DNA of 64,000 nucleotides, taken from Streptomyces sp. SID12501. Its GTDB lineage: Bacteria; Actinomycetota; Actinomycetes; Streptomycetales; Streptomycetaceae. The stretch covers positions 248,001-312,000 of the forward strand of contig NZ_JAAGLU010000003.1 of the NCBI RefSeq assembly GCF_010550245.1, written 5' to 3'. A model generated the notes under the pieces. That model searched no databases and was not told the DNA's origin. It saw only the letters and a program-made list of their open reading frames with translations. Positions 1-64,000 of this stretch are shown here, piece by piece; positions within the stretch are counted from its first letter, which is position 1; every line of letters begins with the position of its first letter. The position numbers and the translations under genes are program-made.

Positions 1-2
1 CG

Positions 3-491
3 GTCGCCGGGGCCGCGCTGCCGCTGCTCGATCTCACCGGGGTGATGGGCGGGGTCGCCCCCTGGGGATACCTGGCGATGCTGGTCGCGGTGGCATGCGT
101 GGCCGCCGACCGGTTCTTCGGGGTCACCTCGGGGTGGATAAGGGACGTGGCCACCGCGCAGGCCGTGCAGCGGCGGCTTCAGGTGCTGCAGTTCGACTGG
201 GCGTCGGAGAGCGTGCGAGAGGTCCTGGGGCCGACGGAGGGAACGGCGGGCGAGGCCGCCGACCGGTGCCTCGGGGTGCTGCGGAGGTTCTCGGAGGACG
301 TGACGGAGCTGATCCGGGCGGAGACGGCGGACTGGATGGTGGAGTTCCGCACGGGGTCCGCGCCGCTGGGCATCCAGTCGGCGGGGATGGGAATGCCCCG
401 GCAGGACGCGACGGTGCACCAGGGCCGGTTCGGGGTCGCCCCGGGAGCCCGCCCGAACATGCCTCGGCAGAGGCCGCCGGAGGCGCGGTGA
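3..491 (+). CDS. SLATT-domain membrane protein, 3' part (truncated by window start)
   Basis: The reading frame is open from the first bases of the window, so this is the C-terminal part of a longer protein. Visible are the end of one hydrophobic segment, a second short membrane segment (AMLVAVACVAADRFF) directly followed by the G-x-x-SGW-I/M-R signature, and then an amphipathic helical cytosolic tail (QRRLQVLQFDW, DVTELIRAETADWMVEFR). This two-membrane-helix plus coiled tail layout matches the SLATT family, which in bacteria is proposed to form pore-like effectors in nucleotide-triggered conflict systems. That role is family knowledge; here no SMODS or other sensor gene can be seen because the upstream DNA is missing. 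An internal ATG at 42 would give 149 residues, but the upstream frame continues with coding-like codons. Confidence 0.75.
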   Translation, partial: VAGAALPLLDLTGVMGGVAPWGYLAMLVAVACVAADRFFGVTSGWIRDVATAQAVQRRLQVLQFDWASESVREVLGPTEGTAGEAADRCLGVLRRFSEDVTELIRAETADWMVEFRTGSAPLGIQSAGMGMPRQDATVHQGRFGVAPGARPNMPRQRPPEAR

Positions 492-600
492 GGTAGGTGG
501 ATGCGGCCGAAGAACCCGCCCCCGCGAACGGCGGCTTCACGATGCACACCACATGGCTGCCGACCGGGGGTTCGGCGGATACCGGGGTCGCCAGGCCGCG

Positions 601-632
601 TCGGGAGGCCCCTTCGTGAAGGGGCCTCCCGA
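601..632. terminator. perfect hairpin between convergent genes
   Basis: A 15-bp perfect inverted repeat (TCGGGAGGCCCCTTC and its complement) with a 2-base centre lies between two convergent coding regions that end at 491 and 639. It can serve as a factor-independent stop in both directions, although no long T tract follows. Confidence 0.7.
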
Positions 633-638
633 CCAGTC

Positions 639-1028
639 TCAGCGCGTTCCCGGCAGAGGGCCGAACCACGATGGATCGTTCATCTCGCCCTCGTCCTCCT
701 GCCACTGTGGAGGTGCCGAAACGACGAAGCTCCTCAGGCCACCACCCAGCAAGAACAGACTGCCGGGCTCGACTTCCACCCCGTGATCGAGGCCTACCTG
801 CCGGCATTCCTCGTCGTCGGCCCGGCGGATGACCAAGCCGTCGTAACTGGGACGGAGAAGCATGAGATCGACGTTGGCGAAGTAGATTTCGATCCGGGTG
901 TCCGGCGGCCTGTCCCGGCTACTGCGGAGGATCAGTCTTCGATGACCGACGGTGTATTGCCAGACCTTGAAATACCTGTCGGATCGGAATATCTCGGAAC
1001 CGGCGAACTCCGGCGTCACATCACCCAT
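639..1028 (-). CDS. small hypothetical protein, beta-rich
   Basis: A 129-residue protein with alternating hydrophobic strands (FKVWQYTVGHRRLILRS, TRIEIYFANVDLMLLRP, GLVIRRADD, LFLLGGGLRSFVVSA). I do not recognise a named domain; similar short beta-rich proteins recur as hypotheticals in Streptomyces. It converges with the SLATT gene across the hairpin at 601-632. The ATG at 1028 has no convincing ribosome binding site, so the start is uncertain. The strand pattern and GC-rich third positions favour a real gene. No function is proposed. Confidence 0.55.
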   Translation of the reverse strand: MGDVTPEFAGSEIFRSDRYFKVWQYTVGHRRLILRSSRDRPPDTRIEIYFANVDLMLLRPSYDGLVIRRADDEECRQVGLDHGVEVEPGSLFLLGGGLRSFVVSAPPQWQEDEGEMNDPSWFGPLPGTR

Positions 1029-1208
1029 TTAGTGCGTCCCATTTGGCGGCTGGAGGCTCACGCCGGTGCGGCATTAGGCGGTCCCGAGTGAGCCCGGGTC
1101 GTCGAACCGGACCCTGAACAGCTTGAGGTGCGTTGCTCAACCCACTGCGACGTCAGCAAGACAGTCAAACGCCAACTCGCGATCGCCGCCGGACGTTAGA
1201 GAACAACA

Positions 1209-1472
1209 TTAGTCGGTGAGCCAGGGCGACAGGAGAGCGGAAAACTCTTGGTCAGAAATCTGGACGCCTCCCCCGCCAAACCGCCCCCACGCTTGCGCTC
1301 GCTGAAGAACAGGAAGCGGAACATCAAACGCAATACGGAATACGGCAATGAAAGAGATGGCACCGAACGCCGAACCCAACTTTTCCCTGGAAAGCAAAGC
1401 CAGTTCCACTGCACCCTTGCCTTCCGAATGAGCCACCCTCAGTTCGGCTGCAATATTTTCCAGGTCACCCAT
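1209..1472 (-). CDS. candidate immunity protein for the upstream polymorphic toxin
   Basis: An 87-residue, mostly helical acidic protein (starts MGDLENIAAELR, ends SALLSPWLTD). I chose the ATG at 1472 because an AGGTG sequence lies six bases before it; an in-frame start further upstream at 1553 would add 27 residues lacking protein-like character. It lies 118 bp downstream of, and on the same strand as, the 3' end of the giant secreted toxin-like gene 1591-6132, which is where immunity genes of polymorphic toxins usually sit. Its base composition is visibly more AT-rich than the rest of the region, like the toxin tip, consistent with co-transfer of a toxin-tip/immunity cassette. The function is inferred from position, size and composition only. 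Confidence 0.6.
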   Translation of the reverse strand: MGDLENIAAELRVAHSEGKGAVELALLSREKLGSAFGAISFIAVFRIAFDVPLPVLQRAQAWGRFGGGGVQISDQEFSALLSPWLTD

Positions 1473-1590
1473 CTCGCACCTAGCTTTCCGCTCTACCCTG
1501 AGCACTATTGCGGCGTGAGGGCAGGTCTCACTTCGCGTGAAACCCACCCTCACACACGCTCACCATCTGGCAAATATTGCGGACGGCATC

Positions 1591-4500
1591 CTAAGAGAAG
1601 ATCACACCAACCTCGGTGTACTCGCCCAGCATTCCTCGAAGTTCAATTATTTCCACGTTCGTGAACCCTGACTTCGAAGACATCTTACCCGTGAACGTTC
1701 CTCGAAGTGCGGCTTCCTCAAGTGATGCGTATTCGCCACTCCGCACGGCCTTATTGAAGGAGTTGAGGTTGTCGCTGAGTTCTCCACCGTTCTGCCAGTA
1801 CGCCTTCACTCCCTTGACCTTGTTGCCAAAGTGCGCAAGGGCGGCGTTGAACATTTCGCCGCCACTCGGCGTACCCGGGCCTTTCTTAACGGCTATAGAG
1901 ACAAGGCCGGCATCGTCGATGCCTGCAACGATTCCAAATCCGCTTGGCGCTACGTCGACGTAATCCGGGCACTTGGCACTGCGGGCCGCGCTGATCCGCC
2001 TCGCACCGCCGTCAGGCAGCATCGCGCGCGTCTTGGACGGGGCCAGAACCGTCAGACAAGTTGCTCTCAGCCGCAGAAACTGCGCCTTGCTGATGCCGGC
2101 GATGGCCTCTTTCGACAGACCGAGGGAACGCAGGGCCTTGTACGCGTCCACGAAGCCGATACCCGTCTTGGCTGCCGCGTCGAGAGCCTTGACGGCACGC
2201 GCGATCGGGGCGAGGAGGCCTTCGACCGGGACATACGTGGCGAGGCTCCAGGCGCAGGCGGTCTTGTCGCCGTGCCAGCAGTCCATCAGGTCTTCGGCGA
2301 AGACAGAGAACAGGATCGATCCGGCCACATCACCGAAGAGCTTCTGCCATCCGGCGCGGACGATGTCCTTACCGGAGAACTTGTGCGTCCAGCCGTCGAT
2401 CTTGATGTTCTTCAGCGTCGACCGCTGGAGGAAATTCCACGCCCGCTTCGGACACCCGTCGGCCGTGGCCTCGGCTTGGTCGTCGGTGCACAGGTAGAAG
2501 TCGGCCTCGTAGGTGACGACCAGGTCGAACTTCGCGTCGCAGCCCAGGAAGGCCGCATCCGGCATCCCGGGGCAGATGCCGATCTGCTTCGAGCTGACGA
2601 TCTCGACGGTGGACTCGTCCGGAACGGCGAACACCCCGGGAATGCCTGTACCGGACCCCTCGGAGCGTCCCTTGTTGGCCTCCGCCTTTTCCGCCCTGTC
2701 CGCGGCCTGCTGCGCCTCCTGCGCGTACTTCAGCGCGTCCTTCGCCGCCTGTTCCGCTTCCGTGGCGGCTGCGTCCGCGCGGTCGGCTGCGGCTCGGGCG
2801 TCCTTGGCGGACTGTTCCGCCGCGGCTGCGGCGTCGCGAGCGGCCTGGGCGTCGAGGGCGGCCTGGTCGGCGGCGGCTCGGGCGTCCTTGGCGTAGCCCT
2901 CGGCGCGCCCGGCTGCCTGGTCGGCGGCGGTCGCGTCGACGGTGGCCTGTCGGTCGTACTCGACGGTGCGGGCGAGGGACGCCGATGCCTGTGAGGCGGC
3001 CTTGGCGGCGTCGGCCGCGTAGCCGAGGGCCTCCTTGGAGTAGGTACGGGCGGTCGCCGCGTGGGCTGCGGCGTTGGCCGCGTACTGGTAGGCGATCTTC
3101 GTGTCGCCGGTCGCCTGTTCGGCGAGGTTCTTGGCCGCGGCTGCTTCCGCCTGCGCGTTCTTGGCGTGGGCGTCGGCGACGGCCTGCTGCTGGTCGGCGA
3201 TCGACTTCGCCCCCTGACCGGCCAGCACGACCAGGCCGGCGGCCGAGTCGGTGGTGACGTAGGGGGAGCCGAGTTCGATCGCGTCGTTGGCCGGCTTGGC
3301 GACCTGGGATGCGGCGTTGCCCGCGTCGACCGCGGCCTGCGCGGTGACATGGGCGAAGCCCGCGGCCTTCGCCGAGGCGGCCAGGGCCTTGGCGGTCTCC
3401 TTGTTCGCCTCGTCGGCCTGGGACATGGCGGTCCTGGCCAGCGTCTCCGCCTCGTCCGCCAGCTCGACGGCCGTCCTGGCCTCGGAGGAGGCGTGCTGGG
3501 ACGCCGTGATGGCGTCGGCCACGGCGCTGGTCGCGGTGGCGACGGCCGCGTCGGCCCTCAGCTTGGCGGCCTGGGCGGCGTCCGCGTTCGAGCGGGCACG
3601 CTTGGCGGCTGCCTCGGCGCGGGTGGCGGCGGCGTCCGCCTCGGCTGCCGCCTGGGTGGCGGCGTCCGCCGCGGCCCGGGAACGGCCGGCGGCTGCCTCG
3701 GCGTCGTCCGCGTGCGCGGAGGCCGCGTCCGCTGCCGCCCTGGACTCCCCCGCGTTGCTGTCGGACTCGTGGGCCTGGGCGAACGCCTCCTTCGCGTCCG
3801 CCTTCGCCCGGGAGGCGTCCGCCTTCTGCTCGGCGTCCCAGGCGTCGTCCCGCAAGTCGCGGGCCTCGTCGCGGGCCGTCACCGCGTCGTTCTTCCGCGC
3901 GACCGCGGTCGCGCCGGCGGCTTCGGCCTTCTGCTGGGCGTCTTTCGCGTTCGCGGCCTCGGTCTGCGCGGTCCGCTTGTGCTGGTTGGCCTCGATCTGC
4001 TTGGCGGTGGCGGTGTCCCTCTCCGCCCTGGCCGTCTTCTCCTCGGCTTCGGCCGCGAGCCGCTTGGCGCGCGCGTCGGCGGCAGCCGCCTTCGCGTCGG
4101 TTTCCGCCTTCAGCGCGGCGCCCAGCTTCGCCTCCGCCGTCTCCTTGTCCTTCTTCGCGTTGTCCCGGTGCACCTTGGCCGCGTCCGCCGCGGCCTTCGC
4201 CTGCAACTCGGCCGTGTGCGCGGCCTCCTTACGGAACTCCGCGTTGACCTGCGCGGCCTGGGCCTGAGCCCGCTGCGCGATCGTCGCGCTGTCACCCGCG
4301 GCAGCCCTGGTCGCGGCCTCGGCGGTCTCGCCGGCCTTCACCGTCGCCGTCAGCGCCGCCACCGTCCCCTTGGTCACCTGCGCCTTCTGCTGACCGACCA
4401 GAAGCCCACGGCCCCTCGGCGCACCGGCGGCGTCCGCGATGCCGTACGCGGCCTGCTCGGCGGCGTCGGACGCGGTGGCGGACTTCTTGGCGTTCTCCAA

Positions 4501-6132
4501 CTGGGTCCTGATCGCGGCCAGTTGCTTCTTCGCCGCCACCTGGGCGTCGGTGACGATCTTCTTCGCCTTGTCGAACTCGGCCTTGTCCGGGTACAGGGGG
4601 CTGTCCGTGCCCTTGTGGCCGGACGGCTTGATCAGGAACTTCTGTGAGTCGGCGTTCTTGCACTCCAGCAGCCGCGCGTCAGTGCTCTTGGTGAACGCGC
4701 TCAGGTCGAGGCACTTGCCCGTGGTGACGCTCTTCAGGGGCGAGGTGGCACGGACGTCGCCCTTCCACGACTGCCCGGCGGACTTGTAGCAGTCCGATAT
4801 CTGGATCTTCGTGCCGTTCGCAGAGGCGTTTCCGGCGACGTCCAGGCACTTCTGCGAGCCGACATTGCGGAGGTGGAGGTCGTCCTCCTTGCCCTCAAGC
4901 GTCCACTGCTGGGACGCCCCGCCGTTGCAGGTGAAGATCTGGACCGGAGTGCCGTTGGTCTTGCCACTGCCCTGGACGTCCAGGCAGTTGCCCTTCGCGC
5001 CCGGTACCTCGATCGTCACATGGCTGTCGCCGATCCAGCCCAGCCCGCCCGCGGACCAGTAGTCCTGCCAGCGGGTGGAGTAGTCCGCGAGCCATGACTG
5101 ACCGAGGATCTGGCCCAGGGCGAACGTGCCGTCCCGCAAGGCGTTCGTGGCGTTGAGGCCGGAGCTGAGGATCTGTTGCCGCTGCGCGGCCTGTGCGGCG
5201 ATCTCCTGCTGCCACTCGACGGAGGCCTGTGCAACCTCCTTGCCGAGAACCCGGTTCGGGTCGATCGGGGCGTGCCACGCGCACGACGCGAAGCGGGCCT
5301 TCAGGTCCTCGACCGCGATACGGAACTCCGGGGTGCCCGGGGCCGGCGCGGTGCGAGGGAAGCCGCCGGAGGCCAGGAAGATCCGGGCGTCATCGGCGAA
5401 CACCCGGGGAACGAACAGCACATCGGGTTCGATCTTCCCCGAGTTCTTCTTCCACAGCTTCCACGCCTGCTGCTCCTCCGGTGTTCCTCCGGTGGTGTAC
5501 AGCGGGTCGCCGATCGCGAGCGCGGCGGCCTTGGTCCTGTCGTCGGCGGTGGGCGACGGATCGTAGAACGGGGAGAACAGGTCGACCGAGCTGCTGTACG
5601 ACTGCCACAGCCACGGAAGCAGCCCGGTCTGGTCGAGGATCTCGAACTTTCCGCGCGGTTCGCCAGGGTAGGAAGTCAAGCCGCTGACGGCGTTGACGAA
5701 CGCCAACTCCTGGTCATCGACCTTCTTGACCCACTGGTCGGTGCCGGCGCTGTCCGCGCCGAAGGCCTGGTGCAGCGGGGAGTTGGCGTCCGAGAGATCC
5801 CGGCGGAGCTTCTGGTGGAGCTGATCGGCGGGCAGCCCTACGGCGTTCTGCGCGAGGGCGAACAGGTTGGGCCCGCCCTTGCGCAGACCGTAGGCGGCCA
5901 CACACTGGTCGTCGCGCAGCTGCTCAGCCGCTTTGGAGTCGAAGCCGTCGTACGAGTCGCCCGTCGCGGCGACAGGCTGCGTGGCGTCCCGGCCGAGCAG
6001 GCCGGGCTGGACGACCATCCCACCAAGGACGGCCAGGGCGGCGACGGAGGTGACAGCGGAGGTCAGCGTCGCGGAGGTTCGTGATCTGAGGCCGAACAAG
6101 CCCGGTCTGAAGCGCAAAAGCAGATCCTTCAC
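1591..6132 (-). CDS. giant secreted polymorphic toxin with ricin-B lectin, Ala-rich coiled coil and C-terminal toxin tip
   Basis: 1513 residues. Order: N-terminal export signal (about 1-55, hydrophobic core AVTSVAALAVLGGMVV); a globular helical region (about 65-365); a ricin-type beta-trefoil lectin (about 370-500) with three repeats marked by CLDV/CLDL and QQW, QSW, QKF; a very long Ala/Glu/Lys/Asp heptad-like coiled coil (about 515-1160); a Cys-containing linker and helical pre-toxin region with the hydrophobic stretch SILFSVFAEDLMDCW; and a short C-terminal tip (about 1390-1513, SGGEMFNAALAHFG... GFTNVEIIELRGMLG) with less extreme GC. This is the architecture of a contact- or secretion-dependent polymorphic toxin whose tip is swappable. 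I cannot assign the tip to a named nuclease or ADP-ribosyltransferase family. Start: GTG at 6132 has no ribosome site; TTG at 6117 sits seven bases after AAGGA and may be the true start. A likely immunity gene follows at 1209-1472. Confidence 0.8.
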   Translation of the reverse strand: MKDLLLRFRPGLFGLRSRTSATLTSAVTSVAALAVLGGMVVQPGLLGRDATQPVAATGDSYDGFDSKAAEQLRDDQCVAAYGLRKGGPNLFALAQNAVGLPADQLHQKLRRDLSDANSPLHQAFGADSAGTDQWVKKVDDQELAFVNAVSGLTSYPGEPRGKFEILDQTGLLPWLWQSYSSSVDLFSPFYDPSPTADDRTKAAALAIGDPLYTTGGTPEEQQAWKLWKKNSGKIEPDVLFVPRVFADDARIFLASGGFPRTAPAPGTPEFRIAVEDLKARFASCAWHAPIDPNRVLGKEVAQASVEWQQEIAAQAAQRQQILSSGLNATNALRDGTFALGQILGQSWLADYSTRWQDYWSAGGLGWIGDSHVTIEVPGAKGNCLDVQGSGKTNGTPVQIFTCNGGASQQWTLEGKEDDLHLRNVGSQKCLDVAGNASANGTKIQISDCYKSAGQSWKGDVRATSPLKSVTTGKCLDLSAFTKSTDARLLECKNADSQKFLIKPSGHKGTDSPLYPDKAEFDKAKKIVTDAQVAAKKQLAAIRTQLENAKKSATASDAAEQAAYGIADAAGAPRGRGLLVGQQKAQVTKGTVAALTATVKAGETAEAATRAAAGDSATIAQRAQAQAAQVNAEFRKEAAHTAELQAKAAADAAKVHRDNAKKDKETAEAKLGAALKAETDAKAAAADARAKRLAAEAEEKTARAERDTATAKQIEANQHKRTAQTEAANAKDAQQKAEAAGATAVARKNDAVTARDEARDLRDDAWDAEQKADASRAKADAKEAFAQAHESDSNAGESRAAADAASAHADDAEAAAGRSRAAADAATQAAAEADAAATRAEAAAKRARSNADAAQAAKLRADAAVATATSAVADAITASQHASSEARTAVELADEAETLARTAMSQADEANKETAKALAASAKAAGFAHVTAQAAVDAGNAASQVAKPANDAIELGSPYVTTDSAAGLVVLAGQGAKSIADQQQAVADAHAKNAQAEAAAAKNLAEQATGDTKIAYQYAANAAAHAATARTYSKEALGYAADAAKAASQASASLARTVEYDRQATVDATAADQAAGRAEGYAKDARAAADQAALDAQAARDAAAAAEQSAKDARAAADRADAAATEAEQAAKDALKYAQEAQQAADRAEKAEANKGRSEGSGTGIPGVFAVPDESTVEIVSSKQIGICPGMPDAAFLGCDAKFDLVVTYEADFYLCTDDQAEATADGCPKRAWNFLQRSTLKNIKIDGWTHKFSGKDIVRAGWQKLFGDVAGSILFSVFAEDLMDCWHGDKTACAWSLATYVPVEGLLAPIARAVKALDAAAKTGIGFVDAYKALRSLGLSKEAIAGISKAQFLRLRATCLTVLAPSKTRAMLPDGGARRISAARSAKCPDYVDVAPSGFGIVAGIDDAGLVSIAVKKGPGTPSGGEMFNAALAHFGNKVKGVKAYWQNGGELSDNLNSFNKAVRSGEYASLEEAALRGTFTGKMSSKSGFTNVEIIELRGMLGEYTEVGVIFS

Positions 6133-6596
6133 AGAAAGCGAGTGAGGGCAGGCAGGGGTGACCTCCCGAAGAGGCGGTGGGACGCGCGCGGGTCAGCCCG
6201 CCGTCCCCGTGCGGGAACAAGGACCGCAGACAGCAGCGGTCGGGCAGGCGTGCACAACGAGCCGGCATCGCGGCATGACGAACCAATCCCCCGTGGCGGC
6301 ACAGTCCCCCCGGCCGCCGAATGACGTGCGCGCATCACACGGCAGGGTGGTCAAGTCCCTGACGTCGGCGCGGCGCTCACCATAGCCACAGGCCAACAGG
6401 GCGCGGCAAGAGCCGACCTCGGGGTCCGGAACGCGGAACGGCAAAACCACTTGCCCGACGATTCACCGCACGGCACGTGCAAATGACGTGCTCACGGCGG
6501 GAGTTACCTGTGTGGGACGTGTGAGGAAAGTGTTCACACAGGGCGCAGTCTCCGCCATTAATTGGCCAGAAGTCGCCCACATGCCGACGTCGGCGT
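6133..6596. other. 464-bp gap upstream of toxin gene
   Basis: No convincing coding frame. It must hold the promoter of the giant toxin gene (minus strand) and the end of the kinase transcript (minus strand). An imperfect inverted repeat GTGTGA (6519-6524) / TTCACAC (6533-6539) is the only visible symmetric element. Nothing else is recognisable. Confidence 0.4.
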
Positions 6597-8357
6597 TCAG
6601 CTCTCCTTCTCGTACGTCAGCTTCCCTCCGTTGCCCTCCGTCGCCCGCTCCAACGTGCCGTCCTTGCGGAGAGTGAGCGTGGAAGCGGCGCCCGGGGTGC
6701 AGGCGGAGGACTGTTCGCCGACGGTGACCTGGGACGGGGCGATCCTCAACAGGCCGCCCTTGGCGGGCTGTTCGGACAGGGCGGCGACGAACACGCAGTG
6801 GTAGGTGCCCGTGGAAGCCGTGGGACCGTCGGCGACCAGGGTCAGCACCCTGTCGCCCACCCCGCCCTGCCTGATGGTCAGTTGACGCGTGTTGTGGCCC
6901 GTGGAGGTGTCGATCGAGGCGGTCCAGGTGCCGAGGAAGCCGGACGGTACGGCACCGGCCGGCGGCGAGGTCGGTGTGGGGCTCGGGGGCGGCGTGGCCG
7001 GGGTGCCTTCGTCGCCGTTCAGCAGGGCGACGATGGACGCGCCGGCCCCGAGGGCGACGACCAGCGCGGCGACGCCGAGTGCCAACGACAGGCGTGATCT
7101 CCTGCTCCGCGCCTCTGTGTGCCCCACTCCGTACGACGGAGGCGGGCCGGAGGGTGTCGTGCTCCACGCGGCCGGCACAGCGGGCTCTTCGAGCGCCGGG
7201 TCCCCGGGCCAGACAGGGGGCCTCTGGCTGTCGCCGGGGGTGGCGGCGAAGGACTGCGGACGGTGCTGGGGGTGAGGGTGTCCCTGAGCGGGGCTGCCTG
7301 AACGGGCGGGCGGTTCGGCGGGCGGTGCGTGCTCGGGCGGTACATCGTCCGGCTCCGCCCCGCGGCCCGCCGCCTCCCCGACCTCGACCTCCACCTCGAC
7401 CTCGACCTCGACCTCGACCTCGTCAGCCTCAGCCTCCATCTCCAGCAACCGCACCGCGTGCCGCCCCAGTTGGGCGACCAGCGCGCCCGGCAGCCAGGTG
7501 TCCCGCTCGTATCCGCCGGTCCCGGCCGCGACGGCGTCCGCCGACACCCCCGTACGCGCCAGGATCTGTTCCGGTGTAGGCCGCTGGGCCGGGTCCTTGT
7601 GGAGGCAGTCGCGGACGAGGCCGGCCAGGCTCTCCGGGATCCCTGTCAGGTCGGGTTCCTCCTGGGCGATGCGGAACATCATGGCGTGGGCCCCGCTGCC
7701 GACCGCGCCGAAGGGCAGGGCACCCGTGACCGCGTACGCGAGGACGGAGCCGAGGCAGAAGACGTCGGCCGCGGCGGTGACCCGGTCGCCCCTCACCTGC
7801 TCGGGCGCCATGAACCCGGGTGAGCCGACGAGCGCGCCCGCGCGCGTGAGGCCGCCCTCCGTGACGGTCTCCAGGGCGCGGGCGATACCGAAGTCGATGA
7901 CCCGGGGCCCGTCGATGGTGACCAGGACGTTGGACGGCTTGAGGTCGCGGTGGACGATCCCGGCGGCGTGGATGTCGTGGAGTGCGTGCGCGAGCCCGGT
8001 GGCGAGGACGCGCACCGAGTGCTCGGGCAGCGGCCCGTGGTCGTGCCCGACGACCTGCTTCAGGCTGGGCCCGGCGACGTATCCGGTGGCGAGCCAGGGG
8101 ACAGCGGCCTCGGTGTCGGCGTCGAGGACGGGCGCCGTCCAGTGGCCCCCGACGCGTCGCGCGGCGGCGACCTCCTGCCGGAACCGGTCCCGGAACTCGT
8201 CCTGCTCGGCCAGCTCCCGCCGGACCAGTTTGACGGCGACGGTACGCCCCCGCTCGGACCGCGCGGCGTACACATGCCCCATCCCGCCCGCACCGAGCCG
8301 CGCGACCAGCCGGTACGCCCCGATCCGCACCGGATCCCCGTCCCGGAGCTTCTCCAT
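6597..8357 (-). CDS. membrane Ser/Thr protein kinase (PknB/Hanks type) with extracellular beta domain
   Basis: 586 residues. Kinase domain 1-270: glycine loop GAGGMG, ATP lysine K43 (VAVKLV), catalytic HRDLKPSN (D138), DFG (D155) and APE-like MAPEQ. A long Pro/Glu/Ser linker follows, containing a (Val-Glu)n stretch encoded by a 6-bp repeat, then one membrane helix (LALGVAALVVALGAGASIVALL) and an extracellular tail of about 150 residues with two Cys (YHCVF, SSACTPG) that resembles small secreted beta domains of Streptomyces kinases. A good Shine-Dalgarno (AAGGGGAGG) lies 11 bases before the ATG. It is monocistronic, divergent from the aminotransferase. Expected role: signal-responsive phosphorylation at the membrane; ligand unknown. 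PASTA repeats are absent, so it is not a PknB cell-wall kinase orthologue. Confidence 0.93.
   Translation of the reverse strand: MEKLRDGDPVRIGAYRLVARLGAGGMGHVYAARSERGRTVAVKLVRRELAEQDEFRDRFRQEVAAARRVGGHWTAPVLDADTEAAVPWLATGYVAGPSLKQVVGHDHGPLPEHSVRVLATGLAHALHDIHAAGIVHRDLKPSNVLVTIDGPRVIDFGIARALETVTEGGLTRAGALVGSPGFMAPEQVRGDRVTAAADVFCLGSVLAYAVTGALPFGAVGSGAHAMMFRIAQEEPDLTGIPESLAGLVRDCLHKDPAQRPTPEQILARTGVSADAVAAGTGGYERDTWLPGALVAQLGRHAVRLLEMEAEADEVEVEVEVEVEVEVGEAAGRGAEPDDVPPEHAPPAEPPARSGSPAQGHPHPQHRPQSFAATPGDSQRPPVWPGDPALEEPAVPAAWSTTPSGPPPSYGVGHTEARSRRSRLSLALGVAALVVALGAGASIVALLNGDEGTPATPPPSPTPTSPPAGAVPSGFLGTWTASIDTSTGHNTRQLTIRQGGVGDRVLTLVADGPTASTGTYHCVFVAALSEQPAKGGLLRIAPSQVTVGEQSSACTPGAASTLTLRKDGTLERATEGNGGKLTYEKES
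7378..7427. repeat. 6-bp in-frame microsatellite in kinase linker
   Basis: About seven near-perfect copies of CTCGAC on the plus strand encode alternating Val-Glu in the kinase linker. Gain or loss of units changes linker length without shifting the frame. Confidence 0.8.
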
Positions 8358-8490
8358 GCCCGCGCCGCCTCCCCTTTCCTTACTCCCCTCCCCCGCTCCC
8401 CTACTTTGCCACTAGGACACACGACAACCTGTCGTGTAAAGCGCCGGACCGCAGACAGGACGCCGATATCCCGCGGTCACCCGGGACATC

Positions 8491-8496
8491 TACGCT
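8491..8496 (+). promoter_or_regulatory. candidate -10 for leaderless aminotransferase mRNA
   Basis: TACGCT fits the TANNNT -10 consensus and ends six bases before the ATG at 8503. There is no Shine-Dalgarno between them, so transcription would begin at or next to the A of the start codon. The pattern suggests a leaderless mRNA, common in Streptomyces. Confidence 0.45.
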
Positions 8497-8502
8497 CCCC
8501 GC

Positions 8503-9876
8503 ATGACCTCTCAGCCCATCCCCCAGTCGGCGACCCTGGCCCAGGCCGGTGCGGCCGTGAAGGCCGCCGATCGCGCGCACGTGTTCCACTCCTGGTCCGC
8601 GCAGGAGCTCATCGACCCGCTCGCCGTCGCCGGCGCGGAAGGGTCGTACTTCTGGGACTACGACGGCAGGCGGTACCTGGACTTCAGCAGTGGGCTGGTC
8701 TTCACGAACATCGGGTACCAGCACCCGAAGGTCGTCGCGGCCATCCAGGAGCAGGCCGGGCGGATGACGACCTTCGCGCCCGCGTTCGCCGTCGAGGCAC
8801 GGTCGGAGGCGGCCCGGCTCATCGCACAGCGGACCCCGGGCGATCTCGACAAGATCTTCTTCACCAACGGTGGCGCCGACGCCGTCGAGCACGCCGTGCG
8901 CATGGCCCGGCTGCACACCGGGCGGGCCAAGGTGCTGTCCGCCTACCGCTCCTACCACGGCGGCACCCAGCAGGCCGTGAACATCACCGGCGACCCCCGC
9001 CGCTGGCCCTCCGACAACGGCACCGCCGGTGTCGTGCACTTCTGGGCTCCTTATCTCTACCGGTCCAGGTTCTATGCCGAGACCGAGGAGCAGGAGTGTG
9101 CCCGGGCACTTCAGCACCTTGAGGACACCATCGTCTTCGAGGGCCCTGCCACCATCGCCGCGATCATCCTGGAGACCATTCCCGGCACCGCCGGCATCAT
9201 GATCCCGCCGCCCGGCTATCTCGCCGGGGTGCGCGCGCTGTGCGACCAGTACGGGATCGTCTTCGTCCTGGACGAGGTCATGGCCGGGTTCGGGCGCACC
9301 GGTGAGTGGTTCGCCGCCGACCTGTTCGACGTCGTGCCCGACCTGATGACCTTCGCCAAGGGCGTCAACTCCGGCTATGTGCCCCTGGGCGGCGTGGCGA
9401 TCTCGGGCGCCATCGCCGAGACCTTCGCCACCCGCCCCTATCCCGGCGGCCTCACCTACTCCGGGCACCCCCTCGCCTGCGCCGCCGCCGTCGCCACGCT
9501 CACCGTGATGGCGGAGGAGGACATCGTCGGGCAGGCCGCCCGCACCGGCGAGAACATCATCGGACCGGCGCTCAGGGAGCTGGCCGTACGTCATCCGAGC
9601 GTCGGCGAAGTCCGCGGCACCGGTGTCTTCTGGGCCCTGGACCTCGTACGGAACAAGGAGACCCGGGAGCCGCTGGTCCCGTACAACGCCGCCGGGGAGG
9701 CCAACGCCCCGATGGCCGCGTTCGGCGCCGCCGCGAAGGCGAACGGGCTGTGGCCGTTCATCAACATGAACCGCACCCATGTCGTCCCGCCCTGCAACGT
9801 CACGGAGGCCGAGGCCAAGGAAGGGCTCGCAGCCCTGGACGCCGCACTGACGGTCGCCGACGAGTACACCGAGTAG
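8503..9876 (+). CDS. class III PLP-dependent aminotransferase
   Basis: 457 residues, the usual length for omega-amino-acid:pyruvate/2-oxoglutarate aminotransferases. The PLP lysine is K286 in FAKGVNSGYVPLGG; the FVLDEVMAGFGRTG motif carries the cofactor-ring aspartate, and FTNGGADAVEHAVRMAR is the phosphate-binding segment. Such enzymes transfer an amino group from a beta- or omega-amino acid or polyamine-like donor; the substrate cannot be read from sequence. It is followed by a GntR regulator in the same orientation, which may respond to a related amine or acid. The last codons and stop are tandemly duplicated (see 9859-9900). Translation probably starts without a leader. Confidence 0.9.
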   Translation: MTSQPIPQSATLAQAGAAVKAADRAHVFHSWSAQELIDPLAVAGAEGSYFWDYDGRRYLDFSSGLVFTNIGYQHPKVVAAIQEQAGRMTTFAPAFAVEARSEAARLIAQRTPGDLDKIFFTNGGADAVEHAVRMARLHTGRAKVLSAYRSYHGGTQQAVNITGDPRRWPSDNGTAGVVHFWAPYLYRSRFYAETEEQECARALQHLEDTIVFEGPATIAAIILETIPGTAGIMIPPPGYLAGVRALCDQYGIVFVLDEVMAGFGRTGEWFAADLFDVVPDLMTFAKGVNSGYVPLGGVAISGAIAETFATRPYPGGLTYSGHPLACAAAVATLTVMAEEDIVGQAARTGENIIGPALRELAVRHPSVGEVRGTGVFWALDLVRNKETREPLVPYNAAGEANAPMAAFGAAAKANGLWPFINMNRTHVVPPCNVTEAEAKEGLAALDAALTVADEYTE

Positions 9877-9900
9877 GAGGACGAGTACACCGAGTAGGAG
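9859..9900 (+). repeat. 21-bp tandem duplication spanning a stop codon
   Basis: Two perfect head-to-tail copies of a 21-bp unit (GACGAGTACACC...) cover the last codons and TAG stop of the aminotransferase. The second copy is untranslated. It looks like a recent slippage event. Confidence 0.9.
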
Positions 9901-10067
9901 TGAGTGGGAGTCAGCAGGAGCCAGGAGGAGCCGGCAGGTGCTGACACACGGTGAATGTGGGTAAGCGCACGGGAAAGTTCGTCGGGAACCCGAACGCGTA
10001 AGGTGACGTGCTCGTAGTCATATGCGAGCAGAGTCATCCACACGCGCGAAGGGGGAGGGCCCCGACC

Positions 10068-10904
10068 ATGCCCGCCAGCAGCGGCAACGGCGCCGTGACC
10101 CGCAGCACCCTGCGTCAGCAGATCGCGGCCGCGCTCCGCGACGAGGTGCTGGCCGGCCGTCTCCAGCCGGGTCAGGAGTTCACGGTCAAGGAGATCGCCG
10201 AGCAGTACGGCGTCTCCGCGACACCCGTCCGCGAGGCCCTGGTCGATCTGTCCGCCCAGGGCCTGCTGGAGGCGGACCAGCACCGCGGCTTCCGTGTGCA
10301 CGAGTACTCGCTCGCCGACTTCCAAGGCATGATCGAGGCTCGTGGCCTGGTCATCGACGGCATGTTCCACGGCCTGGCGAAGGGCCTGCCGACCGGCGCG
10401 GCGAGTGATCCGGCAGACGGTCACGTGGTCGACAGCCCGGGTCCGCGCGGCTTCTTCGTCCGCGTCGGCGACCCCCGTGCCGCCGCCGCCCTCGCCGGTG
10501 TCCGCCGCCGGGGCGAGGAGGCACGGCGCGCCGCCACCGCCGGTGAACTGAACGTCCTCATCGGCTACGACCTGCGCTTCTGGCGCGAGCTGGGCGCGCT
10601 GTTCGGCAACCAGTACCTCACCGACTTCCTGCACCGGCTGCGCGTCCAGTCCTGGGTGTGCGTGGTGCAGCACCTGCGCCGGTTGAGCGACCTGCGCGGT
10701 CACCTGTGGTCCGGGTACACCGAGGTCATCGACGCGCTGACCCTGCGCCACCTCGCCGAGGCGCACCGGATGGTCGACGACTACGACCGGCACTCCCTCG
10801 CCCTCATAGAGGGCCTCGCCGACCTCGCTTCCGACGGGGGCGAGGACAAGGAGAAGGACGACGGGGTCACCGCACCAGCCGGCAACGGGGGCACCCTCGG
10901 ATGA
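10068..10904 (+). CDS. GntR/FadR-family transcriptional regulator
   Basis: 278 residues from the ATG at 10068, preceded by GGGGGAGGG. The N-terminal winged helix-turn-helix is clear (LRQQIAAALRDEVLAGRLQPGQEFTV...VSATPVREALVDLSAQGLL). The C-terminal helical FCD-like domain is present but unusual: the middle (about 117-150) is a low-complexity Gly/Pro/Arg stretch, and the metal-binding His/Asp pattern is incomplete, so ligand binding may differ. Its stop overlaps the start of the glycosyltransferase gene (ATGA at 10901), so the two are translationally coupled. It may regulate itself, the downstream gene and possibly the aminotransferase. Confidence 0.88.
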   Translation: MPASSGNGAVTRSTLRQQIAAALRDEVLAGRLQPGQEFTVKEIAEQYGVSATPVREALVDLSAQGLLEADQHRGFRVHEYSLADFQGMIEARGLVIDGMFHGLAKGLPTGAASDPADGHVVDSPGPRGFFVRVGDPRAAAALAGVRRRGEEARRAATAGELNVLIGYDLRFWRELGALFGNQYLTDFLHRLRVQSWVCVVQHLRRLSDLRGHLWSGYTEVIDALTLRHLAEAHRMVDDYDRHSLALIEGLADLASDGGEDKEKDDGVTAPAGNGGTLG

Positions 10905-13336
10905 GCGCGCCCACCCGCACCACCGGCACCCTCGACCTGACCGTCGTCGTCCCCGCCTACAACGAGGAACAGCGGCTCGGCCCCACGCTCGCCGCGATCA
11001 CCGGCCACCTCCGGGAGAACGAGAGCCGCTGGGGTGACTGGGAGGTGGTGGTCGTCGACGACGGTTCCACCGACGGCACCCGCGACATCGTCACCGGCCT
11101 CGCCGACCCCCGCGTCCAGCTCGTCACCAGCCCGCGCAACCGGGGCAAGGGCAACGCCCTGCGCCTCGGCGTCGCCGCCTCGCGCGGCGCCCGCGTCCTG
11201 GTGACGGATGCCGACCTGGCCGCGCCCATAGAGGAACTCGAAGTGCTGGACGAGGCGCTCGCCGAGGGGCACGCGGCGGCGATCGGCTCCCGTTCCGTGC
11301 CCGGCTCGACGATCGAGCACCACCAGCACCGGGTGCGCGAACTCCTCGGCCGGGCCGGCAACCTCCTGATACGCCGGGTCGCGGTCCCCGGCATACGGGA
11401 CACCCAGTGCGGCTTCAAACTGTTCGACGGCGACCGTGCCCGTACGGCGTTCGCCGCGTCCCGGCTCAACGGCTGGGGCATCGACGTCGAGGTTCTCCAG
11501 CACTTCCGCCGCGCGGACTGGCCGGTCGCCGAGATACCGGTCCGCTGGGCCCACCAGTCCGGCTCGAAGGTACGCCCGCTGGACTACGCCCGCGTCCTCG
11601 CCGAACTGACGGCACTCAAGGCGCGCGCGGTCCGCCCGGCCGACCTCCTCGCGGTCACCCTCTTCCTCCTCATGGCGGTCGCCCTGTACGCGGGCCGCTG
11701 GCTCGACCCGGCGGGCCGCTACCTCCCCGACTCTCTCCAGGACCAGAACCAGTGGGAGTGGTTCTTCGCGGTGACGGCCGACAACATCAGCCACTTCCGC
11801 AACCCGCTCTTCACCGACTTCCAGGGCTTCCCCGACGGCGTCAACCTCATGGCCAACACGGTCATGCTCGGCCTCTCCGTCCCCTTCGCACCGATCACGC
11901 TCCTCGCCGGCCCGGCGGTCTCCCTCGCCCTGGTGATGACCCTGGGCCTCGCCGCGACCGCCACGGCCTGGTACTGGCTGATCGTGAAAAGGGTCGTACG
12001 GCAACGGGGTGCGGCCTTCTCCGGCGCGGCCCTGGCGACCTTCGCACCCCCGATGGTCAGCCACGCCAACGCGCACCCGAACTTCGTCATCCTCTTCATG
12101 ATGCCGCTGATCATCGACCGCGCCCTGCGGCTGTGCGAGGGCGAGCGGGTCCGCCGCAACGGTGTGGTCCTCGGCCTGATGGCGGCGTACCAGATCTTCC
12201 TCGGCGAGGAGCCGCTGCTGCTGGCGGCGATGGGGATGGCACTGTTCGCCCTCGCCTACGCCGCCGTACGCCGGGACGCGGCGAAGGCCGCCTGGCGTCC
12301 GCTGCTGCGCGGCCTGCTGATCGGCGGCGCGGTCTGCCTCCCGATCGTCGCCTTCCCCCTCTACTGGCAGTTCGCCGGACCGCAGAGCTACAAGAGCGTC
12401 CTGCACGGCGACAACGCGGGCAACAGCCCGCTCGCGCTGCTCTCCTTCGCCGAGCGCTCCCTCCTCGCGGGCAACGCGGACAGGGCGAACGCCCTCTCTC
12501 TCAACCCCACCGAACAGAACGCCTTCTACGGCTGGCCGCTGGTCCTCCTGGCCTTCGCGATCGTCGTACGGATGTGGGAGCGCACGGCCGTGAAGGCGCT
12601 CGCCTTCACCGCGGTCGCCGCCGCCTTCCTGTCCCTGGGCCCCGAGTTCCGTGTCCCGCTGACCGACACCGTGCTGCCGGGGCCCTGGGCGCTGCTCGCC
12701 AAGAAGCCGCTGTTCGAGTCGGTGATCGAGGGCCGGGTCGCGATGATCTGCGCGCCCGCGCTGGGCATGCTCCTGGCCATCGCGCTGGAACGGCTGGCGG
12801 CCACCCGCCACCTGCCCACGCAGTACTTCGGCACGCTGGCCGTCCTCCTCGCCGTGCTCCCGATCGTCCCCGCCCCGCTGAAGACGGTGGAACGCACGGC
12901 CGTGCCCCCCTTCATCGCGGACGGCATGTGGAAGTCGTACGTCGGGAAGGGCGAGTCGCTCGTCCCGGTGCCGTTGCCCGATCCCGGCAACGCGGAGGCA
13001 CTGCACTGGCAGACGGCGGCCGGTCTCGGCTTCAAGCTGCCGGGCGGTTACTTCAACGGGCCGTACGGCGACGAGCGCGTCGGCATCTACGGCGCCGCGC
13101 CCCGCTTCACCTCCAACATGCTGCGGGACATCCGCTACACGGGCGTCGCGCCGACCATCGGCGTCAACTGGCGGGCGCAGGCGAAGGTGGACTTCGCCTA
13201 CTGGAAGGCGGGCGTTCTGGTGCTGGCCCCGCAGGGCAACGACGGGGTGCTGCGCAAGACGCTGGAGCAGTTGACGGGCGAGAAGGGTAAGTGGACGGGC
13301 GGGGTGTGGGTATGGGACCTGCACGACGGGTCGTGA
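10901..13336 (+). CDS. GT2 glycosyltransferase fused to polytopic membrane domain
   Basis: 811 residues starting inside the ATGA overlap with the regulator. Residues 1-240 are a family 2 glycosyltransferase of the dolichyl/polyprenyl-phosphate glucosyltransferase type (TVVVPAYNEEQRLG; VVVDDGSTDGT; DADLAAPIEEL; CGFKLF). Residues about 250-810 hold about ten membrane helices and an extracytoplasmic C-terminal part, resembling GT-C or mannosyltransferase-like membrane proteins (NISHFRNPLFTDFQGFPDGVN near the outer loop). A likely role is to charge a polyprenyl phosphate with a sugar on the inside and use the lipid-linked sugar outside, but acceptor and sugar are unknown. The GT2-membrane fusion in one chain and the coupling to a GntR regulator are notable. 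Confidence 0.85.
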   Translation: MSAPTRTTGTLDLTVVVPAYNEEQRLGPTLAAITGHLRENESRWGDWEVVVVDDGSTDGTRDIVTGLADPRVQLVTSPRNRGKGNALRLGVAASRGARVLVTDADLAAPIEELEVLDEALAEGHAAAIGSRSVPGSTIEHHQHRVRELLGRAGNLLIRRVAVPGIRDTQCGFKLFDGDRARTAFAASRLNGWGIDVEVLQHFRRADWPVAEIPVRWAHQSGSKVRPLDYARVLAELTALKARAVRPADLLAVTLFLLMAVALYAGRWLDPAGRYLPDSLQDQNQWEWFFAVTADNISHFRNPLFTDFQGFPDGVNLMANTVMLGLSVPFAPITLLAGPAVSLALVMTLGLAATATAWYWLIVKRVVRQRGAAFSGAALATFAPPMVSHANAHPNFVILFMMPLIIDRALRLCEGERVRRNGVVLGLMAAYQIFLGEEPLLLAAMGMALFALAYAAVRRDAAKAAWRPLLRGLLIGGAVCLPIVAFPLYWQFAGPQSYKSVLHGDNAGNSPLALLSFAERSLLAGNADRANALSLNPTEQNAFYGWPLVLLAFAIVVRMWERTAVKALAFTAVAAAFLSLGPEFRVPLTDTVLPGPWALLAKKPLFESVIEGRVAMICAPALGMLLAIALERLAATRHLPTQYFGTLAVLLAVLPIVPAPLKTVERTAVPPFIADGMWKSYVGKGESLVPVPLPDPGNAEALHWQTAAGLGFKLPGGYFNGPYGDERVGIYGAAPRFTSNMLRDIRYTGVAPTIGVNWRAQAKVDFAYWKAGVLVLAPQGNDGVLRKTLEQLTGEKGKWTGGVWVWDLHDGS

Positions 13337-13349
13337 ACCCGTCCCCGAT

Positions 13350-13384
13350 CCAGTCCCTGAACCAGTCCCTGAACCAGTCCCTGA
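13350..13384 (+). repeat. 12-bp tandem repeat downstream of glycosyltransferase
   Basis: Three copies of CCAGTCCCTGA at 12-bp spacing (13350, 13362, 13374) immediately after the stop codon, followed by two degenerate CTG-TTCCTGA units. Confidence 0.85.
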
Positions 13385-13519
13385 GCTGTTCCTGACCTGT
13401 TCCTTTCGGTGTCTGGCCCGTCACACGGGGGTCCGACCCACCCGTCACCCATTACGCTTCCCTGACTGCTCTGCCCACGGTGCCTGACCACCGCCTGCGA
13501 CCATGCGAGGAGTTCTCCT

Positions 13520-14170
13520 TTGGCCTGTGACCTGTGGCTGGTCCCACTCGTCGATGTGCTCTGCCACACCCCCGACAACCCCTTCGCCGACGAACTCGCG
13601 CTCTACGACAAGGTGCTGGGCGAGGCGGGACTGCCTCCGGTGCCGGTGTACGCGTACATGCCGGGACTGTCCGGCGACGTGGCCCCGATCGCGGGCTTCG
13701 ACTACGACGCGCTGCACTTCCTGCGCCGCGCGTATCTGCTCCAGGTGTGCGGCCTGCCGGTGACGCCGGTGGACGAACTGGGCGGTGACTACGAGCAGTT
13801 GCTGGAGATGTTCGAGGCGACCGCCCAGCAGTCGCACCTGGTCTGGCACTACGACCACGCGGGCGCCTACGTCCCGGTGGACTTTCCACACCCTCTCTCG
13901 AGCGACGAACTCCTGGCGGGGGGCGGCCCGTTGTGCTCGTCCCAAACCCTTTTGAGGGAGCTGGAGTTCGTGGCCCCCTCGATCGGCATCGACCCGGCGA
14001 ACCCGCCGGTGGCCCCGGCCCCGCCACTGACCCCCACCTCACTGGAGGAACCGGCGGCACCCGCACCACACGACTCGAGCCCGTTCGCCCGGGAACGGCA
14101 CGTGTGGCTGGGGCTGAACGCGGCGGCGACGCGGAGTCTGGCCCAGGGGTCGATGATCGTCTTCAGCTGA
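13520..14170 (+). CDS. hypothetical protein with TTG start
   Basis: 216 residues. The start is a TTG (13520) seven bases after a strong GAGGAG; no ATG or GTG is correctly placed. The first 130 residues look globular (MACDLWLVPLVDVLCHTPDNPF, LPPVPVYAYMPGL, YDHAGAYVPVDFP); a Pro-rich segment (about 160-185) separates a short C-terminal tail. The pattern resembles Streptomyces hypotheticals of unknown function. No catalytic motif is evident. It stands alone, converging with the small gene at 14207. Confidence 0.75.
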   Translation: MACDLWLVPLVDVLCHTPDNPFADELALYDKVLGEAGLPPVPVYAYMPGLSGDVAPIAGFDYDALHFLRRAYLLQVCGLPVTPVDELGGDYEQLLEMFEATAQQSHLVWHYDHAGAYVPVDFPHPLSSDELLAGGGPLCSSQTLLRELEFVAPSIGIDPANPPVAPAPPLTPTSLEEPAAPAPHDSSPFARERHVWLGLNAAATRSLAQGSMIVFS

Positions 14171-14206
14171 GCGCGAGCAAGGGCACGCGCGGCGGCACGC
14201 GCACGC

Positions 14207-14497
14207 TCACCGGATCTGGGACAGACCCCTCTGCAGATCGTCGGCGTTCATGACGGGAGTGAACGAGACCTTGGCGTTGAACTGGGTGAAGAACGGCTCG
14301 GCGGTGGACGGGATCTGGGAGGAGTCCTCCATGTCGATGACCATCCAGCAGCACCGGCAGCCTTCGTCGGGTCCGAAGTACGCCGCCTCCGGCTTGAGGT
14401 GGTCCAGGGTCTCCTTCAACAGTTCCGGCAGCTTGCCGCTGCGTATGCCCTCGTTGCCCTTCTCGGTGTCGAACTGCGCCTTGAGCAGAACGCGCAT
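14207..14497 (-). CDS. small DUF3303-like protein
   Basis: 96 residues (MRVLLKAQFDTEKGNEGIRSG ... FGPDEGCRCCWMVIDMEDSSQIPSTAEPFF). A ferredoxin-like dimeric alpha/beta barrel pattern, with a CRCC cluster before a WMVIDM strand, matches small proteins grouped around DUF3303. The ATG at 14497 lies nine bases after GGAGAAGG; an in-frame GTG nine bases upstream is too close to that site. It converges with 13520-14170 and is divergent from the secreted protein at 14639. Function unknown; the family may bind small molecules. Confidence 0.75.
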   Translation of the reverse strand: MRVLLKAQFDTEKGNEGIRSGKLPELLKETLDHLKPEAAYFGPDEGCRCCWMVIDMEDSSQIPSTAEPFFTQFNAKVSFTPVMNADDLQRGLSQIR

Positions 14498-14638
14498 GGC
14501 ACTCACCTTCTCCTGATCGACGCGCGCCGAATACACACTCGCGCCAAACCAGGATATGCCCGGTATGTGCGCTTGGTGTACACACGTTCGGCCTATTCGA
14601 AAATGCGCGCACGGTGACCAGCTGAACACGATGCGTGC

Positions 14639-15067
14639 ATGAACCAACGCATACGTACCCTGGTGCCTCTCACCGCTTTCGCGGCGTCGGCCATGGTGTC
14701 CCTGCTGCCGGGCACAGCCGCGGCACAGGCGGCCCCCGCCACCACCATGGTCAAGCTCCCGGCCGGCTACTGCTGCCAGGAACTCGCCCCCGCGAGCGAC
14801 AGTCACCTCGCCCATGTCCTTACCGAGGCGGATCTGACCGTCCCGTCAGACGTCTCCGTCGGCATCAACTGCCACCCGAGCAACTTCACGCCCGAGGAGC
14901 ACGTCGAGGAGTGCGAGCCCGGCGTCGCCGTGGAGTGCGTCGCCGACGCCCACGCGGGCCGGTACGGCCTGGTCGCGCTGGGCTGCGTCCCCGCGGGCTC
15001 CACCCACACCGTCGACCTGCACCGCGCGGGCGACGCACGTACGGGACGGACGGTGACGGCGTCATGA
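14639..15067 (+). CDS. secreted Cys-containing small protein
   Basis: 142 residues with a clear signal peptide (MNQRIRTLVPLTAFAASAMVSLLPGTAAAQA, cleavage after AAA or AQA). The mature part has six cysteines, including YCCQEL, INCHPSN, EECEPG, VECVAD and LGCVP, in a spacing suggestive of disulfides. No named domain is recognised, but a small hydrophobin-like or chaplin-like surface role is not supported by the sequence. Its stop overlaps the start of the pectate lyase gene (ATGA at 15064), so it is expressed with secreted polysaccharide-degrading enzymes. Confidence 0.75.
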   Translation: MNQRIRTLVPLTAFAASAMVSLLPGTAAAQAAPATTMVKLPAGYCCQELAPASDSHLAHVLTEADLTVPSDVSVGINCHPSNFTPEEHVEECEPGVAVECVADAHAGRYGLVALGCVPAGSTHTVDLHRAGDARTGRTVTAS

Positions 15068-15849
15068 ACATGAACCGGATGCGCACACTCCTCGGTGCCG
15101 GCCTCACCCTGGCGGTCGCCCTCACGCTCACCGCCGGGCCCTCCCCCGCCTCCGCCGCGAGCTGGCCGACCGCGAAGCGCACCCAGAAGGTGCCCGCGAC
15201 CATCAAGGTCCCCGCCGGCACCAGGGACTTCGACTTCACCCGCCTCGTCGGCAGCGGCGCCCTCGCCGGCGGCGACCAGGCCGAGAACCAGCCGCCCATC
15301 CTCGAACTCGCGGACGGCGCCACGATCTCCAACGTGATCATCGGGTCACCGGCCGCCGACGGCATCCACTGCCGGGGCACCTGCACCATCAAGAACGTCT
15401 GGTGGGAGGACGTCGGCGAGGACGCGGCCACGTTCAAGGGCACGCGCGCCAACCAGACGATGACGATCGACGGCGGCGGTGCCCGCAAGGCGGCCGACAA
15501 GGTCTTCCAGCACAACGGCCCCGGCACGTTCGTCATCAAGAACTTCGAGGTCGAGAACTTCGGCAAGCTGTACCGCTCCTGCGGCAACTGCAAGACCCAG
15601 TACCAGCGTCACGTGGTCCTCGACAACGTGACGATCAAGGCCCCCGGCCTGGACGTCGTCGGCATCAACGCCACGCCGTACGGCGACACGGCCAAGCTGA
15701 CCCGCGTCACCGTCGTCGGCGACGCGGCACGCAAGATCGTGATCTGCCAGAAGTTCCGCGGGGTGACCTCCGGTGAGCCCGCGAAGACGGGCTCGGGCCC
15801 GGACGGCAGGAACTGCATCTACCGCACGTCCGACGTCACGTACAAGTAA
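15064..15849 (+). CDS. secreted pectate lyase, polysaccharide lyase family 3
   Basis: 261 residues. Signal peptide 1-32 (cleavage ASA-ASW). The mature protein is a compact parallel beta-helix with PL3 signatures: ISNVIIGSPAADGIHCRGTCTIKNVWWEDVGEDAATFKG, DKVFQHNGPGTFVIKNFEVENFGKLYRSCGNC. PL3 enzymes cleave polygalacturonate by Ca-dependent beta-elimination. Aspartates and lysine/arginine expected for Ca binding and proton abstraction are in these stretches. Start codon lies in the ATGA overlap with 14639-15067, and a GH12 glucanase follows 30 bp later, forming a plant-cell-wall degradation operon. Confidence 0.9.
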   Translation: MNMNRMRTLLGAGLTLAVALTLTAGPSPASAASWPTAKRTQKVPATIKVPAGTRDFDFTRLVGSGALAGGDQAENQPPILELADGATISNVIIGSPAADGIHCRGTCTIKNVWWEDVGEDAATFKGTRANQTMTIDGGGARKAADKVFQHNGPGTFVIKNFEVENFGKLYRSCGNCKTQYQRHVVLDNVTIKAPGLDVVGINATPYGDTAKLTRVTVVGDAARKIVICQKFRGVTSGEPAKTGSGPDGRNCIYRTSDVTYK

Positions 15850-15879
15850 GCCGAGTTCGACAGGTAAGGAAGAGACATC

Positions 15880-16710
15880 GTGGTCACCATCAAACGCCTG
15901 TACCGCCTGCCGTTGCTCGTCGGCCTGGCGAGCGCGGCCGTCGCGGCACCCCTGCTGCTCGCCCCGGGCGCCTCCGCCGCTCCCGTCGCCGCTCCCGTCG
16001 CCAAGCGGGACTCGTGCACCGCCTTCAACACGGTGAAGATCCCGCCGTACTACCTCAACAACAACGTGTGGGGTGCGAAGGGCGCGACGGGCCAGGCGTG
16101 CACCTGGCTCAACTCGTACAAGAGCGGCAAGGCCAACTGGGAGACGTCCTTCGACTGGAAGGGCGGCGACCCGAACGGCGTCAAGTCGTACGCCAGCATC
16201 GTCCTGGGCTGGCACTGGGGCTGGAAGGACACCACCACCAAGCTCCCGGTCCGGCTCAACAGCGGCCGCAAGGTGACGTCGTCCTGGAACTTCAACATCA
16301 CCCAGACGACGCCGACGGTCATGAACGTCTCGTACGACCTCTGGTTCCACCAGAAGTCCAACCCGGACTGGCAGGACCAGCCGCACGACGAAATGATGGT
16401 CTGGCTCAACCGCCAGAACGGCGCGGGCCCCCTCGGCACGAAGCGCGAGACGCTGACCGTGGGCGGTGTCGCCTGGGACCTCTACGTCGGCAAGATCGTG
16501 AACACGAACAGCAGTTGGAACGTCTTCTCGTTCGTCCGCAAGACCAACACCAACTCGCAGACGACCGACCTGACGGGCCTGGCGAACGCACTGGTCCAGC
16601 GCAAGCTCATGGCCAACACCAACTACCTGACGAGCGTCGAGGCGGGCACGGAAGTCTTCCGCGGCAAGGGCAAGTTGAGCACGTCGTCGTACTCGGTGAA
16701 CGTGGGCTGA
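15880..16710 (+). CDS. secreted GH12 endo-beta-1,4-glucanase / xyloglucanase
   Basis: 276 residues from a GTG at 15880 (AGGAAGAG upstream). Signal peptide to about 33 (LLLAPGASAAPVA). The GH12 jelly-roll motifs are clear: NNVWGA, the nucleophile glutamate E171 in DEMMVWLN, and the acid/base E258 in GTEVFRG near the C-terminus. The length matches the catalytic domain alone; no carbohydrate-binding module is attached. It would hydrolyse cellulose or xyloglucan in the medium, complementing the pectate lyase 30 bp upstream. A terminator follows at 16732. Confidence 0.93.
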   Translation: MVTIKRLYRLPLLVGLASAAVAAPLLLAPGASAAPVAAPVAKRDSCTAFNTVKIPPYYLNNNVWGAKGATGQACTWLNSYKSGKANWETSFDWKGGDPNGVKSYASIVLGWHWGWKDTTTKLPVRLNSGRKVTSSWNFNITQTTPTVMNVSYDLWFHQKSNPDWQDQPHDEMMVWLNRQNGAGPLGTKRETLTVGGVAWDLYVGKIVNTNSSWNVFSFVRKTNTNSQTTDLTGLANALVQRKLMANTNYLTSVEAGTEVFRGKGKLSTSSYSVNVG

Positions 16711-16731
16711 CGATCCGACCGATCAGCGGCC

Positions 16732-16763
16732 GGGGCCCGCGTCCCTCAGGGGGCGCGGGCCCC
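16732..16763. terminator. GC-rich hairpin between convergent genes
   Basis: A perfect 10-bp stem (GGGGCCCGCG / CGCGGGCCCC) with a 12-base loop follows the glucanase stop by 22 bp. It also lies just past the end of the convergent toxin gene, so it can serve both. Confidence 0.75.
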
Positions 16764-16786
16764 TTCCCGTTGCCGGGTGCCGGGGG

Positions 16787-17257
16787 CTATCGCTGTCGCG
16801 GCAGCCTGAGGGTCCGCACGAGGGGCATGTCCGCGTACAGGTCGGGATCTACGGTCAGTACGCGCCGGCCGTCCGGCCAGTCCGCCGTCGGCCTGGACAG
16901 GTGGACCGCGTGGCCGAGCCGCCACTCCACCCCGTCGCGCAGCAGCGCGCCCACGGTGGACGCACCCGCGAAGTCCAGCTCGACGATCTCGACGGCGGGC
17001 AGAGCCCCGATGTGCTCGGCCAGCCCCTTGCGCATGCCGTCGGCGGCGGCGAGGCAGAGCGCCGGTACGTACACGTGCCGGGTGGGCCCGTGCTCGGTGT
17101 TGGACACGAACTGCGAGGCGAGCGAGTTGCCCGACCCGAGCGCAAGCAGCGCCGACTCGTCGAAGACGACCCCGGTCGATCCGCCGGGCCCAGGCCTTCC
17201 GCCTCCCCCGGCGCCTCCCTTTCCGCTTGCCTTTCCGCTTCCCTTCTCGGCGCTCAC
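16787..17257 (-). CDS. PIN-like toxin of a type II toxin-antitoxin pair
   Basis: 156 residues from a GTG at 17257 that overlaps the antitoxin stop (GTGA). The first 27 residues are low-complexity Gly/Lys/Ser. The globular part begins VVFDESALLALGSGNSLA, where the early Asp in a hydrophobic strand is the first PIN-type acid, followed by LRDGVEWRLGHAVHL and VLTVDPDLY, with later acidic positions. PIN toxins are Mg-dependent ribonucleases. The match is by layout; the middle acidic residue is not obvious, so activity is unproven. The coupled upstream gene encodes a ribbon-helix-helix antitoxin. Confidence 0.65.
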   Translation of the reverse strand: MSAEKGSGKASGKGGAGGGGRPGPGGSTGVVFDESALLALGSGNSLASQFVSNTEHGPTRHVYVPALCLAAADGMRKGLAEHIGALPAVEIVELDFAGASTVGALLRDGVEWRLGHAVHLSRPTADWPDGRRVLTVDPDLYADMPLVRTLRLPRQR

Positions 17258-17517
17258 AGGCTCTCCACCTCCTGTCCGGCCTCCAGGTCCTGCCACACCT
17301 TCTCGACCCTGTCGTGGTCCTCGTCGGTGAGGGTGACACCGAAGTGCGTCTCGCAGTACGCCTTGGTCTCCTCGTACCGCTTCCGCAGCTCCTCCTGCGT
17401 GGGCGTGGCCCCCGCCAGCTCAGCGATCAGATCGCGCATGGTCATCCCGCGCTCGCGGGCGAGCACCATGAGGCGGTCGCGGACCAGGGGGTCGACCTTG
17501 ACGGTGGTGTCAGCCAT
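17254..17517 (-). CDS. ribbon-helix-helix antitoxin
   Basis: 87 residues. The start MADTTVKVDPLVRDRLMVLARERGMTMRDLIAELA is a typical MetJ/Arc/CopG ribbon-helix-helix: one DNA-binding strand followed by two helices for dimerisation. The C-terminal half is an acidic, helical toxin-binding tail (EELRKRYEETKAYCE..., QDLEAGQEVESL). The stop overlaps the GTG of the toxin, giving coupled synthesis. An operator-like pair of GTATAC sites lies directly upstream, and the mRNA is probably leaderless. Confidence 0.85.
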   Translation of the reverse strand: MADTTVKVDPLVRDRLMVLARERGMTMRDLIAELAGATPTQEELRKRYEETKAYCETHFGVTLTDEDHDRVEKVWQDLEAGQEVESL

Positions 17518-17523
17518 GACGAC

Positions 17524-17541
17524 AGTATACTGCCGGTATAC
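17524..17541 (-). promoter_or_regulatory. overlapping -10 and operator of toxin-antitoxin operon
   Basis: Two GTATAC palindromes (17525-17530 and 17536-17541) sit 11 bp apart, one helical turn, a spacing suited to two ribbon-helix-helix dimers. On the minus strand TATACT (17529-17524) makes a good -10, ending six bases before the antitoxin ATG. RNA polymerase and antitoxin would compete, which fits autoregulation. Confidence 0.6.
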
Positions 17542-17589
17542 CGTCTCGGCCGCTCAAGCAATGCGGTCATCGGAGCCCTTTCGTGGAAA

Positions 17590-17608
17590 CCCCCGCTTCA
17601 GCTGGGGG
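17590..17608. repeat. right-end subterminal hairpin of IscB element
   Basis: CCCCCGC-TTCA-GC-T-GGGGG with one bulged T, preceded by GAAA and followed by AGGAAACGG. Similar in sequence to the hairpin at the other end. Confidence 0.6.
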
Positions 17609-17660
17609 AGGAAACGGAAGCGCAGGAGGGCCGCCAGGGCCCGAGTGGTGCTCTGAGGTG

Positions 17661-18959
17661 TCAGGGCGCATCACTCGGCCCGCCTTCGGGTTGCGTGGTG
17701 TAGGCGTAGCCGTCGGCGCGCTGGAGCAGACGGAAGTACTTGTACCGGGCGGTGTAGAGGCCGCCGGCGGTGCGGACTGCGAAGCTGCCGGAGGATCGGA
17801 CGGCGATGCGGCCGGTGTGGGTGCCCGCGTTCTTTCCCGACGGGACGACGGCCCGGACGAGGTCGCCGGTGGCGTAGCCGAAGAACTGTTTGGTGCGGGG
17901 CAGGCGCAGGCGGGGGAAACCGTGCTTGTCGGCGCGGGTTCGGGCGTAGGTGCCGCGCCCGGTGGCTTTGACGACCAGGACGGTGCGCGGCCATGCGGTG
18001 ACGGTGTCGAGGTCACCGACGGCCAGGGCGTCGAGGGTGTGGGTCTTGGGCAGTGCGCACCGGACGCGGTTCCATTTCGTGCGCCCGCCACTGGCGGTCC
18101 GGGTGGGCAGTCGTGCGTCCAGGGCCCGCCACAGGGCCCACCGGGTGGCGTTGACGGCGGCGGCGTCCCGGAGGGGGGCCTTCGCGCGCTTGAGGATGTC
18201 GGCGGCCTGCTTGGGGGCGAACTCCTCGACGGGCCGGTGGCCCTTGGCCTGGTTGCAGGGGATGCACGCGAGGGTCAGGTTGGAGACCCGGTCGGACCCG
18301 CCACGGCTGCGGGGCCGGATGTGGTCGATGTTCAGCGGCACGCCCGTCGCGCCGCAGTAGGAGCAGGCGCGGCCGAACTTCGCGAGGAGGTACTCGCGGA
18401 CCTCCGTGCCGTGCAGGGTGCCGTGCTGGTACTCGGCTCCTTCCAGCGGCTTCCCGGCACTGATGGCGTGGGTGTCGAATGCGACGCGCTCGACGTGGAC
18501 CGTACGGACCGGTGCCCAGCGGGCGAGGCGGCCGGTCCACGACATGGTGGTGTCGACACGGTGCTGGAGCGACGGCGGCAGCCAGCCCTTCGGGCGGGTT
18601 CGGTTGAGGAAGCGGGGTGCGCGGTAGCGCAGGTTGCGGGTACGCCGGCCCCGCCGGTAGGCGGATCGCTGCTCCAGCTTCTTGCGGATCGCGGCGCCCC
18701 GGTGGTCGAGCTGGACCGCGAACCGGCCCCGGCGCTCACCGTCCCGGGCGGTGAACACAGCCAGGCCGGTGTGCTTGGAGCCGGGGTCGATGCCCAGCTC
18801 GACACCGTCGACCTCCGAGGCGTCGGCGGTGCGGTCCTTCAGACGGATCACGAACGGTGTGTGCCGGGCGACGACCGCGCGGCCGGATACCAGGAGCTTG
18901 CGGGCCCTGGCGGGGCTGGTGGGCTGTAATGGCGTGCCGTGCTTGTCCAGGACGAACAC
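17661..18959 (-). CDS. iscB: IscB RNA-guided DNA endonuclease
   Basis: 432 residues from a GTG at 18959 (MFVLDKHGTPLQP...), the start typical of the PLMP domain; the open frame runs upstream to 19193 but that part overlaps the structured RNA. Domains: PLMP 1-50; RuvC-I with D58 (ELGIDPGSKHTGLAVF); Arg-rich bridge helix about 98-125; RuvC-II with E157 (VHVERVAFDTHAI); HNH with CSYC (C199, C202), IDH (D212, H213), second Cys pair region IPCN (C235) and H241; RuvC-III with H307 and D310 (THTLDAL); then a C-terminal TAM/PAM-reading region. All catalytic residues of both nuclease domains are intact. IscB is the ancestor type of Cas9 and is guided by an omega-RNA encoded just upstream of its gene. 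Confidence 0.92.
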   Translation of the reverse strand: MFVLDKHGTPLQPTSPARARKLLVSGRAVVARHTPFVIRLKDRTADASEVDGVELGIDPGSKHTGLAVFTARDGERRGRFAVQLDHRGAAIRKKLEQRSAYRRGRRTRNLRYRAPRFLNRTRPKGWLPPSLQHRVDTTMSWTGRLARWAPVRTVHVERVAFDTHAISAGKPLEGAEYQHGTLHGTEVREYLLAKFGRACSYCGATGVPLNIDHIRPRSRGGSDRVSNLTLACIPCNQAKGHRPVEEFAPKQAADILKRAKAPLRDAAAVNATRWALWRALDARLPTRTASGGRTKWNRVRCALPKTHTLDALAVGDLDTVTAWPRTVLVVKATGRGTYARTRADKHGFPRLRLPRTKQFFGYATGDLVRAVVPSGKNAGTHTGRIAVRSSGSFAVRTAGGLYTARYKYFRLLQRADGYAYTTQPEGGPSDAP

Positions 18960-19295
18960 GGCGGGGTCGGCCTCACGGCCGGGCTCCCGGACCTGATGGT
19001 CCGGGGTGACGCCACCGGCAGTAGGTGCACTGCCGGTGATCTCCCCTCGCACATGTTCCACACCGGATGCCTTACGGCGTCCGAGCCCCGTTTCGTCCCT
19101 GATCCCGGGGTTGTCTGCTGACTCGAATTCCAGAGCCAACTGCTGAGGAAGCACAGATGGGTGGGTCTTCTGTCCTGCGTGGAACGTAGCCAACTTCGGT
19201 CACCTCCATATCAGTTGGCTGGTGCTGGTAACAGCGGACCATCAGCCGGTCGGGCTGAAAGCCCCCGCCGCCTTCAGGCGGGGGATCCCATTACC
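18960..19295 (-). ncRNA. omega-RNA (HEARO-like) for IscB
   Basis: The region 5' of iscB on the coding strand contains a series of strong stems: CCCCCGCC/GGCGGGGG (19284-19262), AGCCAACT/AGTTGGCT (19220-19188), a GGACGCC-GTAA-GGCATCC hairpin near 19083-19066, ACCGGCAGT/ACTGCCGGT (19037-19014, perfect 9 bp), and CCCGGACC-ATCA-GGTCCGGG (19005-18986, perfect 8 bp). HEARO RNAs are known to lie exactly here and to carry the guide at their 5' end, so the guide would come from DNA just beyond about 19285-19320. Ends are estimated. Confidence 0.7.
19262..19284. repeat. left-end subterminal hairpin of IscB element
   Basis: Perfect 8-bp stem CCCCCGCC/GGCGGGGG with loop GCCTTCA, preceded by GAAAG. It is both the probable transposase-recognition hairpin and the first stem of the omega-RNA. 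Confidence 0.6.
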
Positions 19296-19357
19296 CTGTT
19301 TCCTTCCGGGTGGGTCGACCCGGCCGCACGGACGTACGGCCGGGAGTCTGTGTGTGC

Positions 19358-19801
19358 CTACGCGGGCGCGGGCCGCCCCTGCGGCAGGGCGCGGGCCAGG
19401 GCGCCGCCGCGTCGCACGGCCACGCGGTAGCCGGAGGCCCCGGATCGCGACTCACCGGAGGCCGGCTTCTGAACTTCTTCGGATTCACCCGTGGGCGGCT
19501 CGTCCTCGTACGGAGTGTCGAACACCTCGTACACGGTGGAGAATTGCCCGGACTCCTCGTCCTTGCGCACCACCCGCCGCAGATACCGGGATTCCTCCAG
19601 CTCATGCAGGGCGGCGGCGATCCGCGCCCGCCCTTCCTTGCGCTGCTCGGCGAGGGTACGGATGGTGGCGCGGGCGCCGTTCGGCAGACTGAGGAGGTAC
19701 GTCAGTACGCCTACCGCGCACCAGGAGAGACTCCGGTCGCGGAGAAGGGCGTTGCTGAACACTGAAAAGGCGCGCGTGGGCGTCGTACGATGAATCCGCA
19801 C
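19358..19801 (-). CDS. helix-turn-helix DNA-binding protein of a Streptomyces-specific family
   Basis: 147 residues from a GTG at 19801, six bases after GGAG; upstream in-frame codons to 19924 give an unlikely N-terminus. The conserved core is VRIHRTTPTRAFSVFSNALLRDRSLSWCAVGVLTYLLSLPNGARATIRTLAEQRKEGRARIAAALHELEESRYLRRV, a winged helix (about residues 20-80) similar to replication/plasmid-type HTH proteins common in Streptomyces. The tail is acidic, then low-complexity Arg/Ala. Its 3' end lies about 60 bp from the IscB element, and the tail differs from the more usual family ending, so the insertion or a nearby rearrangement may have altered it. Role: probable transcription factor. Confidence 0.75.
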   Translation of the reverse strand: MRIHRTTPTRAFSVFSNALLRDRSLSWCAVGVLTYLLSLPNGARATIRTLAEQRKEGRARIAAALHELEESRYLRRVVRKDEESGQFSTVYEVFDTPYEDEPPTGESEEVQKPASGESRSGASGYRVAVRRGGALARALPQGRPAPA

Positions 19802-19961
19802 TGGGAGCTCCAGCAATTCGTGTGTGGAGCTGGCGCTCCGGGTGTCGAGCCCCCGGGTGTTGGCGCACCGCGGGGGCGTTCTTTGTTGCCGTGACTCTAA
19901 GGGCACGCAGAGCGACGAATGCAAGCTGAACGGGCTTTTACGGGGTGGAAGTTCGCGTTCT

Positions 19962-20405
19962 TCACTCTTCGGGGTGAAGTGCCGCCTTCAAAAGCAACGC
20001 GTGTACGAGGTGATCTCTCCCCGTCGGCCGATAACGCCAAGTCAGCGGCCATGTCTGACCGTTGAGCGCCTGGACGGGGATGAAGGCGATGCGGCACGGA
20101 CCGGACGAGAGACAGGTGACGCCCGGCGGCCAGACCCGGTGGGTCGTCGCGCCCACGGGCACGAGGAAATAGACGGCACGGCTCCCGTTCGCCTCCTCAA
20201 CCACAGGCCCCGGCGCGCCGCCGGTGATCCGCGCCAGCCGGTCCGCCGCCGCTCTGCCTTCGTCGCCGTCCACCCGTACCGCGTCGAACTGGACGCCCGC
20301 CTTGCGGAGTTGGATGCCGGTGGGTGGGATCCAGTCAGGGATGTCGGGGATCTCAGGGGTGAGTGGGGGTTCGGCGAGGTTTGTCTCGTCACTTTCTGTA
20401 TTCAT
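19962..20405 (-). CDS. hypothetical protein
   Basis: 147 residues (MNTESDETNLAEPPLTPEIPDIPDWIPPTGIQLRKAG...). After an acidic, Pro-rich start comes a compact alpha/beta part: VQFDAVRVDGDEGRAAADRLARITGG, AVYFLVPVGATTHRVWPPGVTCLSSG, LTWRYRPTGRDHLVHALLLKAAL. I have seen this arrangement only as a Streptomyces hypothetical, often divergent from an Scr1-type regulator as here (20529). The compact core vaguely recalls primase/polymerase-associated N-terminal pieces but lacks catalytic motifs. No function is assigned. Confidence 0.7.
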   Translation of the reverse strand: MNTESDETNLAEPPLTPEIPDIPDWIPPTGIQLRKAGVQFDAVRVDGDEGRAAADRLARITGGAPGPVVEEANGSRAVYFLVPVGATTHRVWPPGVTCLSSGPCRIAFIPVQALNGQTWPLTWRYRPTGRDHLVHALLLKAALHPEE

Positions 20406-20497
20406 GGGGACAGTTTCGGCAGGCGGGTCTAGCTTTTCCATAACTCTGTGTCGAGGGTATGTAGCTGTTGGAAATCGGCGCGGGTCGGTGGTGACCA

Positions 20498-20517
20498 GTT
20501 GAGTTCGGTTGAGTTCG
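20498..20517. repeat. 10-bp tandem repeat in divergent promoter region
   Basis: Two perfect copies of GTTGAGTTCG lie just before the Scr1-type regulator start; a possible operator, or simple duplication. Confidence 0.7.
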
Positions 20518-20528
20518 GGAGTGACCGG

Positions 20529-21365
20529 ATGGCGAGTTCGGACAACAAGGTGGAAGCGGGCGGCACGGCACACATGGTCGCCGCCCTCGCCAAGGCCCTG
20601 CGCGAGCAAATGGGGCTCACGCAGGAGGAGTTGGGCAAGCTGATCGGCTACACGGCGTCGGCGGTCAGCGCGATGGAGACGTGCGCGCAGCCCGCGAGCG
20701 ACAAGATGCTCGTCAAGTTGGAGGAGGTGCTCGGGGGTGGGCTGGGCGTCTTCGAGAAGGCCCGGAAGTGGATGCTGCTGGAGAAGTATCCGGCTCGGTT
20801 CCGGGGAGTCGCGGGGCTGGAGCGGGGCGCGGTCACTATCTCCTCGTACGAGACCTTCGTCATCGACGGGATCTTCCAGACCGAGCCCTACGCCCAGGCA
20901 CTCATCCGGGGCGGCTATCCGACGGTCTCCGACCAGAAGCGCGAAGAACTCGTCGAGGCGCGGCTTGCCCGCCGGGCGCTCTTCGACCGCGATCCTTCCC
21001 CGATGATCGAGCTGATCCTCGAAGAGACCGTGCTGCGGCGGCCGTTCGGCGACTGGGACATCATGCGCGGGCAACTGCGCTCGCTCGCCGAGGACGCGCA
21101 GCGGGACAATGTGTGCCTGCAAGTACTCCCGTTGGACCGCGGGCTGCGCGGATCCCACGCCGGTGACCGCGGCCCCATGAAACTCCTCGTCACCGAGGAC
21201 CACGACCACGTCGTCTTCATGGAGATCGAGGACCAGGGCATCCTCATCAGCGATCCACCCGAGGTGGCCCAACTCGCGCACCGCTATGCGAAGATCCGAT
21301 CACAGGCCCTGAGTCCGGACGACTCACTGAGCCTCATCGAACGGTTGGCAGGAGAGGAACCATGA
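20529..21365 (+). CDS. Scr1/WhiJ-type XRE regulator (HTH + DUF5753)
   Basis: 278 residues from the ATG at 20529. N-terminal XRE helix-turn-helix (LAKALREQMGLTQEELGKLIGYTASAVSAMETCAQPAS), then the DUF5753 effector part (YETFVIDGIFQTEPYAQALIRGGYP, R-A-LFDRDPSPMIELILEETVLRRPFG, VLPLDRGLRGSHAG, LLVTEDHDHVVFMEIEDQGILISDP). Its stop overlaps the start of a DUF397 gene (ATGA at 21362). Such pairs act like WhiJ and its small partner: the regulator binds promoters and the DUF397 protein modulates it, often in development or antibiotic control. A second, more diverged pair occurs at 46157-47232. Confidence 0.9.
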   Translation: MASSDNKVEAGGTAHMVAALAKALREQMGLTQEELGKLIGYTASAVSAMETCAQPASDKMLVKLEEVLGGGLGVFEKARKWMLLEKYPARFRGVAGLERGAVTISSYETFVIDGIFQTEPYAQALIRGGYPTVSDQKREELVEARLARRALFDRDPSPMIELILEETVLRRPFGDWDIMRGQLRSLAEDAQRDNVCLQVLPLDRGLRGSHAGDRGPMKLLVTEDHDHVVFMEIEDQGILISDPPEVAQLAHRYAKIRSQALSPDDSLSLIERLAGEEP

Positions 21366-21616
21366 GCGACGCCAGTGCACTGCGGTGGTTCAAGTCCAGC
21401 TACAGCGACAGCGGCGGCGGCAACTGCGTCGAAGTCGCCTACGCCTGGCGCAAGTCGACGTACAGCGACGGTGGCGGCGGGAACTGCGTGGAGATCGCCC
21501 CCTGCCCCCACACCCCCACCGCCGCCATCCACATCCGCGACTCCAAGAACCCGACCGGCCCCAACCTCACGGTCACCGGCGAGGCCTGGTCCGCGTTCCT
21601 CACCCGTACCGCCTGA
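21362..21616 (+). CDS. DUF397 protein with duplicated N-terminal motif
   Basis: 84 residues. The motif W-x-K-S-S/T-Y-S-x-x-G-G-G-N-C-V-E-V/I-A occurs twice: WFKSSYSDSGGGNCVEVA and WRKSTYSDGGGGNCVEIA, followed by the usual HIRDSKNPTGPNLTVTGEAWSAFL. Usual DUF397 proteins have one copy, so the front half looks internally duplicated. It is coupled to the Scr1-type regulator by a 4-bp overlap and is its likely antagonist or co-factor. Confidence 0.9.
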   Translation: MSDASALRWFKSSYSDSGGGNCVEVAYAWRKSTYSDGGGGNCVEIAPCPHTPTAAIHIRDSKNPTGPNLTVTGEAWSAFLTRTA

Positions 21617-21644
21617 ACTACGGCAATTTTGCTGGGCGTTGGCC

Positions 21645-22385
21645 TCAGCAGTGACAAAGCACGTCGATGACAACGGCCTCGGCGTCGAGGCCCTCGAGAT
21701 AGCGGTCGGCCTGTTCCCAGTGGCCGTCTGTTTCCCCGTCCGTCCACGAGCCGTCAAGGGTCACCAGGGCGAAGTTGGGCACGGCGCTCCGGGCCGACCA
21801 CTGCCGGGCTTCCTCGTGGTCGTGCGCGAAGTATTCGATGGGGTCACGGGTCAGGAACGACATGCCAAAGTGCGGGTCTCCCGCAATGGCCCGCTTGGCC
21901 ACGTCCTGGATCAGCGGCTGGAGGAGATGCTCCTCCTTGGCGTCTCCCCGGGAGTAGTTTTCGGGATCGGCCTCGTGGCGAGCGAGGAAGTCGGTGAACG
22001 GGCGGGCCGGCGGGTGTATCTCGGTCAGCTCGGTCCAAGCGGCGAGCCGGTCGTCGTACGCGCGCGCCGCCCGGTTCCGCATACCGTCGAAGTCGAGCAG
22101 ACCGCGAGGCCCGCCGTAGCACTCCAGCGGCCCGAGGGCACCGAGGTTGGCCTTCCTGCGCGGCACGGTTGACGCCGTGACGAGCCTGCCGTCGCCGTCG
22201 TACGGAGGCAGCACGAGGTAGGCGTTGCCGGCACTGGAGTGGATGGCCCACCAGTCCCAGTGCCCGACCGGATTCTGTCCCTCGGCGAGGCCCATGTTGT
22301 AGGGCGCCAGGGCAGCGGCTACCGCCCGTGGAACCTTCCGGGGCGCGGTCGGCGGCAGGCACACGGTGGCGTGGAACTTGGTCAT
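21645..22385 (-). CDS. hypothetical protein
   Basis: 246 residues from the ATG at 22385 (MTKFHATVCLPPTAPRKVPRAVAAALAPYNMGLAEGQNPVGHWDWWAIHS). Several Trp/His/Asp positions (HWDWW, YGGPRGLLDFDGMR, FLARHEADPENYSRGDA, DPIEYFAHDHEEA) and a closing ALVTLDGSWTDGETDGHWEQADRYLEGLDAEAVVIDVLCHC give a strong globular impression. It matches a recurrent actinobacterial hypothetical, but I know no function. It converges with the DUF397 gene and is divergent from the sigma factor. Confidence 0.75.
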   Translation of the reverse strand: MTKFHATVCLPPTAPRKVPRAVAAALAPYNMGLAEGQNPVGHWDWWAIHSSAGNAYLVLPPYDGDGRLVTASTVPRRKANLGALGPLECYGGPRGLLDFDGMRNRAARAYDDRLAAWTELTEIHPPARPFTDFLARHEADPENYSRGDAKEEHLLQPLIQDVAKRAIAGDPHFGMSFLTRDPIEYFAHDHEEARQWSARSAVPNFALVTLDGSWTDGETDGHWEQADRYLEGLDAEAVVIDVLCHC

Positions 22386-22581
22386 GCCCAGGAGCGTAAA
22401 CCCTGGGATTCGACCGTCCGTACGACCGCCCAGTGGCGCATGCGCCGTCCCGTGCTGCCGCAAGGTCTTCTCCCGCTCGGGCCCGCGTGGTCACGACGTG
22501 GGGAACCGGATTCCCGCGAACGGCGAAGTACCGGTGAAGGCACAGGACTTCAGCACCATCGAACCGACGAAAGGAGCCCCG

Positions 22582-23223
22582 ATGACCGTTGAACCAGGCG
22601 TCAGAGTGGGGCAGGACGATGACGCCTCGGTGGTCGAACGGTCGTGGGACGAGCCCGAGGCGTTCGCCGTGCTCTTCGACCGCCATGCCGACTCGGTGCA
22701 CGGATACGCGGCACGCCGACTCGGTGCGGAGACGGCCGAGGACGTGATGGCGGAGACCTTCACCATCGCGTTCCAGCAGCGCTTCCGGTACGACACGGGG
22801 CAGGCCGGCGCCCGTCCGTGGCTGTTCGGCATCGCGACCAACCTCATAAGCCGCCACAGGCGTGCCGAGGCCCGGCGCCTGAGGGCGCTCGGACGGCTGC
22901 CTCCGGACGGCACCGGCGGCGGCCGGGCCGAGGAGACGGTCGCGGACCAGGTGGCGGCGCGGGTCAGCGCGCAGGCGGTGGGGCGTGAACTCGCCGGTGC
23001 GCTGGCCCGGTTGCCCGCCCGCCATCGGGACGTCCTGCTGCTGGTCGCCTGGGCCGACCTCGGCTACGAGGAGGTCGCGCGCGCCCTGAACGTGCCGGTG
23101 GGGACGGTCAGGTCGCGGCTGCACAGGGCTCGCAGAAAGGTTCGCGAGGCATTGGGCGGATCTGATCCAACCGCTCTCCGAGACGAATCCGAGGAATCAG
23201 ACGATGGAGGTTTCCGGCGATGA
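22582..23223 (+). CDS. ECF-family RNA polymerase sigma factor
   Basis: 213 residues, ATG at 22582 with AAAGGAG upstream. Sigma2 region: FAVLFDRHADSVHGYAARRLGAETAEDVMAETFTIAFQ... GARPWLFGIATNLISRHRRAEARRL. Sigma4: ELAGALARLPARHRDVLLLVAWADLGYEEVARALNVPVGTVRSRLHRARRKVREAL. It directs a small regulon in response to some signal. The downstream gene overlaps by 4 bp (ATGA) and encodes a CU044_5270 protein, a pairing seen repeatedly in actinomycetes, so that protein is probably the membrane-anchored regulator or sensor of this sigma factor. Confidence 0.93.
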   Translation: MTVEPGVRVGQDDDASVVERSWDEPEAFAVLFDRHADSVHGYAARRLGAETAEDVMAETFTIAFQQRFRYDTGQAGARPWLFGIATNLISRHRRAEARRLRALGRLPPDGTGGGRAEETVADQVAARVSAQAVGRELAGALARLPARHRDVLLLVAWADLGYEEVARALNVPVGTVRSRLHRARRKVREALGGSDPTALRDESEESDDGGFRR

Positions 23224-24155
23224 ATGAACTCAAGCTCCTCAGGGAGTGGGACGCGGACGCGCCTCCCCTCACGGACACCGCCCGTGCCCGTGCCCGTTTC
23301 CGCCTGCATCAGGCGATGCAGGCTCCCACCGCTCCCAAGGCCGTCGGCCGCCGACCACTGCTGCGGATCGCGGTGGCCGCCGTAGCCGCTGCGGCGGTCA
23401 CCACGACTGTGGTGGTCGCCGAGAACACGGGGACCTCGCCTCGCACCCAGCCGGTGAGCGCGGCCACCGTGCTGCGAGGGGCGGCGGCCGAGGCGCGCAG
23501 TCTCGAAAAGCCGATCGCGCCGCGTGACGACCAGTTCATCTACACCAAGGAGATCATCAAGGAAACGCCGGTCGGAGGCGGCCGGAGCAAGACGTACGTC
23601 GACGAGAGCTGGGACTCGGTCGATGGCTCCAAGAAGTCCTACGTCAGCGAGTTGGGATACACCCAGTGGGTCCCGCCGGACCAGCCGGGGCAGAGCAGCT
23701 GGCCGCCGCGCAGGTGGTCGCAGCTGAAGCAGTTGCCCACCGAGCCGGGCAGGCTGTCGATCGCACTGCGCGACCTCGGCGGGGAGCCGGACTACGGCCA
23801 GCCGGTGGAGGCCGACGATTGGCCGATGGTCCAGGTCTTCCTCTCCGGCCTGCTCCGCAAGGCCGTTCTGCCGAAGGGACTGCGCCCTGCGGCGTTCGAG
23901 GCACTCGCCACCGTCCCCGGCATCAAGTTGTTGCCGGGCCGGACGGACGCGGAGGGCCGCACGGGCCTCGGCATCCAGTACGTCGGCAAGCCCGGCATGC
24001 CTTGGGCGGACGGCGGACCGGTGCTTGTCTTCGACGCGAAGACGTATCAATACCTCGGTATGCGCAACAAGCGCAGCGCAGGAGGGAAGACGTACGAGCA
24101 GTGGTCCTACATGGCCGTCAACGCCGTGGTGGACCGGGTGATGCAACGCCCCTGA
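23220..24155 (+). CDS. CU044_5270 family protein, partner of the ECF sigma factor
   Basis: 311 residues. N-terminal cytosolic stretch (LREWDADAPPLTDTARARARFRLHQAM), one membrane helix (LLRIAVAAVAAAAVTTTVVVA, about 45-65) and a large extracytoplasmic domain (DQFIYTKEIIKE..., YVDESWDSVDGSKKSYVS, VAQAL-like middle, GLGIQYV..., LVFDAKTYQYLGMRN) typical of CU044_5270. The short N-terminal part before the membrane helix could contact the sigma factor as in anti-sigma proteins, but a classical ZAS zinc motif is missing. Coupled by ATGA to the sigma factor gene. Confidence 0.88.
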   Translation: MNELKLLREWDADAPPLTDTARARARFRLHQAMQAPTAPKAVGRRPLLRIAVAAVAAAAVTTTVVVAENTGTSPRTQPVSAATVLRGAAAEARSLEKPIAPRDDQFIYTKEIIKETPVGGGRSKTYVDESWDSVDGSKKSYVSELGYTQWVPPDQPGQSSWPPRRWSQLKQLPTEPGRLSIALRDLGGEPDYGQPVEADDWPMVQVFLSGLLRKAVLPKGLRPAAFEALATVPGIKLLPGRTDAEGRTGLGIQYVGKPGMPWADGGPVLVFDAKTYQYLGMRNKRSAGGKTYEQWSYMAVNAVVDRVMQRP

Positions 24156-24197
24156 GGGCGGCCCGCCCCGCCGAGGGGGCCGACCTGGTCTCTGGCG

Positions 24198-24428
24198 TCA
24201 GGACGGTCGGCGGGTTCCGTTGGCGGGTGACGTGCGGACGAACCAGGTCCGCGACTCGTCCGCGGTCAGGACGCGGGTCACCTCGGCCGTGCCCGGAAGG
24301 TGCGGGAAGAAGCGGTCGGTGTTCCAACTGCGTTGGTATGTCGGCTCGTCGGGCGAGGTTTGTCCGCTGTCATCGGACCAAGACCGTGCGAACCCCGTGC
24401 GGTTACGCTTCCACGGCGCGGCCGACAC
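24198..24428 (-). pseudogene. possible gene remnant or very small gene
   Basis: A 76-residue frame; the C-terminal two thirds (NTDRFFPHLPGTAEVTRVLTADESRTWFVRTSP) uses typical high-GC third positions on the minus strand, while the start does not. It may be the 3' end of a lost gene. The surrounding 294-bp gap between the CU044_5270 and HAD genes has no better interpretation. Confidence 0.25.
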
Positions 24429-24449
24429 TGATCAGGACCGGGGGAGATC

Positions 24450-25004
24450 GTGAACCGACCACTGCTGTTCCTCGACGTGGACGGACCACTCAACCCCTAT
24501 GCGGCCCAGCCGGAGAGACGCCCCGACGGGTACACCACGCTCAGGGTGCCCCGGGACAGCGGAACTCCGGACGAGCACAGGGGACTCTCGGCCCGGCGGC
24601 GACCCCTGCGGGTCTGGCTCAACCCGGAGCACGGGCACCAACTGCTCCAACTCGACTACGAGTTGTGCTGGGCCACCACCTGGATGGACAAAGCCAACCG
24701 GTGGATCGCCCCGGTGCTCGGCCTTCCCGAACTCCCCTTCGTCGACTTCGGCGACGCCTTGTTCCAGGAACGCCCCGACGGGGTCCACTGGAAGACCGCT
24801 CCCCTGGTGGACTACGCCGACGGCCGTCCCTTCGCCTGGGTCGACGACGAACAGAGCGATCCGGACCAGGCCTACGTGAGCGCCCACCACCGCGGTCCTG
24901 GGCTGCTGCACCACGTCAACCCGCGAATCGGACTGCGCGAGAACGACTTCCACGCACTCGCCGACTTCGCCCGGTCCGTGGACACTCCGCGAGCCACGGG
25001 CTGA
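24450..25004 (+). CDS. HAD-superfamily hydrolase-like protein (HAD_SAK type)
   Basis: 184 residues, GTG start at 24450 after GGGGGAGA. The start RPLLFLDVDGPLNPYAAQP carries the DxD/DVDG motif of haloacid-dehalogenase phosphatases. ELCWATTWMDKANRWIAP is the T/W-motif seen in the family related to HAD domains of Swiss-army-knife RNA repair proteins, and FAWVDDEQSDPDQAYV gives the C-terminal DD motif that binds Mg. Length matches these stand-alone proteins. Substrate unknown; nucleotidase or RNA-end phosphatase activity is only a family suggestion. Confidence 0.8.
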   Translation: MNRPLLFLDVDGPLNPYAAQPERRPDGYTTLRVPRDSGTPDEHRGLSARRRPLRVWLNPEHGHQLLQLDYELCWATTWMDKANRWIAPVLGLPELPFVDFGDALFQERPDGVHWKTAPLVDYADGRPFAWVDDEQSDPDQAYVSAHHRGPGLLHHVNPRIGLRENDFHALADFARSVDTPRATG

Positions 25005-25103
25005 GCACGTCGCCGACCTGTCGGACAGCGCCGCGCCTGGAACAACTGGATCCAGTGGATCCACGATCATCCCGGGACGGCCCTGAGGTGCGATCCTGCG
25101 GGC

Positions 25104-25499
25104 ATGAACCGCCTCAACGACGAGCATCTGCGCACCTTGACGCTGCGATTCGCGTCACTCCTCGCAGCCGACATCCAGGATCAGCTTGCCTGGGTGGGCG
25201 AGCGTGAGCTGGAGACGGAGTCCGTCGGCGAAGACCTGGAGTTCTTCTGCAGCATCTCCGAAGGACTGGCAGAGCGCGGAGTCTTCGAACCCGGGGAACT
25301 GCCCGATCTTCAGGCCATCGGCCGTCGCCTCGGCGAAATCGACGCCACCGGTCGCGTCGGCTTCTGGGCCAACGCCCTCGCCACAGATCCGGCGTGGGAC
25401 GAAATACGTCGTCTCGCCCGCCAGTTCCTCCTCACGACACTGGGCGACTGGCGTCAGCCACTGCCATGCCCCGGTCCCTCGCACACGAGCGGCCACTGA
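25104..25499 (+). CDS. small helical hypothetical protein
   Basis: 131 residues (MNRLNDEHLRTLTLRFASLLAADIQDQLAWVGERELETES...), almost fully helical and acidic, without export signal or membrane helix. The start GAGGTGCG lies about 17 bases upstream, so the ATG at 25104 is plausible but not certain. No named domain is recognised. It converges with the amyloid-motif protein at 25649. Confidence 0.65.
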   Translation: MNRLNDEHLRTLTLRFASLLAADIQDQLAWVGERELETESVGEDLEFFCSISEGLAERGVFEPGELPDLQAIGRRLGEIDATGRVGFWANALATDPAWDEIRRLARQFLLTTLGDWRQPLPCPGPSHTSGH

Positions 25500-25648
25500 G
25501 CACGTCCAGGCTCATGGGACGGCCGGTGGTCAACTGCGGGCTCCCCCACACTCCGTAGCCACTGATCAGGCCTGTCGGTGCCTCGTGCTTCCATGCGCAC
25601 AAGGCATCAGACGCCCTACGAGGATTCCGGGGATTCCGAGGACGGGTC

Positions 25649-26041
25649 CTAACCGCCCAAGTACAGAGGCCCGTTGATGTCCCGGGCCTGGACGACCGGG
25701 CCCTGGAAGGTACCCCCGGAGATCTCGTTGCGTACGTCGCCCGCACCGGTTCGGGTGCCGTCGAGCGCCTCGGCCTCCCTACGCCAGGTGTCGAGTGCCT
25801 GGGCGAAGGCCGGGTCCTGTTGGGCGCACAGTGCGAGTACGTCGGCCAGTTGTCTGGCCCGGGTCGTGCTGTCGGCGGCCTCGTCGAGGGACGTCAACTC
25901 GCCCTCGCCGCGCGGCTCTCCGGCAGTCGGGCGACGCCTGACCAGGTCCCGCAGCGACGCCCAGATCTGCTGCCCGGCGGCACCCGCCGTTCCTCCCGCG
26001 AGGGTCATGAGTAACTCAGGTGCGATGGGCTCCACGGACAC
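25649..26041 (-). CDS. small protein with C-terminal RHIM-like amyloid signalling motif
   Basis: 130 residues. Residues 1-95 are helical with a Gly/Ala hydrophobic patch (LLMTLAGGTAGAAGQQIWASL) and helix ADVLALCAQQDPAFAQALDTWRREAEAL, which recurs in short effector-adaptor proteins of Streptomyces. Residues 105-122 read NEISGGTFQGPVVQARDI, which fits the bacterial amyloid signalling sequence similar to animal RHIM and seen in actinobacterial NLR systems (N-x-I-S-G-G-x-F-x-G-x-V-V-Q-A/G). Such motifs seed fibres that carry a death signal between a sensor and an effector. No NLR or effector partner with the same motif is visible nearby. Confidence 0.75.
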   Translation of the reverse strand: MSVEPIAPELLMTLAGGTAGAAGQQIWASLRDLVRRRPTAGEPRGEGELTSLDEAADSTTRARQLADVLALCAQQDPAFAQALDTWRREAEALDGTRTGAGDVRNEISGGTFQGPVVQARDINGPLYLGG

Positions 26042-26155
26042 CCTCCCCCGTACTCCCGTACTCCCGTACTCCCACTGGTGTACGTCGTGAATCGAGGGTA
26101 GGTCACCACCGGTCCGCCCGAATCGGCGAACGGGCGATCGGCCCTTTCCGCTGGT

Positions 26156-26827
26156 TCAGAGGCTCCGCGCGCTGATGTTGCCGTAGCCGGTGGTCGCGTG
26201 GATGGCGAGTTGGGCGGTGGCGCCGTCGGCGTTCTTGAGTGCGTTGTCGATGCGGCCGTAGGGGGTGGCGGCGTCCAGGGTCGCGGAGACTCCGCGGGTG
26301 GCGCCGACCGTGATGTCGCCGGACTCGGTGCGCAGGGTGACCGTGCCGCGTACGGCCTCGGTGACGCCGAGGTCGCCCTTCTGGGTGCGGAGTTCGCCGG
26401 ATCCGCCCAGGCGGCCGACGGTGATGTCGCCGGCCTGGAGGGTGAGGCGGGCACTGTCGGTCTCGTCGAGCTTGACCGTGCCCTGCGCGCCCTCGTAGGT
26501 GACGTCGCCGAGCCGTCCCACGCCCCGCAGGTCGGCGCCGGCCGTCTTCGCCTCGATGCGGGAGCCGGCGGGCAGTTGGACGGTCACCTCGACGGATCCG
26601 GAGGCGCCGAGGATGCGGTTCTTCGCCGGTGCGGCCTCGATACGCAGGATGCCTTCGCCGTAGGCGACCGTGATCTGCTCGGCTGCCTTCACGTCGCGAC
26701 TCTTCGACGCGTCCGCGGGCAGGACCTCGACAGTGGTGTCGGTGCGGTCGGCAGCGATGAACCGGATACGTCCCGCGGGGATGTCGAGGACGGTCAGGAC
26801 CGGGGCGGGAGTGTCGAACTTCTGCAT
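26156..26827 (-). CDS. DUF4097 beta-helix-like protein
   Basis: 223 residues from ATG 26827 (AAGGAGAG three bases further up). A repeating short-strand pattern (GADLRGVGRLGDVTYEGAQGTVKLDETDSARLTLQAGDITVGRLGG, LRTESGDITVGATRGVSATLDAATPYGRIDN) is the signature of DUF4097, a right-handed parallel beta-helix-like repeat. No signal peptide, so it acts inside the cell. The divergent neighbour 27070 encodes a MarR/GbsR-type regulator; a cluster of CGTTGC elements lies between them. The family is often regulated this way in Streptomyces; its biochemical role is unknown. Confidence 0.85.
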   Translation of the reverse strand: MQKFDTPAPVLTVLDIPAGRIRFIAADRTDTTVEVLPADASKSRDVKAAEQITVAYGEGILRIEAAPAKNRILGASGSVEVTVQLPAGSRIEAKTAGADLRGVGRLGDVTYEGAQGTVKLDETDSARLTLQAGDITVGRLGGSGELRTQKGDLGVTEAVRGTVTLRTESGDITVGATRGVSATLDAATPYGRIDNALKNADGATAQLAIHATTGYGNISARSL

Positions 26828-26880
26828 CGTGCTCTCCTTGGACTTATTTCGTTCCCTTGTTTCCGACAATAGAAAAGCTA

Positions 26881-27005
26881 CGTTGCGTTCATAGATCTAG
26901 CAACAGACTCGTTGCACGCGATCAGTATTCTTGCAGGTGAACGCAGGTATTTCGTTGCAACGGTTTCCGATTTAACGCAACAATGAGCACTCGGGGCGTT
27001 GCAAT
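26881..27005. promoter_or_regulatory. cluster of CGTTGC/GCAACG operator-like repeats
   Basis: Six copies of a CGTTGC (or complement) core lie in 125 bp between the divergent DUF4097 and regulator genes: 26881, 26900-26904 (GCAAC), 26910, 26953-26962 (perfect palindrome CGTTGCAACG), 26976-26981 (CGCAAC), 26998-27005 (CGTTGCAA). The stretch is AT-richer than its surroundings. They probably bind the product of 27070. Confidence 0.65.
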
Positions 27006-27069
27006 GCAATGGAAGTGAACGCTATGGTTGAGGCGTTACGGAACCACAGGAACCGCGAAGGAGACCGCG

Positions 27070-27843
27070 ATGCCGGGAGGCAGGCTCACTCAGCCCGAAC
27101 GTCAGCAGATCGCGCTCGGGCTGGCCGACGGCCTCGCCTACGCGGAGATCGCCCGGCGCCTGGAGCGGCCGACCTCCACCGTCACGCGTGAGGTGATGCG
27201 CAACGGCGGTCCCACCTCCTACCGCGCCGAGGCAGCTCACCGCGCCACCGAACGCCGCGCCCACCGGCGCAGGACCACCACACCTCGGGGGCCGCAGACG
27301 CCGGCGCCCGCCTACGGACGTGACGCCGAGGCCGTACGCGAGTACGAGGAGGTGTTCACCACCGTCCTCACCGCCTCGGGTATGCCCACGATGATGTCCC
27401 GGGTGATGGCCTGCCTCACCCTCACCGACACCGGCAGCCTCACCGCGGCCGAACTCGTCCAGCGCCTCGATGTCAGCCCGGCGTCCGTGTCCAAGGCGAT
27501 CGCGTTCCTGGAGAGCCAGGGCATGGTCCGCCGGGAACCGGGCGAACGCCGCCGCGAGCGCTATGTCGTCGACGACGACATCTGGTACGAGTCGATGATG
27601 GCCAGCGCCCGCTCCACCGCCCAACTCGTCGGCATCGCACGGCAGGGCGTCGGCGTCCTCGGCTCCGGCACCCCGGCCGCCGCCCGCCTGGAGAACATCG
27701 CCCGCTTCCTCGACTTCGTCTCCGAGAGCATCGCGCGCGCGGCGGAACAGGCCCGCGAGATCCTCCACACGAAGCCCGCGACGCCCACGAAGCCGACGCC
27801 CTCGGGTGACACCGGCGCCGAGCCACCGCGAGAAGGCGGGTGA
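27070..27843 (+). CDS. MarR/GbsR-type regulator with extra N-terminal HTH
   Basis: 257 residues from ATG 27070 (GAAGGAG upstream). Residues 1-45 form an IS30-like helix-turn-helix (LTQPERQQIALGLADGLAYAEIARRLERPTSTVTREVMRNGG), then an Arg-rich linker, then a MarR/GbsR winged helix (MSRVMACLTLTDTGSLTAAELVQRLDVSPASVSKAIAFLESQGMVRREPGERRRERYVV) and a helical dimerisation tail. Two HTH domains in one chain could explain binding to several spaced copies of CGTTGC upstream. It probably represses the divergent DUF4097 gene and itself. A related but shorter regulator is at 48306-48821. Confidence 0.9.
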   Translation: MPGGRLTQPERQQIALGLADGLAYAEIARRLERPTSTVTREVMRNGGPTSYRAEAAHRATERRAHRRRTTTPRGPQTPAPAYGRDAEAVREYEEVFTTVLTASGMPTMMSRVMACLTLTDTGSLTAAELVQRLDVSPASVSKAIAFLESQGMVRREPGERRRERYVVDDDIWYESMMASARSTAQLVGIARQGVGVLGSGTPAAARLENIARFLDFVSESIARAAEQAREILHTKPATPTKPTPSGDTGAEPPREGG

Positions 27844-27853
27844 CGACTCCCCC

Positions 27854-28552
27854 TCAGGCGCTCAACCGGCCTGCTCTGCGCACCGGCTGACGAGTAGTCA
27901 GCCACCCGTTCACGCCCGGTCCGAGGTGGACCTCGTTCGGGCCGCGGAACCCGATGGACCTCAACTGGTCCCCATGGCGAGGGGACATCGTGATCGCGAC
28001 GGCGGTCGCGTTCTCGTCGTCGACGGCGCGCAGGCCCGGCGCCAGCAGGTCGGCGGCCACGGTGTGGTCCCAGGCGCTCGTGTCGTGCAGCTCGCCGACG
28101 ATGAACACCTTCCAGTGCGGCAGGTCGGGTCCTACGTCCTCCAGCCACATCGGCAGGGCCGGGCAGTCGTCCGGACCGGTGGCGAGCTCACGGGCGAGCA
28201 GGCTGCTGAAGCGGGTGTCGGGGGGCTCGGACCCGACGCCGGGCGGCAGCCAGACGGCAGCCGCGAGGAGCCCGCCGTCCGACCGCTCGGCCACCCATAT
28301 CCGGCCCTCTTCGAGGGCGTAGTGGGCCAGCACCAGCCGCATCGCGCTCCGCGTCTGCTCCCAGTCCGGCCCGTCGACGTCGAGGCCGAGGCCGAGGCCG
28401 AAGTCGCCCGAGGGTGAGGACTGCGGCGACGCGATCATGCGTACCACCGCGGGCACGTCCACCAGTTCCGCCGCGCGTACGACCGTCGAAGGGCGCAGTT
28501 GAAGCATCGCCGTATTCGGCTTCATGCTCGGCGTCATCGTCGTCACCATCAT
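27854..28552 (-). CDS. GNAT-family N-acetyltransferase
   Basis: 232 residues. I chose ATG 28552, six bases after GGAG; two earlier in-frame ATGs lack a ribosome site. GNAT features: VRAAELVDVPAVVRMI start, RIWVAERSDGGLLAAAVWLPPG strand pair, WKVFIVGELHDT (beta4), AWDHTVAADLLAPGLRAVDDENATAVAITMSPRHGDQLRSIGFRG (acetyl-CoA side). The usual R-x-x-G-x-A loop is poorly conserved, so cofactor binding may be unusual. It lies 13 bp downstream of the EamA gene on the same strand and is presumably co-transcribed. Confidence 0.8.
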   Translation of the reverse strand: MMVTTMTPSMKPNTAMLQLRPSTVVRAAELVDVPAVVRMIASPQSSPSGDFGLGLGLDVDGPDWEQTRSAMRLVLAHYALEEGRIWVAERSDGGLLAAAVWLPPGVGSEPPDTRFSSLLARELATGPDDCPALPMWLEDVGPDLPHWKVFIVGELHDTSAWDHTVAADLLAPGLRAVDDENATAVAITMSPRHGDQLRSIGFRGPNEVHLGPGVNGWLTTRQPVRRAGRLSA

Positions 28553-28565
28553 CGTGTTCTCCATT

Positions 28566-29498
28566 TCAGGCCGCCCGGCTCGTGCCGGTGAGAATCCGGG
28601 CGGGTCGCAGCTCCGGTACGGATACGGATACGGAGTTCGGGCTTGTCCGGCGAGGTGCTTGTTGGAGCTGGGGCCGGGACAGGGGCTGGGGTCGGCTGAG
28701 CAGGACCACACCGTGGGCGGCCGTCGCCGCTCCGGCCAGGGCGAGGAGGGTGCCGGTCGCGCCGTACTGGAAGCCCTCGCCGAGCAGGGTGACGCCGATG
28801 GCGGACGCGGCGACCGGGTTGACGAGGGTGAGCAGCGCGAGGGGGCCGCCGAGGCCGCTCCCGTAGGCCTTCTGGGCGAGCAGCAGCCCGCCCGCGGCGA
28901 ATCCGACGGTGAGGACCGCGACCAACGCCGCACCCCACGACATCCCCGTCCCGACGGCGAGCTTCTGGGCCAGCGTGGAGCCGACTCCGGAGGCGATGCC
29001 GGAGGCCGCCGCGAAGGCGAGGCCGCCCGTGGCCGAGCGGCCCGAGGCCAGCCGTACGAGCAGCGCGATGACGGTGACGGCGGCGAGCGCGACCAGCAGG
29101 ATCTCGGTGGTGCTCAGGGTGCTGTCCGGTCCGCTGCCCGAGGCGGTGACGGTCAGCAGTGCCGTCAGCCCCAGGAGCGTGAGGGCCATACCGCGCCACT
29201 GTGTGCCCGAGGTGCGGCGGCGGGCGGCCAGCGAGCCCAGGGGCACCGCCACCACGAGGGTCAGTACACCGAGCGGTTGTACGAGGCTCAGCGGGCCGTA
29301 GCGCAGGGCGACCACGTGCAGCAGCGCGCCGCCGGCGTTGAGGAGGACCGCCCACCACCACGAGCTCCGGGTGAGCGCCCCGCGCAGGTTCGCCGTTCCG
29401 GCGGCGGTCCGCTCCTGGACGACGGCGGCCGTGGCGTAGCAGAGCGCGGAAACGAGGGAGAGCGCGACGGCCAGGAGTACTGGAGAGTTCGTCATCAC
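28566..29498 (-). CDS. EamA/DMT-superfamily transporter
   Basis: 310 residues with about nine to ten membrane helices in two halves (LLAVALSLVSALCYATAAVVQ... LTLLGLTALLTVTASG / LVALAAVTVIALLVRLASG ... VVLLSRPQP) and a Ser/Pro/Arg tail. DMT proteins export small metabolites or drugs. The upstream region has a strong promoter-like pair and a perfect 23-bp palindrome covering the likely start site, so the gene is probably under tight repression. The GNAT gene follows 13 bp downstream, so a modified compound might be the cargo, but that is inference. Confidence 0.85.
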   Translation of the reverse strand: MMTNSPVLLAVALSLVSALCYATAAVVQERTAAGTANLRGALTRSSWWWAVLLNAGGALLHVVALRYGPLSLVQPLGVLTLVVAVPLGSLAARRRTSGTQWRGMALTLLGLTALLTVTASGSGPDSTLSTTEILLVALAAVTVIALLVRLASGRSATGGLAFAAASGIASGVGSTLAQKLAVGTGMSWGAALVAVLTVGFAAGGLLLAQKAYGSGLGGPLALLTLVNPVAASAIGVTLLGEGFQYGATGTLLALAGAATAAHGVVLLSRPQPLSRPQLQQAPRRTSPNSVSVSVPELRPARILTGTSRAA

Positions 29499-29508
29499 AC
29501 ATTCCCAT

Positions 29509-29531
29509 CGATACGAAACGGTTTCGTATCG
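29509..29531 (-). promoter_or_regulatory. perfect palindrome operator of EamA operon (TetR-like)
   Basis: Two perfect 11-bp arms (CGATACGAAAC and its complement) flank one central base. The site lies just after a candidate -10, where a bound dimer would block initiation, and resembles operators of TetR/AcrR regulators with TACGAAAC-GTTTCGTA cores. No TetR gene is adjacent. Confidence 0.75.
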
Positions 29532-29533
29532 AC

Positions 29534-29569
29534 AAGCTACGGCGGCCCGGATCGAAACGCAAGCGTTTC
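29534..29569 (-). promoter_or_regulatory. candidate promoter of EamA-GNAT operon
   Basis: On the minus strand TTGCGT (29562-29557) and TAGCTT (29539-29534) are spaced by 17 bases. The -35 box overlaps a second inverted repeat, GAAACGC-AA-GCGTTTC (29554-29569). Confidence 0.55.
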
Positions 29570-29789
29570 TCTAGCGGGGATCGGGCGCGGGTTCCCGCCC
29601 CACTCGGCATCGACCCAGGTCACGGAGTGATTGAGTCCGGATAAAGCCCAAATTCTCCGGCAACCATCCGGCCTCAGCACCGTCTTACAGGCGCAGGGGG
29701 CTCACTCCAGACCATGACGTAGGGGTCAGGCACATCAGAGCCGACGCTGCGTATCTCGCACCGCACGCTTCTCGCACCGCATCTCGTAC

Positions 29790-29862
29790 GGCACCGCAGC
29801 TCGCACGGCACCGCAGCTCGCACACCGCACCGCCTCTCACCACACCACACCACACCACACCA
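29790..29862 (+). repeat. low-complexity leader with two repeat types
   Basis: Two perfect tandem copies of a 17-bp unit (GGCACCGCAGCTCGCAC; 29790-29806, 29807-29823) are followed by a (CCACA)n tract at about 29839-29862. The whole stretch, just upstream of the LAXTG surface protein gene, is poor in G on the plus strand. It may be an untranslated leader or simply expanded repeats. Confidence 0.7.
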
Positions 29863-29883
29863 TTAGCGAATCCGGGGGGATTC

Positions 29884-31176
29884 ATGTTTCGCACCATCCG
29901 TATCGGTCGCCCACTCGCCATGGGAGCGGCCGGCGTGCTGATATCGCTGGGAGCGGTGGCCGTCAACGCGCCCGCCGTGTGGGCCGTGCCGGGGGCGCCG
30001 ACTTCGTCGGCCGGACCCTCGCAGACCTGCTGCCACACCGAGCTGGCCGTGGACGGGCCCGGCACGTTGGGGCTGGCCGGGCAGCCGGTCGAGTTCACCG
30101 AGAAGATCACCAACACCTCCACGACCGAGTCGGAGAACGTCTTCCTCAACCTGGTCGCGGACGCCGGCGTCGGCATGCCGGAGAACGGCCTGGCCATCTG
30201 GTACCGCACGGACAGCGGGGCCTGGGAGAAGGCGACGCTGGAGTACCACGACGGTTCGTTCCAGGGGACGCTGCCGCCCACCATCACGCTCGGCCCCGGC
30301 GAGAGCCGTGTCCTGCACCTGCGCCTCGGGCTGCCCATGGGCGAGCCGCACAACGGCGACAGCAACGGCGGCGCCCAGTCCGTCAAGCTGACCTCCTCCG
30401 TCGGGGCCGCGGACGGTTCCTGGGTCCTCCAGGCCCGTGACGTGCGCACCATCCCCGTCAAGGGTCTGACCGCCGACTTCATCGGCGTACCCGCGACGGC
30501 CGTGCCCGGCGGTGCTCCCGTCGAGTTCAAGGCCACCGTGGCCAACACGACGGCGTCCGACTACATCAACGTCAGCAGCGTCCTGTTCACCGACCGCCAC
30601 ACCACCGTGCAGGTGTACCGGGAGGGCGAGTGGGTCACGCTGACCCCGGTGCTCGCGGCCGCCGAACCCGACACCGCGGGCTTCTACCTTCGTGGCCGCG
30701 ACCACACAGTCCCGGCGGGCGACACCAGCACCGTCCGGGTACGCGTCTCCTGGAAGGCGAACGCACCGCTCGGCAAGACCCGCCTCGCCCAGAGTGTCAT
30801 CGTCAACGAAGGCGGCTCGGTCCCGTTCAGAGGTACGACCGTGGGCGCCGCATCCGCCCAGATCACCCTGGCCGCCGCCCAGTCGGCATCCCCGAGCCCA
30901 AGCCCGACCCCGACCACGTCGGCATCACCCTCGGCATCACCCTCGGCATCACCCTCGGCATCACCCTCGGCATCGGCATCGACCGGCGCCACACCCACAC
31001 CCACACCGACGTCCACACCCACATCCGCCACGCCCACCCCGACCAGCACCGACACCCAACTGGCCAGCACCGGCGGCAACGGCAGCGGCACGCTCGCCCT
31101 CTCCCTCGGCGGCACCGCACTCGTATTCGCCGGAGGCTCGCTGGCCGCCTACACACGGCTGCGGCGCCGCACGTAG
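29884..31176 (+). CDS. cell-wall-anchored surface protein (LAXTG, class E sortase substrate)
   Basis: 430 residues. Signal peptide 1-36 (hydrophobic ISLGAVAVNAPAVWAVPG). The body has two immunoglobulin-like/DUF11-like beta segments (about 45-190 and 195-330; VEFTEKITNTSTTESENVFLNLVADAG, VEFKATVANTTASDYINVSSVLFTD), each about 140 residues, suggesting duplication. A Ser/Pro/Thr-rich wall-spanning stretch (about 335-395) includes an SASP repeat. The end is LASTG, a membrane helix and RLRRRT, a LAXTG sorting signal recognised by class E sortases in Streptomyces. It would be displayed on hyphae; ligand unknown. Confidence 0.88.
   Translation: MFRTIRIGRPLAMGAAGVLISLGAVAVNAPAVWAVPGAPTSSAGPSQTCCHTELAVDGPGTLGLAGQPVEFTEKITNTSTTESENVFLNLVADAGVGMPENGLAIWYRTDSGAWEKATLEYHDGSFQGTLPPTITLGPGESRVLHLRLGLPMGEPHNGDSNGGAQSVKLTSSVGAADGSWVLQARDVRTIPVKGLTADFIGVPATAVPGGAPVEFKATVANTTASDYINVSSVLFTDRHTTVQVYREGEWVTLTPVLAAAEPDTAGFYLRGRDHTVPAGDTSTVRVRVSWKANAPLGKTRLAQSVIVNEGGSVPFRGTTVGAASAQITLAAAQSASPSPSPTPTTSASPSASPSASPSASPSASASTGATPTPTPTSTPTSATPTPTSTDTQLASTGGNGSGTLALSLGGTALVFAGGSLAAYTRLRRRT
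30921..30968 (+). repeat. 12-bp in-frame tandem repeat in wall-spanning region
   Basis: Four perfect copies of GGCATCACCCTC encode (Ser-Ala-Ser-Pro) units in the surface protein. Copy changes alter stalk length without frameshift. Confidence 0.9.
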
Positions 31177-31215
31177 GACCGCTCCCGTGAGGCCGCTTCC
31201 GTAGGACCGGTCCGA

Positions 31216-31261
31216 GGCCGCCGACGTACCCACGCCCACCGGGGCGGGTACGTCGGTGGCC
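31216..31261. terminator. long hairpin between convergent genes
   Basis: A 16-bp stem with one mismatch (GGCCGCCGACGTACCC against its partner at 31246-31261) with a 14-base loop lies between the ends of the surface protein and nucleotidase genes. Confidence 0.7.
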
Positions 31262-31278
31262 TGGCCGGGGCGAGTACG

Positions 31279-33111
31279 TCAGGCGGGGAACACCGCCGTA
31301 CCGCCCTGTGTCAGCTTCCAGTTGGTGACCGCGAAGTCGGCGGGGTCGAGGGTCCCCTTCGTCGTCACGTAGTCGATCATCAGCTGGCGGATCTCGTTGG
31401 TCGAGCTGTACGCGATGTCGGCGGCGGCGATGTGCGGGTACCCGGAGCCTCCGTTGGCGCGGTAGTTGTTCACCGCCACGACGAAGACCTGGTCGGCCGT
31501 GACCGAAGTGCCCTTGTAGGAAAGGTTCTTGATCCTCGAACCCTCCGCCTGCGCGATGTCGATCTCGTAGTCGACGCCCGCGGCCGTGTCGTACATGTAG
31601 TCCCAGAAGCTGTTGGCGTTCGTCAGTGTCGCGGTGTCGACGGCCGTGCCCGCGGGCACCTGGTGGTAGTACTTCGCCGCGAACTCCAGGTAGTCCTTGA
31701 GCTGGGCGCCGGTCAGCTTCTTGCCGTACAGGGTGTTGTCGTAGATGTAGAGCCCGGCGACATCGCGGATGGTGACGTCACCCTTGGGGATGTCCGCGGT
31801 GCGGCTGAAGGGCGCGGCGACGGAGATCAGCGGGAGGGCGGCGTCCGCGGTCGACAGGCCGGTGGCCACGGTGGCCATCTGGACCTGGTGGATGAAGTCC
31901 ATGACGGGCACGTCCTTCCAGCACGCCTCCGCCGCCGACAGGTCCGCCGTACACGTGCCGACAGCCGTGTTGACGTACTTCACGACGAGATCGTGGTCGG
32001 CCTTGAGCAGCTTGGTGATCTGCTCGTCCTCCTCGACCGCGTTGCTGTTGAGGGTCTTGGCCTTCGTGCTGGTCACCTTCCACTGACCGCGCTCCAGTTC
32101 GAGCTCGAAGTCGAAGACGGTCAGGCGCATGCCGTAGCAGTACGGCTCGGAGAGGATCACGTCCTTGCCGGTCGTCTTGTTCGTCACCGCGTAGGACGAC
32201 ACCTCGGTGTGCGTGTGCCCGACGAGGATCGCGTCGATCCCGGGCACCTGCTCCGCCACCAGGTTCGACGCGTTCTCGACGTACGGCAGCTCGGTCCCGT
32301 ACGACGAACTGCCGTCCAGGCCCGAGTGATCCGTGAGGAAGACGACGTCACAGCCGAGGGCGCGCATACGCGGGACGTACTTCTTCGCCTGCTCGACGAG
32401 CCCCGTGAACGTCATCTTCCCGGCGACGTTGTCCTTGTCCCACAGGGCGATTCCGGGGTTCGTGAGGCCGAGGATGCCGACCTTGATGTCCGGTGCGCCG
32501 GGGACCCGGATGCGCTTGACGGTGTACGGCTGGAAGGCGGGCCGGAGCGTCTTCGCGTCGAGGGCGTTCGCGCCGAGGAGCGGGAAACGGCACTGGCTCT
32601 CGAACTTGCGGAGGGTGTCGATGCCGTAGTTGAACTCGTGGTTGCCGAGGGCGGCGGCGTCGTAGCGCATGGCGTTCATGGCGACGGCCATCGGGTGCTC
32701 GGGGCCGCGCTTGCCCTTGCCCGCGTCGATGGGGTCCACGCGCGCGTAGTAGTACGCCAGTGACGTGCCCTGGATGATGTCGCCCGCGTCGACGAGCAGG
32801 ACGCGGTCCTCGCCCTTCTCCGCACGCTGCTGCTTGATGAGGGTGGCCACGCGGGCGACGCCGACCGAGTTGCCGGCCTTGTCCTTGTAGGCGGCGTCCG
32901 TGTAGTAGTCCCAGTCGAAGACGTGACTGTGCAGGTCGGTGGTGCCCAGGATGGAGAAGGACCAGGTGCGGGGCGGCTTGCAGTGCGCGCCGTCGGGGCG
33001 GTCGGCGGCCTGTGCGGGGGCTGCCGCGACGGTTCCGGCGGCGGCCACGACGGCACCGGTGACGGCCGACTTGTGCATGAACTGACGGCGGTTCATGGGC
33101 GAGATGGGCAT
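31279..33111 (-). CDS. Tat-exported bifunctional metallophosphatase/5'-nucleotidase
   Basis: 610 residues. The N-terminus NRRQFMHKSAVTGAVVAAAGTVAAAPAQAA is a Tat signal. Calcineurin-like metallophosphatase motifs follow: GTTDLHSH, DAGDIIQG, GNHEFNYG, FLTDHSG and GHTH. The C-terminal 5'-nucleotidase domain (DFIHQVQMATVATGLSTADAALPLISVAAPFSRT, GDVTIRDVAGLYIYDNTLY, VVAVNNYRANGGSGYPHI) binds the nucleoside. The enzyme hydrolyses 2',3'-cyclic nucleotides and nucleoside monophosphates outside the cytoplasm, for nucleoside or phosphate scavenging. Length and order are typical. Divergent from the beta-propeller gene. Confidence 0.93.
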   Translation of the reverse strand: MPISPMNRRQFMHKSAVTGAVVAAAGTVAAAPAQAADRPDGAHCKPPRTWSFSILGTTDLHSHVFDWDYYTDAAYKDKAGNSVGVARVATLIKQQRAEKGEDRVLLVDAGDIIQGTSLAYYYARVDPIDAGKGKRGPEHPMAVAMNAMRYDAAALGNHEFNYGIDTLRKFESQCRFPLLGANALDAKTLRPAFQPYTVKRIRVPGAPDIKVGILGLTNPGIALWDKDNVAGKMTFTGLVEQAKKYVPRMRALGCDVVFLTDHSGLDGSSSYGTELPYVENASNLVAEQVPGIDAILVGHTHTEVSSYAVTNKTTGKDVILSEPYCYGMRLTVFDFELELERGQWKVTSTKAKTLNSNAVEEDEQITKLLKADHDLVVKYVNTAVGTCTADLSAAEACWKDVPVMDFIHQVQMATVATGLSTADAALPLISVAAPFSRTADIPKGDVTIRDVAGLYIYDNTLYGKKLTGAQLKDYLEFAAKYYHQVPAGTAVDTATLTNANSFWDYMYDTAAGVDYEIDIAQAEGSRIKNLSYKGTSVTADQVFVVAVNNYRANGGSGYPHIAAADIAYSSTNEIRQLMIDYVTTKGTLDPADFAVTNWKLTQGGTAVFPA

Positions 33112-33387
33112 GAGGGGAACTCCTGGGCAGCGGGGACGGCTGGGGCGGCAGGGAGGTGGCTACACGCGTAGATCGTGACTCCATACCGGTCACCCAGGAA
33201 CAAAGAACAGGCCATGACAGGCCATGTCCGGGTCAATTCCAGCGAAAGGCGGGGGTCCCACCCGGCCCGTTAGCCCCCCGTGACCCTTCTGTCAGTGGTG
33301 TGACCTACGCTGCTCTTCACGGGCTCTACACAGAGACCAAGTGGCCCCGCTTCGGGGCGCTTTCGTACCGGGGGGTTCGAAATCATC

Positions 33388-35379
33388 GTGCACAGACGCA
33401 CTCTGTCGACCGCGCTCGCGGTCGCACTCACTTTCGGTTCCGTCGCGCTCACGACCGGCGTCGCGAGCACCGCCATGGCGGACGACCAGCGGGACCTGGG
33501 CATCGTCTCCTTCGGTGACATCGTCGTGGACGGCGTCCATCAGCGGGTCTTCGTCAGCGACCCGGTCAGCGACCGGGTCGTCGCCACGGACTACCGGGGC
33601 AACTTCGTCGCAGAGGTGTCCAACCTGCGCGGTGTCAAGGGCCTGGAGCTGTCCGCCGACTCCAAGACGCTGTACGCGGCGGTGCCCGACGTCCTGAGCG
33701 ACAAGGCCGACGCGATCGTCGCCATCGACGCGGCCACGGTCACGGTGTCGGCGCAGTACCCGACGGGGGACGTGAACCCCCAGTCCGTGGCCCTCGCGGG
33801 CGGCAGACTGTGGTTCGGATACGGCGTCGCAGGTACCGGCAACATCGGCTCGGTCGACCTGACCGACCCGGAGCACAAGGTCACCCTGGACGCCGACGCG
33901 GCCAAGCCCTGGAGCGCCGCTCCCCTGCTGGACGCCGCGCCGGGCTCGAACAGCCTGGTCGCGGGCATGCCCGGCCTGGCCTGGAGCGAGTTGGGCGTGT
34001 ACGACGTCTCGTCGGGCACCGCGACCGCCACCGCGCGCAAGACCGTCGCCGGCAGCGACCTGCGCGACCTCTCGGTCACGCCGGACGGCGGGCGGGTCGT
34101 CGTGGCCGCCCAGGACCCGTACAACCACGTGACGTACAAGACCTCCGACCTCACGTCGGACGGGAAGTACTCCAACACCCAGGGGTCCGCCAACGCGGTG
34201 GCCGTCGCCCCCGACGGCACAGTCGCCGCGGGCAACGACACGTACTTCGGCCAGGGCCTGAACGTCTACAAGCCGGGCGGCACCACCTCGGTCCGGGACT
34301 ACGACCTCGTCAACGGGGGCAGCACCGGCCAACTCGCCGCGGCGGGCCTCGGCTGGGCACCGGACAGGTCCCGGCTGTTCGCGGTGACGGCCGCCGGGGA
34401 CAACAAGTACGACCTGCGTGTCCTGAACAACCCGACCAAGGCCGTCACCAGCGTCTCCGTCACCGCCCCGGCCAAGTCCGACCGGGCGAAGAAGCTGACG
34501 GTCAAGGGCAAGCTCGCCAGCAAGGTGGCCTTCCCGGCCGGCACCAAGCTGACGATCACCCGCAAGGACCTGGACAGCCCGAGCGGCCGGAAGATCGGCA
34601 CGGCGACGGTCGCGGCGAACGGCACGTTCTCCTTCACCAACAGCCCGCCGGCCGGCGGCAAGGTGACGTACGCGCTGTCGTACGCGGGTGACGCCAACCA
34701 CCTGGCGTCCTCCGGCTCGGACACGGTCGACGTCTCGCGCGCGGCGACCTCGGTCCGCCTCTCCAACAACAAGAAGACGTACGACTACGCGAAGAGCGTC
34801 AAGTTCACGGCGCACCTCGGCAAGACGTACAAGAACCGCAAGGTCGAGATCTGGGCCGACCCGTACGGCTCCGACCGGCCCAACAAGCTGGTCAAGGCCG
34901 GCACGGTCAACGGCAACGGCGACTTCTCTGCCACGTACAAGCTCACCCGCGACACCCGCCTGACGGCACGCTTCACGGGCGACGCGCGCTACGCGCCCAA
35001 GACGGTGGCCAGCACGGTCTACACCAAGGTCAAGGTGTCGACGTCGATCAGCCGCCAGTACAAGAACAAGAGCGTGTACGGCCAGACGTACGCCTACTTC
35101 CACCAGGCCACGGTCCCGCTGTTCACCACGTCGATGACGGCGTACCCGAACCGCGAGCAGCGCCTCCAGATCGAGTACTTCTACGAGGGCTCGTGGTACG
35201 ACGGCGGCTCCCAGTACTTCGGTCTGGACTCGTCCGGCGTCTCCCGCGTGGAACTGGGCGGCACGCACGACATCGGCTACCGCTTCCGCATCCGCTCGTC
35301 CTACTTCGACGGCGCCTCGGGCGACAACGTGAACACGACGACGCACGGCGCGTGGAAGTACTTCATCTTCACGAGCTGA
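33388..35379 (+). CDS. secreted beta-propeller protein with Ig-like domains
   Basis: 663 residues from a GTG at 33388. Signal peptide 1-33 (cleavage AMA-DDQ). Residues about 38-355 form YVTN/WD40-like propeller repeats (GIVSFGDIVVDGVHQRVFVSDPVSDRVVATDYRGNFVAEV, SALAGGRLWFGYG, ARDLSVTPDGGRVVVAAQDPY). Then come two Ig-like (Big_3-type) domains (about 360-455 KAVTSVSVTAPAKSDRAKKLTVKGKL... VTYALSYAGDANHLASSG; 456-555 SVRLSNNKKTYDYAKSVKFTAHLG...), followed by a unique C-terminal domain rich in Tyr (QRLQIEYFYEGSWYDGGSQYF). Probably an extracellular adhesion or structural protein. Confidence 0.85.
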   Translation: MHRRTLSTALAVALTFGSVALTTGVASTAMADDQRDLGIVSFGDIVVDGVHQRVFVSDPVSDRVVATDYRGNFVAEVSNLRGVKGLELSADSKTLYAAVPDVLSDKADAIVAIDAATVTVSAQYPTGDVNPQSVALAGGRLWFGYGVAGTGNIGSVDLTDPEHKVTLDADAAKPWSAAPLLDAAPGSNSLVAGMPGLAWSELGVYDVSSGTATATARKTVAGSDLRDLSVTPDGGRVVVAAQDPYNHVTYKTSDLTSDGKYSNTQGSANAVAVAPDGTVAAGNDTYFGQGLNVYKPGGTTSVRDYDLVNGGSTGQLAAAGLGWAPDRSRLFAVTAAGDNKYDLRVLNNPTKAVTSVSVTAPAKSDRAKKLTVKGKLASKVAFPAGTKLTITRKDLDSPSGRKIGTATVAANGTFSFTNSPPAGGKVTYALSYAGDANHLASSGSDTVDVSRAATSVRLSNNKKTYDYAKSVKFTAHLGKTYKNRKVEIWADPYGSDRPNKLVKAGTVNGNGDFSATYKLTRDTRLTARFTGDARYAPKTVASTVYTKVKVSTSISRQYKNKSVYGQTYAYFHQATVPLFTTSMTAYPNREQRLQIEYFYEGSWYDGGSQYFGLDSSGVSRVELGGTHDIGYRFRIRSSYFDGASGDNVNTTTHGAWKYFIFTS

Positions 35380-35486
35380 GTACCCAAGGTCCGGTGGACC
35401 TGAGGGATTGAGGGAACCGGCTGCCTCTCAGCGCACGCTTGACTACGCTGAGTGGCAGCTGGCCTGTCTCAGGGGAAAGGCGCATC

Positions 35487-36092
35487 ATGACGTTGATGAC
35501 AGAGCGACCGATCACGATAAGCGGCACGGAGCCCCCCAGCTTCGAGGGCTTGCTGGACGCCCTCGACGAGCTTCACGTGCCGGACGGCTACAAGGCCGAG
35601 ATCGTCAAGGGGAACATCGTCGTGTCACCGTGGTCGAAGGGGTACTACTCCCGCGTCATGAAGTCGGTGCGTCGACAGCTTGAGGAATTCCTCCCCGAGG
35701 GCCACCTCATCGATTCGTCGCCACTCCTGTTCGTCTTCCCAGGCGTCGAGCGTGCGTACGGACCGGACATCTACGCCGCGCACGAGCGGACGCTGGAGAC
35801 CGACAGCAATCGTCTCGACGGAGAAGGCCTTTCCTTCGTCGCCGAGCTGACCTCGGTCTCCACCCGGCTCGACGACCTCACCGACAAGGTCGAGGCCTAC
35901 GGCAAGGCAGGCGTCCCCGTCTACCTGGTCCTCGACATGCAGGACGAGCGGGCCATCGTGTTCTGCGACCCGTACGACAAGGGGTACCAGGCCACGCACA
36001 CCAAGCCGTTCGGGGAGAAGCTCTACATCCCCGACCCCTTCGGCTGCGAACTCGACACCGCGGGGTTCCAGGCCCCTCCGGACGAGGACTGA
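35487..36092 (+). CDS. Uma2-family (DUF820) restriction-fold endonuclease-like protein
   Basis: 201 residues from ATG 35487. The Uma2 fold is recognisable: YKAEIVKGNIVVSPWSKGYYSRVMKSVRRQLEEF, the PDI/YGPD region with acidic D (YGPDIYAAHE), LSFVAELTSVSTRLDDLTDKVEAYGKAGVPVYLVLDM (E-x-x-S with K, the (D/E)xK-like site) and a beta-rich tail. Uma2 genes are abundant in Streptomyces, often in mobile or defence-rich areas; their function is not settled. A strong terminator follows. Confidence 0.88.
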   Translation: MTLMTERPITISGTEPPSFEGLLDALDELHVPDGYKAEIVKGNIVVSPWSKGYYSRVMKSVRRQLEEFLPEGHLIDSSPLLFVFPGVERAYGPDIYAAHERTLETDSNRLDGEGLSFVAELTSVSTRLDDLTDKVEAYGKAGVPVYLVLDMQDERAIVFCDPYDKGYQATHTKPFGEKLYIPDPFGCELDTAGFQAPPDED

Positions 36093-36100
36093 CTCCCGGA

Positions 36101-36141
36101 CGGATGAGGGGCACCCCGTTGGCCGGGGTGCCCCTCATCCG
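36101..36141. terminator. bidirectional hairpin between Uma2 gene and purA
   Basis: A 17-bp perfect stem (CGGATGAGGGGCACCCC and its complement) with a 7-base loop lies between the two convergent stops. Confidence 0.9.
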
Positions 36142-36170
36142 TTCTTCCGCGCTGGATCCTGATGCCGGAT

Positions 36171-37454
36171 CTAGATGAACGAGTTGACCTCGATCGTCTC
36201 CGTGCGCCCCGGGCCGACGCCGATCGCCGAGATCGGGGCGCCGGACATCTCCTCCAGGGCCCTCACGTACGCCTGGGCGTTCTTCGGGAGGTCGGCGAAG
36301 GTCTTGGCCTTCGTGATGTCCTCCGACCAGCCGGGGAGGGTCTCGTAGATCGGCTTCGCGTGGTGGAAGTCGGTCTGGGAGTACGGGAGTTCCTCGACGC
36401 GCTTGCCGTCGATCTCGTACGCCACGCAGACCGGGATCTCCTCCCAGCCGGTGAGGACGTCGAGCTTGGTGAGGAAGAAGTCGGTCAGGCCGTTGACGCG
36501 GGTCGCGTAGCGGGCGATGACCGCGTCGAACCAGCCGCAGCGCCGGTCACGGCCGGTGGTGACGCCCCGCTCGCGGCCGATGCGGCGCAGCGCGGCGCCG
36601 TCGTCGTCGAAGAGCTCGGTGGGGAAGGGGCCGGCGCCGACGCGGGTCGTGTACGCCTTGAGGATGCCGATGACCCGGCTGATCTTCGTCGGGCCGACGC
36701 CCGAGCCCGTGCAGGCACCGCCCGCGGTCGGGTTGGACGACGTGACGAAGGGGTACGTGCCGTGGTCGATGTCAAGGAGCGTGCCCTGGCCGCCCTCGAA
36801 GAGGACCACCTTGCCGTCGTCGAGCGCGTTGTTGAGGACCAGGACGGTGTCGGCGACGTACGGCTTGAGCCGGTCCGCGTAGGTGAGGAGTTCCTCGACG
36901 ATCTGGTCGGCCTCGATCGCCCTGCGGTTGAAGACCTTGGTGAGGAGCTGGTTCTTGCCGTCCAGCGCCGCCTCGACCTTCTGCGTCAGGATCGACTCGT
37001 CGTACAGGTCCTGGACGCGGATGCCGACCCGGTTGATCTTGTCGGCGTACGTCGGGCCGATACCGCGCCCCGTCGTACCGATCTTCCGCTTGCCGAGGAA
37101 GCGTTCCGTCACCTTGTCGACGGTCACGTTGTACGGCGTGATGATGTGAGCGTTACCACTGATCAGGAGCTTGGACGTGTCGACGCCTCGCTCGTTCAGC
37201 CCGTTCAGCTCGGAGAACAGGACCGACGGGTCGACGACGACGCCGTTGCCGATGACGGGTGTGCATTCAGGTGTGAGGATTCCGGAAGGGAGGAGATGCA
37301 GGGCGTACTTCTGATCGCCCACGACTACCGTGTGGCCGGCGTTGTTGCCGCCCTGGTAGCGCACCACATAGTCCACAGACCCACCAAGCAGGTCCGTAGC
37401 CTTCCCCTTACCTTCGTCACCCCACTGAGCACCGAGCAGCACAAGTGCGGGCAC
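36171..37454 (-). CDS. purA: adenylosuccinate synthetase
   Basis: 427 residues from a GTG at 37454 ([25 protein letters not shown]); the open frame extends far upstream but this start matches the family length exactly. PurA motifs: [29 protein letters not shown], the switch loop CGWFDAV, and TKLDVLTGW. It catalyses the GTP-dependent joining of IMP and aspartate, first committed step to AMP. Divergent from the DAGK-like gene at 37650. The nearby Uma2 gene converges and shares a terminator. Confidence 0.98.
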
Positions 37455-37587
37455 GCGCGTACACCCCTTCCGGGCGGGGCATGTCCAAGGCCAGGGGCGT
37501 ACGTGACAGAGCTGACAGCTCATGCCTCGTACACCGGCGACCATCTTCGGCCGCAACACGTCGGACCCGGATGCCCCGGAATAGACC

Positions 37588-37618
37588 AAGCCCCTGGCGC
37601 AATAGCGCAAGGGGCTCT
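37588..37618. other. hairpin in divergent purA/DAGK intergenic region
   Basis: GCCCCTGGCGC-AATA-GCGCAAGGGGC forms an 11-bp stem with one mismatch, followed by TCTTG on the plus strand. It could be a leader attenuator for the downstream DAGK-like gene, a terminator against antisense reading, or a regulatory site; its role is not clear. Confidence 0.5.
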
Positions 37619-37649
37619 TGCACAAAGATGCTACCCGAGGAAGCGAGGC

Positions 37650-38540
37650 ATGACCGAGGTGGCGACTTCCGACCAGCTTTTCGTGGTCATCGACCCGGTC
37701 GCCCGGCGGACGGACGGCGAGTCTGTACGAATCGCGAAAGACGTGCTCAGCGCGGGTGCGAGAACAAAGGTGTGCCTCCCGGAAAGTCCCGAGGAATTCG
37801 CTCGGGCACTGGCCAGGAGGGGTTCCCGGAGGCCGGTGGTGATCGGCGACGACCGGGCCCTGCTGCGTACGGTGGCCCTGCTGCACCGGCAGCGGGAACT
37901 GGCCGGATGCGCACTGTCGATCGTCCCGGTGGGCGCGATCGAAGCGCTCTCCCTCGCCCGCGCCCTCGGCGTCCCCACGGGCGCGGTGGCCGCGGCCCGG
38001 GCCGTCCTGGAGGGCACCGAACGCCGGCTGGACCTCCTCGTCGACGACAGCGACGGGGTGGTGGTGGGCGCGGTGCGCATTCCGGCGCTACGGGGGCCGG
38101 CCGACGCCGACGGCTCCGGCGAGGCCGACATGGACACGGGGGGCGCGGCTCATCCCTGGCTGCGGAGCTGCCAGTCCCTGGTACGGACTCTGGCGGCACG
38201 GCCGGTCCGAGGAGCGCGGGGAGCCCGGTCGGCCCCGCTGCCGGGCGGCCCCAGGCCCTCACGGCTGCGCGTCGAGGTGGACGGGGTGACCCTCGTGGAC
38301 CTCGACCAGCCGGTGGAGGCGGTGACACTGACACCCGGGGTGTCCGGGGGCGCCCGGGTGGAGATCCGTCCGGTGTCGGTGGGGGCGGAGGCGTCCCCAC
38401 TGGGAGCGGTGGGGGCGCGGGTGACGGTGTCCGGGGCGGATTTCCGGTACCGGGCGGACGCGGGGCTGGTCAGCGGGCCTGTGCGGCGGCGGACGTGGGT
38501 GGTGCGGGAGGGGGCGTGGGGGCTTACCTTGCCGGGGTGA
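37650..38540 (+). CDS. diacylglycerol-kinase catalytic-domain-like protein
   Basis: 296 residues from ATG 37650 (GAGGAAGCGAGG upstream). The N-terminal half resembles the DAGK/sphingosine kinase nucleotide-binding domain ([70 protein letters not shown]), although the GGDGT motif is replaced by GDDRALL, so catalytic activity is doubtful. The C-terminal half contains the beta-sandwich-like second domain ([40 protein letters not shown]). It sits next to purA, as is common in Streptomyces. Function may be lipid binding rather than phosphorylation. Confidence 0.7.
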
Positions 38541-38788
38541 GTGCTCGTACTCGTCGACCAGGCCACGGAAGCCACGGGCGACACGGGCGACACGATCCGG
38601 TTCGTACCAGCCGGGACGGCCCGGTATGGCGTCCCGGGCCACCGCGTCGCGGCCACTGGCCGCTGCCTTCCGTCCGGGCCACGACGCCCTGAGGACCGCC
38701 GAACGGGCCGGAGCCGCGAAAACCGGCTGACTCCGACGGATCCCCCGGCCTACTCTGCACTCCGCGATCACGGCCAGGAGGGGCAGCC

Positions 38789-39205
38789 ATGAGCCAGTAC
38801 TTCGACATGGGCGACGAGACTCTGTGGAATCCGTCGAACGGGGCCGCCCAGCTCTTCGTCGGGCAAGTCGGGCTGTACGAGGACGTGTTGGGGGTCCCGT
38901 CGGGCATCGGGCCGATGGAGAGCGACGAGTGCCAGGTCGACCCGGTCGTCTACGAGGCGTTCGTCGGCGCCCTGCTGACGTGGCGCGACCGTACGCAGCA
39001 CCGCGTCATCGACGCCCTCAGCGCCGGGTTCATCGCCACAGCGCTGGCCCTTGGGGAACGGGCCCGCATCCGCGTGGACTGGCCGGAACCACGCATGGGC
39101 CACGAGGGCCGGACGGACATCGAGGTGCCGGCATTCCCACAGCACGACTGGGCAGGCACCGCACGCGAACAAGCCCGCGAGCTGGACCGGTCCATGGCCC
39201 GCTGA
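38789..39205 (+). CDS. DUF6086-like hypothetical protein
   Basis: 138 residues (MSQYFDMGDETLWNPSNGAAQLFVGQVGLYEDVLGVPSGIGPMESDECQVDPVVYEAFVGALLTW...). The MSQYF-MG-TLWNPSN start and SGIGPM-DECQVD core match the Streptomyces DUF6086 family, of unknown function. AGGAGGGG upstream supports the ATG. The 248-bp gap upstream of it, 38541-38788, contains no obvious gene. Confidence 0.75.
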   Translation: MSQYFDMGDETLWNPSNGAAQLFVGQVGLYEDVLGVPSGIGPMESDECQVDPVVYEAFVGALLTWRDRTQHRVIDALSAGFIATALALGERARIRVDWPEPRMGHEGRTDIEVPAFPQHDWAGTAREQARELDRSMAR

Positions 39206-39294
39206 CCCCCGCTGCCCCTGCCCGTCCCGTCCCGGCCCGGTCTTTCCGCCCGTCCGGGGTCCCCCTGCGAGAGCGATTCGGGGACAGGGCCCGT

Positions 39295-40104
39295 TCAGGG
39301 CGAAGCGGGGTCCGGGGCGGCAGCCCCCAGGGACGGGACAGGTAGAGGCGGCGGGGGCGAATCCGACTCGTCCTTCAGCCCCACCCCTGTCGCCCCCAGC
39401 TCCCGCGCCCTCACCATCAGCGCCGCCAGCTTCCCCGCCGCCGTCTCGTACGTCAGGCCCAGCGGGGGCCGGATGTTGGACAGACAGTTGCGGTCCGCGT
39501 CCGTGGTCGTACCCGGGCGCGGGGCGTACGTCAGATACGCGCCCAGCGAGTCCGCCGCCGACATGCCTGGCCGTTCGCCGATCAGGACGACCACCATCGC
39601 GGCACCCATCGCGTGGGCCACGTCATCGCCGAGGGCGACCCGCGCCTGCTCGGCCAGGATCACCGGCGCCACCCGCAGCCCCGGGTCCAGCAGTGCCGTG
39701 GTCGCCCGCACCATCGGCGCCGCGTGCTCGTGCACCGCCCGGCTGGACAGCCCGTCGGCCACGACGAACACCAGATCCCAGTCACCGCCGGGGAGATGCG
39801 CACGGTCGATGTCGTCCAGACGGCGCCCCAGGTCGGGGCGCTGGAGGTACGTGAACCGGTCACCGGCGGCGCTGCGCACCCGTACCGTCGGTTCGCCTGT
39901 CAGGCCGGCCGCGACGATCTCCGGTTCGAAGGGCGAGTGCACCGCGTCCCGGGCGGCGGCATGCGCGGCCTGCAGCTCCAGGCGGTGGCGGGTGGGGAGG
40001 GCCGAGCCCGCGCGGCCCAGGCCGATCCTGGCCTGCGTGTGCCGCCGTAGCGCCGCCCACATCGTGAAGTCATCGGCCACAGCCGACAGTTGACGATCCG
40101 TCAT
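39295..40104 (-). CDS. eutC: ethanolamine ammonia-lyase small subunit
   Basis: 269 residues from ATG 40104, which overlaps the eutB stop by 4 bp. EutC features: TQARIGLGRAGSALPTRHRLELQAAHAAARDAVH, the GDWDLVFVVADGLSSRAVHEHA strand, VILAEQARVALGDDVAHAMGA, IGERPGMSAADSLGAYLTY and the NCLSNIRPPLG cysteine-containing motif. With EutB it forms the adenosylcobalamin-dependent lyase that converts ethanolamine to acetaldehyde and ammonia. The acidic Pro-rich tail is a strain-specific extension. Confidence 0.95.
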   Translation of the reverse strand: MTDRQLSAVADDFTMWAALRRHTQARIGLGRAGSALPTRHRLELQAAHAAARDAVHSPFEPEIVAAGLTGEPTVRVRSAAGDRFTYLQRPDLGRRLDDIDRAHLPGGDWDLVFVVADGLSSRAVHEHAAPMVRATTALLDPGLRVAPVILAEQARVALGDDVAHAMGAAMVVVLIGERPGMSAADSLGAYLTYAPRPGTTTDADRNCLSNIRPPLGLTYETAAGKLAALMVRARELGATGVGLKDESDSPPPPLPVPSLGAAAPDPASP

Positions 40105-41495
40105 GCCGCCAGTTCCTTTCCGATCGCCGTCAGCGGATGTGCCGTACCGGAGACGTCCCGGATCGCTCCCCGCTCGTCCAGCAGGCCGATGCCGTCCAGC
40201 CACGCCTCGAACTCCGGTGCCGGGCGCAGCCCGAGGACCTCGCGGAGGTACAACGCGTCGTGGTACGAGGCGGATTGGTAGTTGAGCATGATGTCGTCGC
40301 CGCCCGGCGTGCAGATCACGAAAGACGCCCCCGCGACCCCCAGCATCGTGAGCATCGTCGCCACGTCGTCGTCATCGGCGTCGGCGTGGTTGGTGTAGCA
40401 GATGTCCAGGCCCATGGGCAGGCCGAGCAGCTTGCCGCAGAAGTGGTCCTCCAGGGCGGCGCGGAGGATCTGGCGGCCGTCGTAGAGGTACTCGGGGCCG
40501 ATGAAGCCGACCACCGTGTTCACCAGCAGGGGGTCGTAGCGCCTGGCCACCGCGTAGGCGCGCGCCTCCACCGTCTGCTGGTCGACCCCGTGATGCGCGT
40601 CGGCGGACAGCGCGCTGCCCTGCCCGGTCTCGAAGTACAGGGCGTTGTGCCCGACCGTCCCCCGGTTCAGCTCCCCCGCCGCCGCGTACGCCTCGTCCAG
40701 CAGCCCCAGGGTCACCCCGAACGAGGCGTTCGCGGCCTGCGTACCCGCGATGGACTGGAAGACGAGGTCGACCGGGGCCCCGCGCTCCATCAGGTCCACG
40801 CTCGTCGTGACATGGCACAGCACGCAGGACTGCGTGGGGATCGCGTACCGCTGGATGACCCCGTCCAGCAGTTCCAGCAGGTCGCGTACCGCCCTCGGGC
40901 TGTCGGTCGCCGGGTTGATGCCGATCACCGCGTCGCCAGAGCCGAGCAGCAGCCCGTCCAGCAGGGCTGCCGCGACACCCGCCGGGTCGTCGGTCGGATG
41001 GTTGGGCTGGAGGCGGGTGGCCAGCCGCCCGGGCAGCCCGATGGTCGACCGGAAGGCGGTCACGACCCGCACTTTCCGGGCCACCGCGACCAGATCGGCG
41101 TTCCCCATCAGCTTGGACACCGCCGCCACCATCTCGGGCGTCAGCCCGGGCGACACGGCGGCCAGTACCTCCGCGTCCGCCGCCTCCGACAGCAGCCACT
41201 CCCGGAACCCGCCCACGGTCAGCGCGGCCACCGGCGCGAAGGCGGCCAGGTCGTGCGTGTCCACGATCAGCCGGGTCACGTCGTCGTCCTCGTACGGAAT
41301 GACGGGCTCGGCGAGGAATTGAGCCAGCGGCACCTCCGCCAGCGCCCAGCGCGCCGCGACCCGTTGCTGCGCGGAGTCCGCGGCGAGGCCGGCCAGCCGG
41401 TCGCCGGAGCGCTCGGGGCTCGCGGCGGCGAGCAGGCGCGCGAGGGAGTCGAAGCGGTAGCGGTGGCCGCCGAGTGTGGAGGTGTACGTGCTCAT
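40101..41495 (-). CDS. eutB: ethanolamine ammonia-lyase large subunit
   Basis: 464 residues from ATG 41495 (an in-frame start 7 codons upstream is possible). The TIM-barrel active-site stretches are intact: MGNADLVAVARKVRV, LQPNHPTDDPAG, GDAVIGINPATDS, SCVLCHVTTSVDLMERGAPVDLVFQSIAGTQAANASFG, NALYFETGQGSALSADAHHGVDQQTVEARAYAVAR, MGLDICYTNHADADDDD and MLNYQSASYHDALYLREVLGL. Operon eutBC, 4-bp overlap. No EutA reactivase, aldehyde dehydrogenase or microcompartment shell gene is present, so acetaldehyde must be handled elsewhere. Confidence 0.97.
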   Translation of the reverse strand: MSTYTSTLGGHRYRFDSLARLLAAASPERSGDRLAGLAADSAQQRVAARWALAEVPLAQFLAEPVIPYEDDDVTRLIVDTHDLAAFAPVAALTVGGFREWLLSEAADAEVLAAVSPGLTPEMVAAVSKLMGNADLVAVARKVRVVTAFRSTIGLPGRLATRLQPNHPTDDPAGVAAALLDGLLLGSGDAVIGINPATDSPRAVRDLLELLDGVIQRYAIPTQSCVLCHVTTSVDLMERGAPVDLVFQSIAGTQAANASFGVTLGLLDEAYAAAGELNRGTVGHNALYFETGQGSALSADAHHGVDQQTVEARAYAVARRYDPLLVNTVVGFIGPEYLYDGRQILRAALEDHFCGKLLGLPMGLDICYTNHADADDDDVATMLTMLGVAGASFVICTPGGDDIMLNYQSASYHDALYLREVLGLRPAPEFEAWLDGIGLLDERGAIRDVSGTAHPLTAIGKELAA

Positions 41496-41639
41496 GGCGA
41501 CGACCGTACGAGCCACGTGTTGCCGTCAGATTTCTAAAGGTCTGGTTGACAAACATTTAACGCGCCGACACCCTTGAACGACTCATTCGGACTACAGAGT
41601 TCCACTCCACCGGCAGCGCATACAGGAAGGGGCCACCCG
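41496..41639. promoter_or_regulatory. divergent promoter region of eutBC and permease
   Basis: AT-richer DNA with TTGACA at 41546-41551 (plus strand, candidate -35 of the permease gene) and TTTAA-rich sequence nearby that could provide a minus-strand -10 (CGTTAAAT). No cobalamin riboswitch fold is apparent. Confidence 0.4.
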
Positions 41640-43169
41640 ATGGCAGTGGACGAGGGCGTAGCCCCGGCGGCAGACAGGGACACAGGGACGGGGACCGACG
41701 ACGACGGTACGGTCCACCGGCTGAAGCCGAACGCGATCGGCCTGCTGGGCGTGGTCTTCATGGCCGTGGCCACGGCCGCGCCGATCACCGCGATGACGGG
41801 CAACGTGCCCTTCATGGTGTCGTCCGGCAACGGCATCGGCGCCCCGGCGAGCTACTTGGTCGCAATGGTCGTCCTGGCAATCTTTGCCGTCGGCTTCACG
41901 TCGATGGCGAAGCACATCACGTCCACCGGCGCCTTCTACGGCTTCATCTCCTACGGCCTCGGCCGCACGGTCGGTCTCGCCTCCGGGCTCCTCGCGACCT
42001 TCGCGTACGTCGTCTTCGAGCCCGCCCTGATCGGCATCTTCTCGACCTTCGCGACCGACACCATCAAGGACCAGACGGGCGTCCACGTCCCCTGGTGGGT
42101 GTTCGCGATCGTCATGCTCGCGATCAACGCCACGGGCACGTGGTTCGGGGTGTCGGTGGCCGAAAAGCTGCTGATCGTCCTGCTCGGCACCGAGGTGACG
42201 ATCCTCGCCGCGATGGCGATCTCGGTCGCCCTGCACGGCGGCGGCCCGAACGGCTTCACCTTCGCCCCGGTCAACCCGGTCAACGCCTTCCAGGGCACCA
42301 GCGCCGGGCTCGGCCTCTTCTTCGCCTTCTGGTCGTGGGTCGGCTTCGAGTCGACGGCGATGTACGGCGAGGAGTCCCGCGACCCGAAGAAGATCATCCC
42401 CAAGGCGACGATGATCAGCGTCCTGGGCGTCGGCGTCTTCTACGTCTTCGTCTCCTGGATGGCGATCACGGGCAACGGCGAGGCGGCGGCGGTCAAGGCG
42501 GCCTCCTCCTCGAACCCCCTCGCCCTGTTCTTCAACCCCACCGAGCAGTACGTCGGCCACTGGGCGGTCGTCGTCATGCAGTGGCTGATGATCACCGGCT
42601 CGCTGGCCTGCGGCATGGCCTTCCACAACTGCGCCGCCCGCTACATGTACGCCCTGGGCCGCGAAGGCGTGATCCCCTCCCTCAAGAGGACGATCGGCCG
42701 CACCCACGCCGACCACGGCTCCCCGCACATCGCGGGCCTCGTCCAGACGATCATCAGCGCCCTCCTGCTGCTCGCCTTCTGGGCCGCGCACAAGGATCCG
42801 TACAACGGTACGTACGTCCTGCTGGCCATCCTCGGCACCATGGCGATCCTCGTCGTCCAGGCCGTCTGCTCCTTCGCGGTCCTGGCCTACTTCCGCAAGC
42901 ACCACCCGGAGAGCCGCCACTGGTTCCGGACGTTCACGGCCCCGCTCGTCGGCGGCGTCGCGATGCTCGCGGTCGTGGTGCTCCTGGTGTCCAACATGGG
43001 CGCCGCGGCGGGCACGGAATCGGGCTCACTCGTCCTCAAGTCGACACCGTGGCTGGTCGCCCTGATCGCGGCGGGCGGCATCGGCTACGCCACCTACCTC
43101 AAGTACCGCGCCCCCGACCGGTACGCACTGCTGGGGCGGACGGTGCTGGAGGAGACCAAGGAGCGTTAG
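41640..43169 (+). CDS. APC-family permease, probable ethanolamine importer
   Basis: 509 residues from ATG 41640 (AGGAAGGGG upstream). Twelve membrane helices with APC signatures (LGVVFMAVATAAPITAMTGNVPFMVSSGNGIGAPASYLVA, GFTSMAKHITSTGAFYGFISYGLGRTVGLASG, FFAFWSWVGFESTAMYGEESRDPKKIIPKA). It is divergent from eutBC, so ethanolamine is the most likely substrate, although a general amino-acid or amine permease cannot be excluded by sequence alone. A strong terminator follows. Confidence 0.9.
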   Translation: MAVDEGVAPAADRDTGTGTDDDGTVHRLKPNAIGLLGVVFMAVATAAPITAMTGNVPFMVSSGNGIGAPASYLVAMVVLAIFAVGFTSMAKHITSTGAFYGFISYGLGRTVGLASGLLATFAYVVFEPALIGIFSTFATDTIKDQTGVHVPWWVFAIVMLAINATGTWFGVSVAEKLLIVLLGTEVTILAAMAISVALHGGGPNGFTFAPVNPVNAFQGTSAGLGLFFAFWSWVGFESTAMYGEESRDPKKIIPKATMISVLGVGVFYVFVSWMAITGNGEAAAVKAASSSNPLALFFNPTEQYVGHWAVVVMQWLMITGSLACGMAFHNCAARYMYALGREGVIPSLKRTIGRTHADHGSPHIAGLVQTIISALLLLAFWAAHKDPYNGTYVLLAILGTMAILVVQAVCSFAVLAYFRKHHPESRHWFRTFTAPLVGGVAMLAVVVLLVSNMGAAAGTESGSLVLKSTPWLVALIAAGGIGYATYLKYRAPDRYALLGRTVLEETKER

Positions 43170-43206
43170 CAGCAAGGAAGTTGAGGACTTGGGCTGCCCC
43201 AACACC

Positions 43207-43252
43207 GGTCAGGGTTCCTGAGGCGCCGTACGGCGCCTCAGGAACCCTGACC
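43207..43252. terminator. 46-bp perfect palindrome terminator
   Basis: Two perfect 22-bp arms around a TA centre lie 38 bp after the permease stop and also beyond the end of the convergent accessory genes. Confidence 0.85.
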
Positions 43253-43374
43253 GAAGGTGTCCTGGCGCGCTCCTCGTGTCCCCGGTCCATCAGCGGGGTC
43301 AGCTAGCTCGCCCTCCAGGTACTCGAAGAAGGCGAGCGTCTCAGCGATGCGCCGGGCACCCTCAGCGCCGAGGG
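43248..43374 (-). pseudogene. 3' fragment of a MarR/GbsR-type regulator gene
   Basis: On the minus strand this reads RRIAETLAFFEYLEGEL-x-x-RGARQDTFGQ, a decayed copy of the end of the regulator encoded at 48306-48821 (RIAETLAFFEYLEGELTQLMERWREERARTFGQGA). A 37-bp run (43306-43342) is identical to 48368-48404. An extra AGCT (AGCTAGCT at 43301) shifts the frame. The rest of the gene is missing. The fragment and the intact gene bracket a five-kilobase accessory island. Confidence 0.85.
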
Positions 43375-43379
43375 TGCAT

Positions 43380-45014
43380 TCAGACGGGTTCCAGCAGATC
43401 GACTACGGAGAGCCCGGTTTCACCATTGACGAGTTGGAGGGCCACCTCGGCACGGGCAGCGAGGTCCAGCGGGACAAGGTCTTCGGCATACGCAGCGTGC
43501 ACGATGCGGTCCAGGCCCGCGCCTACCAGCGGGGCGGCGGTACGTAGCGAGGCTTCCAGTGCCACGCCTCGCGTGGCACCCCCGTGCAGGATGATGTTCC
43601 GAGTGCGGTACAGGCGTCGTAGCGCGATCCGGAAGGCGCCCGCCACTTCGTTCAGAACCGGTCGGGGGTCCTGGACGAGGTCGGCCATGCGCTGAGCGGC
43701 AGGATTGTCGGAGTATTTGGTGGATGCCCTGGTGAAGTCCAGCGTCTCGGCTCCTTTGACCCTTAGTGCCTCTGCCACCAGTCTGGCGCGTTCCTGATTC
43801 GTCGCGCAGGCGTCGATCGCGCGGCTGAGAACGTCTGCGTTCCGGGGCTTGTGACGGTGTGCGAGAGCAGTGAGTTCGGCGCGGGGCCAGGAACAGGCGA
43901 TGATGGCCGCCATCCGGTCAGCTGCGACCGCTTTACCCGAGCGCTCGTTCTCCTTGGGGTCGTCCGGGTGTGACAGGAGCGATTCCACAGCGGCCCAGGC
44001 CCCCGCGACGGCCGGAGCCATCGGACCACGATTGACCGCAGCCGCGAGTTCCAGCGCGTCGTCGATCCGGCTCCGCCGGCTGGTGATCCGGTACAGGTGT
44101 CCCTCGTTGACCAGGGTCAGTACATCTGCACCCCGAGCCGGAGGTTCGAGCGGGACGGATCGCGGGTGGCCGGCGACCCAGATATACGGGAGAGGCTCTA
44201 CACCGCCCCGATCCCTGCGCAGAAACTGGGCGCGTGCGGTCATACGCTCCACCAACTGCCGTGCCTGCTCGGCGGCACTGAACGGGTCGCGGGCCTGAAC
44301 CTGGTAGAGGAACCCGCCTCCAGGACGGACACCCGATGTGTCGTGGCCGTGCTCGCGCAGCCAGTTCACGACCTGGCCCTTGCCCAGCCAATTCTCCAGC
44401 GGCTCGGCAAGCTCCCGCCGGGGCACCTTCTCCAGCACCACCAGCACCTCGAACAAGCCGGCCGGGGTCCTGGCGAGTCCTGCGGCGCTGTCCGCGATGT
44501 CGGCCGTGGTCGCACGGACCTGATAGAGATCGTTCGCCCATGCCTTCAAGTGGCTGGCGCTGTATCCCAAATCCAGGAGATGTGAGGCGACCATGCGGGA
44601 ATAGCGCTCCGGCTTGACGCGCTTCTCGGCAGGAACGTTCACGGCGGCTGCCCAGCGTTGCAGGTAGCCGACCCGCACGTGCCCGATGATCTCCTTGAGC
44701 CGCCGACGGGCTGGGCTCGGATCCGGCAGCGGCTTTTTCAGCAGCTCCGTGAGCTCCTTGCGCAGCTCGCGGTCGCCGAGGCCGCGGTCGGGACCGATGA
44801 GGGCATTGAGTTCATTGCGCTGCCAATCACACGCGGTCTGTGACAGCACCCCGTGGGCCTGCCAGTGGCCGGCCTCCCACAGTTCCTCCAGCGCCAGCAC
44901 GGACCCTATGTCCCACAGTCGACGAGCCCACGGCGTGCCCTCGTCGGTGAAGTAGTCCGCCATCCGAGCCAGCACGTGTCGGGCATAGGGATCCGAAGCA
45001 GAGAGCGATGACAT
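43380..45014 (-). CDS. large protein with C-terminal HEPN-type RNxxxH motif
   Basis: 544 residues from ATG 45014; the open frame extends upstream to 46073 but earlier codons overlap other genes. The first 350 residues are helical with basic and acidic patches and no recognised catalytic domain (YARHVLARMADYFTDEGTPWARRLWDIGSVLALEEL...). The C-terminal part ends with VAGAFRIALRRLYRTRNIILHGGATRGVALEASLRTAAPLVGAGLDRI, a typical HEPN helix pair with R472-N473-x-x-x-H477, the catalytic motif of HEPN ribonucleases. Such proteins are frequent in abortive-infection and other defence systems. The stop lies at the edge of the regulator fragment 43248-43374. Function inferred as RNase-based defence; no partner toxin-antitoxin gene is adjacent. 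Confidence 0.72.
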   Translation of the reverse strand: MSSLSASDPYARHVLARMADYFTDEGTPWARRLWDIGSVLALEELWEAGHWQAHGVLSQTACDWQRNELNALIGPDRGLGDRELRKELTELLKKPLPDPSPARRRLKEIIGHVRVGYLQRWAAAVNVPAEKRVKPERYSRMVASHLLDLGYSASHLKAWANDLYQVRATTADIADSAAGLARTPAGLFEVLVVLEKVPRRELAEPLENWLGKGQVVNWLREHGHDTSGVRPGGGFLYQVQARDPFSAAEQARQLVERMTARAQFLRRDRGGVEPLPYIWVAGHPRSVPLEPPARGADVLTLVNEGHLYRITSRRSRIDDALELAAAVNRGPMAPAVAGAWAAVESLLSHPDDPKENERSGKAVAADRMAAIIACSWPRAELTALAHRHKPRNADVLSRAIDACATNQERARLVAEALRVKGAETLDFTRASTKYSDNPAAQRMADLVQDPRPVLNEVAGAFRIALRRLYRTRNIILHGGATRGVALEASLRTAAPLVGAGLDRIVHAAYAEDLVPLDLAARAEVALQLVNGETGLSVVDLLEPV

Positions 45015-45216
45015 CGGAACACCGTAGTCGATCACCGCACAGCGTCCTGCCCGTCCGAGAGAGTCCGTGCTATGTTGAGAGCAGACTTGAAGGGGCACTC
45101 GCCGTTCTGCGGCCACTGCCCCTTTCTTCTTGCCCTTCGATACCTGCTTCACAGATCGCAAGACCAAAGAGTGGGCCACCCGGACACCCGGCTGCCCTGC
45201 CCCCGTACAGCCACAG

Positions 45217-45470
45217 ACCGGTACCGGCCAGCAGGCAGCGCCCCCTATGCCTCCTGGGCCAACCCGATCAAGACCCGCTTCGGACCGCTGCGGCAGTTCA
45301 CCCTGGCCAAGTCCCACCACCGAAGCCATCCTGCGCAGACCCGGGCCTTGCACCGCAAGCTGCACGGGCGCAACGCCAACGCCTGCCACCCCGACGTGCT
45401 CGCCACACAACACTGAGAGCGTGCCCGCATCCGCAGCGAGAAAGGCATCCGCCGGGGTGGACGTGCCAGA
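45217..45470 (+). pseudogene. remnant of an IS630-type transposase
   Basis: In frame from about 45240 the translation reads SWANPIKTRFGPLRQFTLAKSHH, SHPAQTRALHRKLHGRNANACHPDVLA, then a TGA stop (45414-45416) and ERARIRSEKGIRRG. This is the C-terminal part of a common Streptomyces IS630-family transposase, whose intact form continues through a WRNANARHPDVLAAQRRERARIRSEKGIRWG-type ending. The catalytic DDE core is not visible upstream. The stretch 45015-45539 contains nothing else convincing. Confidence 0.75.
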
Positions 45471-45539
45471 TGCCCGGCGGCGTGAAGGACAGACAACCGG
45501 CACAGCCCACTCCCATAGACGGACCGCGAGGAGCTCTGC

Positions 45540-46118
45540 ATGGACCATCAGGACGTCGATGCCGCCGTGGCAGAGATGCTGCGTGTGCTTGGCCCCCATA
45601 CCGCCGAGGACTGGACGGTGCCGGCGGGGCCGCTCGAATGGACCTGCTGGCAAACAGCAGCCCACATCGGCCACGACCTGTTGGCCTACGCAGGGCAGTT
45701 GGCAGCACAGCCCGCCGACGCCTACCTTCCCATCGACCTGAACGTTCGCCCCACTGCCTCGCCGGCCGAAGTACTCCAGGCCGTCACCGCCTGCGGCGGA
45801 CTGCTCAGCAGCGCCCTGGCCACAGCCAATCCGACCCTGAGTGCCTGGCACTGGGGCCCGTGTGACCCCGAAGGTTTCGCGGCGATGGGCGTCGCCGAAG
45901 CCCTGCTGCACACCTACGACATCACGCAGGGACTGTCGGTCGACTGGCTGCCACCAGCACCGCTGAGCGCAGCAGTACTCAACCGGCTCTTCCCCGCCGC
46001 CCCGCCTGGAGACCCCACGCAGGTACTCCTCTGGTGCACCGGCCGCGGAGAACTCGACGGCCTCCCTCGCCAAACCTCATGGAGGTGGGAAGCAGCACGA
46101 TCAGGCCGATCGAGCTGA
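45540..46118 (+). CDS. mycothiol-dependent maleylpyruvate isomerase/DinB-like protein
   Basis: 192 residues from ATG 45540 (AGGAG upstream). Features of the DinB_2/MDMPI N-terminal domain: WTCWQTAAHIGHDLLAYAGQLA (metal His), then MGVAEALLHTYDITQGL (HxxxDxxxG). The metal-binding His pattern is HIGHD...HTYD. Members act in mycothiol-linked transfer or isomerase reactions; the substrate here is not known. The gene lies within the accessory island and does not obviously form an operon with neighbours. Confidence 0.82.
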   Translation: MDHQDVDAAVAEMLRVLGPHTAEDWTVPAGPLEWTCWQTAAHIGHDLLAYAGQLAAQPADAYLPIDLNVRPTASPAEVLQAVTACGGLLSSALATANPTLSAWHWGPCDPEGFAAMGVAEALLHTYDITQGLSVDWLPPAPLSAAVLNRLFPAAPPGDPTQVLLWCTGRGELDGLPRQTSWRWEAARSGRSS

Positions 46119-46156
46119 CCCCGGCGAACGTTCCCGGTCACAGCACCAGGCGAGTT

Positions 46157-46366
46157 TCAGCCTCGCGCGGAGTGGCCGAACACCCCGGGCTTGGCCCCGG
46201 CGATGAACGCCTGCCAGTCGCCGGGGGCGAAGGTGAGCATCGGGCCGGTCTGGTCCTTGCTGTCGCGTACGGCACGGCCGCCGGTGGCGGTGGGGGCCAC
46301 CTCGACGCAGTTGCTCTGTGTCCCGGAGTACGACGACTTCAGGAAGGGGCCTACAACCTCGGTCAC
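46157..46366 (-). CDS. DUF397 protein
   Basis: 69 residues with the family core FLKSSYSGTQSNCVEVAPTATGGRAVRDSKDQTGPMLTFAPGDWQAFIAG. It overlaps the end of the Scr1-type regulator gene by 4 bp and is its probable partner, as in the pair at 20529-21616. Confidence 0.9.
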   Translation of the reverse strand: MTEVVGPFLKSSYSGTQSNCVEVAPTATGGRAVRDSKDQTGPMLTFAPGDWQAFIAGAKPGVFGHSARG

Positions 46367-47232
46367 GATGTGTCTTCCTTGGGGGTCCGCAGTGCGCGCC
46401 GGATGAGCTTCGCGCTCGCGTCCGGCGCCAGTGCTGCCGAGCGTAGTAGGTCGTAGGCGTTGGCGTAAGCGGTTAGATCCTCGGGCCCTTCGAGGACTGA
46501 TGTGCCTCGCAGATTCTCCAAGGTGACAGCCTCGACGATCGGCTCCGCGTCAAAGCTGAAGGTGGAAAAGGCAGAGGTCAGGGCCGCCAGCGCACCCGCG
46601 CCGAACGGCAGCACTTGCACGGTGACGTTCTTCCGCGTCCCGATCTCAAGGATCGCGGACAACTGGTCCCGGTGAACCTCGGTGCTCACCAAGGGATGCG
46701 TGACGACGCCTTCCCAGAGGATGGCGCTGTACGTTGCCCCGCCCTCCTCGATCTTGGCCTGCCGCACCTTTCGCACCTTCAGCAGGTCAGCGACCAGTTC
46801 TGGAGCAACATAGTTGGGGTCGGCCGCAATATTTCCCTCCGTGTAGGCCGGAATCTGCAGGAGCCCCGGCACCAGAACCGGCTGCCACTCGCGGATGTAT
46901 GTCGCGTCGTCCTCCAGCGCGATGTGGTCGAGGTAGTCCGGACGCAGGTGCGCGGCATGTTCGAGCCACCAGCCGCGCCGGTTCGACTGCTTGGCCAACT
47001 CCTCCAACTTCACCCGCACTTCGGGTTCATCGGCGCCGTACGCCTTCAGCATCGCCCGAATCTCGATGGGGCGAGCGATGACATGTCCGGTTTCGATGCG
47101 GCTGACCCTGGTCTGATGTGCCGCGATCACCTCGGCGGCCTGCGGCTGGTCGAACCCGGCCGCCTGCCGGTACCTCCTTAGCGCAGCCCCAAGTCGCCTG
47201 CTGCGCACGGTCGGTCGTCCCCCTGCGGGCAT
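46363..47232 (-). CDS. Scr1-type XRE regulator (HTH + DUF5753)
   Basis: 289 residues. XRE HTH: LGAALRRYRQAAGFDQPQAAEVIAAHQTRVSRIETGHVIAR; DUF5753 part: WQPVLVPGLLQIPAYTEGNIAADP, RQAKIEEGGATYSAILWEGVVTHPLVSTEVHRDQL, KNVTVQVLPFGAGALAALTSAFSTFSFDAEPIVEAVTLENLRGTSVLEGPEDL. Coupled to the DUF397 gene by ATGA and divergent from an ATP-binding anti-sigma-like gene at 47406. This HTH-DUF397-ATPase trio is a recurring Streptomyces cluster linked to developmental control. Sequence is clearly different from the first pair at 20529. Confidence 0.92.
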   Translation of the reverse strand: MPAGGRPTVRSRRLGAALRRYRQAAGFDQPQAAEVIAAHQTRVSRIETGHVIARPIEIRAMLKAYGADEPEVRVKLEELAKQSNRRGWWLEHAAHLRPDYLDHIALEDDATYIREWQPVLVPGLLQIPAYTEGNIAADPNYVAPELVADLLKVRKVRQAKIEEGGATYSAILWEGVVTHPLVSTEVHRDQLSAILEIGTRKNVTVQVLPFGAGALAALTSAFSTFSFDAEPIVEAVTLENLRGTSVLEGPEDLTAYANAYDLLRSAALAPDASAKLIRRALRTPKEDTS

Positions 47233-47405
47233 TGCAAACCCCTCTCTGTCGCAACCTCACTGTAGGACAGGGCAGCAATCGAACAATTAGTAATACCGCA
47301 TGCATGCGGGCTTTTAGATTGCGGACATCTCCTTTGTGGCTCTAGCCTCAGTGTGCACGCTCCATCACAGAGCGCGAACATGACCGAGCGTCAGGGGGTA
47401 CCGCC

Positions 47406-47861
47406 ATGCCCGAACCCACCTCACCCCAGGCCCAGTTCCAGCCCGAGCCCCGCCAAACAGCCACCTTCCGCATCCCCAAGCACCCCAGAAACGTCCCCGA
47501 CGCCCGCGCCCAGGTCCGAAAAGTCCTCGCCGACTGGGGCCTGCCCACCGAACTCGCCGCCGACATCGCCCTCGTGGCCACCGAGTTCGTCACCAACTCC
47601 GTGCAGCACTGCGAAGTGACCTTCTCCCTCGTCGAGGTGACCCTCACCCTCCAGGACACCCAACTCCTGCTGGAGGTATCCGACCCCGACAAGGAGAAGA
47701 CCCCGGCACCCCGCACCTCCGGGCAACACGACGAGAACGGGCGCGGGTTGGCCGTCATCTCGGCGCTCACCAAACAATGGGGATACGAACTGCGCCGCTT
47801 CACCAAATGCTCCTGGGCCACCTTCCCGCTCCCGGAAGCCGCCCCCGCATGCTCCGGCTGA
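47406..47861 (+). CDS. HATPase (RsbW/SpoIIAB-like) ATP-binding protein
   Basis: 151 residues. GHKL ATPase motifs: N box VATEFVTNSVQHC (E-x-x-x-N), G1 LEVSDPDKE, G2 ENGRGLAVISAL. After a Gln/Pro-rich start, the core matches small anti-sigma/serine-kinase ATPases that appear beside Scr1/DUF397 pairs. It could bind or phosphorylate an anti-anti-sigma partner, not seen here. It overlaps the next gene by 13 bp. Confidence 0.85.
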   Translation: MPEPTSPQAQFQPEPRQTATFRIPKHPRNVPDARAQVRKVLADWGLPTELAADIALVATEFVTNSVQHCEVTFSLVEVTLTLQDTQLLLEVSDPDKEKTPAPRTSGQHDENGRGLAVISALTKQWGYELRRFTKCSWATFPLPEAAPACSG

Positions 47862-48199
47862 CCGCCCGACTGATCACCACGCTGACCGCCGCACTCCGCC
47901 CCCGCACGCCGAGCCCACCAGCCATCCCCGCCGTCACTCAGCCCCCACGCACCCCGGACCCGTACGTCTGGACCCTGCCCAACCCCCACCACGCCCGACG
48001 CCGACGCAGGGACCGGCACCGGCGCGCGAGCCCGACCGACCCGCTCCTCCCCGAAGAAGACTGCTGGCAGGCATCCGTGGTCAACCCGCCTCACCGCCCC
48101 GTGGCCTGGGCGCCGTACGACGACCCCGTACGCCTCTACGTACTCCGAGCCGAGAAGACCAACGCAGTCAAGAAGCCACACCACCACGGGAGTTGGTGA
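47849..48199 (+). CDS. small basic Pro/Arg-rich hypothetical protein
   Basis: 116 residues from ATG 47849, inside the last codons of the ATPase gene. N-terminal helix LRLTARLITTLTAALRPRT, then Pro-rich and Arg-rich stretches (HHARRRRRDRHRR), then DPLLPEEDCWQASVVNPPHRPVAWAPYDDPVRLYVLRAEKTN. The same type of gene follows such ATPases in other Streptomyces clusters. Probably real and co-translated; unknown function. Confidence 0.65.
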   Translation: MLRLTARLITTLTAALRPRTPSPPAIPAVTQPPRTPDPYVWTLPNPHHARRRRRDRHRRASPTDPLLPEEDCWQASVVNPPHRPVAWAPYDDPVRLYVLRAEKTNAVKKPHHHGSW

Positions 48200-48305
48200 A
48201 CGGAACCTCCGGCACCGTCGGCACGCCCCTCGCAGGCACAGGACAACGTGCGCAGGCCGCCGAAGGCTGTCTACGCGTCGCCCCTCGGAGCTGGCGGTGG
48301 GGCCG

Positions 48306-48821
48306 TCAGGCCCCCTGCCCGAAAGTCCTGGCCCGCTCCTCCCGCCACCGCTCCATCAGCTGGGTCAGCTCGCCCTCCAGGTACTCGAAGAAGGCGAGCG
48401 TCTCGGCGATGCGCTGACCTCCGGGCGTCTCGGCGCCGAGGCTGTCGACGCCCACGCGCAGGGTCTGCCCCCAGTGCTTGAGGATGGCGTCACGGCTGGT
48501 CAGCGCCTCGTACCACTGGTCGCTGTGCACCCGGTACCGCTCGCGCCGCGAGCCGGGTTCGCGCTCACGCGAGACCATGTGCACCTGGGACAGATAGCGC
48601 ACGGCGCCGGACACGGCGGCCGGGCTGACCTGGAGCTGTTCGCCGAGTTCGGCCGAGGTCAGGGCGCCGGCGTCGGAGGCGAGCAGCGCGGCGAAGACCC
48701 GGGCGGCCATGCGCTGCATTCCGGCCTCGACCAGCTGGGCGGCGAAGCCCTCGACGAACTTGGACACCGCCTCGGGGTCCCGCCCGCTCTCTGCCGCACC
48801 CGGATTCGGTTCCGTCGTCAT
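48306..48821 (-). CDS. MarR/GbsR-type regulator of the divergent ABC exporter
   Basis: 171 residues from ATG 48821. Winged helix MAARVFAALLASDAGALTSAELGEQLQVSPAAVSGAVRYLSQVHMVSREREPGSRRERYRV, then a helical tail ending RIAETLAFFEYLEGELTQLMERWREERARTFGQGA. Divergent from the ABC exporter genes, 73 bp of AT-rich DNA between, so it most likely represses them. The 3' end is also present as a decayed fragment at 43248-43374. Shorter relative of the two-HTH regulator at 27070. Confidence 0.92.
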   Translation of the reverse strand: MTTEPNPGAAESGRDPEAVSKFVEGFAAQLVEAGMQRMAARVFAALLASDAGALTSAELGEQLQVSPAAVSGAVRYLSQVHMVSREREPGSRRERYRVHSDQWYEALTSRDAILKHWGQTLRVGVDSLGAETPGGQRIAETLAFFEYLEGELTQLMERWREERARTFGQGA

Positions 48822-48894
48822 ACGCGGAGTGTATCCACCATTCATATATTTCCTTAACTTCACAAACTTCTGAAATAAGTGTACGTTCGGAAAC
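48822..48894. promoter_or_regulatory. AT-rich divergent promoter of regulator and ABC exporter
   Basis: 73 bp of unusually AT-rich DNA (TTCATATATTTCCTTAAC, TTCTGAAATAAG) separates the two start codons. It must contain both promoters and the regulator's operator. The symmetric-looking core ACTT-CACAAACTT-CTGAAATAAGT was not resolved into a clear palindrome. Confidence 0.6.
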
Positions 48895-49821
48895 ATGACG
48901 AAGGCCAGCCCCGCTGTCGAGGTGTCCGGACTCCACAAGTCGTTCGGCAGGACGCACGCCCTGGACGGTCTCGACCTGACCGTGGAGACCGGCGAGGTGC
49001 ACGGCTTCCTCGGCCCCAACGGCTCCGGGAAGTCCACGACCGTCCGCGTCCTGCTCGGCCTGCTGCGCGCCGACTCGGGCACCGCGCGGATCCTGGGCCG
49101 GGACCCGTGGGCGGACGCGGTGGAGGTGCACCGCCGGATCGCGTACGTCCCCGGCGACGTCACCCTGTGGCGCAACCTCTCCGGCGGCGAGGTCATCGAC
49201 CTGTACGGCCGACTGCGCGGCGGCCTCGACTCGGCGCGCCGCGCCACCCTGATCGAACGGTTCGAGCTGGACCCGACCAAGAAGGGCCGCACGTACTCGA
49301 AGGGCAACCGCCAGAAGGTGGCGCTGGTGGCGGCGTTCGCGTCGGACGTCGACCTGCTGATCCTCGACGAACCGACCTCGGGCCTCGACCCGTTGATGGA
49401 GGAGGTCTTCCAGGCCTGCGTGGAGGAGGAGCGCGACAGAGGCCGTACGGTCCTGCTCTCCTCCCACATCCTCAGCGAGGTCGAGGAGTTGTGCGACCGC
49501 GTCAGCATCATCCGCAAGGGCCGCACCGTCGAGAGCGGCTCCCTGGCCGACCTGCGCCACCTCACCCGGACGAGCATCACGGCGGAACTGGCGGGCGCAC
49601 CGAACGGGTTGGCGCACCTGCCCGGCGTCCACGACCTGGATGTTCAGGGCACACGGGTCCAACTCCAGGTCGACACCGACAAGTTGGATGCGGTGCTGCG
49701 CTCCCTCACGGAGGCGGGCGTGCGGTCGCTGAGGTCGACACCACCGACGCTGGAGGAGTTGTTCCTGCGCCACTACCAGAACGACCCGGCCGACCCGGCC
49801 GAGGAGACGGTGACCCGATGA
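48895..49821 (+). CDS. ABC transporter ATP-binding protein (drug/antibiotic exporter)
   Basis: 308 residues. Walker [11 protein letters not shown]-loop region, signature [12 protein letters not shown] (a variant of LSGGQ), Walker [14 protein letters not shown] and H-loop SSHIL. The C-terminal extension ([27 protein letters not shown]) is typical for DrrA/CcmA-like exporters. Coupled by ATGA to the membrane subunit, divergent from a MarR/GbsR-type regulator. Confidence 0.95.
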
Positions 49822-51440
49822 CACCCGCGACAGCGACCACCCCCACGCCCTTCGCGGTACGTTCGGGAGGCGCACGCCAACTGGCGGGCACCGGAACGCT
49901 GTTGAGGTTCAACCTGCGGCGCGACCGGGTGATGATCCCGGTGTGGGTGGCGGTGACGGCCCTCATGGTCCTGTCCCTCCCGGGCTCCCTGGAGAGCGTG
50001 TACTCCACCCCCGCCGAACGAGCCGACATCGCCCGCCAGTTGTTCACCAACAGCTCGCTGCGGGCCACGTACGGCCCGGTGTTCAGCGACTCGATCGGCG
50101 GCCTGACCGCCTGGCGCATCGGCGGTTACGCGGCGGTCCTCGCCGGCATCATGAGCCTGCTCGTCGTCGTACGGCACACCCGCGACGAGGAGGAGAGCGG
50201 ACGTCAGGAACTGATCTCGTCGGCGATGGTGGGCCGCCGGGCACCGCTGACTGCGGCCCTGCTCACCGCCCTGGTCGCCAACACCGCGCTGGCGCTGCTG
50301 ATCGCGGGCGGACTGGCCGGCCGGGGCGCGTCCGGGGCTCTGGCGCTGGGCCTGGGCATCGGGGGCGTGGGAACGGCGTTCGCCACCCTGGCGGCGATCG
50401 TCGCGCAGTTCACGGAGAGCGCGCGGCTGGCGAAGGGCCTGACGGGCGGCCTGCTCGGCGCGGCGTTCGTGCTGCGCGCGGCGGGCGACTCCGCGACCAA
50501 CGACGGTTCGTCACCGCTGACCTGGATGTCACCGATCGGCTGGCTGGAGAACGTCCGGCCGTTCGCGGACGAACGGTGGTGGGTACTGGGGCTGTTCGTG
50601 GCCGCGACGGCTCTACAGGGTTGGCTGGCCTACGAGTTGGCGGGCCGCCGGGACGTCGGCATGAGCTTCTTCCCGACCCGGCCGGGACCGGCGGCCGGCC
50701 GCCTGGCCGCGGCCGGCGCACTGGCCTGGCGACTGCAACGAGGGGCCGTCCTCGGCTGGAGCATCGGGTTCCTCGCCGCCGGGGTCGCCTTCGGCGGGCT
50801 GACGAAGGGCGCGGCGGACCTGGTCGGCGACAACGCGAAGACCCGGGAGATCATCGAGCGGATGGGCGGGCAGTCGGGCATCGAGGACGCGTTCCTGGCC
50901 ACGATGGCCGGCATGTTCGGCATGGTGGCGGCGCTGTACGTCGTCTCGTCGGTACTGCGGCTGCACGCCGAGGAGACCTCACAGCGGGCCGAGCCGATCC
51001 TCGCCAACGCGGTGGGCCGGCTGCGCTGGGCCGACGGCCACCTGGTGATCGCCTTCGGCGGCGCGGTGTGGATCCTCCTGCTGAGCGGCCTGGGCCTGGC
51101 ACTCGGGTACGGGGAGGAGCTGGGCCCGGTCCTGGCGGCGAGCCTGGTGCAGGTCCCGGCGGTGTGGGTGCTGGGCGGACTGGCGGTTCTGCTGTACGGG
51201 GTGTCACCCCGACTGGCGGTCGGCGCCTGGGGTGTTGCCGGGTTCGCGCTGCTGGTGGGGTGGATCGGACCGGCACTGGACGTACCGCAGGGGGTGCTGG
51301 ATCTGTCGCCGTTCGGGCATCTGCCGAAGTTGCCGGGCGGGGAGATGACGTGGGGGCCTGTGGTGGTCCTGACCGGGGTCGCGGCGGGATTGGTGGCCGC
51401 GGGGCTGGCGGGGTTGCGGCGGCGGGACCTGAGCGCATGA
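49818..51440 (+). CDS. ABC exporter permease, tetronasin-resistance type
   Basis: 540 residues with about 12 membrane helices arranged as two six-helix halves ([21 protein letters not shown]...; [46 protein letters not shown]...). This double-length ABC-2 layout, with the [19 protein letters not shown] middle loop, is characteristic of polyketide antibiotic exporters such as those for tetronasin. The partner ATPase ends four bases into it. Likely confers resistance to a lipophilic antibiotic. Confidence 0.92.
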
Positions 51441-51543
51441 GAGAAGGCGACCGCCGGACACGGCACCGTGCCGTTGCCGCTCCTCGCCGGAACCGCCGGT
51501 GGACCGGTCCTCCGGGCGGTCCTGCGGGGCGTCGGATCCCGCC

Positions 51544-52767
51544 TCAGCTCTCGACGCTCACGCGCAGTCCCTCCAACCCCCTGATCACAAAGTTCGGTTT
51601 CCGGGCGGGTTCCGCCGCCAGGGTCAGCCCCGGCGCCCCCTCCAGCAGCGCCCCCATCGACGCCGCCAGCTCGATCCGGGCCAGCGGAGCCCCGATGCAG
51701 TAGTGGATGCCCGCGCTGAACGAGATGTGCGGGTTCTCCGTCCGCGTCAGGTCCAGCGCCCCGGGGTCGGTGAAGACCGCCGGGTCGTGGTTGGCCGCGC
51801 CGAAGAGCAGGGCCACCTCACTCCCCCTCGGGATCACCGTGCCGTCGATCTCGATGTCGTCCAGTACCCAGCGTTCGAAGAGCTGGAGCGGGGTGTCGTA
51901 GCGCATCAGCTCCTCCACGGCGGAGGGGATCAGGGAGGGGTCCGCGCGCAGCACCGCCAGCTGGGCCGGGTTGCGGAACAGGGCCCACCAGCCGTTCACC
52001 GTCGCGTTCACCGTCGCCTCGTGGCCCGCGTTGAGCAGGAGCACGCACGTCGAGATCATTTCCTGTTCCGTCAGACGGTCGCCCTCGTCGTACGCGGCGA
52101 TCAGGCCCGAGATCAGTTCCTCGCCGGGCTTCTCGCGGCGGGCCGCGATCAGCTCCCGCAGGTACTCCGTGAACTCCTCCGACGCGCGTACCGCCTTCGC
52201 CGCCGTGTCCTCGGACGGGCTCAGCTCGTACATCCCGCAGATGTCCGCCGACCAGGGGCGCAGCGGGGCACGGTCGCTCTCCGGGATGCCCAGCATCTCC
52301 GCGATCACCGCCACCGGCAGCGGCTCCGCCACGTCCGTGAGCAGGTCGCCGCCGCCCGCCTTCACCAGGTCGGCCACCAGCTTCGCCGCCAGCTGCTCCA
52401 CGTACGGCTTGAGCCCCTCCACCGTGCGCGGCGTGAACGCCTTCGACACCAGGCGGCGGATCCGCGTGTGGTCCGGCGGCTCCAGGTCCAGCATGCCGTG
52501 GTCGTTGAGGGTGTGGAACGGCTCGTGTTCCGGCGGGGGTGCCGTGCGGCCGAAGTCCTCGTGGGTGAAGCGGTGCTGGTAGGTCCGGCCCAGGCGGCGG
52601 TCGCGCAGCAGCGCCGAGACGTCCGCGTGGTGCGGGACCAGCCACTGGTTCGTGGGTTCGTAGTACACGACCCGGCCCCGGGCGCGCAGTTCGGCATACG
52701 CGGGGTACGGATCCGCGACGAACGCCGGGTCCCAGGGGTCGAAAGCGAGGTCAAAAGCAGCTGCCAT
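51544..52767 (-). CDS. cytochrome P450
   Basis: 407 residues, no membrane anchor, as usual for bacterial P450s. I-helix LLLNAGHEATVN, K-helix ExxR (AVEELMRY), PERF-like region and heme ligand FSAGIHYCIGAPLAR (Cys about residue 352). It resembles the CYP107-like P450s widespread in Streptomyces. No ferredoxin gene or biosynthetic cluster is adjacent, so the substrate is unknown. Divergent from the FemAB-like gene. Confidence 0.95.
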   Translation of the reverse strand: MAAAFDLAFDPWDPAFVADPYPAYAELRARGRVVYYEPTNQWLVPHHADVSALLRDRRLGRTYQHRFTHEDFGRTAPPPEHEPFHTLNDHGMLDLEPPDHTRIRRLVSKAFTPRTVEGLKPYVEQLAAKLVADLVKAGGGDLLTDVAEPLPVAVIAEMLGIPESDRAPLRPWSADICGMYELSPSEDTAAKAVRASEEFTEYLRELIAARREKPGEELISGLIAAYDEGDRLTEQEMISTCVLLLNAGHEATVNATVNGWWALFRNPAQLAVLRADPSLIPSAVEELMRYDTPLQLFERWVLDDIEIDGTVIPRGSEVALLFGAANHDPAVFTDPGALDLTRTENPHISFSAGIHYCIGAPLARIELAASMGALLEGAPGLTLAAEPARKPNFVIRGLEGLRVSVES

Positions 52768-53008
52768 GCACGGACGCTAGCCCGAGCCACCCCCATCTGA
52801 CCAGGGACGTCTCACCGTACGACGCCTCGGGCCACCGACCGGCGATGGGCTGAGTTCGGGTTCCCGTCAGCGGCCCTTCGCCTGTCCTTCGCCTGTCCCG
52901 CCCGTCCGGTACACCGGGCCCGACTGGGATACGGAGAACCAGTGAACCCTTGACCCGTCCGGTGATCCCCGGCTTAGGGTGGCCGCCCCGAACAGGAGTA
53001 CCCCACCC

Positions 53009-54160
53009 ATGACCAGCCTGTACGTGCGGGAGATCACGCGCGAGGAGCATCTGGCCCACCTGCGGCAGCATCCCGACGCGAGCCATCTCCAGATCCCCGA
53101 GTGGGGCGGCGTGAAGCCCGACTGGCTGCCGGAGAGCATCGGCTGGTTCGAGGGCGAGGCAGCGAATCAAGCGGTGGGCGACGCGATGGTCGCGGCGGCG
53201 CTCGTCCTGTACCGGCCGCTGCCCGGCACGCGGCGCTACCTCGCGTACCTTCCCGACGGGCCCGCGATCGACTGGCGGACCCCTCGGCTGGAGCGCTGGC
53301 TGGACCCGCTCGTCGCCCATCTGGAGCGGATCGGGGCGTTCTCGGTGCGGATAGGGCCACCCCTGGTCGTACGTCACTGGGACCCGGCCACCGTGACGGC
53401 GGGCCTCGCAGACCCCGGCGTACGGCATCTGCGCGAGCTGCCCGCCGGCGGCATCGACGGACACGCGCTCGACGCCGGCGAGCGGCTGCGGCGGCTCGGG
53501 TGGCGGCCGTGCGAGGAGGACGACGGCAGCGGTTTCGGCCTCGGCCAGCCGCGCTACGGCTGCCGGATCCCGTTGTCGGGCCGCTCGGAGGACGACCTTC
53601 GCGCCGCCCTCGCCCCGCACTGGGAACAGGCCCTGCACACCTCCGAGTTGGCGGACGTCCAGGTCTCGTGGGTGTCGGACGCCGACCTGCCCGAGTTCCA
53701 CCGCCTGTACACCGCGACCGCCGCCCACGACGGCTTCAAGGCACGCCCGTTGGACTACTTCCGGCGCATGTGGCAGGCCCTGAACGCCGAGGACGACGAC
53801 CGGCTCCGCCTCTACGTCGCCGAGTACGAGGGCGAGGTGCTCTCCGGGGCCCTCATGATCAACGTCGGCTCCCGGGCCTGGCACTCGTACCCCGCATCCG
53901 GCCGCCGGGGACGCCAACTCCGGCCCAGCAGCGCGCTGTTGTGGCGCATGCTGTGCGACGCGCTGTCGTCGGGCGTCGAGACGTACGACCTGCGTTCCAT
54001 CACCCCCGCCCTCACCGAGGACCGCCTCCTCGGCCGGCTCCACTTCAAGACGGGGGCCGGCGGCCAGGCCGTGGAGTACCTCGGGGAGTGGGAACTACCG
54101 GTGGGCAGCCAGGGCAAGCTGCTGCAACGGGCGTTGCGGGTCTATCTCGGCCGCAGATGA
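53009..54160 (+). CDS. FemAB/FemX-family peptidyltransferase (lipid II:glycine or similar)
   Basis: 383 residues from ATG 53009 (AGGAG upstream). Two GNAT-like halves: start LYVREITREEHLAHLRQHPDASHLQIPEWGGVK, AALVLYRPLPGTRRYLAYLPDGPAIDW, VRIGPPLVVRHW; second LPEFHRLYTATAAHDGFKARPLDYFRRMW, YVAEYEGEVLSGALMINVGSRAWHSYPASG, SSALLWRMLCDALSSGVETYDLRS, LHFKTGAGGQAVEYLGEWELPV. FemX-like enzymes attach the first amino acid of the peptidoglycan cross-bridge (Gly in Streptomyces) using aminoacyl-tRNA. It converges with the two-component system and is divergent from the P450. Confidence 0.9.
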   Translation: MTSLYVREITREEHLAHLRQHPDASHLQIPEWGGVKPDWLPESIGWFEGEAANQAVGDAMVAAALVLYRPLPGTRRYLAYLPDGPAIDWRTPRLERWLDPLVAHLERIGAFSVRIGPPLVVRHWDPATVTAGLADPGVRHLRELPAGGIDGHALDAGERLRRLGWRPCEEDDGSGFGLGQPRYGCRIPLSGRSEDDLRAALAPHWEQALHTSELADVQVSWVSDADLPEFHRLYTATAAHDGFKARPLDYFRRMWQALNAEDDDRLRLYVAEYEGEVLSGALMINVGSRAWHSYPASGRRGRQLRPSSALLWRMLCDALSSGVETYDLRSITPALTEDRLLGRLHFKTGAGGQAVEYLGEWELPVGSQGKLLQRALRVYLGRR

Positions 54161-54161
54161 C

Positions 54162-54206
54162 CCACCGTCCCGCACTCCACCATCCCGCACTCCACCGTCC
54201 CTCACC
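54162..54206. repeat. 15-bp tandem repeat after FemAB-like gene
   Basis: Three near-identical copies of CCACCGTCCCGCACT lie in the short gap between two convergent coding regions. They are non-coding. Confidence 0.85.
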
Positions 54207-54226
54207 CCGGAGTCACGCGCCGACCC

Positions 54227-54901
54227 TCACCCGGGCGTCACCAGCCGTGCCTCGTACGCGAACACCGCCGCCTGGGTGCGGTCCCGCAGGCCCAGTTTCA
54301 CCAGGATGCGGCTGACGTGCGTCTTGATCGTCGACTCGGCGACCACCAGTCGCCCCGCGATCTCCACGTTCGACAGGCCCTCCGCGATGAGCACCAGCAC
54401 CTCGGTCTCCCGGTCGGTCAGCTCGCCGTACGCCGACTGCGCGCCCGCCATGACACGCGGCGCCTCGGAGAGTTTCGAGAACTCCGTGATCAGGCGCCGG
54501 GTGACCGAGGGGGCGAGCAGCGCCTCCCCGGCCGCCACCACCCGTACCCCCTCGGCCAGTTGACGTGCCGACGCGTCCTTCAGCAGGAAGCCCGACGCGC
54601 CCGCCCGCAGCGCCTGGTACACGTACTCGTCGAGGTCGAACGTCGTCAGCACCAGCACCTTCGCCGAGTCGTCCGCCGCGACGATCTCCCGGGTCGCCTC
54701 GATACCGTTCAGTTCGGGCATCCGGATGTCCATCAGGACGACGTCCGGGGCGAGTTCACGCACCCGGTCCACCGCCTCTCGGCCGTTCACCGCCTCGCCG
54801 ACGACCTCGATGTCCGGCATCGCGTTCATCAGCACGGAGAAGCCCTCGCGGACCATCATCTGGTCGTCCACGATCAGTACGCGGATCGCAGGGGCGCTCA
54901 T
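54227..54901 (-). CDS. NarL/LuxR-type response regulator
   Basis: 224 residues. Receiver domain IRVLIVDDQMMVREGF with acidic pocket DD, phospho-Asp in DVVLMDIRMPELNG, T-loop VLVLTTFD and K in GFLLKDASARQL. LuxR HTH: LTDRETEVLVLIAEGLSNVEIAGRLVVAESTIKTHVSRILVKLGLRDRTQAAVFAYEA. Overlaps the sensor kinase gene by 4 bp. Target genes unknown; the neighbouring FemAB or P450 may be possible. Confidence 0.96.
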   Translation of the reverse strand: MSAPAIRVLIVDDQMMVREGFSVLMNAMPDIEVVGEAVNGREAVDRVRELAPDVVLMDIRMPELNGIEATREIVAADDSAKVLVLTTFDLDEYVYQALRAGASGFLLKDASARQLAEGVRVVAAGEALLAPSVTRRLITEFSKLSEAPRVMAGAQSAYGELTDRETEVLVLIAEGLSNVEIAGRLVVAESTIKTHVSRILVKLGLRDRTQAAVFAYEARLVTPG

Positions 54902-56292
54902 GCCTCGCCCGCTCCGTCCTCGTCCGTGACGCGCGCGACCGGGAGGAAGACCGTGACCTCGTAGCCGCCGTCGGCCGCCGGGGCCGCCGTCATCTCGCCG
55001 CCGAGCATGGAGACCCGCTCGCGCATCCCCGTGAGACCGTGCCCCGCGCCCTCCGTCGGCGTCTGCTTCACGAACGACACCTCCCCAGCCGGGCCGTTGA
55101 CGATCCGCAGGCCCAACCCGCCGAGCACGTAACCGATTTCGACCCGCGCGCTCGCACCCGGCGCGTGCCGGAGCGTATTGCTCAGCGCCTCCTGCACGAT
55201 CCGGTACGCCGACAGCTCGACGCCCTGCGGGAGTTCACGTACCGCGCCCGTCACCACCTTCTCCACTCCCAGGCCCGCTTCCCTCACGTTGGCAAGTAGG
55301 GCGTCGAGGTCGGCCAGGGTCGGCTGCGGGGCGTCGGGAGCCTCGTAGTCCTTCGCGCGTACGACGCCCAGGACCCGGCGGAGTTCGGTGAGCGCGGCCA
55401 CCGCGTTCTCGCGGATCGTCGCGAAGGCCTTCGTCAGCTCCTCGGGCGGGTCCTCCACCCGGTAGGGCGCCGCCTCCGCCTGGATGGCCACGACCATCAT
55501 GTGGTGCGCGACGACGTCGTGCAGTTCACGTGCGATGGTCGTGCGTTCCTCCAGCAGGGTGCGCTTGGAACGCTCGTGCGCGGTCACCGTCTGCTGGGCG
55601 GTCACCTCCTGCTCGGCGGCCCGGCGCACCAGCAGCACGGTCACCACGAGCAGCGCCAGCGCCGAGACGAAGAGGAAGGGCAGGGCGTTGCTGCTGAAGT
55701 AACGGTCGCCGAAGAGGATCTCGGCGCCCATGGCGTACGCCGCCGTCAGCGCCCACATCCAGGCGGCCGTACGCTGCCGGGTCCGGGCGGCCACGACCGT
55801 CAGCACCACCAGGTGGGCGACGAAACTCGGGGGCGCCCAGGGCCAGTCGCCGGACCCGTAGTCGCGGGTCTCGTCCTGGCCGATCGCGGCGACGGCCGGG
55901 ATCGAGGCCAGGGAGAACCAGAAGGCCCCGACCGGCCGGACCAGCGTCAGCAGGATCGGCCCCAGCGAGAAGAAGGTCATCGCCAGCGCCACCAGCACAT
56001 CCCCGCGGCTGGTGGCGAAGGAGACGAGCGCGGCCAGCATCCCGGCCGCGCCCACCAGGGCGTGCGGCGTCCAGACCGCGTACGGGCGCAGCCGCCGGGG
56101 CAGCACACGGGCGATCCCGCCGGGCTTGTTCCTCGGGGGCAGCGGGCGGTAGGCGAGGGGGTCGTTCAGCAGGTCCGCGCGCAGCCCTGCCAGGGCGTCC
56201 ATGGCCAGCCGGAGCTCGGGGCTGCGTGACAGCAGCCCGTCGCCCGCCGGGCTCGGCTCGGGTTTTGTCTGCGTGTGGGTCGTCTCAGTCAC
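54898..56292 (-). CDS. NarX/DesK-type sensor histidine kinase
   Basis: 464 residues. Six membrane helices (about 55-230) are followed by HisKA_3: TIARELHDVVAHHMMVVAIQAEAAPYRVEDPPEELTKAF with phospho-His in the ELHDVVAHH box, and a HATPase domain AYRIVQEALSNTLRHAPGA, GLGLRIVNGPAG-like N and G boxes, GHGLTGMRERVSMLGGEM. It pairs with the overlapping NarL-type regulator. The membrane part contains no large sensory loop, so it may sense membrane state or a small compound. Confidence 0.95.
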   Translation of the reverse strand: MTETTHTQTKPEPSPAGDGLLSRSPELRLAMDALAGLRADLLNDPLAYRPLPPRNKPGGIARVLPRRLRPYAVWTPHALVGAAGMLAALVSFATSRGDVLVALAMTFFSLGPILLTLVRPVGAFWFSLASIPAVAAIGQDETRDYGSGDWPWAPPSFVAHLVVLTVVAARTRQRTAAWMWALTAAYAMGAEILFGDRYFSSNALPFLFVSALALLVVTVLLVRRAAEQEVTAQQTVTAHERSKRTLLEERTTIARELHDVVAHHMMVVAIQAEAAPYRVEDPPEELTKAFATIRENAVAALTELRRVLGVVRAKDYEAPDAPQPTLADLDALLANVREAGLGVEKVVTGAVRELPQGVELSAYRIVQEALSNTLRHAPGASARVEIGYVLGGLGLRIVNGPAGEVSFVKQTPTEGAGHGLTGMRERVSMLGGEMTAAPAADGGYEVTVFLPVARVTDEDGAGEA

Positions 56293-56392
56293 ATACAGAA
56301 CGGTAGGAGGCGGCCGGGCCGCGGTCGTCAGCAGTGAGGGGGGTTCTTCGCCGTCCGCCTCAGGTACTACGACGGCTGCTACGAGTACGACC

Positions 56393-57289
56393 TCACCACG
56401 CGAGCTGGGCGATCTCCTCCGCGACCACCGCGCACGCGTCCGCCACCGGGTCGATCAGCGGAAAGTGACCGACGTCCGCCAGCAGCGTCACACCGACCAC
56501 CTCACCGGCCTTCGCCGCCGCGTCCGCGTACGACTCGGCGACCAACTCCGGTACGTCGGTGTCGGCGCGCCCCTGTACGAGGGTGGTCGCGATGCCGGTG
56601 GGGAGCAGCAGCGCCGGGTCGGCGTAGGGCTGACGCTCGGCGAAGTGCCCTTCCCCGCCCAGGAGTTGACGGACGGCGTTGGAGCAGACGTCCAGCTTCG
56701 CGGCGACGCCGAAGTCCGCGACCGGGGCGAGGGCGACCACACCGCGCAACGGGGCGGGGCGGGCCAGGAACCAGGGCGCGTCGGCGGGGAGGAGATGCCG
56801 GGCGGCGACCCACAGGGCCAGGTGCCCGCCCGCCGAGTGCCCGGTGACGACCGTGCGGCGCGGGTCGGCCTGCGGGAGGTGGGCCGCCGCGAGCGCGGGC
56901 AGGGCGTCCAGCGCCGCCGCGACGTCGTCGAAGGTGTCGGGCCAGCGGCCGGCGACAGTGGGGTCGTCCCCGCCCCGCCGGTACTCCACGTTGGCCACGG
57001 CGAACCCGCGCCGGGCCAGGAACGCGGCGAACGGCGTGATGTGCCGGCGGTCGTACGGCGCCCGCCAGGCACCCCCGTGCAGCACGACGACCAGCGGCGC
57101 GCTCTTGTCGTCCGGCAGCGACCGGGGGCCCTGCGGGGCATAGAAGTCGATCACCTGGTCGGGGTGGTCGCCGTACGCGGCGGTGGCGTCGGGGTCGACG
57201 GGCGGGTGCGAGAAGGCCGACGCCTCTTCCGCAGCGCGCGCGGCAGCCTCCGCAGCGCCGTGCTCCCTTGCTACGGCATCGTCCGGCAT
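56393..57289 (-). CDS. alpha/beta-hydrolase, probable N-formylkynurenine formamidase
   Basis: 298 residues. Oxyanion motif HGGAWRAPYDRRH, nucleophile elbow GHSAGGHL, then Asp in RADTDVP and catalytic His in DVGHFPLIDP. The family covers esterases and arylformamidases. It lies on the same strand, 214 bp downstream of kynureninase and TDO genes, and in S. coelicolor the corresponding neighbour acts as formamidase in tryptophan breakdown, so this role is likely. It is not a metal-dependent KynB. An in-frame region of low-complexity Ala at the start suggests an uncertain N-terminus. Confidence 0.85.
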   Translation of the reverse strand: MPDDAVAREHGAAEAAARAAEEASAFSHPPVDPDATAAYGDHPDQVIDFYAPQGPRSLPDDKSAPLVVVLHGGAWRAPYDRRHITPFAAFLARRGFAVANVEYRRGGDDPTVAGRWPDTFDDVAAALDALPALAAAHLPQADPRRTVVTGHSAGGHLALWVAARHLLPADAPWFLARPAPLRGVVALAPVADFGVAAKLDVCSNAVRQLLGGEGHFAERQPYADPALLLPTGIATTLVQGRADTDVPELVAESYADAAAKAGEVVGVTLLADVGHFPLIDPVADACAVVAEEIAQLAW

Positions 57290-57503
57290 GGTCCAACCTC
57301 TCAGCGACGTACGGGATTTGGCGGACCTGGAGAGAATTCGGCCGTTGCCGGGACGCTATCAGGCCCCGTGACGTGCGCTGACACGCGGAAGTGACGCTCG
57401 GTGCACATATGTACATTCCCGGCGGCGGCCGTCGTACATGTCACGCCGACCGTCGCCGGATCAAGCCCGAGCCCGGGGCTGAGCCCGAGCCCGGACAGAG
57501 AAC
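57290..57503. other. gap upstream of hydrolase gene
   Basis: Contains an imperfect 14-bp palindrome TGCACATATGTACA (57402-57415), a possible operator for the hydrolase gene, and a 13-bp direct repeat AGCCCGAGCCCGG (57464-57476 and 57482-57494) just past the kynureninase stop. No gene is visible. Confidence 0.4.
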
Positions 57504-58748
57504 TCAGCCCGCCACGACCTCGCCCAGCACCCGGGCCGCCCGCTCCACGTCCGCGAACCCGACGTACAGCGGCGTGAACCCGAACCGAAGCACGTCCGGC
57601 CGCCGGAAGTCGCCGACGACGCCCCGCTCGATGAGCCGTGCCATCACGTCCCCCGCGTCCGAGCACCGCAGCGCGATCTGGCTCCCGCGCTCGGCATGCG
57701 CGACCGGCGTCACGCACTCGACGCGCCCCTCCGGGACGTACTCGTCGACGCACTCCAGGAAGAAGTCGGTCAGGGCGAGGGACTTGGCCCGGACGGCGTC
57801 GATGCCGACCCCGTCCCACACCTCCAGGGCCGCCTCCAGGGCGAGCATCGAGAGGATGTCCGGCGTACCGACCCGCCCACGCGTCGCACCCGGGGCGGGG
57901 GCGTACTCGGGCCGCATGCCGAAGGGGTCGGCGTGCGAGGTCCAGCCGGGCAGGGGCGAGTCGAACCGCTCCTGGTGCGCCTGGTTCACGTACAGGTAGG
58001 CGGGCGAACCGGGCCCGCCGTTCAGGTACTTGTAGGTGCAGCCGACGGCGAGATCGACCCCGTGCTCGTCCAGCCCGACCGGCAGGGCGCCCGCGCTGTG
58101 GCACAGGTCCCAGACGGCCAGGGCGCCGGACGCGTGGATCGCGGCCGTGAGGGCGGGCAGGTCGTGCAGCCGGCCGGTGCGGTAGTCGACGTGGTTGAGC
58201 AGCACGGCGGCGGTACGGTCGCTCAACTCCCCGGGTACGGCGCCAGGTTCGAGCGCACGCAGGGTGCAGCCGGTCATCCGGGCGGCGGACTCGGCGATGT
58301 AACCGTCGGTGGGGAAGGTGGCGGCGTCGACAAGAATCTCGTCACGACCGCCCGCCCCGCCACCCCCCGCCAGCCGCACCGCACCCACAACTGCCTTGAA
58401 AACATTGACACTTGTCGAGTCACCGACGACGACCTGACCGGGCGCCGCACCCACCAGCGGAGCGATACGGTCACCGATCCGCTCGGGCGCGGTCCACCAT
58501 CCGCTCTCGTCCCAGGACCGGATGAGCAGCTCGCCCCACTCCCGGCGCACGACGTCGTCGAGCCGGCCGGGGACGGACGCGGGCAGCGCGCCGAGCGAGT
58601 TCCCGTCCAGGTAGGTGACACCGAAGTCGAGCACGAACCGCTCGCGCAGCTTGGCGAGTTCGTCGCGCGAGTCCAGTTCCCGGGCCAGATCGTCCTTGGC
58701 GGGCAGCAGTTTGGAGGAAAGGGGCTTGGTGGCAGGCAGCTCAGACAT
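57504..58748 (-). CDS. kynU: kynureninase
   Basis: 414 residues. PLP lysine K240 in the CTYKYLNGGPGSPAYLYV motif; N-terminal YLDGNSLGALP; VVGDSTSVNVFKAVVGAVRL phosphate loop; DLCHSAGALPVGLDEHGVDLAVG with the PLP ring Asp. It cleaves L-kynurenine to anthranilate and alanine. Its ATG overlaps the TDO stop by 8 bp, so the two are co-translated; the hydrolase gene follows downstream. Confidence 0.97.
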   Translation of the reverse strand: MSELPATKPLSSKLLPAKDDLARELDSRDELAKLRERFVLDFGVTYLDGNSLGALPASVPGRLDDVVRREWGELLIRSWDESGWWTAPERIGDRIAPLVGAAPGQVVVGDSTSVNVFKAVVGAVRLAGGGGAGGRDEILVDAATFPTDGYIAESAARMTGCTLRALEPGAVPGELSDRTAAVLLNHVDYRTGRLHDLPALTAAIHASGALAVWDLCHSAGALPVGLDEHGVDLAVGCTYKYLNGGPGSPAYLYVNQAHQERFDSPLPGWTSHADPFGMRPEYAPAPGATRGRVGTPDILSMLALEAALEVWDGVGIDAVRAKSLALTDFFLECVDEYVPEGRVECVTPVAHAERGSQIALRCSDAGDVMARLIERGVVGDFRRPDVLRFGFTPLYVGFADVERAARVLGEVVAG

Positions 58749-59586
58749 GGGACCTCGCCGTCCACAGTTCGGGGAACACGTTCTTCTGCGCCCGCTTCTC
58801 CAGCCAGGCGACCCCGGCGGAGCCGCCGGTACCGGCCTTGGCGCCCATGGCCCGCCGGGTGGCGACGAGATGGTCGTTGCGCCAACGCCACACCAGCTCG
58901 GCGACGTCCGTCAACGCCTCACCGAGGCGGGCGAGTTCGGCCTCGGGGTCACCGGAGTACAGCGCGGTCCAGGCGGCCTCGACCTCGGCCGACGGCTCGT
59001 ACCGCCGGGACACGTCCCGGGACAGGACGGCGTCCGGGACGGCGTACCCGCGGCGCGCGAGCAGCGCCAACACCTCGTCGTACAGGCTCGGTTCGTGCAG
59101 CGCCTTCTCCAGCTCGGCGTACACACGGGATGCGGCGCGGTGCGGTACGAGCATCGACGCGGACTTCTCGCCGAGCAGGAACTCCATCCGCCGGTACATC
59201 GCGGACTGGAACCCGGAACCCTCACCGAGGGCGGCGCGGTACGAGTTGAACTGGGCCGGGGTGAGCTGGGCGAGGGGACGCCACGAGGCGTTGAGCGCGT
59301 CCAGCTCACGCACGGACCGCTTGAGCGCGGCGACGGCGGTGGGCACGTCGTCTCCGCGCAGCGCCTTCGCGGCGGTCTCCCACTCGTGCACGATGACCGT
59401 GAACCACAGCTCCATGACCTGGGTGGTCACCAGGAAGACCATCTCTCCGGGGTCGTCGGAGAGGGGGTGCTGGAGGTGGGTGAGGACGTCGGCCTGTACG
59501 TAGTCCTCGTACGGGGTGGTTCCGGCGAAGTCGAGATGCGGGGTCTCGGGCTCCGAAGCCTCGGAGTGCTGGGCCTGGAGGGACAT
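58741..59586 (-). CDS. kynA: tryptophan 2,3-dioxygenase
   Basis: 281 residues. TDO signatures: DFAGTTPYEDYVQADVLTHLQHPLSDDPGEMVFLVTTQVMELWFTVIVHEW, ASWRPLAQLTPAQFNSYRAALGEGSGFQSAMYRRMEFLLGEK, and WRWRNDHLVATRRAMGAKAGTGGSAGVAWLEK with the heme-ligand His. It opens the tryptophan ring to N-formylkynurenine. RBS AGGAGA lies nine bases before the ATG. First gene of the kynA-kynU-hydrolase set; anthranilate made here can feed secondary metabolism. Confidence 0.97.
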   Translation of the reverse strand: MSLQAQHSEASEPETPHLDFAGTTPYEDYVQADVLTHLQHPLSDDPGEMVFLVTTQVMELWFTVIVHEWETAAKALRGDDVPTAVAALKRSVRELDALNASWRPLAQLTPAQFNSYRAALGEGSGFQSAMYRRMEFLLGEKSASMLVPHRAASRVYAELEKALHEPSLYDEVLALLARRGYAVPDAVLSRDVSRRYEPSAEVEAAWTALYSGDPEAELARLGEALTDVAELVWRWRNDHLVATRRAMGAKAGTGGSAGVAWLEKRAQKNVFPELWTARSHV

Positions 59587-59689
59587 CGCTGTCTCCTGTT
59601 GTACTCAGGGTAGCGGTCCGCCCCTGCCGAATTCCGACACGGGGGCCCCGGTCCCCGGGGCATTCAACACAATCGTGCCCCGAATCCGC

Positions 59690-59717
59690 AAGGCCCGCCT
59701 GTTCACAGGCGGGCCTT
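59690..59717 (+). terminator. intrinsic terminator without an obvious upstream gene
   Basis: A perfect 12-bp stem (AAGGCCCGCCTG and its complement) with loop TTCA and T-rich end (CTTTTGT) oriented for plus-strand transcripts. Upstream on the plus strand there is no recognised gene (the kyn genes run the other way); it may end an unseen small RNA or block antisense reading from the kyn promoter region. The 354-bp gap 59587-59940 otherwise holds only the kynA promoter and the lipoprotein promoter. Confidence 0.75.
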
Positions 59718-59940
59718 TTGTACGGACAAACGGTTGCCCAAGCCGCCCCGGAGGCGGAGGGGGTGTTCTCCGGGCATCCGGCGCGGGTGGTGGAGCGGTC
59801 GTCGGGACGTGCCGGCGAGGGCGGGGCCGAGGCACGCCGGCGCCGTCTGTCCCCCTTTTCACCGAACCGCCCACCCACTCCACACGTACTTTTGTACGAT
59901 CACCGCACGCAAGGCGGGGGTACCAAGGGGGAGGGCGTGG

Positions 59941-60834
59941 ATGTGCGACAACTCAGGTAGACGCGGGGCGACTTGGCGGCTGAGGACCGTGACATCGGTT
60001 GCCGCGGCGGCTGTGCTGGTCGGCGGCTGCGGTGCCGGGGACGAGAAGGCGGCCGGACCCAGCCCTTCGGCGTCCGGCCGGTCCGCGACTCCGACCGCGG
60101 CAGGCTCTCCGTCATCGACCTCGTCCTCGTCGTCACCCGCGTCTCCCTCAACCCCGTCGGCTTCGCCGTCCACGAGTGGTGACGCGTCGTCGCTGACACC
60201 GTTCCAGGCGGACCCCGCCCAGGTGCCCCGGACGAAGCAGCAGGCCGAGAAGCTGGCGATGGCTGTCGCGCTGCAACCGGCGGCGTGGGGCGCGGACTTC
60301 CGGGCTCAGCAGCCGGCCGCGAGTACCCCCGGCACCGTCGCCGTGCTCGGCGAACAGTGCCGGTGGGAACGCCGGGCTCTCCCCAAGGGTGTCCTGGCCT
60401 CGCGGTCCCTCTACAGCGAGATTCCCGGCAGCGGAGCCAAGGGCGAGGTCAGGGTGACCGCGGCGGTCACCGTGCACGCCACAGTGCTCGACGCCGACGA
60501 CCAGTTGTCCACCACGCTGGAGGAGCCGTTGCGCTGCCAGGAACAGCAGGTCCGTACCGATGAACGGATATCCGGGCTCATCTCGGTCGGCAATCCGTAC
60601 GGCCAGGGCGGCAACACCTACGCGGACGACGCGGTCGTCGAGATAGGCAAATACCTCACCGGGAACAGCGAGCAGACATATCGCTGGCAGGTCGCCCGGC
60701 TCGGCACGGTGGTCGTGACCGTGTCGGTGAAGGGCGCCAAGGGCCACTCGGACGACGAGTTGTCCCAGTACGCGTCGCAAGCCCTCGTCACGATGCTCGA
60801 CCGCGTGAAGTCCGAGCTCGGGGGGAAGAACTGA
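59941..60834 (+). CDS. lipoprotein of the receptor-kinase operon
   Basis: 297 residues from ATG 59941 (GGGGGAGGG six bases upstream). Lipobox VLVGGC (Cys about 30), then a Ser/Pro/Thr-rich linker (about 40-95) and a globular domain of about 200 residues with strands VRVTAAVTVHATVLDADDQLSTTLEEPLRC and VVTVSVKGAKGHSDDELSQYASQALVTML. Six of the strand positions resemble surface sensor lipoproteins linked to kinases. The stop overlaps the kinase start (TGATG at 60832), so it is coupled to the receptor kinase and may supply its ligand or modulate it. Confidence 0.8.
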   Translation: MCDNSGRRGATWRLRTVTSVAAAAVLVGGCGAGDEKAAGPSPSASGRSATPTAAGSPSSTSSSSSPASPSTPSASPSTSGDASSLTPFQADPAQVPRTKQQAEKLAMAVALQPAAWGADFRAQQPAASTPGTVAVLGEQCRWERRALPKGVLASRSLYSEIPGSGAKGEVRVTAAVTVHATVLDADDQLSTTLEEPLRCQEQQVRTDERISGLISVGNPYGQGGNTYADDAVVEIGKYLTGNSEQTYRWQVARLGTVVVTVSVKGAKGHSDDELSQYASQALVTMLDRVKSELGGKN

Positions 60835-63065
60835 TGGAGCCGCTGCGTTCGTCCGATCCCGCGCGTATCGCGGACCATCGCCTGCTCGGGCGGCTCGGCG
60901 CCGGAGGCATGGGCGTGGTGTACCTGGCGCGCACGCCGGGTGGCTCCCTGGTGGCGCTGAAGGTGCTGCTCGCCGAGTACGCCGAGGAGCCGGGCTTCAA
61001 GGAACGGTTCCGCCGCGAGGTCGAGGTCGCCCGGCAGGTCGACAGCCCCTGGTCGGTGCCGCTGGTGGACGCCGACGCGGACGCGGAGGCACCGTGGCTG
61101 GCGACCACGTTCGTACCCGGTCCGTCCCTGGGCGAGGCGGTGGGCGCGTACGGGCCCCTGGCGGAGCACGGGCTGCGGCTGCTCGGCGGCCGGCTGGCCG
61201 AGGCGCTGAGCCAGGTGCACCGGGCCGGGCTGGTCCACCGGGATCTGAAGCCGGGCAACGTGCTGATCGCCCACGACGGGCCTCGGCTGATCGACTTCGG
61301 CATAGCCCGGGCACCGGAGGACACGACACTCACGGCGACCGGGATGGTGGTCGGCACGCCCGGCTATCTGTCGCCCGAGCAGGCCGAGGGACGCGGTGCG
61401 GACGGCGGTATCGGGCCGGCGAGCGACGTGTTCTCCCTCGGGTGTGTCCTGGTGTACGCGGCGACCGGCCGGGCGCCGTTCGGCAGCGGAGCGGTCGACG
61501 CCCTGCTGTACCGGGCGGTGCACGATCCGGCGGACCTCGACGGGGTGCCGGAGGGGCTGCTTGAGGTGCTGGGCCGCTGTCTGGAGAAGGATCCGGCCCG
61601 GCGGCCGGACGCCCAGGAACTGGTGCGGGAGCTGGCCTCCGACAGCGACGCGCAGGACGCGGAGGACGCGGAGGCGTCCGAGTGGCTTCCCGAACCGGTC
61701 ACCCGGCTGATCGCGGAGCGATCGGCCGCCGCGCTCGCGCTGCCGGACATCGAGCACACGCTGGCGCCGTCCGACGCGCCGCCGGATTCCGGGCCCGCGG
61801 AGCCCGACACACGCGAGACGTCCGGGTCGCCGGAGCCACAGGACGCCGGCCCGGCCGGCCGGCGCCGTTTCCTCCTGCTCGCCGGTGGCGCCGTGGTGCT
61901 GGCGGCGGGCGCGGGCGGGACCTGGTGGGCGGTCGCCCGGGACAACGACTCGGGAGACGACAGCCCTGCCGCCGCCACGTCTCCTCGGCGCCCGGTGCAC
62001 ACCGTCGCGCTGCACGGTGACCTCACCGGCCCACAGCGGGAGACGGGCAAGGCCCAGGAGCGCGGACTGCGGCTGGCCGTCGCGGAGTTCAACGCGCGCG
62101 CCGACGCCCCGTTCACCGTGAAGGTCAAGGTCGTCGACGACGCGGGCGATCCGACGACCTCGGCCCGGCTCGCCACGGAACTCACCGACGATCCGGCGGT
62201 CCTCGCCGTGGTCGGCCCGACCACCGACGCCACGGCGCAGACGGCGCTCGCGAAGTACGACGCCGGGCTGCTGCCGGTCGTCGCCGTGTCCCCCGGCGGG
62301 ATCAGCCTCGTCCTCCAGGGGTTCCGCTCGTTCCTGCTCGGACGGCTGCCCGACTCGGTGCTTCCCGTCTACGTCAGCAACTATCTGCGCGGGACGGCCC
62401 GTTCACGCAAGGTCGGCATCGTCCTCGACCGCCCGGCCGGCAACTACGGTTCGGCCCTGGCCAGTTCCCTCAGCACCGCGCTCAACAACGTGCAGCAGCC
62501 GTTGGTTCCGGAAGTGGTCAGCGCGATGCACCGCGACTTCGGCAGCACGGTGGACTCCATGCTCTCCGCCGGCGCCGACTCCGTGTTCTTCGCCGGTCTG
62601 GCCGACCGGGGGGCGTTGATCGCCGAGACGCTGCGCGAACGCGCCTTCAAGGGTGCACGCGTGTCCGGTCCCGCGCTGCTCGACGGGCGGTTCCTGACGG
62701 AGGCTCAGGAGGCGGCCGAGGGCTGGGCCCTGGTGGCTCCGGTCATCGACGCGACCCGGAAGCCCGAGGCACAGAAGTTCGCCGCGGCCTACCGCGAGCG
62801 CTGGAAGGAGGCGCCGCCCCGGTACGCGGCGGAGGCGTACGACGTGACCGGGATGCTGTTGAAGGCCCTGGCCGGCCTGCCGTCGAAGGACCGTACCCGG
62901 GAGAAGCTGCTCGCGGCCGTGCGGGCGGGGAAGTACGAGGGCATCACGAAGTCGTTCGCCTTCCAGGCCACCGGCATGATGGTCATCGACGGCACCGGCG
63001 GCTTCCTCTGGCGGGTCGAGCAGGGCGACTTCGTGTACGGCGGCCCCGCTCCGCTCACCGTCTGA
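60834..63065 (+). CDS. receptor Ser/Thr kinase fused to a periplasmic-binding-protein sensor
   Basis: 743 residues. Kinase domain 1-265: K43, HRDLKPGN (D137), DFG (D154), SPEQ. Juxtamembrane WLPEPVTRLIAERSAAALALP, then one membrane helix (RRFLLLAGGAVVLAAGAGGTWWAV, about 345-368). Outside: a type I periplasmic-binding-protein domain of the Leu/Ile/Val-receptor kind (about 385-740; VHTVALHGDLTGPQRETGKAQERGLRLAVAEFNARADAPFTV, VVDDAGDPTTSARLATELTDDPAVLAVVGPTTDATAQTA, ADSVFFAGLADRGALIAETLRERAFKGARVSG, YAAEAYDVTGMLLKALAGLP). The domain that usually feeds an ABC importer is here a kinase ectodomain, so the kinase probably senses an amino acid or similar ligand directly. Confidence 0.93.
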   Translation: MEPLRSSDPARIADHRLLGRLGAGGMGVVYLARTPGGSLVALKVLLAEYAEEPGFKERFRREVEVARQVDSPWSVPLVDADADAEAPWLATTFVPGPSLGEAVGAYGPLAEHGLRLLGGRLAEALSQVHRAGLVHRDLKPGNVLIAHDGPRLIDFGIARAPEDTTLTATGMVVGTPGYLSPEQAEGRGADGGIGPASDVFSLGCVLVYAATGRAPFGSGAVDALLYRAVHDPADLDGVPEGLLEVLGRCLEKDPARRPDAQELVRELASDSDAQDAEDAEASEWLPEPVTRLIAERSAAALALPDIEHTLAPSDAPPDSGPAEPDTRETSGSPEPQDAGPAGRRRFLLLAGGAVVLAAGAGGTWWAVARDNDSGDDSPAAATSPRRPVHTVALHGDLTGPQRETGKAQERGLRLAVAEFNARADAPFTVKVKVVDDAGDPTTSARLATELTDDPAVLAVVGPTTDATAQTALAKYDAGLLPVVAVSPGGISLVLQGFRSFLLGRLPDSVLPVYVSNYLRGTARSRKVGIVLDRPAGNYGSALASSLSTALNNVQQPLVPEVVSAMHRDFGSTVDSMLSAGADSVFFAGLADRGALIAETLRERAFKGARVSGPALLDGRFLTEAQEAAEGWALVAPVIDATRKPEAQKFAAAYRERWKEAPPRYAAEAYDVTGMLLKALAGLPSKDRTREKLLAAVRAGKYEGITKSFAFQATGMMVIDGTGGFLWRVEQGDFVYGGPAPLTV

Positions 63066-64000
63066 TGGAGCCGCTGCGCACCGGCGACCCGTCCCGGCTG
63101 GGCCGCTACCGTCTGCTGAGGCGACTGGGCGCCGGCGGCATGGGGGTGGTCTTCCTGGCCCGTGCGCCCAGTGGTGCGATCGCCGCGGTGAAGGTGGTGC
63201 GGTCCTCGTACGCCGATGAGGCGGGCTTCCGGGCCCGTTTCCGCCGTGAGATCGAGGCCGCCCGGCAGGTGGACAGCCGGTGGGTGGTCCCGTTGCTGGA
63301 CGCGGACGCCGACGCGGAGACTCCGTGGCTGGCGACCTCGTACATACCGGGACCCTCGCTCGCCGAGACGGTGGACGCCTTCGGACCGCTGTCGCCGGCT
63401 TCCGTGCGGGTGCTGGGCCTGCGGCTCGCCGAGGCGCTGGAGTCGGTGCACGGGGCCGGTCTCGTGCACCGCGATGTGAAGCCGGGCAACGTCCTGCTGG
63501 CACCGGACGGGCCACGGCTCATCGACTTCGGGATCGCCCGCGCGCCGGAGGCCACCGCGCTCACCTCCAGCGGCGTGATCGTCGGCTCGCCCGGCTTCCT
63601 GTCGCCCGAGCAGGCGCAGGCGAGGGGTGGGGAGATCGGCCCGCCCAGCGATGTGTTCTCGCTGGGGTGTGTGCTGGCGTTCGCCGCGACCGGCGTACGG
63701 CCGTTCGGCGGCGGAGGGGCCGCCGGCATGCTGCTGCGCACCGTCTACGACGAACCGGATCCGACGGCGATCCCGGACGACCTGACGCCCCTGGTGAGGG
63801 CGTGCCTGCACAAGGATCCGCCCGCCCGGCCCTCCCTCGCCGCACTCCGTGAGGCACTCACGGAAGGAACGGAGCCCGACTCCGCCCAGCGGTCGGGCTG
63901 GCTGTCCGCGCCGGTCACCCGACTGATCAACGACCGGTCCGCCGCCGTGCTCACCATCGGCACGATCGAGCCGACCCAGGTGTCCGCGTCGTCAGCGTCG
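63065..64000 (+). CDS. Ser/Thr kinase, truncated by the window end
   Basis: 312 residues visible, continuing past the end. It begins inside the TGATG at the end of the previous gene. Kinase motifs: GAGGMG, K43 (AAVKVV), HRDVKPGN (D137), DFG (D154), SPEQAQ. Sequence is so close to the preceding kinase, including WLSAPVTRLINDRSAAVLTI, that the two arose by tandem duplication. Its ectodomain lies outside the window and is probably another sensor of similar type. Confidence 0.93.
   Translation, partial: MEPLRTGDPSRLGRYRLLRRLGAGGMGVVFLARAPSGAIAAVKVVRSSYADEAGFRARFRREIEAARQVDSRWVVPLLDADADAETPWLATSYIPGPSLAETVDAFGPLSPASVRVLGLRLAEALESVHGAGLVHRDVKPGNVLLAPDGPRLIDFGIARAPEATALTSSGVIVGSPGFLSPEQAQARGGEIGPPSDVFSLGCVLAFAATGVRPFGGGGAAGMLLRTVYDEPDPTAIPDDLTPLVRACLHKDPPARPSLAALREALTEGTEPDSAQRSGWLSAPVTRLINDRSAAVLTIGTIEPTQVSASSAS

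What the first reader, a model, noticed from the sequence alone, without database searches (positions are those of the whole stretch)
17577..19300. Intact IscB nuclease with a structured omega-RNA leader in a Streptomyces chromosome
Seen: a 432-residue protein with complete RuvC-I/II/III acids (D58, E157, H307/D310), an Arg-rich bridge helix and a complete HNH site, preceded on the coding strand by at least five strong hairpins and flanked by related CCCCCGC-CTTCAG palindromes. Known: IscB proteins are RNA-guided nucleases ancestral to Cas9, their guide RNA (HEARO/omega-RNA) is encoded just 5' of the gene, and IS200/IS605-type ends mobilise them in trans. Inference: this copy is active and its guide corresponds to the DNA just beyond about 19285-19320.
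Basis: partly seen in the sequence, partly recalled or inferred. Interest (0 to 1): 0.95.

Follow-up and report, generated by a model that had tools for sequence, protein, structure and literature searches.

The report
Guide RNA doubling as nuclease message
A Streptomyces genome carries a complete mobile element for the RNA-guided DNA-cutting enzyme IscB, sitting exactly between a ribosome-binding site and an ATGA start site, and its guide RNA also holds an in-frame translation start from which the enzyme is likely made, so that one RNA would have to serve either as guide or as message.

Summary
Window 19294..17571 (-) is a 1,724-bp IscB/HEARO element: IscB with conserved catalytic residues and an omegaRNA (HEARO, E 8.8e-14; 69.2 bits, under Rfam's gathering score 83). 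A relative without IscB has the exact empty site: flank CCCGGAAGGAAACAGG (predicted guide) joined to ATGA (predicted TAM), no duplication.

(1) Related elements nearly always abut ATGA, usually the start of a gene, and actinobacterial ones tend to end in a Shine-Dalgarno sequence, so they probably re-supply the ribosome-binding site they displace. (2) In the actinobacterial clade a strong Shine-Dalgarno sequence lies in an omegaRNA loop and a TTG/ATG start codon in that hairpin's stem; the frame runs open through the omegaRNA into iscB (44 of 46). On the IscB tree its length changed 25 times, leaving frame once; the 5' part of the same RNA changed 29 times, 20 out of phase. The start codon's first base covaries with its stem partner. 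Guide folding and translation probably exclude each other, which suggests autoregulation.

Against: the extra peptide shows no amino-acid selection; GTG at the usual IscB start is also enriched, so a short form is probably made too; in this window the host reading frame is shifted. Nothing was tested at the bench.

The parts
17571..19294 (-). whole element, 1,724 bp, no target duplication
   Evidence: exact empty site in L119 (G091): upstream flank 86.8% identical over 152 nt and downstream flank 92.5% over 896 nt meet with no base lost or gained; G091 has no IscB, only an HNH-domain match
19295..19310 (-). predicted 16-nt guide, CCCGGAAGGAAACAGG; holds the Shine-Dalgarno sequence GGAAGGA of the site before insertion
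   Evidence: host DNA directly 5' of the HEARO start; 16-nt length and 5' position of the guide follow known IscB biology (recalled)
19036..19294 (-). omegaRNA (HEARO) scaffold
   Evidence: RF02033 E 8.8e-14; 71 consensus pairs, 30 with compensatory changes in 28 sequences
19200..19207 (-). Shine-Dalgarno sequence GGAGGTGA in a loop of the omegaRNA
   Evidence: GGAGGTGA in 27 of 28 rows of alignment A1, GGGGGTGA in the other; read
19191..19193 (-). TTG start codon inside the omegaRNA, in the 3' strand of the hairpin stem (partner strand 19220-19214)
   Evidence: TTG in 21 and ATG in 7 of 28 rows of A1; paired columns 81-83 with 112-114
17661..19193 (-). long iscB frame, 510 aa, read through the omegaRNA
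17661..18959 (-). iscB, short form from GTG, 432 aa, RuvC and HNH residues intact
17590..17608 (-). right-end hairpin CCCCCAGCTGAAGCGGGGG, related to the left-end hairpin
17577..17582 (-). GAAAGG, Shine-Dalgarno-like sequence at the element's 3' end
   Evidence: anti-SD duplex energy of the last stretch -8.6 kcal/mol, against -9.3 for the host flank it displaces
17567..17570 (-). ATGA: predicted TAM, start codon of the site in relatives
17254..17517 (-). host gene downstream (87 aa from the internal ATG, probably ribbon-helix-helix; no Pfam match)
   Evidence: in L119 the frame from the ATGA runs into it, here one C is missing, so the ATGA opens only 42 codons

Best explanation
This is a complete IscB transposon-like element sitting exactly between the ribosome-binding site and the ATGA start of a host site, and its guide RNA carries, inside a conserved hairpin, a Shine-Dalgarno sequence and an in-frame start codon from which the IscB nuclease is likely translated. 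Shown by sequence: the exact empty site, the ATGA at the boundary, the HEARO fold with covariation, the in-phase open frame through the guide RNA. Inferred: host transcription would run from upstream into the element, giving an RNA whose first nucleotides (the former ribosome-binding region of the host site) form the guide. While the hairpin is open, ribosomes would load on the loop's Shine-Dalgarno sequence and make a long IscB whose first ~78 residues are a by-product of reading the scaffold; once IscB binds and folds its scaffold, the start codon is buried and that transcript becomes guide. Each transcript would thus be message or guide, which would hold nuclease and guide in balance. The ribonucleoprotein would cut the empty allele (guide match plus ATGA) and so favour copying back of the element; the occupied site reads GTAA after the guide and should be spared. 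The Shine-Dalgarno-like 3' end would let the displaced host gene still be translated.
For: Empty site exact, in a genome without IscB. Right ends were assigned in 69 copies (window plus 68 of 80 named loci): ATGA 66, GTGA 2, ATGC 1 (control); 59 of 69 open at least 80 codons, against 260 of 562 and 374 of 812 control ATGA/GTGA sites; 42 of the 59 have a Pfam match over its cut-off, and in 28 of these 42 the domain begins by residue 30 with its own N-terminus. Anti-SD energy of the last stretch, 50 actinobacterial copies: mean -6.09, own shuffles -2.75, p 3.6e-10. Guide/ORF overlap: start to IscB residue 1 is a multiple of 3 in 44 of 46 copies with 11 different lengths, the 5' part of the same RNA falls 17/15/14 over the three phases; within the omegaRNA alone 44 of 45; 25 length changes with 1 change of phase, against 29 with 20; open in 44 of 46, 7.0 expected from shuffles; anti-SD energy -9.90 before the internal start and -3.43 before residue 1, stronger in 46 of 46; A-T 24, T-A 18, G-T 2 between start-codon first base and stem partner, 2 not found. 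Rows not used to find the pattern: 9 of 10 at 62% identity or more and 9 of 9 anchored rows below it are in frame and open; in 8 of those 9 residue 1 is GTC or GTT, not a start codon. Gene callers already give long forms: 99 of 120 listed proteins cover at least 96% of residues 1-140.
Against: No amino-acid selection in the omegaRNA part: synonymous share 0.261 against 0.265 expected, no third-position excess; residues 1-68 are predicted disordered, pLDDT under 50. GTG at residue 1 is enriched (42 of 48, against 10 of 46 at residue 3 and 518 of 1501 other valines), so the short form is probably made as well. PGAP calls the short form in Streptomyces canus. The more distant set shows the frame open in only 6 of 17 and the internal Shine-Dalgarno sequence in 2 of 17, and no Shine-Dalgarno at the 3' end (19 copies, mean -2.16 against shuffles -2.06). 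One insertion (L056) lies inside a gene. In the window the host frame from the ATGA is shifted. Copies are related, so p values are too small. No expression data.
Confidence: 0.68

Rival explanations
1. iscB is translated only from the GTG at residue 1; the loop Shine-Dalgarno sequence and open frame are side effects of RNA conservation and G+C richness.
For: GTG at residue 1 in 42 of 48; no amino-acid selection upstream; short form annotated in S. canus; curators of IscB sets trim N-terminal extensions (passage of PMC13180657).
Against: Phase kept through 25 length changes, 44 of 46 open with 7.0 expected, start codon TTG/ATG in 28 of 28, no start codon at residue 1 in 8 of 9 anchored rows of the more distant hold-out.
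Confidence: 0.12
2. Both starts are used as two isoforms, the long one being the regulated or minor product; no switch between guide and message is involved.
For: Both starts look selected in the main clade.
Against: The start codon is kept paired by compensatory changes, which a plain second start would not need; but the pairing is also needed for the guide fold, so this is weak.
Confidence: 0.3
3. The ATGA boundary reflects only the target-motif taste of transposase and nuclease; gene starts prevail because insertions there are tolerated, and the Shine-Dalgarno-like 3' end is inherited, not selected.
For: NTGA/NTG motifs are measured for IsrB proteins (passages of PMC9581776); insertion inside an aldehyde dehydrogenase gene in L056; Nocardiopsis and proteobacterial right ends lack the Shine-Dalgarno sequence.
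Against: Actinobacterial 3' ends are far more Shine-Dalgarno-like than their shuffles with varied wording; sites include nrdB, guaB, uppS and era, where loss of translation should be costly.
Confidence: 0.35
4. A decaying remnant without present function.
For: Single copy, no transposase at hand, damaged copies common among relatives, host frame shifted here.
Against: Intact frame and catalytic residues, full HEARO match, intact ends.
Confidence: 0.15

Closest known systems
IscB/omegaRNA (OMEGA) systems, e.g. OgeuIscB (PDB 7xht, 8csz) and TbaIscB (9k30)
   Same: RRXRR-RuvC-HNH protein, guided_IscB model, HEARO RNA upstream, guide from the flanking DNA
   Different: the published practice sets the omegaRNA 3' end about 2 bp before the protein start (passage); here the protein frame also runs through the omegaRNA
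TnpB, whose omegaRNA comes from its own mRNA (PMC10278001, passages seen)
   Same: one transcript serves as message and guide precursor
   Different: TnpB's RNA is at the 3' end with the guide 3'; here the overlap is at the 5' end and contains the start codon
HEARO elements of Weinberg et al. 2009 (not held; recalled to insert at ATGA or GTGA)
   Same: RNA family, nuclease gene, motif at the insertion site
   Different: start-codon setting, Shine-Dalgarno replacement and frame through the RNA are what is added here; whether that paper says any of it could not be checked
IsrB nickases with NTGA/NTG TAMs (PMC9581776, passages)
   Same: TAM 3' of the target that can read as a start codon
   Different: no HNH domain

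Membership tests
IscB | RRXRR/PLMP start, RuvC split by bridge helix and HNH, catalytic residues | tested here: met
IscB | HEARO omegaRNA 5' of the gene | tested here: met
   E 8.8e-14; bit score 69.2 is under the gathering score of 83 (one search lists none); covariation
IscB | guide from flanking DNA, target motif on the other side | tested here: met
   empty site joins flank to ATGA; function not tested
IscB | RNA-guided double-strand cleavage | not testable with these tools
   needs purified ribonucleoprotein
IS200/IS605 type element | subterminal hairpins, no target duplication | tested here: met
IS200/IS605 type element | own Y1 transposase in the element | tested here: not met
   the 1,724 bp hold iscB only; two own-genome TnpA proteins have no match (E 1e-4) in the flanks of 80 named relatives; solo iscB elements are a known form (passage)

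The most novel reading that the evidence does not exclude
In actinobacterial IscB elements the guide RNA is a self-limiting message: the nuclease is made from a start codon buried in its own guide scaffold, IscB binding closes the hairpin and turns message into guide, and the whole element is a translationally transparent insert that uses host start codons as target motifs, former ribosome-binding sites as guides, and its own 3' Shine-Dalgarno sequence to keep the host gene translated.
Probability: 0.42. Interest if true: 0.9.

Novelty: new variant of a known kind. Interest (0 to 1): 0.76.

Why it matters
[quoted passage not shown] A guide scaffold that must also be read by ribosomes would be a direct link between nuclease dose and guide supply, would mean that N-terminal extensions trimmed by curators can be real, and would tell engineers where the true start is. 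Start codons used as target motifs, with a ribosome-binding site brought along, would explain how these elements live next to genes such as nrdB, guaB and uppS.

Tried and rejected
Homing shown by same-site copies: rejected as unproven. One gene (FTIAADG) is hit in 4 rows needing 3 changes on the tree, another (sacDH) in 2 rows needing 2, with different guides; guaB copies are one clade; the nrdB rows share nearly the same guide but are not shown to be one clade. Link of own-genome TnpA to this element: no evidence. Selection on the extra peptide: tested and not found. Self-targeting in the own genome: three sites within 3 mismatches of guide+ATGA; one is the element's own junction (ends GTAA), the others end ATGG and AGGA, none ATGA. 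The wider scan (154 of 392 genomes, a capped list of matches; reversed-pattern control in roughly two dozen genomes by hand count) mostly finds other ribosome-binding sites followed by ATGA and says nothing on targets. ORF length alone is a weak test in G+C-rich DNA (controls about 46%), hence the Pfam check. In one search single offsets of the position profile were spoilt by failed duplexes; only the whole-stretch means are used. Rows dropped: 12 of 80 named loci without a recognised right end; L018, L068, L098, L102 for the left end; L088 and L111 are the two out-of-phase rows of 46, and in both the iscB match is broken, so residue 1 was extrapolated; L016, out of phase, matches only from residue 21. 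About 50 right ends came from a pattern that itself asked for [AG]TGA, the rest by eye, so the ATGA count is partly circular; the empty site, the gene starts and ATGC in L043 are independent. The anchor pattern allowed A, T or G first, not C; alignment A1, made without it, has TTG 21 and ATG 7 of 28.

Full report
The observation. The minus-strand protein at 17661-18959 is a full IscB with its RuvC and HNH residues conserved across 46 sequences; its nearest solved relative is TbaIscB, E 2.6e-50. The leader 19294..19036 matches the whole HEARO model, E 8.8e-14, though under the curated score, as do 8 of 8 and 10 of 10 relatives scanned. In 28 aligned leaders 30 of 71 consensus pairs show compensatory changes. 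The own genome has this one copy. Of 392 same-genus genomes 387 have some match, mostly only the HNH domain; by hand count of the list 42 have a match of E 1e-40 or better, several of them broken.

The ends. Thirty-two of 295 genomes matched the upstream flank; 20 loci were fetched. In L119 (G091) the left flank and the right flank of the element meet exactly...CCCGGAAGGAAACAGG / ATGACCGCATTGCTTGAG..., and G091 has no IscB. The element is 1,724 bp, without target duplication. In L119 the frame from this ATG runs in phase into a small, probably ribbon-helix-helix gene, with GGAAGGA as its Shine-Dalgarno sequence (read). In the window one C is missing after the boundary, so the ATG opens only 42 codons and the host gene must start at its internal ATG, 17517; a TATACT just before it may allow a leaderless message (inference).

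The site. Of 159 relatives found the best 80 were kept. Right ends were assigned in 68 of these plus the window: ATGA 66, GTGA 2, ATGC 1. Of the 59 frames of at least 80 codons that start there, 42 have a Pfam family over its cut-off and 28 of these begin the domain by residue 30 with its N-terminus, among them ribonucleotide reductase small chain, IMP dehydrogenase, undecaprenyl diphosphate synthase, homoserine dehydrogenase and LacI, MerR and Fur regulators. L056 lies inside an aldehyde dehydrogenase gene. The last stretch of 50 actinobacterial elements resembles a Shine-Dalgarno sequence far more than its shuffles (mean -6.09 against -2.75 kcal/mol; 32 of 50 at -6 or below, against 141 of 1500 random iscB stretches), as does the host flank before the element (48 copies, -5.76 against -4.05). 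Nineteen more distant elements show none at the 3' end (-2.16 against -2.06; 0 of 19). The tree puts the window's IscB beside copies from Actinacidiphila, Nonomuraea and Streptomyces acidiscabies, next to different genes, as expected of a mobile element.

The overlap. In A1, GGAGGTGA (27 of 28; GGGGGTGA in one) lies in the loop of the hairpin AGCCAAC...GTTGGCT, and TTG (21) or ATG (7) in its 3' strand. That codon is in frame with iscB. In 48 actinobacterial copies (window plus 47 named loci with both ends assigned) the anchor was found in 46 without asking for frame: the distance to IscB residue 1 is a multiple of three in 44, with 11 different lengths, while the distance from the RNA's 5' end to the anchor is spread 17/15/14. 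The two exceptions have broken iscB matches. Within the omegaRNA alone 44 of 45 lengths are multiples of three. On an IscB tree of 45 rows the start-to-IscB length changes at least 25 times with one change of phase; the 5' part changes 29 times with 20 changes of phase. The frame is open in 44 of 46, 7.0 expected from shuffles. The Shine-Dalgarno sequence before this start is stronger than that before residue 1 in 46 of 46. The first base of the start codon and its stem partner change together (A-T 24, T-A 18, G-T 2, 2 not found).

Check on other rows. Of 15 below that, the anchor was found in 9, all in frame and open, and in 8 of these 9 residue 1 is GTC or GTT; some have another GTG or ATG 5-28 codons upstream. 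Among 17 more distant copies of the named set the frame is open in 6 and GGAGGT present in 2; many have an ATG two codons before residue 1 instead.

What is not there. The extra peptide is not under amino-acid selection and is predicted disordered. GTG at residue 1 is enriched in the main clade, so two products are likely. What seems to be kept is phase, openness and the start, that is, passage of ribosomes.

Literature. Eight searches were answered. I found no listing on translation through an IscB guide RNA or on start-codon sites with a replaced ribosome-binding site; the library is partial, and Weinberg 2009 and Altae-Tran 2021 are not held. Passages seen: IsrB TAMs NTGA/NTG (PMC9581776); HEARO in the 5' UTR of 65% of one nuclease set and only a few nucleases near TnpA (PMC9755519); trimming of N-terminal extensions and the omegaRNA end set about 2 bp before the protein (PMC13180657); TnpB making its guide from its own message (PMC10278001). 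That HEARO elements insert at ATGA/GTGA is my recollection of Weinberg 2009.

Verdict. The element is a member of the IscB family in a variant whose guide RNA is very probably also translated, and whose insertion at start codons with a Shine-Dalgarno-like 3' end looks designed by selection to be tolerated. The switch between guide and message is inference.

Noticed in passing
L022-L028 and L031, downstream of iscB: A second Streptomyces IscB clade has the Rfam sRNA Ms_IGR-5 (RF02471) directly downstream in 8 of the 10 loci scanned (not in L017 and L148). In several rows the left flank ends in AAGGAG or AAGGGAG, and a like sequence precedes GTGG/GTGA before a short leader-like ORF on the right, as if the element sat inside that ORF's Shine-Dalgarno sequence and repeated it.
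   Followed up: partly
window 19358-19924 (-): The upstream host gene has lost about 0.46 kb internally relative to G264, G079 and G091: its two parts match there as separate pieces.
   Followed up: no
window 16787-17517 (-): Small probable ribbon-helix-helix gene followed by a 169-aa gene with a PIN-like look; neither has a Pfam match. Possibly a toxin-antitoxin pair (inference).
   Followed up: no
L040, L045, L046, L048, L052, L061: Streptomyces sp. AP-93 carries at least six IscB copies at different sites, a good strain for bench work.
   Followed up: no
L049, L012, L072: Insertion between nrdA and nrdB: the former overlapping stop and start are split, and the element's first base completes a new TAG stop for nrdA (read; my reading).
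   Followed up: partly
L136-L141 (own genome): Y1 transposase genes beside divergent TnpB-like sequence; one (L141) is damaged.
   Followed up: partly
window 14635-16710 (+): Secreted pectate lyase and glycosyl hydrolase family 12 genes lie next to the element's downstream flank.
   Followed up: no
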